This document shows positions 1 through 32,037 of a stretch of DNA of 32,037 nucleotides, piece by piece. The DNA lies in the NCBI GenBank assembly GCA_012735575.1, contig JAAYGY010000090.1:1-32037 (forward strand), in the 5' to 3' direction. Every line of letters starts with the position of its first letter. Positions within the stretch are counted from its first letter, which is position 1. The notes under the pieces are model-generated. The model saw only the letters and a program-made list of their open reading frames with translations, was not told the DNA's origin and searched no databases. The translations under genes were made by a program, and so were the position numbers. This stretch comes from Clostridiales bacterium. Its GTDB lineage: Bacteria > Bacillota > Clostridia > Caldicoprobacterales > UBA3941.

Positions 1-29
1 TAGACTTTTTAGCAGAAAAATTAGCATGT

Positions 30-61
30 AAAAAGGGTTTGCAAATTTTTGCAAACCCTTT
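30..61 (-). terminator. Rho-independent terminator of the tRNA-Ser transcript
   Basis: An 11-bp perfect stem (32-42 with 51-61) encloses an 8-nt loop. Read on the minus strand it is followed by a run of T (complement of 30-34). It lies 6 nt past the 3' end of the minus-strand tRNA, so it ends that transcript. Confidence 0.85.
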
Positions 62-66
62 ATTTC

Positions 67-159
67 TGGCGGAGAGAGAGGGATTCGAACCCTCGATACC
101 CTGTTCGGGGTATACACGATTTCCAGTCGTGCGCCTTCGACCAGCTCAGCCATCTCTCC
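67..159 (-). tRNA. tRNA-Ser (anticodon GGA)
   Basis: Read on the minus strand, the 7-bp acceptor stem GGAGAGA/TCTCTCC is followed by discriminator G and an encoded CCA (67-69). The anticodon stem CACGA/TCGTG encloses the loop CTGGAAA, giving anticodon GGA (122-124), which reads UCC and UCU. The long variable arm (stem around ACCC/GGGT) is typical of serine tRNAs, and the T arm carries GGTTCGAATCC. All parts of the cloverleaf are intact. Confidence 0.97.
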
Positions 160-168
160 ACAAAGCTA

Positions 169-185
169 CCGGACATTCTGTCCGG
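169..185 (-). other. Hairpin in the 5' leader of the tRNA-Ser precursor
   Basis: CCGGACA-ttc-TGTCCGG is a perfect 7-bp stem with a 3-nt loop, placed 9 nt upstream of the mature tRNA 5' end. It may mark or shape the RNase P substrate, or be neutral. There is no T-run, so it is not a terminator. Confidence 0.4.
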
Positions 186-227
186 CAGCAAATATATAAA
201 ACTTAGTGTGCGAACAGAACACATTAT

Positions 228-256
228 ATCTTAATATATAATATGGATTTTGTCAA
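228..256 (-). promoter_or_regulatory. Likely sigma-A promoter for tRNA-Ser
   Basis: On the minus strand a perfect TTGACA (251-256) is followed after 17 nt by TAAGAT (228-233). A second -10-like TATAAT lies a few bases further on but at poor spacing. Transcription would start near 220 and run into the tRNA. Confidence 0.6.
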
Positions 257-287
257 CAATAATTTTTGGGGATGAACCTTTTCAAAA

Positions 288-1226
288 TTAAATATTGGCG
301 ATACTGGTATTTAGCCATGTAATAATATCCTCTATTACCTCATCCCTGTTGAGTTCATTTAGCATTTCATGACGGCCACCAGGATATATCTTATAGGATA
401 TATTGGTCATTCCTATAGACTTGTACATATTAACCAGGTTTTCGACACCTTTGCCAAATAAACCAACGGGATCCATACTTCCGCTGAAAATAAAAACTGG
501 AAGATCTTTTGGGATAGTCTTTAAACTTCTTTTCTTAGTTATAAGCTTTAAACCACTAAGGAAATCATAGAAAAAGGAGGCAGTAAAAACTCCGCCACAA
601 TAAGGATCTTCTATATATAAATCTACCTGCCTGTCATCTCTGGACAGCCAGTCAAAGCCTGTTCTGTTGGGCGCAAATGCTCTATTATATCCTTCAAAGG
701 TTAGCTTATTGAGAAACTGGCTTCTATGTCTTCTGCCCTTTGTCTTCATTTCTATATATGCCAGCAGTATCCCGAAATTTATGATAGGGCTCTGCTTACC
801 GTTACTTCCCGACAGGATAAGGCCTTGAATTTTTGTGCCATACAGCTGTATAAATCTTTGGCTTAAAAAGGAACCCATACTATGGCCAAATAATACTATA
901 GGTAAATCAGGATACTCTTTCCTTATAAATTCATTAAGCTCAGCCATATCCTCCACCATACGGGAAAACCCGTCATCAGCGGCTATATAACCTATTTCCT
1001 CTTTTTGGGGTGCAGTTAGGCCGTGTCCTCTATGATCATTGGCAAAGACTATGAACCCAACCTTATTTAATTCCCTGGCAAAGCTGTCATATCGGTAGGC
1101 CCATTCTGCCATACCATGGGAGATCTGGACTATTCCTCTAGGAGAGATACCTTCATCAATATCCCATTTGTTAACATTAATAGGAGTGTTGTCTTTTGTG
1201 GGTAAAATGAATCTCTGGTGACCCAT
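288..1226 (-). CDS. Alpha/beta hydrolase, lysophospholipase/monoacylglycerol lipase-like
   Basis: The 312-aa protein belongs to the serine aminopeptidase S33/Hydrolase_4 group (PldB/YtpA-like), cytosolic enzymes that cleave lysophospholipids or monoacylglycerols. Seen in the sequence: the oxyanion strand ISHGMAEWAYRY (about 36-47), the DHRGHG turn (64-69), the nucleophile elbow GHSMGS with Ser116, an acid residue in FSGSMDPVG and the catalytic His in PGGRHEMLNE near the C terminus. No signal peptide or membrane segment is seen. The start is well supported by AAGGAGG eight bases upstream of ATG on the minus strand. It is transcribed alone, divergently from the efflux operon. The substrate cannot be told from sequence. 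Confidence 0.88.
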   Translation of the reverse strand: MGHQRFILPTKDNTPINVNKWDIDEGISPRGIVQISHGMAEWAYRYDSFARELNKVGFIVFANDHRGHGLTAPQKEEIGYIAADDGFSRMVEDMAELNEFIRKEYPDLPIVLFGHSMGSFLSQRFIQLYGTKIQGLILSGSNGKQSPIINFGILLAYIEMKTKGRRHRSQFLNKLTFEGYNRAFAPNRTGFDWLSRDDRQVDLYIEDPYCGGVFTASFFYDFLSGLKLITKKRSLKTIPKDLPVFIFSGSMDPVGLFGKGVENLVNMYKSIGMTNISYKIYPGGRHEMLNELNRDEVIEDIITWLNTSIANI

Positions 1227-1277
1227 AAACCGACCTCCTTAACAATAATATGCGCCAATATCTTTTTATATAATTAA

Positions 1278-1306
1278 ATTTTACTATACCTGAATAACTA
1301 TAACAA
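1278..1306 (-). promoter_or_regulatory. Candidate promoter of the alpha/beta hydrolase gene
   Basis: On the minus strand TTGTTA (1301-1306) and TAAAAT (1278-1283) are separated by 17 nt, about 50 nt upstream of the ATG. Both boxes are close to the sigma-A consensus. Confidence 0.5.
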
Positions 1307-1396
1307 GCCAAATGAAATACAACTAAACTAGATCAATGATAAAGATATGAGATGAAGCAGGATATATATAAGGAAAAATAATGGGTATAATAAGAT

Positions 1397-1424
1397 TTGA
1401 CAATTTCTGTTCCTTTGTTATAAT
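1397..1424 (+). promoter_or_regulatory. Strong sigma-A promoter of the RND-TetR operon
   Basis: Perfect boxes TTGACA (1397-1402) and TATAAT (1419-1424) are separated by 16 nt. This is the only full-consensus promoter seen in the 339-nt space between the divergent genes. Transcription would begin near 1431, giving a leader of about 135 nt that contains a hairpin and the TetR-type operator. Confidence 0.75.
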
Positions 1425-1467
1425 TATTTAGAAAGTACAGCATATTATTAGTTTAGATTGGAATACC

Positions 1468-1510
1468 AGGCTTCGATTTAAGGTTAATGGAAGAAGCCTT
1501 TGTTTTTCTT
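1468..1510 (+). terminator. Terminator-like hairpin in the RND operon leader
   Basis: AGGCTTC (1468-1474) pairs perfectly with GAAGCCT (1493-1499) around an 18-nt loop and is followed by a T-rich tract (TTGTTTTTCTT). It lies between the promoter at 1397-1424 and the gene, so it is either an attenuator or a leaky terminator. The long loop makes it weaker than a standard terminator. Confidence 0.5.
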
Positions 1511-1517
1511 AAGGAGT

Positions 1518-1533
1518 GACCGACTGGTCGGTC
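1518..1533 (+). promoter_or_regulatory. TetR-type operator, perfect palindrome
   Basis: GACCGAC-TG-GTCGGTC has perfect 7-bp arms around a 2-bp centre, in the form often bound by TetR/AcrR repressors. It stands 33 bp before the RND start codon, and a TetR-family gene is the second gene of the operon, so autoregulation is the natural reading. It lies about 90 bp downstream of the best promoter rather than on it. Confidence 0.75.
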
Positions 1534-1565
1534 GGAGAATAAAAGTAACAAGGGGAATAGAATGA

Positions 1566-4500
1566 ATGTTATCTAAATTTAGTGTCAGAAGGCCTTATAC
1601 AGTTGTAGTAGCAGTAGTGCTGGTGTTAATACTGGGAGTTATATCATTTATGAATCTTCAAACTGATTTACTGCCCAAAATAGATCTACCCTATATTCTA
1701 ATAATAACCAGCTATCCGGGTGCAAGTCCCGAGGAAGTAGAGATGGTAGTTACAAGACCCGTTGAGCAGACAGTAGCAACGGTAGACAATATAAAAAATG
1801 TAAGTTCTATATCAAGAGAGAATTCTTCCATTGTAATCTTGGAGTTTAATAATGATGTAAATCTAGATTCAGCTACAATAGAGTTAAACAGCCTGCTGGA
1901 TCTGGTCAAACCTGCATGGCCAGATATGGTAGGCTCTCCTATGCTGATGAGGTTAAACCCTGATATGTTGCCCATAATGGTAGCCTCAGTAGACGTAGAA
2001 GGTATGGACCTTATTGAAATTTCCCAGCTGGTAAATCAGGATATAATTCCAGAGCTGGAAAGTGTAAACGGAGTAGCTTCTGTAACAGGAGCTGGCCTGT
2101 TAGAAGAAAGGATAGAGGTACTTATAGACGGGGATAAGATAGATGATTTAAATAAGAGAATTTTAGCTGCCATAGATTCTGAGCTTGCTCAGGCTGAGGA
2201 AGAGTTGATGAAGGCAAAAGAGGAAATCGAGAGTGGAAAGGAAAAACTGGCATCAGAGGAGAAAAAGCAAAGCCAGAGGTTATCTCAGGGTCAGAAGGCA
2301 TTGACTGAAGCTAAGAAACAGATTGGGGAAGCTGAAAGCAAGATAGTTGCTGGAGAGCTGGAGTTAGATAAAGCTGAGCGTGAACTACAGGCCAAATTAA
2401 GTGAAATAAACCAACAGGAAAGAGAATTGAAAACAGTACAGGGCTTAGTGTTGAGTATAAAAAATAAAATGCCTGAAATGAAGAAAGAGGAATTGCAAAA
2501 AGCCCTATTGGAATTATTCAATAACCTTCCCCAGGATATAAAAGACCGGATAGGCCAGGGATTGGAAAGACTGGAAAAATCTCTGGCAGAGGGAGGTAGG
2601 CTAAAACCTGGCGACATAAGAGAGACTATAGAAAATCTCTCACAAGAGCTAGAAAACAACTTAAAGCTAATCTCTGCGGGCAAAGCCGAGATAGAAAAGG
2701 GTTTGGAGCAGATATATGATAAAAAAGAGGAGCTGGTAAAGCAAAAGACACTTCTTGCATCCAAGAAGGATGAGCTTAGTTTAAAAGAACAGGAGCTGGC
2801 TACAGGAAAGCTTATGCTTAGCATGGAGATGGATAAAGCCAAAACCCAGCTTGAAACAGGTGAACAAACATTAAATGAAAAGATGGATGAGTTTGAAAAG
2901 GCCAGGGAAGAGGCTTTTAAAAAGGCATCCCTGGACGGGGTTATAACACCGGATATGGTTTCAGGCATATTAACAGCGCAAAATTTTTCCATGCCAGCTG
3001 GCTCTATATCAGAGGAGGATGGCGAATACCTGGTCAAGGTTGGAGATGAGATTAAGGATGTCCAGCAGCTGGAGAATCTAGTGCTTTTTGATACAGGTGA
3101 TAAAGGAATAGGAAAGATCTATCTAAAGGATGTTGCTGAGATATCCCAATTGGATAATTCTGAGGAGACCTATGCAAAGGTCAATGGAAATAATGCAGTA
3201 ATGTTGACTTTTCAAAAGCAGAGCAACTTCTCTACAGCACAGGTTGCAGCCAGTATAAGGGAAAAGTTTGAAGAATTGACTTCAAGACACCAGGGGCTGA
3301 ATATTACCCCTCTTATGGATCAGGGTGTATATATTGATATAGTTGTGGACTCAGTGCTGGATAATGTGGTTTATGGTGGCTTATTAGCTATTTTGGTTCT
3401 TATACTATTTTTAAAGGATATAAGACCAACCATTGTTATAGCAGTTTCTATTCCCGTAAGCCTGATTGCTGCCATTGCCATGATGTATTTTACAGGGGTA
3501 ACCATAAATATTATATCCTTAGGTGGTCTGGCTTTGGGGGTAGGTATGCTGGTAGATAACTCTATAGTGGTGATAGAGAACATATATCGTTTGAGGAATC
3601 TGGGTAAATCTCCTAAGGAAGCAGCTATAGAGGGGGCAAAGGAAATTTCGGCGGCTATTATATCCTCTACCCTGACAACGATGTGTGTCTTTTTACCCAT
3701 AGTCTTTGTTAAGGGTATATCCAGGCAGGTCTTTATAGATATGGGCCTGACCATAGCCTATTCTCTAGTGGCCAGCCTAATAGTAGCTCTTTCCCTGGTA
3801 CCCGCTATGGCATCAAATATGTTGGGAAGGATCAGTGAAAAACGGAATAAGACCTTTGAAAAGTTTACAAATTGGTATAGCAGAATGCTAGCATGGTCAT
3901 TAAGGCACAGAGCATTAGTTATGATTGTTGTTGTAGTTTTATTAGGTGTCAGCATCTACCTGGCAGCATCTATGGGTACAGCCTTTATACCTGATATGGA
4001 TACCCCGCAAATGTCCGTAACCATAGAAATGCCTGGGGAAGCTTCTTTTGAGGACACCATTCAGATGTCAGACACTGTAGTTGACAGAATTATGGAAATA
4101 GAGGGCATCGACACCATAGGAGCCTTTCAAAGTGGTTTAATGGAAGGTTTAAGCATGGGCGGTGGGGGCTCCAACAGCAATGTAGCCAGTCTGTATCTGC
4201 TTTTAGACGAAAACAAAAGGGTAAGCAATAAAGAGATTGAAAAACAGATTTATGAACTAACAGAGGATTTAGAATGCGAAATAAGTGTCAGTACCTCCAA
4301 TATGGATCTTTCAGCTTTAGGAGGCTCTGGAATACAAGTATTAGTTAAGGGTAGGGAAATAGATACCCTCCAGGAGATAGCATCGGATATAGCAAAGATA
4401 CTGGAGGAAACAGAAGGAACTATTGACGTATCTGATGGTATTGAAGATACGATGACTGAATTGAGAATTATTGTAGATAAGGAAAAGGCTATGGAAAATG

Positions 4501-5429
4501 GACTGACTGTAGCCCAGGTTTATTCAAGTGTTAACTCCACAATATCCAAGGGCAAGACTGCTACTACTTTGTCTGTGGATAATAAGGATTATCCTGTAAT
4601 CGTCATAGATAAAACAAGACAGGATACAACTAAAGAAAATCTGGAAAAACTCACCATAAAAGGCGCTAAGAATGAGGAAGAAGTAGAAGTAACCATAGGT
4701 GACATTGCTGAGATTGTTGAGGGTAAAGGTCTGGCCGCCATCACAAGGGATTCTCAAGAAAGATATCTGTCGATATCTGCAGGCATTGATCCAGATTATA
4801 ATATTGGCCTTGTTAGCCGTGAGTTTGAAAACAAGCTGGAGGATTATAAACTGCCTGAGGGCTATAAAATCGAGTTCTCTGGTGAAAATAAGATGATTGC
4901 TGATTCTTTAAACGATTTATCATTTATGATATTACTGGCCGTTGTATTTATTTACCTCATCATGGTAGCTCAGTTTCAGTCATTGTTATCCCCTTTTATA
5001 GTTATGTTCACAATTCCCCTTGCCTTTACTGGAGGATTGATAGCATTGGCTATAACAGGACATGTAATAAGCGTGGTTTCTATGCTTGGCTTCCTGGTCT
5101 TAAGCGGTGTGGTAGTAAACAATGGTATAGTATTCGTGGACTTCACTAATCAGCTAAGGGAGAGAGGACTTGATAAAACTGAAGCTTTGATGGAGGCAGG
5201 AAAAACTCGTCTAAAACCTATACTAATGACAGCCATTACTACTATATTAGGATTATTTACCCTGGCTTTAGGAGTGGGAATGGGTGCCGAAATGCTGCAG
5301 CCACTAGCAATAGTATCCATAGGAGGACTAACTTATGCTACCGCTCTTACCCTCTTAGTGGTACCTGTAATGTATCACCTTCTTCATAGAGGTTCAAAGA
5401 AAAAAGCTGTAGGGGAAGGAGGGGCGTAG
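1566..5429 (+). CDS. RND-family efflux transporter with coiled-coil insertion (HAE1/SwrC-like)
   Basis: The 1287-aa inner-membrane proton-driven exporter is about 240 residues longer than usual for the family (near 1030-1050). TM1 spans about 12-31. The TM2-6 block spans roughly 596-760 and includes the TM4 motif GMLVDNSIVVIENI (Asp664, Asn665). The TM7-12 block forms the second half. The porter domain begins normally (residues 35-200). A Glu/Lys-rich heptad-like coiled coil fills about 200-453, and the porter fold resumes at the line ITPDMVSGILTAQN with PAGSI. The TM10 lysine of AcrB (Lys940) aligns with Asn1185. AAGGGG lies 10 nt before the ATG. No adaptor or outer-membrane channel gene is near, as fits a Gram-positive cell. 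It shares an operon with the TetR gene 3 nt downstream. Substrate unknown: drugs, lipids or surfactants are possible. Confidence 0.9.
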   Translation: MLSKFSVRRPYTVVVAVVLVLILGVISFMNLQTDLLPKIDLPYILIITSYPGASPEEVEMVVTRPVEQTVATVDNIKNVSSISRENSSIVILEFNNDVNLDSATIELNSLLDLVKPAWPDMVGSPMLMRLNPDMLPIMVASVDVEGMDLIEISQLVNQDIIPELESVNGVASVTGAGLLEERIEVLIDGDKIDDLNKRILAAIDSELAQAEEELMKAKEEIESGKEKLASEEKKQSQRLSQGQKALTEAKKQIGEAESKIVAGELELDKAERELQAKLSEINQQERELKTVQGLVLSIKNKMPEMKKEELQKALLELFNNLPQDIKDRIGQGLERLEKSLAEGGRLKPGDIRETIENLSQELENNLKLISAGKAEIEKGLEQIYDKKEELVKQKTLLASKKDELSLKEQELATGKLMLSMEMDKAKTQLETGEQTLNEKMDEFEKAREEAFKKASLDGVITPDMVSGILTAQNFSMPAGSISEEDGEYLVKVGDEIKDVQQLENLVLFDTGDKGIGKIYLKDVAEISQLDNSEETYAKVNGNNAVMLTFQKQSNFSTAQVAASIREKFEELTSRHQGLNITPLMDQGVYIDIVVDSVLDNVVYGGLLAILVLILFLKDIRPTIVIAVSIPVSLIAAIAMMYFTGVTINIISLGGLALGVGMLVDNSIVVIENIYRLRNLGKSPKEAAIEGAKEISAAIISSTLTTMCVFLPIVFVKGISRQVFIDMGLTIAYSLVASLIVALSLVPAMASNMLGRISEKRNKTFEKFTNWYSRMLAWSLRHRALVMIVVVVLLGVSIYLAASMGTAFIPDMDTPQMSVTIEMPGEASFEDTIQMSDTVVDRIMEIEGIDTIGAFQSGLMEGLSMGGGGSNSNVASLYLLLDENKRVSNKEIEKQIYELTEDLECEISVSTSNMDLSALGGSGIQVLVKGREIDTLQEIASDIAKILEETEGTIDVSDGIEDTMTELRIIVDKEKAMENGLTVAQVYSSVNSTISKGKTATTLSVDNKDYPVIVIDKTRQDTTKENLEKLTIKGAKNEEEVEVTIGDIAEIVEGKGLAAITRDSQERYLSISAGIDPDYNIGLVSREFENKLEDYKLPEGYKIEFSGENKMIADSLNDLSFMILLAVVFIYLIMVAQFQSLLSPFIVMFTIPLAFTGGLIALAITGHVISVVSMLGFLVLSGVVVNNGIVFVDFTNQLRERGLDKTEALMEAGKTRLKPILMTAITTILGLFTLALGVGMGAEMLQPLAIVSIGGLTYATALTLLVVPVMYHLLHRGSKKKAVGEGGA

Positions 5430-5432
5430 AAT

Positions 5433-6041
5433 ATGGAACACAACCTATATTCGGAAAAGGAAATAGCTATATTTGAGGGAATAATTGCTTTGATGGAAAA
5501 GGGGATCAATCCCTATTCCATCAAGGTATCTGATATAGCAGAGGAAGCCAATGTAGGTAAAGGGACTATCTATGATTACTTCACATCCAAGGAAGAGGCT
5601 ATATCCCAGGCCATCCTTTTTGGCATAAGAAAAGAAGTAGAAATTGTTTATTCCAGGATAAAGGATAAGGAAGGTTTTAAAGAGAAGTTTTATGAACTCC
5701 TCCATATAATAGCTGAATATATAGATAGTAACATGTATGTCTTTAGGGCATTGTTATCCGATGGAGGAATTCAGAAATTTTATGAGTATCTATCGGATTA
5801 CAAACATGACCTGTGTCAATATTTCTCTAGAATAAATCACATTTTTGATCATCTACTTGAAACTGGATTTAATGAGAAGGTAATAACAAAGGTAGAGGAT
5901 TCATATTACCGGTATATGGCCATATCCAGTGCCATAATGGGTTTTTCCCAATACTTTGGATATAGGAGTTTTAACCATGAAATCAGTATGGAAGATGCTA
6001 TGACGGCTTCATACAAGCTACTGATAAAGGCATTAAATTAA
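5433..6041 (+). CDS. TetR/AcrR-family transcriptional repressor of the efflux operon
   Basis: The 202-aa protein has the TetR HTH at about residues 22-56: VSDIAEEANVGKGTIYDYF followed by a KEEA helix. The variable helical C-terminal part would be the ligand pocket and dimer face. It starts 3 nt after the RND stop, so the two are co-transcribed and probably translationally coupled. The perfect palindrome at 1518-1533 in the operon leader is the expected target. The inducer is unknown; pumped compounds are the usual ligands of such pairs. No convincing terminator is seen directly after the gene. Confidence 0.9.
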   Translation: MEHNLYSEKEIAIFEGIIALMEKGINPYSIKVSDIAEEANVGKGTIYDYFTSKEEAISQAILFGIRKEVEIVYSRIKDKEGFKEKFYELLHIIAEYIDSNMYVFRALLSDGGIQKFYEYLSDYKHDLCQYFSRINHIFDHLLETGFNEKVITKVEDSYYRYMAISSAIMGFSQYFGYRSFNHEISMEDAMTASYKLLIKALN

Positions 6042-6153
6042 TCTATTGCACTAATTTTCTTAGCCAGATCAGCGAAGGAGCTTACTTATAAATAGCTGTT
6101 AGAAATGGTAAATGATAGCTGATAAGCTGACATGACAGATTGAATTTATGTGG

Positions 6154-6183
6154 TTGACTAATACCAGGTTAATGATATATAAT
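6154..6183 (+). promoter_or_regulatory. Promoter of the tyrS T-box transcript
   Basis: TTGACT (6154-6159) and TATAAT (6178-6183) are separated by 18 nt. Transcription would start near 6190, just upstream of T-box stem I. Confidence 0.7.
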
Positions 6184-6204
6184 AACATAAAAATTTCATA
6201 ACAA

Positions 6205-6516
6205 AAAGCTATGAAGAGAAGGAGTAGAAGTGCCTAGGCCTTAAAGAGAGTTCCCGGTTGGTGAGAGGGGCAAGGAACAGCACTTTGAATACATCTCTGA
6301 GCTGTACACCGAAAGATCTAAGTACCATGTGCATAGGTTAAGTAGGCTGTCACCGTCACCCGCACCCGTTATCGTGCTAAGGTATAAAAGCCAAGGTTAA
6401 GTCCTTGTGCCATTGTACCTGATGAGGTTGATGCTGCGAGGCATCGATAAATTGAGGTGGTAACACGGGATTCTACTCTCGTCCTCTGCTGGTTCAGAGG
6501 TCGAGAGTTTTTTGTT
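6205..6516 (+). promoter_or_regulatory. Tyrosine T-box leader with specifier UAC
   Basis: This leader senses uncharged tRNA-Tyr and allows read-through into tyrS. Stem I begins near 6212 (GAAGAGAAGGAGTAG) and carries the GGTGAGAGG-type distal region. The specifier loop GAA-TAC-ATC places the Tyr codon UAC at 6290-6292. The T-box/antiterminator sequence GAGGTGGTAACACGGG occupies about 6454-6469; its TGGT can pair with the ACCA end of tRNA-Tyr. The competing terminator is at 6475-6513: CTCTCG (6476-6481) with CGAGAG (6502-6507), inner TCCTCTG/CAGAGG, then T6. The order stem I, specifier, T-box, terminator and synthetase gene is complete. Confidence 0.95.
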
Positions 6517-6570
6517 TTATATCTGTTTTATAATAGTGAGTAAAGAAGCAGTAAAGAAGGAGGAGTAAAA

Positions 6571-7788
6571 ATGATACCTATTGAAGAACAGATAAAAATT
6601 ATTTCTAAAGGTGCAGATGAGATAATAGATGTGGATGAGCTTAAGGATAAGCTTGCCAAGGCACAGAAGGATGGGAGACCATTAACGGTAAAGCTGGGGC
6701 TTGATCCTACAGCTCCGGATATTCATTTAGGCCATGCTGTGGTGCTGAGAAAAATCAAGCAGATGCAGGATTTAGGCCATAAGGCCATAATTATCATTGG
6801 TGACTTTACTGCCATGATAGGGGATCCCACTGGCAGATCCAAGACAAGGCCCCCTCTTACCAGGGCGGAAGTACTAGAAAACGCTAAAACCTACCAGGAG
6901 CAGATTTTTAAGATTATTGATGAGGAAAAGACAGAGGTTCGTTTTAACAGCGAGTGGTTAGGTGAGTTAAAATTCTCTGATGTCATTGAATTAGCCTCTA
7001 AGTATACAGTAGCTAGAATGCTGGAAAGGGAAGATTTTAAAAACCGGTTTGAAAATCAGCAAAGCATTGCTATCCATGAATTCTTTTATCCTTTAATGCA
7101 GGGTTATGATTCTGTGGCCATAAAAGCTGATATTGAGCTGGGAGGGACAGACCAAAGGTTCAACCTCCTTATGGGTAGAACCATACAAAAAGATTACGGT
7201 CAGCAAAGCCAGGTAGCCCTGTTAATGCCCCTTTTGGAAGGAACCGACGGTGTAGAAAAGATGAGTAAGAGCCTGGGTAACTACATTGGTATCTACGAAG
7301 AGCCAGACCAGATGTATGGTAAGGTTATGTCCATACCTGATGAGCTAATGATAAAATACTATGAGCTGGCTACGGATATTCATCCAGACGAAATAGACAG
7401 GATAAAGACTTCTTTGGAGGACGGAACCTACCACCCAAGGGATGCCAAGATGAGACTGGCCAGGGAAATCACCACCCTGTACCATGGTGAAGAGGCAGCA
7501 AAAAAGGCAGAGGAGCAGTTTAAGGCTGTATTCCAAAAAGGAGAAATGCCGGAGGATATTCCAACCTTTAAAGTTCCTGAAAATGTAATATCCGAAGAAG
7601 GTATAGATATGGCCAGGTTGATTACCGAAGCAGGTATGGCTCCCAGTACCAGTCAGGCCAGAAGATTAATAAGCCAGGGTGCTGTCAAGGTAAATGGTGA
7701 AAAGATCAATGATATAAAAGTCTCTTCCCTAAATGATCAGGACATTGTCCAGGTGGGCAAGAGAAAATTTGTAAAGGTTGAGTTATAA
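6571..7788 (+). CDS. tyrS: Tyrosyl-tRNA synthetase (TyrZ type)
   Basis: This class I synthetase charges tRNA-Tyr with tyrosine in the cytosol. The 405-aa protein has the signature HLGH (52-55) after [10 protein letters not shown], the second class I signature KMSKS (230-234) and a C-terminal S4 RNA-binding domain (about 340-403, [14 protein letters not shown]). The N-terminal sequence and length match the TyrZ branch rather than the Bacillus TyrS branch, so tyrZ would be an equally valid symbol. GGAGGAG precedes the ATG. Expression is set by the tyrosine T-box directly upstream. Confidence 0.96.
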
Positions 7789-7802
7789 GAGTAACGTCAT
7801 AT

Positions 7803-7835
7803 AATATCATATGAATATCACATAAATATCACAGG
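7803..7835 (+). repeat. Three tandem 11-bp repeats upstream of the arabinose promoter
   Basis: Three units beginning AATATCA follow one another with an exact 11-bp period (7803-7813, 7814-7824, 7825-7835). The first seven bases are the same in each and the last four vary. They lie on one face of the helix and abut the -35 box at 7840. The last copy forms the left arm of the palindrome at 7826-7865. An activator or UP-like role is possible but not shown. Confidence 0.55.
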
Positions 7836-7868
7836 AAGCTTGTACGCACAAGTTCCCTGTGATATAAT
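7826..7868 (+). promoter_or_regulatory. Arabinose operon promoter overlapped by an AraR-like operator
   Basis: The -35 box TTGTAC (7840-7845) and -10 box TATAAT (7863-7868) are separated by 17 nt. The -35 box lies within CTTGTACGCACAAG (7839-7852), which closely resembles the AraR box (TTGTACGTACAA core). That box is the centre of a 40-bp palindrome (7826-7865; 17 of 20 positions pair) whose outer arms are ATATCACAG and CTGTGATAT. AraR bound here would block RNA polymerase. The same symmetry could fold in RNA and help end tyrS transcripts, though no T-run follows. Confidence 0.75.
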
Positions 7869-7917
7869 TATTTTTGGAAGAAATTTCACAATTATATATG
7901 TAAGGGGGCTAATACAT

Positions 7918-9399
7918 ATGCAAAATATTCCATGTGTAAAACTGGGGATTGTAGCCGTAAGCAGGGACTGCTTCCCCATAGAGCTTAGTGAAAAAAGAAG
8001 AAAAGCCGTTGTAGAAGCTTGTACAAACAAGAATATAGACATCTTTGAAGTACAAACAACTGTAGAAAATGAAAAAGATGTGCTTAAAGCATTAAAAGAA
8101 TTAAAAGAAGCTGATGTAAATGCTCTGGTACTCTTTCTCGGCAACTTCGGGCCTGAAGGACCTGAGACCATGCTAATCCAAAAATTTGGAGGTCCTGCTA
8201 TGGTGGTTGCAGCAGCTGAGGAAACTCAGGACAACCTAATAGCCGGCCGTGGTGATGCCTATTGCGGAATGCTTAATGCTTCATACAGCCTTGGGCTAAA
8301 AGGTTTAAATCCATATATCCCTGAATATCCTGTAGGTACAGCCCAGGATATAGCAGATATGATTCTGGACTTTGAGGATATAGCAAGGGTTATCCTTGGC
8401 TTAAAGGGACTTAAGGTCATCAGCTTTGGACCAAGACCTCAAGATTTTCTGGCATGTAATGCGCCTATCAAACCCCTTTTTGATCTGGGAATAGAGATTA
8501 TGGAAAACTCTGAATTAGACCTATTTGAAGCTTTTAACAACCATGCCGACGATCCTAGAATTCCCGATGTGGTAAAGGATATGGAGGAGGAGTTAGGTGA
8601 GGGCAATGGATATCCTGGTATCTTGCCAAAACTTGCCCAGTATGAGTTAACCCTTCTGGACTGGATGGAGGAAAACCTGGGTGCATCTGAATACGCTGTA
8701 TTTGCCAACAAATGCTGGCCTGCTTTCCAGACACAGTTTGGATTTGTTCCCTGCTATGTAAATTCAAGATTAGCGGCAAGGGGAATACCTGTTGCCTGTG
8801 AAACTGACATCTATGGAGCCGTAAGTGAATATATTATTACCTGTGCTACAAAGAAACCGGCAACCCTACTGGATATAAACAATACTGTTCCCAAGGATAT
8901 GTACGATGAGAACAGGGAACTGTTTGATGGCTATAAATTAACTGATCTCTTTATGGGATTCCATTGTGGAAATACTCCCAAAGCATGTCTAAAGGATGCT
9001 GAGATGAAGTATCAGCGTATTATGCATAGCCTATTAGAGCCTGATAAGGAGCCTGACATTACAAGGGGTACTCTAGAGGGTACCATAAGGTCCGGAGAAA
9101 TTACTCTATTCAGACTGCAAAGCACGGCTGATACCACTCTAAGAAGCTATGTAGCACAGGGAGAGGTCATTGACATAGATCCAAAATCTTTTGGAGGTAT
9201 TGGAGTAATTGCTGTAAAGGAAATGGCAAGGTTCTATCGTCATGTACTTATAGCAAAGAGATTCCCCCACCATGCTGGTGTAGCCTTTGAGCATGCGGGC
9301 AAGGTGTTGTTTGCTGCTATGAAGATGCTGGGTGTAGAGGATGTATCTTTCAATCAACCAGCTTCCATGATGTACAAGGATGAGAACCCCTTTGGATAA
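7918..9399 (+). CDS. L-fucose/L-arabinose isomerase family protein, probable L-arabinose isomerase
   Basis: The 493-aa metal-dependent aldose-ketose isomerase belongs to the FucI fold. Glu295 (in CETDIYG) and Asp319 (in LLDINN) are 24 residues apart, the same spacing as the E. coli FucI metal ligands Glu337 and Asp361. A His-rich C-terminal stretch HHAGVAFEHAG (451-461) could provide the third ligand. It is shorter than E. coli FucI (591 aa). It is the first gene of an operon with araR, araB and araD, and no classical araA is present, so it most likely converts L-arabinose to L-ribulose. The ATG at 7918 is chosen because TAAGGGGG lies 9 nt upstream; a TTG at 7840 is in frame but falls inside the operator. 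Substrate assignment rests on context. Confidence 0.82.
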   Translation: MQNIPCVKLGIVAVSRDCFPIELSEKRRKAVVEACTNKNIDIFEVQTTVENEKDVLKALKELKEADVNALVLFLGNFGPEGPETMLIQKFGGPAMVVAAAEETQDNLIAGRGDAYCGMLNASYSLGLKGLNPYIPEYPVGTAQDIADMILDFEDIARVILGLKGLKVISFGPRPQDFLACNAPIKPLFDLGIEIMENSELDLFEAFNNHADDPRIPDVVKDMEEELGEGNGYPGILPKLAQYELTLLDWMEENLGASEYAVFANKCWPAFQTQFGFVPCYVNSRLAARGIPVACETDIYGAVSEYIITCATKKPATLLDINNTVPKDMYDENRELFDGYKLTDLFMGFHCGNTPKACLKDAEMKYQRIMHSLLEPDKEPDITRGTLEGTIRSGEITLFRLQSTADTTLRSYVAQGEVIDIDPKSFGGIGVIAVKEMARFYRHVLIAKRFPHHAGVAFEHAGKVLFAAMKMLGVEDVSFNQPASMMYKDENPFG

Positions 9400-10489
9400 A
9401 AGATGTGAAAGGCAAAAGCCAAAATATCAGGCACTTAAAGAATATATTATAGAAACCATTGAGCAGGAAGGGCTTAAGACCGGGGATAAAATCTGGTCGG
9501 AAAATGAGCTGGCTAAAAAATTTATGGTTAGCCGGCATACCGTGAGACAGGCGATTGGTGAACTGACAAACGAGGGATGGCTGTATAAAGTACATGGCAA
9601 GGGTACTTATGTAGGGGAAAGAATAGATCAAAAATCCAGTAAAATTAAAACTATAGGAGTAATGACCACCTATCTTGATGATTATATATTTCCATCCATC
9701 ATTTTAGGCATGGACCAAGTCTTGTCCAAGGCAGGATATAATCTAGTGCTTGGATGTACCTACAATCATCATGATAAGGAAAGGGTATGCCTGGAAAACT
9801 TTATTAGGTCGGATATCCAGGGCATTATTATAGAGCCTACAAAAAGTGCCCTGCCAAACCCTAACCTGGATCTATACAGGCAGATAATTGACAAGGGTAT
9901 CCCTATGTTCTTTATTCATGGTTGCTATCAGGAGCTGGATTGTCCCTATGTGGTAGTGGACGATACAAAAGCTGGCTATCTTGCCACCCGCTACTTAATT
10001 GATTTAGGACATAAAAGTATCGGTGGTATATTTAAGATAGACGATATACAAGGTCACTATCGTTTTAAGGGATTTCAAAAAGCTCTGGCTGAAGATGGGA
10101 TAAGCTTGAAGGATTCAAATATTTTATGGTTTGATACCGATGATATTGGAGAAGAGTTTATAAAGCTGGATCATAAAAAGTTTGAAGTGCTTATCAAAAG
10201 CTGTTCAGCCATAATATGCTACAACGATCAGGTGGCATTAAAAATTGTAAATGCTATTAAAAGCATGGAAATGAACATACCTGATGATATATCCCTGGTC
10301 AGTTTTGATGATTCTCAGCTGGCTGTTGTATCTGAGGTTAAATTAACCACAGTTGCCCATCCTCAGAAAAAGCTGGGAAGGTTGGTGGCTGAAAGCTTAA
10401 TAAATAAGATTGACGGTCGTGAGGTCAAGGATAAGGTTAAGATGGAGCCGGAGCTAATAGTAAGAGATAGTGCCAAAGAGTATGAATAG
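9380..10489 (+). CDS. araR: AraR-type repressor: GntR winged helix plus LacI/GalR sensor
   Basis: The 369-aa protein has a GntR-type winged helix at about 13-80 (WSENELAKKFMVSRHTVRQA, HGKGTYVG) joined to a LacI-type periplasmic-binding-protein fold from about 90 to the end (IGVMTTYLDDYIFPSIILG, SLVSFDDSQLAVVSEV, TTVAHPQKKLGRLVAESL). This two-part design and the length match Bacillus AraR (362 aa), which releases DNA on binding L-arabinose. The gene overlaps the isomerase gene by 20 nt. An in-frame TTG at 9392 with AAGGA 12 nt upstream is an alternative start. The AraR-like box at 7839-7852 is its likely operator. Confidence 0.9.
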   Translation: MRTPLDKRCERQKPKYQALKEYIIETIEQEGLKTGDKIWSENELAKKFMVSRHTVRQAIGELTNEGWLYKVHGKGTYVGERIDQKSSKIKTIGVMTTYLDDYIFPSIILGMDQVLSKAGYNLVLGCTYNHHDKERVCLENFIRSDIQGIIIEPTKSALPNPNLDLYRQIIDKGIPMFFIHGCYQELDCPYVVVDDTKAGYLATRYLIDLGHKSIGGIFKIDDIQGHYRFKGFQKALAEDGISLKDSNILWFDTDDIGEEFIKLDHKKFEVLIKSCSAIICYNDQVALKIVNAIKSMEMNIPDDISLVSFDDSQLAVVSEVKLTTVAHPQKKLGRLVAESLINKIDGREVKDKVKMEPELIVRDSAKEYE

Positions 10490-10512
10490 TATAAATTAAG
10501 GGGAGTTATGGA

Positions 10513-12192
10513 ATGGGTAAAAAGTTTACTATTGGTGTAGATTTTGGTACTCAGTCGGGGAGAGCGGTATTGGTAGAGGTTGGCACAGGAAAAGAAGTGG
10601 CAACGGCGGTCGGGGAGTATCCTCATGGGGTTATGGATGAGTATTTGCCTGATGGTGTTACCCCTCTAGACCATGACTGGGCACTGCAGCATCCTCAGGA
10701 TTATTTGGATGTGCTAAGTGAAACCATTCCTGAAGTTCTAAAGGAATCGGGGATAGCTTGTGAAGATGTTATAGGGATTGGTATAGATTTTACTGCCTGT
10801 ACTCTACTTCCCATAGATGAAAAGGGAGTCCCTTTATGTTTGTATGACGAATACAGGTCTAGCCCTCATGCCTATGTAAAACTTTGGAAACATCACGCTG
10901 CACAAGAGGAAGCCAACAAGCTCAATGAGATTGCTATGGAAAGAGGAGAGGAGTTTTTAGACCTCTATGGAGGAAAAATCTCTTCGGAATGGCTTTTTCC
11001 AAAGATATGGCAGACATTAAATGAGGCACCTGATATATATGAAAAAGCGGAAAAGTTTATAGAGGCTGCTGACTGGGTGGTTATGCAGCTAACAGGCCAG
11101 GAAAAGAGAAATAGCTGTACTGCAGGATATAAGGCTATGTGGCATAAGCAAAAAGGCTATCCCGGCAATGACTTTTTTAAGGCATTGGATCCTAGATTGG
11201 AAAATGTAGTAGATGAAAAGCTAAGCAGAAACATATATCCCATTGGAACCAAGGCTGGAGAGATTACCCAAAGTGCAGCCCGGCTAACTGGCCTTAAGCC
11301 TGGAACTGCTGTAGCAGTGGGGAATATAGATGCCCATGTGGCTATGCCGGCTGTGGGCATTGTAGATGAAGGAAAAATGCTTATGATTATAGGTACCTCC
11401 ACCTGCCATATGGTACTGGGCAGAGAGGAAAAAAAGGTTCCAGGAATATGTGGAGTGGTAGAGGATGGAATTATTCCAGGTTATTTTGGCTATGAGGCTG
11501 GTCAATGCTGCGTGGGAGATCACTTTGACTGGTTTATAAAGAACTATGTACCTGGAGGTTACTACAGGGAGGCTGAAAAGAAGGGTATAGGTATTCATGA
11601 TTTATTAAGTGAGAAGGCACAGAAACTGGCAGTAGGCCAAAGCGGACTTATAGCCCTGGACTGGTGGAATGGAAACCGTTCTGTGCTGGTGGACGCTGAT
11701 TTGACTGGTTTGATTATAGGATGTACCCTACTTACCAAACCGGAAGAGATTTATAGAGCTCTTATTGAGGCTACAGCCTACGGTACCCGTATGATTATAG
11801 ATACCTTTGAGGAAAGCGGGGTTCCTGTTAAGGAGATATATGCTGCAGGCGGTATAGCTCACAAAAATCCCTTCCTTATGCAGATATATTCCGATGTCAC
11901 CAACAGGGAGATTAGAATATCAGCATCCACACAAGCTGCGGCTTTGGGATCAGCCATGTTCGGTGCAGTAGCGGCAGGTAAGGAAAGAGGGGGCTATGAC
12001 TCTATAGTGGATGCAGCCAGGGAAATGGCCAGATTAAAGGATGTAGTATACAGGCCTGTACAGGAGAATGTAGAGGTATACAACAAACTATATTCAGAGT
12101 ATAAAATCCTACACGACTACTTTGGCAGGGGCACAAATGATGTAATGAAACGTCTTAAGGTTATAAAGAGACAAGCATCAGAAAAAGAATGA
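10513..12192 (+). CDS. araB: Ribulokinase
   Basis: The 559-aa FGGY-family kinase phosphorylates L-ribulose to L-ribulose 5-phosphate. Length and sequence fit AraB (E. coli 566 aa). The first FGGY domain opens with [17 protein letters not shown] (nucleotide-binding phosphate 1 loop), followed by the [15 protein letters not shown] segment typical of ribulokinases. The second domain carries the adenosine motif [17 protein letters not shown]. The start is ATG 10513 with GGGGAG upstream. It lies between araR (23 nt gap) and araD (19 nt gap to its preferred start). It looks complete. Confidence 0.95.
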
Positions 12193-12211
12193 TGTGTTAG
12201 GGAGTGATAAA

Positions 12212-12898
12212 ATGCTTAAGGATTTAAAGGAGCAGGTGTGGAAGGCCAACATGGATCTTCCCAAATTTGGACTGGTTACTTTTACCTGGGGCAATGTTAG
12301 CGGTATAGATAGGGACAGGGGACTTATTGTAATTAAGCCCAGTGGAGTGCCTTACCCGGATCTAAAACCTGAGCATATGGTGGTGCTTGATCTTGAGGGC
12401 AACAAGGTGGAGGGGGATTTAAAACCCTCATCTGATACTCCGACTCATCTGGTGCTATATAATAATTTTAGTGAGATAGGCGGAGTGGTTCACACCCATT
12501 CATCCTGGGCTACCAGCTTTGCTCAGGCTGGTAGAGGGATTCCGGCACTTGGTACAACTCATGGAGATTATTTCTACGGAGAGATCCCCTGTACCAGGAA
12601 GATGACCAAAGAGGAGATAGAAGGGGACTATGAAAAGGAAACCGGCAATGTCATTGTAGAGACTTTTGCCAATGTAAATCCCATGGAAATCCCTGGAGTA
12701 TTGGTCAATATGCATGGCCCTTTTACCTGGGGAAAAGATGCAGCTGATGCGGTGCATAATTCTGTAGTATTGGAAGAGGTAGCCAAGATGGCTTTAAGGA
12801 CCTTTATGCTTAACCCCAATATCGGACCTATGGATCAGAACCTCTTGGACAAGCATTTTCTGAGAAAGCATGGGGCTAATGCCTATTATGGACAATGA
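12212..12898 (+). CDS. araD: L-ribulose-5-phosphate 4-epimerase
   Basis: The 228-aa class II aldolase-fold, metal-dependent enzyme converts L-ribulose 5-phosphate to D-xylulose 5-phosphate, the entry into the pentose phosphate pathway. The metal ligands His94 and His96 are in VVHTHSSWA, and the third His is in NMHGPFTWG. Asp75 in SSDTPTH and the [14 protein letters not shown] segment match the epimerase rather than fuculose-phosphate aldolase. The ATG at 12212 gives the MLKDLKEQV start found in E. coli AraD; an in-frame GTG at 12194 would add six residues and has no better RBS. It is the last gene of the arabinose operon; no clear terminator follows. Confidence 0.95.
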
Positions 12899-12932
12899 AA
12901 AGTATATGATTTTCAAATAATCAGAAAATAGG

Positions 12933-12961
12933 TTGAATTAATAAAAGTTTTGGTATATAAT
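12933..12961 (+). promoter_or_regulatory. Promoter of the M-box/mgtE transcript
   Basis: TTGAAT (12933-12938) and TATAAT (12956-12961) are separated by 17 nt, about 20 nt before the riboswitch begins. Confidence 0.7.
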
Positions 12962-12980
12962 GTATTTAAGTGAATTTTTT

Positions 12981-13175
12981 CGTTAGGTGAGGCTACTATA
13001 CGGAAATACGCCACTGTCCAGAAACGTCGAGAGACGCCAATGGGCTAACAGGCTTTATCGAATTAAGGTATAGCTTAATGTGGCTGGCCATAGGCCTAAG
13101 CCGTATAGAGTTAAAACTCAACGAGTGGAGGAATAGGTATCTTTGGGTCTTTCGCTTGTTGAGGGACCCATTTTT
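12981..13175 (+). promoter_or_regulatory. M-box (ykoK) magnesium riboswitch with terminator
   Basis: The conserved M-box segments are present in order: CGTTAGGTGAGGCT, the TATACGGAAATACGC helix, CCAGAAACGTCGAGAGACGCC, AATGGG...AACAGG, TAAGGT...TTAATG and GCCGTATAG closing the fold. The expression platform follows: CTCAAC (13117-13122) can pair with GTTGAG (13158-13163) as antiterminator, or TGGGTC (13144-13149) pairs with GACCCA (13165-13170) followed by T5 as terminator. High Mg2+ would favour termination and shut off the downstream Mg2+ transporter. Confidence 0.95.
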
Positions 13176-13256
13176 AAATATAAAGGAAAGTTGGTGACGA
13201 TGGTGGATCCTGGGCCTTTACCTAGTTTATGCAATTTACAAAAAGTGAATAATAAG

Positions 13257-13299
13257 GACAGGGTCATGATCATCAGAATAAAAGTGGCATGACCCTGTC
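13257..13299 (+). repeat. Perfect 12-bp inverted repeat touching the mgtE ribosome binding site
   Basis: GACAGGGTCATG (13257-13268) and CATGACCCTGTC (13288-13299) are perfect complements around a 19-nt loop. The 3' arm ends one base before the AAGGAGGG Shine-Dalgarno (13300-13307) of mgtE. No T-run follows, so it is not an intrinsic terminator. It may be a second-layer mRNA structure or a DNA operator below the M-box. Confidence 0.6.
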
Positions 13300-13314
13300 A
13301 AGGAGGGTTGTGCC

Positions 13315-14652
13315 ATGGTAGAGAATTTTATTTTAAGTTTGATACACCAGGGTAGGCTGGCTGAAGCCAGAACCTGGCTCAGCCAAATGAATGTTGTTGA
13401 CATTGCCTACTGGATGGAAGAATTAGATGATGACAGCATCTTGGTCTTATTTAGACTGCTTCCAAAGGATACTGCAGCAGAAGTGTTTTCCCATTTCTCC
13501 AAAGAACAACAGGAGTTTATCATTGAATCCATAGCAGATCGGGAGATAAAGGGTATTATTGATGAGCTTTTCTTGGACGATACTGTGGACTTGATTGAGG
13601 AGATGCCTGCTAATGTTGTTAAAAAGGTACTAAGGAATACCAGTGAAGAGCGCAGAAAGCTTATAAATCAATTCTTAAAGTATCCCGAAAACTCGGCAGG
13701 CAGTTTGATGACCATTGAGTTTGTGGATTTGAAAAAGGAGATGAGGGTAGATCAGGCCCTGGAAAGTATAAGAAAAAACGGGGTCGATAAGGAAACAATT
13801 AATATATGCTATGTAATTGACAGTAATAGAAAGCTAGAAGGAATCATTCCCATCAGAAAGCTTATACTAAGTGACTTGTCAGAGAATATTGAAAACATTA
13901 TGGAAACCAACATAATATCTGTTCATACCCTAGATGACCAGGAGGAAGTAGCTAATATATTTAGAAAATACGATTTAATAGCGGTTCCTGTAGTGGATAA
14001 TGAAAATCGTCTGGTGGGTATCATCACAGTTGACGATATAGTGGACATAATCGAAGAGGAAAATACCGAGGACTTCCACAAGATGGCAGCTATGCAGCCA
14101 TCTGATGAGGAATATTTAAAGACAAAGGTGACAGCGCTTGCCAAACATCGCGTGATTTGGCTTCTTGTACTAATGATATCCGCTACTTTTACTGGTACCA
14201 TCATACAAAAATTTGAGGAAGTTTTGCAGTCAGTAGTAGTGCTTACCTACTTTATCCCCATGATCATGGATACGGGAGGAAATGCCGGTGCACAATCGGC
14301 CACCCTTATTATCCGGGGACTGGCTCTAGATGAAATTGATCTAAGTGATATTTTAAAGGTCATTTGGAAAGAGCTGAAGGTAAGCCTTCTGGTAGGAGTA
14401 ACTTTGGCCATAATAAACTTTGCACGAATAATTATAATGAGGCAAGCATCGGTTATGATTGCCGCAACGGTGTCTGTAAGCATGCTGCTCACTGTTATCT
14501 TGGCGAAAGTAATAGGCGGGTCCTTACCCATACTGGCCAAAAAAATTGGACTTGATCCTGCAATAATGGCGGGGCCCCTTATTACCACTATAGTAGATGC
14601 CTTGGCTCTATTGGCATATTTTTCAATGGCATCCTGGGTATTGGGTCTATAG
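13315..14652 (+). CDS. mgtE: Magnesium transporter MgtE
   Basis: This 445-aa Mg2+ channel of the cell membrane has a superhelical MgtE N domain (about 1-130, with repeated LLPKDTAAEVFSHF and EEMPANVVKKVL units), two CBS domains (about 135-250) that sense cytosolic Mg2+, a connecting plug helix and a membrane domain of about five helices (270-445). The pore motifs MDTGGNAGAQSATLIIRG and PLITTIVDALALL, with the conserved pore Asp, are intact. The start ATG follows AAGGAGGG by 7 nt. It is controlled by the M-box upstream. The Sir2 gene follows 21 nt downstream. Confidence 0.96.
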   Translation: MVENFILSLIHQGRLAEARTWLSQMNVVDIAYWMEELDDDSILVLFRLLPKDTAAEVFSHFSKEQQEFIIESIADREIKGIIDELFLDDTVDLIEEMPANVVKKVLRNTSEERRKLINQFLKYPENSAGSLMTIEFVDLKKEMRVDQALESIRKNGVDKETINICYVIDSNRKLEGIIPIRKLILSDLSENIENIMETNIISVHTLDDQEEVANIFRKYDLIAVPVVDNENRLVGIITVDDIVDIIEEENTEDFHKMAAMQPSDEEYLKTKVTALAKHRVIWLLVLMISATFTGTIIQKFEEVLQSVVVLTYFIPMIMDTGGNAGAQSATLIIRGLALDEIDLSDILKVIWKELKVSLLVGVTLAIINFARIIIMRQASVMIAATVSVSMLLTVILAKVIGGSLPILAKKIGLDPAIMAGPLITTIVDALALLAYFSMASWVLGL

Positions 14653-14673
14653 GCTGTTGAAAGGGTGAAGGGA

Positions 14674-15402
14674 ATGGGTCTAGCTAAACTAAAATCTATG
14701 CTTGATGAAAGCGAACGGGTTGTATTTTTTGGGGGTGCGGGTGTATCCACTGAAAGCGGTATTCCGGATTTTAGAAGCGACACGGGCTTGTTTAAAACCT
14801 TGGAGGGACGGTCATATCCTCCGGAACGCCTTCTAAGCCACAGTTTTTTTATCAGATACCCCGATGAGTTCTACAGATTTTACAAATCCAAGTTGCTTTG
14901 CCTGAAGGCCAAACCCAATGGGGCACATGTAGCCCTGGCAAAGCTGGAGGAAGAGGGAAAGCTAAAGGCTGTTATCACTCAAAACATCGACGGACTACAC
15001 CAGGCTGCAGGCAGTAAAAATGTATTGGAACTTCATGGTTCAATGCATAGAAACTATTGCATGGACTGTGGAGAAAGCTATCCTTTAACTGCAGTTATAA
15101 ACAGCGAAGTTGTTGTACCTTTATGCAGTGGCTGCAATGGTATCATAAGACCTGATGTTGTACTGTATGAAGAATCATTGAATTCAGATGTAGTAGATAA
15201 AGCAATAGACTATATTAGGAATGCAGATATGCTGATTGTAGGAGGGACTTCACTGGAAGTTAATCCTGCGGCAAGCTTCATAGCCCAATATGGCGGTGAC
15301 AAGTTAGTGCTCATAAATAAATCATCTACACAATATGATGATAGAGCCAATCTCATTATAAGGGATAGCATTGGCAAGGTATTAGCCCAGGCAGTTTCTT
15401 AA
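14674..15402 (+). CDS. cobB: Sir2-family NAD-dependent protein deacylase
   Basis: The 242-aa sirtuin removes acyl groups from protein lysines using NAD+. The NAD-binding motif GAGVSTESGIPDFRS is near the N terminus, TQNIDGLH and LHGS (catalytic His) lie in the middle, and the zinc site is CMDC...CSGC. GGTSLEVNPAA closes the NAD pocket. The length fits bacterial CobB/SrtN enzymes. The ATG at 14674 is preferred, with AAAGGG 8-9 nt upstream, over an in-frame GTG at 14665. It probably reads from the mgtE promoter, as the genes are 21 nt apart, and a terminator follows. Confidence 0.94.
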   Translation: MGLAKLKSMLDESERVVFFGGAGVSTESGIPDFRSDTGLFKTLEGRSYPPERLLSHSFFIRYPDEFYRFYKSKLLCLKAKPNGAHVALAKLEEEGKLKAVITQNIDGLHQAAGSKNVLELHGSMHRNYCMDCGESYPLTAVINSEVVVPLCSGCNGIIRPDVVLYEESLNSDVVDKAIDYIRNADMLIVGGTSLEVNPAASFIAQYGGDKLVLINKSSTQYDDRANLIIRDSIGKVLAQAVS

Positions 15403-15424
15403 AGAGTATCAGATTAATCAGCAT

Positions 15425-15466
15425 AAAACCGATATTCTAGTTGCATAACAGAATATCGGTTTTTAT
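15425..15466 (+). terminator. Rho-independent terminator after the sirtuin gene
   Basis: A perfect 14-bp stem, AAAACCGATATTCT (15425-15438) with AGAATATCGGTTTT (15450-15463), encloses an 11-nt loop and ends in a T-run. The A-run on the other side would also allow minus-strand use. Confidence 0.85.
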
Positions 15467-15539
15467 ATAATACTTTGTTATAAACCTTTCTACATAGTAT
15501 AAGTCACAATATCAATTTTCCTAAATCAATAAATATAAG

Positions 15540-15559
15540 TTAACCAGTTAATTTATAAT
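15540..15559 (+). promoter_or_regulatory. Candidate promoter with adjoining small palindrome
   Basis: TATAAT (15554-15559) is 41 nt before the dehydrogenase start. TTAACCAGTTAA (15540-15551, arms TTAAC/GTTAA) lies just upstream in the spacer. No -35 resembling TTGACA is found at 16-18 nt, which suggests activator dependence. Tentative. Confidence 0.35.
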
Positions 15560-15599
15560 TTGCTAATATTTATTTTATATACAGGGTGGTGTGGGTTAA

Positions 15600-16640
15600 A
15601 TGAGTATAATAACAATTGTGGGAGCGGGGATGATGGGTTCAGCCATGAGTTATCCTGCCAGGGATAACGGGCATGAAGTCCGTTTAGTCGGTACTCATCT
15701 CGATCGGGCTATAATTGACCGTGTGAGAGAAGACAGATATCATCCCAGGCTTAAACGTTATCTGCCATATGGCATAGAACCCTTTCAAGTAGAGGAGCTG
15801 GAAACAGCTCTTAAGGGATCAGACCTTGTTATAGGAGGGGTCAGTAGTTTCGGAGTGGATTGGTTTTCAGAAAATGTATTGCCTATGATACCAGAAAAGG
15901 TCCCTGTGATTTTGGTAACCAAAGGCTTGCAGGAAGAGGCAGATGGTGGCCTGCTGCCATTTCCCTATGCTATGAAAAAGAAATTACCATCATCTAAACA
16001 AAACATTTCAATCAATGCCATTGGCGGACCTTGTACTAGCTATGAACTAGCAGATCGCCGCAATTCGGCTGTTGTTTTTTGTGGAGACGATATGGCTATT
16101 CTATTAGAACTTAAAAAGACGCTGGAAACTTCATATTACCATATAAATATTTCAACAGATGTAATAGGTGTGGAATGTGCCGTGGCACTAAAAAATGCCT
16201 ATGCCCTTGGCGTATCTTTAACAATAGGACTGATTGAACAGCAGGAGGGTATAGGATGTCAATTGGCGTACAATCCTCAGGCAGCCTTGTTTGGACAGAG
16301 TATCCGGGAGATGATGGGTATTTTGGATATGGTGGGAGGCCAGTCAGAAAACATTGTATATGGTGCAGGCGATCTCTATGTTACCATATTTGGAGGACGT
16401 ACCCGAAAACTGGGGACTTTGCTGGGACGGGGATTAAGTTTTCATGAAGCTATGAAGGAGCTGGAGGGTGTTACCCTTGAATCAGTAGTGATAACAAAAC
16501 GTATAGCCAGTGCCATGCACAAACGTCAAGCGGCTGGAATAGTACGGATGAATGATTTTCCACTATTGGCGCATATATATGACATTATAGATAAAGGAGC
16601 ATCTGTGGATATACCCTGGAAAGACTTTACAAAGTCTTAA
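15600..16640 (+). CDS. GpsA-like NAD(P)-dependent dehydrogenase, substrate uncertain
   Basis: The 346-aa protein has the glycerol-3-phosphate dehydrogenase architecture: an N-terminal Rossmann domain (IVGAGMMGSAMSYPARDNGH, 5-24) and a helical C-terminal domain. Lys198 in ALKNAYALG aligns with the catalytic lysine of GpsA, and GGPCTSYELA matches the GPS.A region. Differences from housekeeping GpsA include GGVSSFGVDW in place of the usual VPS segment and a divergent tail. It precedes a GH172 gene by 68 nt, so it more likely oxidises or reduces a sugar or sugar phosphate than serves phospholipid synthesis. The RBS AGGGTGG is moderate. Could still be a second glycerol-3-phosphate dehydrogenase. 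Confidence 0.72.
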   Translation: MSIITIVGAGMMGSAMSYPARDNGHEVRLVGTHLDRAIIDRVREDRYHPRLKRYLPYGIEPFQVEELETALKGSDLVIGGVSSFGVDWFSENVLPMIPEKVPVILVTKGLQEEADGGLLPFPYAMKKKLPSSKQNISINAIGGPCTSYELADRRNSAVVFCGDDMAILLELKKTLETSYYHINISTDVIGVECAVALKNAYALGVSLTIGLIEQQEGIGCQLAYNPQAALFGQSIREMMGILDMVGGQSENIVYGAGDLYVTIFGGRTRKLGTLLGRGLSFHEAMKELEGVTLESVVITKRIASAMHKRQAAGIVRMNDFPLLAHIYDIIDKGASVDIPWKDFTKS

Positions 16641-16708
16641 TTAGCTATTAGCCTATGGCAAAAGCATAGGTTTAGAAAAAATAAGATACAGGAGGGCGAT
16701 CTGGAAAC

Positions 16709-17800
16709 ATGGATAAGAAATTCAATGGATTAGGTATGAACATGGGTAATCTTTGGAGATTATCCGATGCAAAAACCCGGTCAATTAGCCCGGAAAACTT
16801 TGACGGAGCCAAAGGCAGAGGTGGTATGGCCACTTTAGAAGAGGGTTCTGCCCGCCATGCAGCCAGTGATTTAGGTCAGGGCTGGAAGGTAAATCCATAC
16901 ATTATTATTGAGGGTGGACAGACAGTTAGCATTGCAGATATTGAGGGACCTGGTGCTATACAGCACATATGGATGACTCCCACTGGCAGATGGAGGGACA
17001 TTATAATCCGCATGTATTGGGACGGTATGGAATATCCGTCGGTGGAGTGCCCGGTAGGTGATTTCTTTGCCTGTGGCTGGGGAGAATATGCTCCCGTTTC
17101 ATCTTTGGCGGTATGCGTTAACCCTGGAAGTGCCTTTAATTGCTATTGGGAAATGCCCTTTAAAAAACATGCCAGGATAACCATTGAAAACAGGGATGAC
17201 GAGCCCATGGTTCTTTTCTACCAGATTGATTATACCCTAACAGAGGTACCGGATGATATTGGTTATTTCCATGCTCAGTTCAGAAGAACCAATCCCCTAC
17301 CATATAAAGAAGTATATACGATAGTAGACGGTATTGAAGGAAAAGGACAATATGTAGGTACATATATGGCCTGGGGAGTTAACAATAACGGCTGGTGGGG
17401 AGAAGGTGAGATAAAATTCTATATGGACGGTGATAAGGAATTCCCTACCATATGCGGCACAGGAACAGAGGATTATTTCTGTGGCTCCTATAACTTTGAA
17501 AATAAAAAGACCGGTCAGTATGAGGCGTTTACTACTCCCTATTCTGGCCTGGCCCAGGTTCTTAGACCCGATGGGGTCTATAGATCCCAGATGCGGTTTG
17601 GATTGTATAGATGGCATATAAGAGACCCAATCCGTTTTGAGTCAGACTTAAGGGTAACCATACAGGCACTTGGCTGGCGCAGAAATGGCAAGTATCTGCC
17701 CCTGCAGGACGATATTGCATCTGTTGCCTATTGGTATCAAACTCTGCCTCATAAAAAATTCCCTGAACTTCCCCATAGGGATTATTTAGAGATAATATAA
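16709..17800 (+). CDS. GH172 (DUF2961) family protein, probable furanose-active glycoside hydrolase
   Basis: The 363-aa Trp- and Tyr-rich protein carries the DUF2961 hallmark GTGTEDYF. Known GH172 members act on difructose dianhydride, alpha-D-fructofuranosides or alpha-D-arabinofuranosides. Glu254 (in GTGTEDYF) and Glu272 (in GQYEAFTTPYSG) are candidate catalytic acids; their 18-residue spacing is near the 21 of the characterised bifidobacterial enzyme as I recall it. Other family segments are GPGAIQHIWMTP, MYWDGMEYPSVECPVGDFF and the C-terminal RWHIRDPIRFE. No signal peptide is seen, so it should work inside the cell on imported oligosaccharides. AGGAGGG precedes the ATG by 12 nt. The substrate is not known. 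Confidence 0.82.
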   Translation: MDKKFNGLGMNMGNLWRLSDAKTRSISPENFDGAKGRGGMATLEEGSARHAASDLGQGWKVNPYIIIEGGQTVSIADIEGPGAIQHIWMTPTGRWRDIIIRMYWDGMEYPSVECPVGDFFACGWGEYAPVSSLAVCVNPGSAFNCYWEMPFKKHARITIENRDDEPMVLFYQIDYTLTEVPDDIGYFHAQFRRTNPLPYKEVYTIVDGIEGKGQYVGTYMAWGVNNNGWWGEGEIKFYMDGDKEFPTICGTGTEDYFCGSYNFENKKTGQYEAFTTPYSGLAQVLRPDGVYRSQMRFGLYRWHIRDPIRFESDLRVTIQALGWRRNGKYLPLQDDIASVAYWYQTLPHKKFPELPHRDYLEII

Positions 17801-17813
17801 AAAGAATTTGTGC

Positions 17814-17845
17814 AAATCTGGCCAGTTATAGAGCTGGCCAGATTT
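17814..17845 (+). repeat. Perfect 12-bp inverted repeat after the GH172 gene
   Basis: AAATCTGGCCAG (17814-17825) and CTGGCCAGATTT (17834-17845) pair perfectly around an 8-nt loop, 13 nt after the stop. No T-run follows on either strand, so it is a stabilising 3' hairpin or weak terminator placed ahead of the strong one at 17893. Confidence 0.55.
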
Positions 17846-17892
17846 AATAAGATTAAATAAGGGTATGGAGGTTAGAAATAAGTTAATAAGCC

Positions 17893-17936
17893 AAAAGCTG
17901 TCGTGAAACAAGTAATATTTTCACGACAGCTTTTTT
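17893..17936. terminator. Bidirectional terminator between convergent genes
   Basis: A 16-bp perfect stem, AAAAGCTGTCGTGAAA (17893-17908) with TTTCACGACAGCTTTT (17919-17934), has a 10-nt loop and T6 on the plus strand. The A-run at its left serves the minus strand. It separates the plus-strand GH172 gene from the minus-strand aldolase. Confidence 0.9.
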
Positions 17937-17967
17937 ACGTTTAGTATTTTGTATATTTAGACTACAC

Positions 17968-19257
17968 CTACTCAAGGTTAAAGGCCTTTTCAATATCGGC
18001 TATCTCCTCATCGCTAATGGCTACAATATCTCCAAGCACAGTGGAATCTATAATGGCCTTGGCACTGTATTCTGCCACCTCCAGGCGGTCGAATGCGTTT
18101 AAGAGGGAATCTGCTGTTACTATGATACAGTCATTCTCTACAAGAACTATAGGGGTCTTCTTGGAAAAGGATCTGGCCACCATTTCAGGCTGCATAAAGC
18201 TGGAGCCAAAGGGGAGCTTGGGTATGTTGCGCAGCATTATATAGCTTTCCGGAATAGTCTTGGACTCAAATTCCTTGTCTGTTATGGCAAAGGCCATAAT
18301 ATTTGGCGGATGAGCTATAATAACCGAGTTTACATAGGGATGCTGTTCATATATATACTTGTGGAGCATTACCGATCGGCTAGGCTCTTTGCCTGCTTCC
18401 TTCCAGTCGTAGTCTATGCGAACAATATCACCAATATCCAGATACTTCCGATCCACACCGTAAGGGGTAATAATGAAAGAGTGTTCGCCTAGTCTCTGGG
18501 AGAAGGTGCCCTGGGTGCTGGTAAAGAGCTTTTGGTCGTAGGATCTATGTATCAGGGTACACATCTCTTTACGTGCGGCTCTCTCTACACTGCTAAACTT
18601 TTGAGGAATAAACTCATCCATAAACACATTCTGCTTATGCTTAGACATAGAGATCTGTCTGTCGGTAAGGGATATAGGCTGACCTATTTTTCTGCCGTTA
18701 ATCTCCAGCCTTGCACAAAAATCCAGGGTTTCAAAGGCCATAAAGGTCTTAAAAAGATCACTTCTTCCCACTACCACACCATGGTTTTCCAATATAACAG
18801 TACTATGGCCTTTTTCAAACTCCTTTGCAATATTATCCCCTAGCTCAGTACTTCCGGGAACGGCATAATCAGCCATGCTGACTGAGCCGCATATTAAATG
18901 TGCTTCAGGTATGATACGGGTATTGGGAGTTTGACGGACAATACTAAAGGATACCAATGCCGGGGGATGGGCGTGTATTATTGCTTTAATGTCTGGCCGT
19001 TTTTGATATATTTTTTCATGAAAAGGCAGTTCCACCGAAGGCTTATGGATACCTTCTATAGTACCATCAGCCTTTACCCTGATAATATCCTGGGGGGTTA
19101 ATGAACCCTTGTCTATACCGCTAGGGGTAATCCATATATCGCCATTATCATCCAGAATAGACAGGTTGCCGCCAGAGGTGGTGGTCATTCCATATTTATA
19201 TATCCGATCCATTATCATTACCAACTGCTCTGCTGGATGCATTAATTCAAATTTCAA
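17968..19257 (-). CDS. Two-domain class II aldolase/adducin protein, second domain degenerate
   Basis: Two class II aldolase (FucA/AraD-fold) domains are fused in one 429-aa chain; members normally have one domain of about 215. Counted from the upstream ATG at 19272, domain 1 is intact: Glu81, the HAH pair His100/His102 and ENHG His164 match the FucA catalytic Glu and three zinc ligands. In domain 2 the matching positions are Ser300, Ile319, His321 and Asp381, so the metal site is lost. The start is placed at TTG 19257 because GGAGGT lies 7 nt upstream of it, while ATG 19272 has no RBS and contains that GGAGGT. It likely cleaves or epimerises a sugar phosphate. It is a single gene divergent from the corrinoid module. 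Confidence 0.8.
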   Translation of the reverse strand: MKFELMHPAEQLVMIMDRIYKYGMTTTSGGNLSILDDNGDIWITPSGIDKGSLTPQDIIRVKADGTIEGIHKPSVELPFHEKIYQKRPDIKAIIHAHPPALVSFSIVRQTPNTRIIPEAHLICGSVSMADYAVPGSTELGDNIAKEFEKGHSTVILENHGVVVGRSDLFKTFMAFETLDFCARLEINGRKIGQPISLTDRQISMSKHKQNVFMDEFIPQKFSSVERAARKEMCTLIHRSYDQKLFTSTQGTFSQRLGEHSFIITPYGVDRKYLDIGDIVRIDYDWKEAGKEPSRSVMLHKYIYEQHPYVNSVIIAHPPNIMAFAITDKEFESKTIPESYIMLRNIPKLPFGSSFMQPEMVARSFSKKTPIVLVENDCIIVTADSLLNAFDRLEVAEYSAKAIIDSTVLGDIVAISDEEIADIEKAFNLE

Positions 19258-19369
19258 TATTTTTACCTCCATTTTTACAAAATATTCATATGTATATTAT
19301 AACACCTTTTCATAGGATTGTAGTTTATTATTGAAAAAATAAATAATGAGCTATTTAAACAAAAAATAA

Positions 19370-19430
19370 TAAAATATTGCATTGACAATTACTTACTGAT
19401 TTTATAAGGTTGAAATGATGCAATATTTTA
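19370..19430 (+). promoter_or_regulatory. Inverted repeat bracketing a candidate promoter of the corrinoid operon
   Basis: A 13-bp perfect inverted repeat, TAAAATATTGCAT (19370-19382) and ATGCAATATTTTA (19418-19430), encloses TTGACA (19382-19387) and TATAAG (19403-19408; 15-nt spacing, slightly short). With a start near 19415 only the right arm would be transcribed, so the arms look like paired protein-binding sites rather than an RNA hairpin. Confidence 0.5.
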
Positions 19431-19455
19431 AAATCCATATATTGGGAGTGACGGC

Positions 19456-21504
19456 ATGAAACTAGGATTGGGCATAGATACTGGAGGAACATATACAGAC
19501 GGTGTAATTTATGATTTCCATAGCAGAAAAGTAATAAAGGATGCAAAATCAGTTACTGTAAAAGAGGATTTAAAGCTGGGTATAATCAATGTCCTGGATC
19601 AGATGCCCAGAGAGCTTCTTGAAAAAGTCAAGATGGTATCCTTATCCACTACTTTGGCTACCAATGCCTGTGTAGAAGATAAGGGCAGCAGAGCAAAACT
19701 TATATTAATGGGATGCGATAAAGACATTGTTGCGAAAAATGGTAAACAATATGGTTTGCCTCCCGTTGATGACATTATATTCATAGAAGGAGGACATGAT
19801 TCCAGGGGCGAAGTAATAAAAGAGCCTGACTGGGACGACCTTCATGTAAAGATAAAAAAGATAGGTAAAGGTGTAGACGCCTTTGCTGTAGTTCAGATGT
19901 GGGGAGTCCGCAATCCTGAGTTTGAGAAAAAGGCCAAAAACCTTATTAATACATGGACTGGTTTGCCTGTAGTATGTGGCCATGAACTGGCAAGCCAGCT
20001 TAACTTTTTAAAACTGGCAGCTACGGCTCTACTTAACGCAAAGCTTATTCCCTTGGTTAATGAGTTTATCGATGCGGTAAAGGTAGGCTTAAAGGAGAGG
20101 AATATTAATGCTCCATTGGTTATAGTCTGTGGCGATGGCAGCATCATGTCTGAAGAGTTTGTAAGGGACAGGCCGGTAGAGACTCTTTTATCAGGACCGG
20201 CAGCCAGTGTAATAGGTGGCATAAATTTAAGCGGCCAGAAAAATTGTATTGTGGTGGATATGGGTGGTACCACCAGTGACCTGGCAATAGTTAAGGATGG
20301 AATTCCTCTTTTAGCCTATGAGGGAGCCAATGTTGGAAACTGGCAGACTGCTGTTAAGTCTGTGGATATTCGAACCATTGGCCTGGGAGGCGACAGTATT
20401 ATAAGCTTTGATTCCAGGGATAACCTAACAGTTGGTCCCCGCAGGGCAGCACCCCTGTCCTGGTTGGCACACAGATGGCCACAGGTGCTTGAGTATATAA
20501 AATTCTTACATGAAAATCCCAGAATCCATACCCGGTCATTGTGCCAGTTTTTCTATAAGTTACGGGATATCCCTACGGGAGAAGGCTTTACTTCAGAGGA
20601 GATAAATATAGTGAAAGCCTTGGAGAATGGTCCTTTAAGCTTGGAACAGCTGGCGGAAGCGGCTGAAACATCTATATATACTATAAAACTGGATAGGCTG
20701 GAGCAGCTAGGTATAATTATGAGGAGTGCTCTAACGCCTACGGATATCATGCATTTAACAGGGGATTTTTGTGGATGGAACAATCAGGCTGCTCTGATGG
20801 GTGCCGAGATTCTGGCCAATCGCTTGAGGCTAAGCCTTGATGAACTTATCTATGAGGTTAATACTATTATAAAGTCCAGACTGTATTTAACAATAGCCAA
20901 GGAGTTATTGGTAAGGGAAAATACCTTCCTTACAGAGAATAGTTTTTCCCCGGAGCTGGAGAAGATGCTGCTTTTAGGCTATAAAGAGTTCCAGAATAAA
21001 GAAAGCTCTTATACATCCTTTAAACTATCTACAGATTTTTCATTAGTTGGAATCGGGGCTCCCATCCATGTATATCTACCGGATGTGGCCTCAGCACTTA
21101 ATACCGACTGTGTAATAGAAGAACATGCGGCAGTTGCCAATGCAGTGGGAGCTATCACAGGCAGTATTACTGCAGAAGAGAGGGTGGTTATAAAGCCCAG
21201 GTATAATTCAGCGGGAGTAGAAGGCTACGACTGCTTCTCCTCCAGCCAAAAGACATATTTTGAAGACTACGAAAAGGCCAAAGCATGGGCGGAGGAGGAA
21301 GCTAAAAGAGCAGCCCGGGAGCTTGCTATAGCTCGGGGTGCATCTACCTGTGATGTATCCATTCAGGCAGATGAAAACATTACTCAAATCAACGTGTTTG
21401 CATCTAATCCTCAAAAACAGGATCAGGAGGAGGTAATAACACGGGAGTTACTACTGGAAACTACTGTAACAGCAAGAGCCATAGGAGGTCTAAAGTGGGT
21501 CTAA
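19456..21504 (+). CDS. Hydantoinase/oxoprolinase-family ASKHA protein of the corrinoid module
   Basis: The 682-aa protein has the two ATP-binding motifs of the acetate/sugar kinase-Hsc70-actin fold: GIDTGGTYTDGVIYD at the N terminus and VVDMGGTTSDLAIV near 267, then IRTIGLGGDSII. This is the hydantoinase A family, in which ATP drives ring opening in 5-oxoprolinase-type enzymes. Residues about 383-435 resemble a winged helix (LSLEQLAEAAETSIYTIKLD, LEQLGII) before TPTDIMHLTG. No hydantoinase B gene is present, so plain hydantoinase activity is doubtful. It is 20 nt upstream of the RACo-like gene, which points to a role in the corrinoid system, perhaps in substrate handling or activation. GGGAGTGA precedes the ATG. 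Confidence 0.78.
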   Translation: MKLGLGIDTGGTYTDGVIYDFHSRKVIKDAKSVTVKEDLKLGIINVLDQMPRELLEKVKMVSLSTTLATNACVEDKGSRAKLILMGCDKDIVAKNGKQYGLPPVDDIIFIEGGHDSRGEVIKEPDWDDLHVKIKKIGKGVDAFAVVQMWGVRNPEFEKKAKNLINTWTGLPVVCGHELASQLNFLKLAATALLNAKLIPLVNEFIDAVKVGLKERNINAPLVIVCGDGSIMSEEFVRDRPVETLLSGPAASVIGGINLSGQKNCIVVDMGGTTSDLAIVKDGIPLLAYEGANVGNWQTAVKSVDIRTIGLGGDSIISFDSRDNLTVGPRRAAPLSWLAHRWPQVLEYIKFLHENPRIHTRSLCQFFYKLRDIPTGEGFTSEEINIVKALENGPLSLEQLAEAAETSIYTIKLDRLEQLGIIMRSALTPTDIMHLTGDFCGWNNQAALMGAEILANRLRLSLDELIYEVNTIIKSRLYLTIAKELLVRENTFLTENSFSPELEKMLLLGYKEFQNKESSYTSFKLSTDFSLVGIGAPIHVYLPDVASALNTDCVIEEHAAVANAVGAITGSITAEERVVIKPRYNSAGVEGYDCFSSSQKTYFEDYEKAKAWAEEEAKRAARELAIARGASTCDVSIQADENITQINVFASNPQKQDQEEVITRELLLETTVTARAIGGLKWV

Positions 21505-21524
21505 GAAAGGAAGGTAGGTAAAGA

Positions 21525-23366
21525 GTGGATAAATACACCGTAACAGTTTCATTGGATGGCCATGAAAAAAGGGTAACCTGTGGACCTGGAAGTATTCTTA
21601 TGGATGTCTTTCACCAGAACAATATCTATATAGAGGCTCCCTGTGGTGGAAAAGGCATCTGCGGCAAATGCAAGGTAAGGGTTTTGACAGGCAAGGTATC
21701 GGATATTACTGACCTGGAGTCTAAATTTTTGTCCCAGAGGGAAAAGCAGGAGGGATATCGCCTGGCCTGTATGACAAGGATACTGGGAGATGTAAAGGTG
21801 GCTGCCAGGGGACAGCTGGAAGGGGCACAGATACTATCTACAGGTCTTGAGTATTCTGTGGATATATCTCCCGCTATAAGCAAAAAATTTGTCCAGCTGG
21901 ACCTTCCCACTGTGGATGATCAGCAGGATGATCTAAAGCGACTGGCTCATGCTATAGGTATAGAAAATCCTCACATCCATATTTCTATATTGAGAAAACT
22001 GCCTCAAGTTCTTAGAGACTCGGAGTTTAAGGTTACAGTAGCCTATGATGACAATAGAATACTGGATGTGGAAAAGGGAGATACTTCAAAGAAGTCCTAT
22101 GGAGTGGCTATAGATATAGGAACTACCACTGTAGTATGTTATTTAATGGATCTAATAACTGGGCAGCAGGTAGATATTATATCAGGACTGAATGCCCAAA
22201 GGCCCTATGGAGGGGATGTTATTTCACGAATTCAGCATGCTATGGGAGGATCTGATGGCCTAAACAGATTAAGAGAGGCTATTGTAAATCAAATATCAGA
22301 GCTTATAAAGGAGCTTGCCAGAAGAAACAAAATTTCTATAGACCATATCTATAATGTAGCAATAGCCGGCAATACCATTATGGGACACCTTCTGCTGGGC
22401 GTAGATCCGCAACATATTGCAGCTGCACCCTTTACCCCTGCGACTACCAAGGCAGAGGTGTATGATGCCCATGATCTGGGTTTGGAACTGGGGATTGCCA
22501 CCAGAGTATTTTTGTTACCCCATATTTCAGGCTATGTAGGGGCTGATATAGTAGCGGGCATATTAGCTTCAGGTATGGATAAAAACAAGGAATTAAGCCT
22601 TATTATAGATATTGGTACCAACGGAGAAATAGTGCTGGGCAACAGAGATAAAATGGTATGCTGCTCTACTGCTGCAGGACCTGCATTTGAAGGTGCAAAT
22701 ATCCGCCATGGAATGGGAGGAGTAAGTGGTGCAATCAATACTGTTATGCTGGATAATGGTAATTTAAAGTACACTACTATTGATAATAAGCTTCCTTTAG
22801 GGATATGCGGTTCTGGAATAGTGGATGCTCTGGCAGCTTTGCTGGATGCAGGTATAGTAGATGAGACAGGCAGGATGCTGGACAGGGATGAAATTGAAAC
22901 GGAGATTGGGCAAAAATTAGCTGACAGATTAACGGAGATTGATGGTTTATCTGCCTTTATCATTGTGGACTCAAAATCTAGTGGTACAGGTGAGCCTATA
23001 GTAATAACCCAAAAAGATGTAAGAGAGATCCAGCTGGCAAAGGCAGCTATTGCAGCGGGAATAAAGGTTCTTATCAATAAAATGGGCAAAAAGGTAGAGG
23101 AAATATCCAATCTTTATCTGGCGGGAGGTTTTGGTAGCTATATAGATAAGCGAAACGCATCCAGGATTGGCCTTATACCTTCACAGCTGCAGCACCGGAT
23201 TATAGCTATTGGAAACAGTGCAGGTACTGGTGCTATGTTATCTTTACTGTCCTTGGAGCAGTATGAAAGGACAAGCCTTATTAAGGGTATGGCAGAGTAT
23301 GTTGAGCTGTCTTCTACTTTAGAATTTCAGAATGAATACGTAGATAGTATGTATTTTGAAGTCTAG
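21525..23366 (+). CDS. RACo-type reductive activator of corrinoid proteins (2Fe-2S plus ASKHA)
   Basis: The 613-aa protein has an N-terminal plant-type [2Fe-2S] ferredoxin domain with Cys40, Cys46, Cys49 and Cys82 (C-x5-C-x2-C...C), a linker, and a C-terminal DUF4445/RACo ASKHA domain: GVAIDIGTTTVVCYLMDL near 190, LIIDIGTNGEIVLG near 360, AGPAFEGANIRHGMGG and LYLAGGFGSYID. RACo proteins use ATP binding and an Fe-S electron to bring inactive Co(II) corrinoid back to Co(I). It starts with GTG at 21525 after AAGGAAGG. The corrinoid protein 1.5 kb downstream is the obvious client. It is close in layout to Carboxydothermus RACo. Confidence 0.9.
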   Translation: MDKYTVTVSLDGHEKRVTCGPGSILMDVFHQNNIYIEAPCGGKGICGKCKVRVLTGKVSDITDLESKFLSQREKQEGYRLACMTRILGDVKVAARGQLEGAQILSTGLEYSVDISPAISKKFVQLDLPTVDDQQDDLKRLAHAIGIENPHIHISILRKLPQVLRDSEFKVTVAYDDNRILDVEKGDTSKKSYGVAIDIGTTTVVCYLMDLITGQQVDIISGLNAQRPYGGDVISRIQHAMGGSDGLNRLREAIVNQISELIKELARRNKISIDHIYNVAIAGNTIMGHLLLGVDPQHIAAAPFTPATTKAEVYDAHDLGLELGIATRVFLLPHISGYVGADIVAGILASGMDKNKELSLIIDIGTNGEIVLGNRDKMVCCSTAAGPAFEGANIRHGMGGVSGAINTVMLDNGNLKYTTIDNKLPLGICGSGIVDALAALLDAGIVDETGRMLDRDEIETEIGQKLADRLTEIDGLSAFIIVDSKSSGTGEPIVITQKDVREIQLAKAAIAAGIKVLINKMGKKVEEISNLYLAGGFGSYIDKRNASRIGLIPSQLQHRIIAIGNSAGTGAMLSLLSLEQYERTSLIKGMAEYVELSSTLEFQNEYVDSMYFEV

Positions 23367-23455
23367 TGTCCATTAATAGTTTAAAAGTGCAAAAAATATT
23401 AAAATAGTTCAATACCGTTAAAAAAAAGAGTGATATCATAAAGTTGCATTCTGTG

Positions 23456-23492
23456 ATTGTCTATTTACTTATTCCCTATTGTCTAATATAAT
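23456..23492 (+). promoter_or_regulatory. Direct repeats and promoter of the PocR-corrinoid operon
   Basis: ATTGTCTA occurs at 23456-23463 and again at 23478-23485, 22 bp apart (two helical turns). The second copy ends one base before TATAAT (23487-23492); the -35 position has only a weak TTACTT (23465-23470). Direct repeats overlapping the -35 region are the usual binding layout of AraC-family activators, and the next gene encodes one. Confidence 0.55.
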
Positions 23493-23524
23493 AGACTTAA
23501 TCAAACTGCGGAGAGAGTGATGCT

Positions 23525-24859
23525 ATGGTTTTACCAAACGCAGCAGTAGTAGACATAGGGGATGACCTGGGTTTTGATCTAGAAAGGGCATCCAAGGCTA
23601 TAGTACATTATGGACGAGTTGCAGAAGTAGGAGTAAGTATAATAGACACCAGGGGCAACATTCTTTATAGCACTGAAACTACATCAGGGATTTCCTGTAA
23701 ATTTTGTCATCAGGTCAGGCAACTGATGGATGGCGAGGATGGTTATTGTAATAAAGTTCACCTTTATGGCGGTTATCAATCTGAAAGGTTTGGTGGTAAA
23801 TACATTTTCTTTTGCCCTATGGGGTTGGTGCACTGGGCCTCTCCCATATCAACTAAAGGAATGGTCAGAGGCTATTTATTGTGTGGACCGGCTTTGATGA
23901 TGGAAGCTGACGATTTTCTCATAGAGGACCTTCTTCGAAAAAATAATATTGAAGAAGAATATTTGGAAAAGCTAAGGGATACTTTGGACAATATACCTGT
24001 AATAGCTCCTCAGAAGGTTACCAGCTTATCAGAGTTGCTGTTTATGGTAGCATCCCATATATCGGATGCAGAATATCTACAGTATCTGGAACAGATGGAA
24101 TTCCATAACCATCAGTCCCATATATCCCAGTATATTCATATGATAAAGACCATGGGCGGTAATGACACAAACGTTTCTGAGTACCCCTTTGAAAAGGAGA
24201 AGGAACTGCTGTCCTGTATTGCTATGGGGGATAAGAAGGGCGCTCAAACCATTCTTAATAAAATACTAGGATATATATTCTTTTCCAGCGGAGGAAATTT
24301 TGAGACAATTAAAGCCAGAGTACTAGAGTTAATTGTGCTACTTTCCAGGGCAGCAATGGAAGGCGGGGCAGATGTAGAGCAGATATTCGGGTTAAACTAT
24401 AAATATTTGAATACCATTCATAATTTTAAAACTGTGGAGGAACTAACCTTCTGGTTGTCCAAAATAATGATCAGGTTTACTGACTGTGTTTTCAACTTAA
24501 AAGACATAAAGCACGCAGATGTAATATATAAGGCGGTTAACTATATAAATGAAAACTATATGAAGAAGATCACACTGGAAGAGGTAGCAGCACACGTATA
24601 CTTGAGTCCCTCATACTTTAGCAAGGTGTTTAAGGATAATATGAATTGTAATTTCAATACCTACGTAAACCGGGTTAGGGTAGAGAAAAGTAAGCAATTG
24701 CTACTAAACGAGAATATAAATCTTGTGGATGTATCCAATCTGGTAGGCTATGAGGATCAAAGTTATTTTTCAAAGGTATTCAAGAAAATTGAAGGAGTAA
24801 CCCCTGGCAAATATAGAGTAACTAGGGGAAAATATAAATCTAAGGAGGTTGAACAATGA
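23525..24859 (+). CDS. PocR-domain AraC-family transcriptional regulator
   Basis: The 444-aa cytosolic regulator has an N-terminal PocR sensory domain (about 10-165) with conserved cysteines Cys58, Cys61, Cys75 and Cys97 (CKFCHQ, GYCNK, FFCPMG). A helical middle region leads to a C-terminal AraC double HTH (about 335-435: ITLEEVAAHVYLSPSYFSKV and VDVSNLVGYEDQSYFSKVFK). PocR domains bind small ligands, as in the propanediol regulator of Salmonella, and are frequent beside corrinoid methyltransferase genes. Its stop overlaps the start of the corrinoid protein gene (ATGA), so the two are translationally coupled. It probably controls its own operon through the repeats at 23456-23485. Confidence 0.87.
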   Translation: MVLPNAAVVDIGDDLGFDLERASKAIVHYGRVAEVGVSIIDTRGNILYSTETTSGISCKFCHQVRQLMDGEDGYCNKVHLYGGYQSERFGGKYIFFCPMGLVHWASPISTKGMVRGYLLCGPALMMEADDFLIEDLLRKNNIEEEYLEKLRDTLDNIPVIAPQKVTSLSELLFMVASHISDAEYLQYLEQMEFHNHQSHISQYIHMIKTMGGNDTNVSEYPFEKEKELLSCIAMGDKKGAQTILNKILGYIFFSSGGNFETIKARVLELIVLLSRAAMEGGADVEQIFGLNYKYLNTIHNFKTVEELTFWLSKIMIRFTDCVFNLKDIKHADVIYKAVNYINENYMKKITLEEVAAHVYLSPSYFSKVFKDNMNCNFNTYVNRVRVEKSKQLLLNENINLVDVSNLVGYEDQSYFSKVFKKIEGVTPGKYRVTRGKYKSKEVEQ

Positions 24860-25494
24860 GTTTACTAAATGAAATTTCTACATTTTTACAGCAAGGAAGA
24901 GCTAAGAATGTAAAAGAACTAGTTCAAAAAGCTTTAGATGAGGGCATGGATCCAAAAACCATCCTAAATGAGGGCTTACTGGATGGTATGTCCATTATAG
25001 GTGAAAAGTTTAAAAACAATGAGGTCTATGTACCCGAAGTACTTATTGCAGCTAGAGCTATGTATGCAGGTATGGAGGTATTAAAACCCGCTCTAACAGA
25101 AACTGGAGTAGAATCCATAGGTAAAGTAGTGCTTGGCACTGTTAGAGGAGATCTCCATGATATTGGTAAAAACCTTGTCAAGATGATGATGGAAGGTAGG
25201 GGTCTGGAGGTAATAGATTTAGGTATAGACGTACCCCCAGAGAAGTTTATTGAGGCAGCTAAGGAACACAATGCTCAGGTCATTGCCTGCTCTGCCTTGC
25301 TAACCACTACCATGACTGAAATGCAGAATGTAGTTGAAGCTGCAAAAGAAGCAGGAATCAGAGACCAGGTTACCATTATGGTTGGGGGAGCTCCTGTTAC
25401 TGACAACTTCTGCAAGAGCATTGGTGCTGATATTTATAAACCTGATGCTGCATCTGCTGCGGAAGAGGCAGCCAGAGTTTGCCAGGGAGCTTAA
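24856..25494 (+). CDS. Corrinoid (B12-binding) methyl-carrier protein, MtbC/MtgC-like
   Basis: The 212-aa two-domain cobalamin carrier has an N-terminal helical cap domain (about 1-88; LLDGMSIIGEKFKNNEVYVPEVL) and a C-terminal Rossmann B12 domain with the lower-axial ligand motif GDLHDIG (Asp99, His101, Gly104), then SALLTTTM and VGGAPV for the nucleotide tail. Such proteins accept a methyl group from a substrate-specific methyltransferase and pass it to tetrahydrofolate or coenzyme M. AGGAGG precedes the ATG inside the end of the PocR gene. No methyltransferase gene of any MtaB, MttB, MtgB or MtrH type is in the window, and a terminator follows 40 nt later. Confidence 0.93.
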   Translation: MSLLNEISTFLQQGRAKNVKELVQKALDEGMDPKTILNEGLLDGMSIIGEKFKNNEVYVPEVLIAARAMYAGMEVLKPALTETGVESIGKVVLGTVRGDLHDIGKNLVKMMMEGRGLEVIDLGIDVPPEKFIEAAKEHNAQVIACSALLTTTMTEMQNVVEAAKEAGIRDQVTIMVGGAPVTDNFCKSIGADIYKPDAASAAEEAARVCQGA

Positions 25495-25533
25495 AGGTAA
25501 AGGTTAAATAAATTTTCTATAGATTAGACTTCT

Positions 25534-25566
25534 AAAAGAGATAGTGAAATCAGCTATCTCTTTTTT
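25534..25566 (+). terminator. Rho-independent terminator of the corrinoid operon
   Basis: AAAAGAGATAG (25534-25544) pairs with CTATCTCTTTT (25554-25564) around a 9-nt loop and ends in T6. It closes the PocR-corrinoid transcription unit. Confidence 0.85.
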
Positions 25567-25769
25567 GGTTTACTTAAAAATTTTTTGAGAATAGAGATAC
25601 AGGACATAAGATATAAGAGTAAAGACATATAAAAGAATAAAAGGATATGATAAAATAAAGGGCAGGACCTTTGGATATAAAATGGAATATATGAATATAT
25701 CAGTAACTTTGATAAAAAGTTATTGTATTTAGCCTAAAGAGGAGAGTAGGAAAGTAGCAGGAGGGTAAG

Positions 25770-27914
25770 ATGGAGCATTTAAGCGGTGTGGTGGAAAGAA
25801 TCACATACTTTAGTGAAGAATCCGGCTATGCTGTTATAAAGCTAAAGAGTAAGGGATACTATGATCTGATAACTGTTGTAGGTAATATGGCAGCAGTACA
25901 TGTAGGCTCAATAGTTTCTTTACGGGGAGAATGGAAAATAGATAGTAGGTATGGCAAGCAATTTGTTGTCAATAGCTATGAGGAAAGATTGCCGGCTACT
26001 GTAACAGGTATTGAAAAGTATCTGGGCAGCGGGCTAATCAAGGGTATTGGCCCTGTAAATGCTAAAAGAATTGTAAAGGTTTTCGGCAGTGATACCATAA
26101 AGGTAATAGAGGAAGAACCAGACAGGTTATTGAAGGTACCGGGAATTGGTCCAAAAAGAATTGAGATGATCAAAAAAGCCTGGCAGGAGCAAAAGGAAGT
26201 AAAAAACATTATGCTGTTTCTCCAATCCCATGGAGTTTCTACATCTCATGGTGCAAGGATCTATAAGACCTATGGAGATGAGAGTCTGGATATAGTCAGG
26301 GAAAATCCCTACCGATTAGCTGATGATATATGGGGTATTGGTTTTAAAACAGCAGATTCTATAGCCCAAAAGCTTGGTTTTGATCCTAATTCTATGGAAA
26401 GGTGCCGTGCTGGTATCCTCTATATACTTAACCAGCTATCCAATGAAGGCCATTGCTTTGCAAATTATAGTCAATTGATTGATGAGACAGTCAAGGCTTT
26501 AAATTTAGAAAGGGATATGATAGACAAGTGCATTAATATAATGGTAGAGGATGGATCTTTGATTCGTGAGGATGATGCCATTTACTTACCACCTTTTTAT
26601 CATAGCGAAGTAGGAGTAGCCAGAAGAATCAGAGAGATTATATCCACACCCACTCCATGGAAAGCAAAAGAAGTAGATAATATTATTGATAGGATTGAAA
26701 AAGAAAACAAGTTTAAATACGACCAAACTCAGCGAGAGGCTATAAAGAAGGCGGTATCCTCAAAATTAATGGTGCTAACAGGAGGGCCCGGGACAGGTAA
26801 AACTTTTACCATTCAAGGTATCATAAAGGTTTTTGAAAGCATGGGTGCAAAGATATATCTTGCTGCCCCGACAGGTAGAGCTGCCAAAAGGATGAGTGAA
26901 ACTACTGGCAGGGAGGCCAAGACCATTCACAGAATGCTGGAGTACAAACCACCTCAGGGCTATATGCGAAACATCGAAAACAACCCTCTGGAATGCCAAG
27001 TCCTTATTATAGATGAAACCTCTATGGTTGACATAATACTCATGTATAACCTGTTAAAAGCCGTTAAAAATGATACCACTGTAATTTTGGTGGGAGATGT
27101 GGATCAGCTTCCTTCGGTGGGAGCTGGGAATGTATTGTTGGATATAATAGATTCAGGACAGGTAGAAGTGGTAAAACTGACTAAAATATTTAGACAGGCT
27201 CAGCACAGCACCATTATTACCAATGCCCATAGGGTAAACCAGGGTATTTTCCCGGTATTGAAGGGAAGAAAGAATGGAGATTTCTTCTTTATAAAAAGGG
27301 AAGATCCAGAGGAAATCGTAAATGAAATCAGGGAGCTGTGCGCTAAAAGACTTCCAAACTACTATAAGGTGGACCCGATAGATGACATTCAAGTGTTATG
27401 TCCTATGCAAAGAGGCCTTACCGGAGCTGCAAATATGAATAGGGTATTACAGGAAGCCTTAAACAGGGAAACCCGCTTTATAAAATACGGCGGAAGTATT
27501 TATAAAGTAGGGGATAAGGTGATGCAGATTCGTAACAACTACGATAAGAATACTTTTAATGGCGACATTGGAAGGATTGCCAATATCGATCTGGAAGATA
27601 AAACTGTAGAGATAGACTTTGATGGAAGCATAGTCTCCTACGATAGCAGTGAACTGGATGAGATAATGCTGGCCTATGCCATAACTGTTCATAAAAGTCA
27701 GGGAAGCGAGTATAAGATAGTAGTTGCACCCTTTACCAGCCAACATTTTATGATGCTGCAGCGCAACCTTCTCTATACCTGTATAACCCGTGCAAAAAAT
27801 GTATTTGTCATGGTAGGTACCGAGAAGGCAGTGGCTATAGCTGTAAGAAACAATAAAATAATGAAACGCAATACCATGCTGGACAAAAGATTAGAAGACC
27901 CCTCAGCACGTTAA
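25770..27914 (+). CDS. recD2: RecD2-type ATP-dependent DNA helicase (RecD-like, YrrC)
   Basis: The 714-aa SF1B 5'-3' helicase works without RecBC in replication and repair. An N-terminal OB-like region precedes tandem helix-hairpin-helix motifs (LIKGIGPVNAKRIVKVFG, LLKVPGIGPKRIEMIKKAW; about 88-135), a feature of RecD2. The motor begins with Walker A GGPGTGKT near 337, then IDETSMVD (Walker B), VGDVDQLPSVGAG (motif III) and C-terminal YAITVHKSQGSEY (motif V/VI region). AGGAGGG precedes the ATG by 6 nt. It is a single gene converging on the Gls24 gene. The 275-nt gap upstream holds only the preceding terminator and AT-rich sequence with no clear promoter. Confidence 0.94.
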   Translation: MEHLSGVVERITYFSEESGYAVIKLKSKGYYDLITVVGNMAAVHVGSIVSLRGEWKIDSRYGKQFVVNSYEERLPATVTGIEKYLGSGLIKGIGPVNAKRIVKVFGSDTIKVIEEEPDRLLKVPGIGPKRIEMIKKAWQEQKEVKNIMLFLQSHGVSTSHGARIYKTYGDESLDIVRENPYRLADDIWGIGFKTADSIAQKLGFDPNSMERCRAGILYILNQLSNEGHCFANYSQLIDETVKALNLERDMIDKCINIMVEDGSLIREDDAIYLPPFYHSEVGVARRIREIISTPTPWKAKEVDNIIDRIEKENKFKYDQTQREAIKKAVSSKLMVLTGGPGTGKTFTIQGIIKVFESMGAKIYLAAPTGRAAKRMSETTGREAKTIHRMLEYKPPQGYMRNIENNPLECQVLIIDETSMVDIILMYNLLKAVKNDTTVILVGDVDQLPSVGAGNVLLDIIDSGQVEVVKLTKIFRQAQHSTIITNAHRVNQGIFPVLKGRKNGDFFFIKREDPEEIVNEIRELCAKRLPNYYKVDPIDDIQVLCPMQRGLTGAANMNRVLQEALNRETRFIKYGGSIYKVGDKVMQIRNNYDKNTFNGDIGRIANIDLEDKTVEIDFDGSIVSYDSSELDEIMLAYAITVHKSQGSEYKIVVAPFTSQHFMMLQRNLLYTCITRAKNVFVMVGTEKAVAIAVRNNKIMKRNTMLDKRLEDPSAR

Positions 27915-27939
27915 TGTGAGGGGCAGCCAGCCAATGTAT

Positions 27940-28323
27940 TTAATTATCGAGTTCTTTTGGTTCTTTGTTTAAATGTACGCCCTGGACATATATATTTACT
28001 TCTTCTACGGTTAAGCCAGTCATGTTTTCCACTGCTTCAATAACGCTGGAACGAATATTGGCAGCCACTTCCGGAATTTTTACACCATATTCTACTATAA
28101 TGCTGATTCCAATTTTGGCTATGTCATCGGTAAGTTCAACTTTTACGCCTCTTTTTGAGCTTTTCATGCCCAGAGTTGAAGTAATATCATCAACAAACCC
28201 ACTGGACATGGAAGCAACTCCAGGAATTTCAGAAGCTGCCAGTCCTGCAATCACTGCCACCACTTCATTGGCTATTATGGTTTTACCATACTCATTATTA
28301 TGCATTGTGCTATCTACTGCCAT
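27940..28323 (-). CDS. Asp23/Gls24 family envelope stress protein
   Basis: The 127-aa protein matches the Asp23/Gls24 (DUF322) family: KTIIANEVVAVIAGLAASEI, VELTDDIAKIGISIIVEYGVKIPEVA and TGLTVEEVNIYVQGV are typical. Family members are linked to cell-envelope stress and associate with the membrane through partners; YloU/AmaP-like roles are known in Firmicutes. No membrane segment is seen. AAAGGGGTG lies 6-7 nt upstream of the ATG on the minus strand. It is alone here and converges on recD2, with only 25 nt between the stop codons. Confidence 0.9.
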   Translation of the reverse strand: MAVDSTMHNNEYGKTIIANEVVAVIAGLAASEIPGVASMSSGFVDDITSTLGMKSSKRGVKVELTDDIAKIGISIIVEYGVKIPEVAANIRSSVIEAVENMTGLTVEEVNIYVQGVHLNKEPKELDN

Positions 28324-28603
28324 TTACAACACCCCTTTTTTTAATAGCTTAAGCTTGTATGATTTATTTATACACTATAATTGACACTCTTTAACAGTTT
28401 TTTCCCAACAAAACGTCAATATTCTTCCCTGGAAGATCATCCATAAAAAAACACTTGAAAATCTTATTAAAGCATAGTAGAATGATACTTGCTACTCCAT
28501 TATATTATGAGCAGTTTTAAAGGTTCATAGTAATAAATTTAAAATTAATATTTATAGTATAATATTATTGGAGCTTAGCATAATAATATTAGTCAACAAG
28601 TTT
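28324..28603. other. AT-rich intergenic region between the Gls24 gene and SRP RNA
   Basis: This 280-nt stretch separates divergent units. A TATAAT at 28558-28563 points toward the SRP RNA, 41 nt upstream of its 5' end, but has no recognisable -35. No ORF with an RBS and no strong hairpin with a T-run were found. Confidence 0.5.
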
Positions 28604-28871
28604 GCCGTGCTAGATGGGGAGGTAGCGGTGCCCTATAACCTGCAATCCGCTATAGCAGGGTTGAAGTCCTGCCTGAGGCTAGTACTGGTAGGGCCTGGCC
28701 CGAGCAAGTGATGAGGATGGTTGGGTCCTGCGCAACGGAAATTCACGAACCCTGTCAGGTCCGGAAGGAAGCAGCAGTAAGTGGACACTTTCGTGTGCCG
28801 CAGGGGCGCCTGGCCGGAGTTAACTACTCGGTTCCCGCCTGTGAGTGCTTTGTCGAAGGTAGGTGCACGGC
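28604..28871 (+). ncRNA. ffs: Signal recognition particle RNA, large Bacillus type
   Basis: The RNA is about 268 nt, and its ends pair (GCCGTGC 28604-28610 with GCACGGC 28865-28871). The 5' part has the Alu-domain pattern of Gram-positive SRP RNA. The S-domain helix 8 is unmistakable: GTCAGGTCCGGAAGGAAGCAGCA at about 28755-28777, the Ffh binding site with the GGAA tetraloop. It guides ribosomes making membrane proteins, together with Ffh and FtsY. Position directly before dnaX matches the Bacillus scr-dnaX-ebfC-recR order. A terminator follows at 28880. Confidence 0.96.
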
Positions 28872-28879
28872 CTTAGTTT

Positions 28880-28916
28880 ATAAGCCATGAAATATTCATG
28901 GCTTATACTTTATTTT
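28880..28916 (+). terminator. Terminator of the SRP RNA
   Basis: ATAAGCCATG (28880-28889) pairs perfectly with CATGGCTTAT (28897-28906) around a 7-nt loop, followed by the T-rich ACTTTATTTT. Confidence 0.8.
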
Positions 28917-28927
28917 GGGATTTTTCG

Positions 28928-28956
28928 TTTCACTTGAATAGTATTTATGTTATAAT
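28928..28956 (+). promoter_or_regulatory. Candidate dnaX promoter
   Basis: TATAAT (28951-28956) has a weak -35 TTTCAC (28928-28933) at 17 nt. It lies between the SRP RNA terminator and the dnaX start. Confidence 0.45.
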
Positions 28957-29012
28957 AAATGCGATTAATGAAATAAAATTTATGAAACAAAGAGTTGAAA
29001 GTCGGTGATCCT

Positions 29013-30821
29013 ATGGAATATACTGCACTATATCGTGAATGGCGACCTGATACTTTTGATGAAGTAGTAGGCCAGGATCACGTGGTTCGCGTTCTAAAAA
29101 ATCAAATAACATCACGCAGAATTTCCCATGCCTATCTCTTTTGTGGTTCCAGGGGTACGGGAAAGACCAGTACTGCCAAGATTTTTGCCAAGGCCATTAA
29201 CTGCATGGATCCCGATGATGGAAGTCCTTGTGGGCACTGTAGTGTATGCAGAACTATAGACTCTGAAAACAATATGGATGTAGTTGAAATGGACGCAGCG
29301 TCCAATACAAGTGTGGATTATATAAGAGAGATTCGGGATAAGGTAAAATACCCTCCTGCTGCAGGAAAATACAGGGTATATATCATTGATGAGGTTCATA
29401 TGCTGTCTACATCAGCCTTTAATGCCTTTTTAAAAACCCTGGAGGATCCACCGGATCACATTGTTTTTATTTTGGCTACTACCGAGCCCCACAAACTTCC
29501 TTCCACAGTTCTATCCAGATGCCAGAGATTTGATTTCAGACGAATTACTGTTAGTGTAATAGTGGAAAGGTTAAAGGCCATTACACAAAAAATGGGAGTA
29601 GATGCAGAGGAAAGCGCACTGGAAACCATTGCCCGCTGGTCAGAGGGGGGCATGAGGGACTCTATTAGCCTGCTGGATCAGTGTATTAGCTTTTGTGGCT
29701 CATTTATAAGTGAGGATGATGTGCTGGCCATTTTAGGTACTGCAGGTAAGGACTTTCTATTTGAAGTAGTGAATAATATAATTGATGGAGATATAGTCTC
29801 CCTTCTGACACAGATTGATAATTTAGTGGAGGAAGGCAGGGATATTTCGGTATTTATTAAGGATCTAATAAATCATCTTCGCAACCTGCTTATAGTAGAT
29901 ATTTGTCAAGATCCTTCAGGGCTTATAGATGTTTCTCAAAGTACTCTAAAGCAGTATAGACTTCAAGCCTCAAAGATGAATCAGTCTAGAATAATTAGAG
30001 CTGTTGAGATTCTGACAGAGCTAGATGCAGATATAAAATGGAATACCAGGCCCAGAATTATGCTGGAAATGGCCATGGTTAAAATATGTAGACCTCAGGA
30101 TGGGCAATCTCTAGAGGATCTTTTGGATCGGGTGGAAGTTCTTGAGAAACAAATATCACAGGGGGTTTCCCTTGGTGGTCATAAGACCGCCATCAATATA
30201 GCTGATGAAAAGGTACAAAAAACAGCCTTTGATCAAGAAAACATAGCAGAACAAAATCTACAAAAGCCTATTCATGAGAAAAATAATAAAGAAAATGAGG
30301 ATAATATAGATAAGGGAAAAGTCCAAAAGGAAGTAGTTATAGATAAGCCAGAGATAGAAGAGCAAGGAGAAAAGGAAAAGAAGCCGGATAAAACCAAAAA
30401 AGGAGTTTCTGAAAAGATAGATATTGACAAGGTATGGGCCAAGATGCAGCAACATATTAAAAAAGACCGCATGGCTATCTATACCTTACTAAGGGATGCC
30501 AGACTCTATCTGGATACAAAGAATAAAAATATAATTAACCTGGTGTTTCCTGCCAATCAGGGTTTCTTTGTTGCAGCAATAGAAAAGGAAGAGAATAGCA
30601 AGTATATAGAGGAACTTCTTGCTGAGTTAACAGGACATCATTTTAAGCTGAAATGTTATACTCAAGACGATGCACCAAGTTCCATTTCCGATGTTAATAC
30701 ATTGGAGCTCTCTCAAGAATCTGACGATATAGAGGAAGACATTGAAGGAACAGAGGACGATATTGTACAGAAGGCTATTGACATATTCGGTGAAGAATAT
30801 GTGGAAGTAATAGAGGATTAA
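29013..30821 (+). CDS. dnaX: DNA polymerase III subunit gamma/tau
   Basis: The 602-aa clamp-loader ATPase organises the replisome. [21 protein letters not shown] is the standard DnaX start, so ATG 29013 is chosen; an in-frame TTG at 28995 would add six residues. Walker A GSRGTGKT (Lys51), the zinc-binding cysteines in [16 protein letters not shown], Walker B IIDEVHML and sensor motif [10 protein letters not shown] are all present. Domain III follows to about 370. After it comes a low-complexity Lys/Glu-rich linker (about 390-475), then a tau-type C-terminal domain. No slippery-sequence programme for a gamma form was noticed. Operon with ebfC and recR. Confidence 0.96.
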
Positions 30822-30858
30822 CATAAAAATAATTGATAATTATGAGGAGGATATAATT

Positions 30859-31194
30859 ATGGCGAGAGGTGGATTCCCAGGAATGGGAAACATGAATAAT
30901 TTAATGAGACAGGCTAAAAAGATGCAGGAACAAATGCTTAAAATGCAGGAGGAGCTAGAAGAAAAAACCGTTGAGGCGTCTGCTGGTGGAGGGGTAGTTA
31001 CAGTTGTAGCAAATGGTAAGAAAGAGATAATAGAGATTACTATTGATCCATCGGTAGTGGATCCCGATGATGTGGAAATGCTCCAGGATCTCATAATGGC
31101 GGCTGCAAATGAAGCATTACGTCAGGCGGAGGAAATGGTACAAAGTGAAATGAGTAAGATTACCGGAGGTATGGGACTTCCAGGCCTGTTCTAG
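30859..31194 (+). CDS. ebfC: YbaB/EbfC family nucleoid-associated protein
   Basis: The 111-aa DNA-binding protein forms tweezer-like dimers. The N-terminal helix [21 protein letters not shown], the central strands [20 protein letters not shown] and the conserved [18 protein letters not shown] are diagnostic. GAGGAGG precedes the ATG. It sits 37 nt after dnaX and before recR, the usual arrangement. Confidence 0.95.
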
Positions 31195-31231
31195 TAATCT
31201 CCAAGCTTTGTGAAAGGATGAACTATATTAA

Positions 31232-31831
31232 ATGAACTATTATATTGAACCCATTGCACGCCTTATAAATGAACTAACCAGATTGCCTGGTGTGGGCAGT
31301 AAGACGGCCCAGAGATTGGCTTTTCATATAATAAATATGCCGGAAGAGCATGTAAAGAGCTTGGCAAAGGCCATTGAGGAAGTTAAGGAACATATAAAAT
31401 ACTGTACTATCTGCGGTAATATTAGCGAAGAGAATATATGTAACATATGTAAAAATCCAAGTAGAGATCCATCCATTATTTGTGTTGTTGAAGACGTCCG
31501 GGATGTTATGGCTATGGAACGAACACGGGAATACAAGGGATTGTATCATGTGCTAAATGGCACTATTTCTCCCATGGATGGTATCGGGCCCGATGATATT
31601 CGCATAAAGGAATTGCTGCAGAGGGTGCAGGATGACAGGCTAAAGGAAGTAATTATGGCTACAAATCCCAATATAGAGGGTGAGGCCACAGCTGTATATA
31701 TCTCTAAATTATTAAAGCCTATGGGGATAAAGACTACTCGTATAGCTCATGGACTTCCTGTGGGTGGGGATTTAGAATATGCCGATCAGGTTACTATTTC
31801 TAAAGCATTAGAAGGCCGCAGGGAGATGTAG
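31232..31831 (+). CDS. recR: Recombination mediator RecR
   Basis: The 199-aa protein acts with RecF and RecO to load RecA at gaps. An N-terminal helix-hairpin-helix ([19 protein letters not shown]), a four-Cys zinc finger (CTICGN...CNIC), a Toprim domain ([31 protein letters not shown]) and the C-terminal THGLPVGG-like [16 protein letters not shown] are in order. The length is that of the family. GAAAGGATG lies upstream of the ATG. It is the last gene of the dnaX operon. Confidence 0.96.
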
Positions 31832-31912
31832 ATTTATCTAATAGTTGCATAAACCAAATAAACTCCTATCATTTTGCAAATGTATGAAACGGAGTAAATA
31901 AAGTTGTATCAG

Positions 31913-31962
31913 AAAACATGGTTTATTAGGGAGAAGAAAAGCCCTGTAGGCCATGTTTTTTT
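31913..31962 (+). terminator. Terminator of the dnaX-ebfC-recR operon
   Basis: AAAACATGG (31913-31921) pairs with CCATGTTTT (31951-31959), with an inner AGGG/CCCT stem (31928-31931 with 31942-31945) and a T7 run from 31956. It lies about 80 nt after the recR stop; the remaining bases to the window end show no gene. Confidence 0.75.
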
Positions 31963-32037
31963 ATGTATTAGTTTTAAGGGATAAGGAACAAGGAATAAGG
32001 CTAAAAGCCAGAAAAATCAATGGATTAGAAGATTGAA

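Follow-up and report, generated by a model that had tools for sequence, protein, structure and literature searches.

The question raised by this locus is which enzymes are served by a corrinoid methyl-carrier that is encoded together with a reductive activator but with no recognisable methyltransferase at its side. The window, meaning the whole stretch of DNA analysed (32,037 nucleotides), is the complete 32 kb contig C68 of a 2.59 Mb assembly comprising 105 contigs and estimated to be 96.3% complete; the search for a methyltransferase in cis was limited to this contig. An initial annotation had offered two answers, namely that the carrier serves methyltransferases encoded elsewhere, or that a neighbouring hydantoinase-like protein has a share in C1 delivery. 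The reading favored here, at a rough probability of 0.6, is that the unit is a shared corrinoid methyl-carrier hub, which would serve both methionine synthesis and a fleet of UroD-superfamily methyltransferases that feed methyl groups to folate.

The four-gene unit

The unit consists of genes encoding a hydantoinase-A-like protein (HYD), a RACo-type activator, a PocR/AraC regulator and an MtgC-like carrier, in that order on the forward strand and followed by a terminator-like hairpin (Table 1). The initial annotation correctly placed these four genes together in one direction: all four open reading frames were recovered at the coordinates it gave, and profile scans matched each protein to its own family far above the cut-off. 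The genes appear intact. Spacing is tight at two of the junctions, with 20 bp between HYD and RACo and a 4-bp overlap between the PocR and carrier genes.

Table 1. Features of the four-gene unit, with positions in the window.
Feature	Position	Strand	Matches or structure
HYD, hydantoinase-A-like ASKHA protein, 682 aa	19456..21504	+	Hydant_A_N 2.6e-31, Hydantoinase_A 1.3e-31
RACo-type ATP-dependent reductive activator of corrinoid proteins, 613 aa, N-terminal 2Fe-2S domain	21525..23366	+	RACo_C_ter 1.9e-78, Raco_middle 3.8e-60, Fer2 4.7e-13
PocR sensory domain plus AraC-type HTH regulator, 444 aa	23525..24859	+	PocR 5.8e-26, HTH_18 5.3e-20
Corrinoid methyl-carrier, MtgC/MtbC-like, 212 aa	24856..25494	+	B12-binding_2 2.5e-22, B12-binding 1.4e-28
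Terminator-like hairpin plus T-rich tail, closing the unit	25534..25572	+	12-pair stem

The carrier has the motif DLHDIG at residues 99-104, and its nearest solved structure is 1y80 (1.9e-60). RACo contains the linker, middle and C-terminal domains as well as Fer2, with a C-x5-C-x2-C cluster at residues 40-49 and C82 as its Fe-S (ferredoxin) cysteines; it is AcsV-like, with a score below the cut-off of the AcsV model. Carrier and activator look intact, as had been claimed, and two components of a complete corrinoid methyltransferase operon are present: a carrier with cap, B12-binding domain and DxHxxG motif, and a RACo/RamA-type activator. The gene for a substrate methyltransferase has no place in the unit, and open reading frame and family scans recognised none anywhere on C68, in agreement with the initial annotation. 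The terminator described there is also found. The stem, at 25534-25564, is the longest among the hairpins of the window and lies directly 3' of the carrier gene, with the T-rich tail after it, although such hairpins are no rarer in shuffled sequence (6 found versus 4.5 expected). Riboswitch control of the unit was considered and set aside, there being no Rfam match between 19 and 26 kb.

The carrier and its candidate partners in the genome

The carrier is the sole B12-binding_2 protein found in the assembly to which the window belongs, a count that covers proteins with this cap in a genome that is 96% complete, from which a second carrier could be missing. The genus is represented by one further genome, which likewise has one B12-binding_2 protein. 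The partners that the initial annotation had suggested are absent: family searches of the genome gave no match to MttB/MtgB (PF06253), MtaB or MtrH, and the candidates are instead of the UroD and MetH types.

Proteins of the UroD superfamily are numerous, with 15 above the cut-off on 13 other contigs; weaker UroD-like relatives occur at some of the same loci, and the two that were scanned both fell under the cut-off. The 15 are divergent paralogues (at most 41% identity in pairwise search) whose best NCBIfam relatives are methyltransferases of the MtaA/CmuA type, and none of the six scanned reached the cut-offs of TIGR01463 or PRK06252. Many adjoin glycosidase or sugar genes, including those for GH38 (three cases), GH106 (two), GH35, GH3, GH4 and an arabinofuranosidase, and further neighbors are Gfo/Idh oxidoreductases, a PfkB kinase and a LacI regulator; this list gives selected neighbors with no background computed, and is an observation rather than an enrichment. 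One of the set, UROD_C45, lies near a gene for a metallo-beta-lactamase-fold protein, not near sugar genes.

The full zinc-ligand motif of MtaA/MtbA, HxC...C, occurs only in UROD_C45, which also matches a solved methylcobalamin:CoM methyltransferase across most of its length. The other 14 proteins carry the variants HSCG...H, HxDG...H or DxDG...DH (UROD_C16 and UROD_C39 are of the DxDG type), and some of them may therefore not be methyltransferases; a zinc-free methyltransferase of this superfamily, CdmB, is known (PMC13222342). It may be that the carrier serves MetH, MeTr and just one to three methyltransferases, the MtaA-like UROD_C45 and a few others, while most of the 15 UroD proteins of the sugar loci do otherwise. 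The zinc triad and structural match of UROD_C45 would fit such a restricted role, as would the fact that only genes resembling UROD_C16, UROD_C39 and UROD_C45 are physically linked to carriers in related genomes. However, two of those three lack the triad, and yet their counterparts in G023 stand with the module; this smaller circle of partners is considered quite improbable.

The remaining candidates are the two Pterin_bind proteins of the genome, encoded on contigs C29 and C58. The first is a stand-alone protein over the cut-off of the model for methyl-folate:corrinoid methyltransferases (MeTr), and its gene heads a run read as MetV-, MetF- and HdrA-like, names that come from reading of the sequences and not from a family scan. 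The second is a MetH of 572 residues that has the S-methyl_trans (homocysteine) and Pterin_bind domains only and ends before the B12 domain; its Cys202, Cys267 and Cys268 are presumably the zinc ligands of MetH. A MetH that lacks the B12 domain, together with a separate single carrier, is the arrangement of a split methionine synthase. One carrier alongside several candidate methyltransferases is likewise the arrangement of the shared carriers of the MtqC and MtgC types, and because the candidates are scattered in the genome around a single carrier, the unit is probably a hub rather than an orphan.

The carrier locus in related genomes

Across 30 genomes of the order, the small carrier is nearly always present in one copy, and UroD counts range from 0 to 32. 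Exactly one small carrier is present in 16 of the 17 genomes with at least five UroD proteins, the exception being G002 with two. Within the family of the window the carrier locus is syntenic, and the gene after that of the carrier, some 714 codons long, reads as a RecD2-like helicase. In two genomes, G001 and G003, the locus has RACo and the carrier without HYD or PocR, and searches of both genomes found neither a UroD protein nor an orthologue of HYD nor a stand-alone MeTr. The B12-less MetH is kept in both. Identity to the carrier of the window is 90% in G001 and 85% in G003, and dN/dS between G000 and G001 is approximately 0.04 for the carrier and 0.07 for MetH. Since RACo, the carrier and this MetH persist where UroD, HYD and MeTr do not, the basal job of the carrier would most simply be methionine synthesis.

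These two genomes could be taken further, to mean that carrier and RACo supply only the B12 portion of a split methionine synthase, that PocR and HYD are accessory to them, and that the UroD proteins are unrelated carbohydrate-locus enzymes that use no corrinoid. MetH adjoins the carrier in G012, in the order PocR-carrier-MetH, and in G008 the genes around the carrier encode MetH, a UroD protein with a weak thioredoxin-like C-terminus and a protein that reads as CobW-like; a split MetH with a RamA-like activator is moreover established in Phaeobacter (PMC5764234). Against this stands the linkage of UroD genes to the module. In G023, the order HYD-RACo-PocR-carrier is followed by a gene for a 258-aa protein, an AraC-like gene in the opposite orientation, two UroD genes and a third UroD gene, again on the opposite strand. 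The three UroD proteins best match UROD_C16, UROD_C39 and UROD_C45 of the window's genome (685, 560 and 678 bits), and the 258-aa protein has a marginal match, just under the cut-off, to the methionine-synthase activation domain. In G025, a UROD_C45-like gene lies inside the module, in the order PocR, UroD, carrier, RACo. G023 also retains module and UroD genes with no MetH match in the genome, and both HYD and MeTr tend to co-occur with UroD proteins. A purely methionine-synthesizing module is thus judged unlikely, if the most credible of the alternatives.

The proposal that the carrier serves methyltransferases encoded elsewhere, the first answer of the initial annotation, is supported by the one carrier, the 15 UroD proteins, the B12-less MetH, the stand-alone MeTr and the gene order of G023. 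That annotation had also raised the possibility of a module that always stands beside a methyltransferase. A UroD or MetH gene is indeed adjacent or near in G023, G025, G008 and G012, but not in G001, G003 or G022. The last of these shares 11.2 kb of the module with G023 at 99.8% identity, with divergence starting just past the 258-aa gene, and has no UroD or MetH match in its genome. Its RACo gene carries a one-base insertion, which may reflect decay or a sequencing error.

HYD has the conserved motifs GIDTGGTYTD and VVDMGGTT and is related to hydantoinase, oxoprolinase and carboxylase subunits of the ASKHA type. A true hydantoinase of the HyuA-HyuB kind is thought unlikely, as no HyuB adjoins it: Hydantoinase_B (PF02538) had no match among nine window proteins scanned, both flanks of HYD included. 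A structure predicted from four sequences (pLDDT 52, pTM 0.38) was too poor to interpret. Of the 30 genomes, 16 have an orthologue; the median number of UroD proteins is 8 in these and 1 in the others (Mann-Whitney p=0.009 for counts, Fisher p=0.03 for presence); as the genomes are related, this is a trend and not a test with independent points.

The second answer of the initial annotation, that HYD itself helps to deliver the C1 unit, could draw on its position. HYD adjoins RACo in G000, G005, G022 and G023, a UroD gene lies two genes downstream of the HYD homologue at one metagenomic locus (L175), and published maps of glycine-betaine methyltransferase clusters from other anaerobes show a HydA (PMC9768040). 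However, its kin are ATPase-type subunits and not methyltransferases, no HYD orthologue accompanies the carrier and RACo of G001 and G003, and HYD is located away from the carrier in most relatives, that is, outside the window's family and G022/G023. At four metagenomic loci with HYD relatives (approximately 41% identity, from one scan), no carrier module was found near HYD. Methyl handling by HYD finds no support and is considered very improbable; HYD tracks UroD-rich genomes, and its most likely role is that of an ATPase accessory to the UroD branch.

A predicted methyl-carrier hub and its known relatives

In the proposed hub, built on what is known of the protein families, RACo with ATP would bring the carrier to the Co(I) state. 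About 15 UroD methyltransferases, encoded singly elsewhere and many of them in carbohydrate loci, would then charge it with methyl groups, each presumably demethylating its own substrate. The carrier could pass its methyl group to folate via the MeTr that heads the MetV-MetF-Hdr run, and the B12-less MetH could use the same carrier for methyl exchange with folate and homocysteine. Induction of the unit probably falls to PocR, with a small metabolite as the signal, and HYD would service the UroD branch. The sharing of the carrier is itself a prediction, and any substrates named for the UroD enzymes are guesses. One such guess, tentative and on balance doubtful, is of a glycan-degrading anaerobe with one carrier as its common methyl currency, in which many UroD enzymes, encoded one by one in individual polysaccharide loci, demethylate O-methylated sugars or similar glycan products, the carrier supplies folate and the split methionine synthase, and the HYD-type ATPase services the UroD branch.

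If correct, the hub would provide a role that can be tested for the many UroD-superfamily genes, most of them uncharacterised, that lie near glycosidases in anaerobic bacteria (up to 32 per genome in this order), and would suggest an anaerobic route for the use of methylated plant sugars. It would also make one protein the link between C1 catabolism and the synthesis of methionine, in a lineage distant from the marine aerobes in which such sharing has been shown. The searchable literature yielded no description of a single carrier that serves MetH together with a fleet of UroD enzymes encoded apart from it and in part within glycan loci, and no relevant paper on UroD enzymes in glycan loci, subscription literature being largely outside the search.

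Several parts of this model are already known. In Ruegeria pomeroyi, the MtgBCDE system has one carrier, MtgC, common to methionine synthesis and a demethylation route (PMC12478193), and Phaeobacter has a methionine synthase in three parts, with the RamA-like activator mentioned above (PMC5764234). The present system is similar to both in its separate, putatively shared carrier, its MetH split from the B12 domain and its RamA/RACo-like activator. However, the donors in those marine aerobes belong to the MttB family (pfam06253), which is absent here, where the candidates are of the UroD superfamily; furthermore, the homocysteine and pterin domains, separated in Phaeobacter, are still fused. Use of one carrier by several methyltransferases is known from Eubacterium limosum, in which MtpB, MtcB and MtyB charge the corrinoid protein MtqC, with MtqA and RamQ as further components (PMC8604678). 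There, as predicted here, methyl groups go to folate and the activase is separate, but the donors are of the MttB superfamily, and sharing with methionine synthase is not part of that work.

Carriers clustered with UroD proteins are known as well. The type 1 mlp clusters of Clostridia combine UroD-superfamily Mlps, for which methyl-sulfur or methyl-selenium substrates have been proposed, with a corrinoid protein and a Ram/RACE activator (PMC10418091), and like the present unit often lack a folate methyltransferase; several Mlps stand beside the carrier in these clusters, whereas the UroD genes here are scattered. Glycine-betaine clusters (PMC9768040) resemble this locus in having a hydantoinase-like gene with a corrinoid protein and an activator, without orthology to HYD being implied, and differ in their MttB-type donor. 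UroD-superfamily O-demethylases and the CdmBCA chloromethane system occur in Acetobacterium, for which 26 methyltransferase systems have been reported (PMC13222342). CdmBCA may be compared with the proposed hub in its UroD-fold methyltransferase, separate corrinoid protein, pterin-type second methyltransferase and activator encoded apart; in Acetobacterium, however, the methyltransferase, carrier and second methyltransferase are clustered, while here they are dispersed across the genome.

Copies of the module in two related genomes

Across 11.2 kb that include the entire module, the loci of two genomes of the same genus (L102 of G022 and L103 of G023) are 99.8% identical, and they diverge abruptly immediately downstream of this common stretch. 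The RACo (corrinoid-protein activator) frame of G022 is broken by a one-base insertion. It may be that the near-identity and the insertion reflect recent transfer, a binning error or a sequencing error.

Neighboring features

The FGGY-type kinase in the sugar gene run is named from a reading of the sequence. The double aldolase-domain gene lies directly upstream of the hydantoinase-A-like gene (HYD), in the opposite orientation.

Features of the window outside the module
Feature	Position	Strand	Remarks
T-box leader	6202-6489		ordinary
Sugar gene run	7840-12898		fucose-isomerase-like, GntR/LacI-type regulator, FGGY-type kinase, class II aldolase-like
M-box riboswitch	12972-13136		ordinary
434-aa protein	17968-19272	-	tandem pair of class II aldolase domains
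Bacterial large SRP RNA	28605-28870		ordinary

Homologues elsewhere

A further, distant Hydantoinase_A-like protein (557 aa) is encoded, as a second one, on contig C72 of the window's own genome, G000 (L041:7316-8989); its N-terminal half is about 35% identical, and the type is also found in the carrier-only relatives G001 and G003.

The MetH matches of G004 (L143) and G005 (L144) contain in-frame stops (TGA, and TGA plus TAA, respectively), possibly because of pseudogenization, assembly error or another cause. On contig C82 of G000 (L166:6136-7919), a 378-aa homocysteine methyltransferase-like ORF adjoins a 214-aa MetF-like ORF, perhaps through a frameshift or split; relatives have a single frame of about 600 aa in their place.
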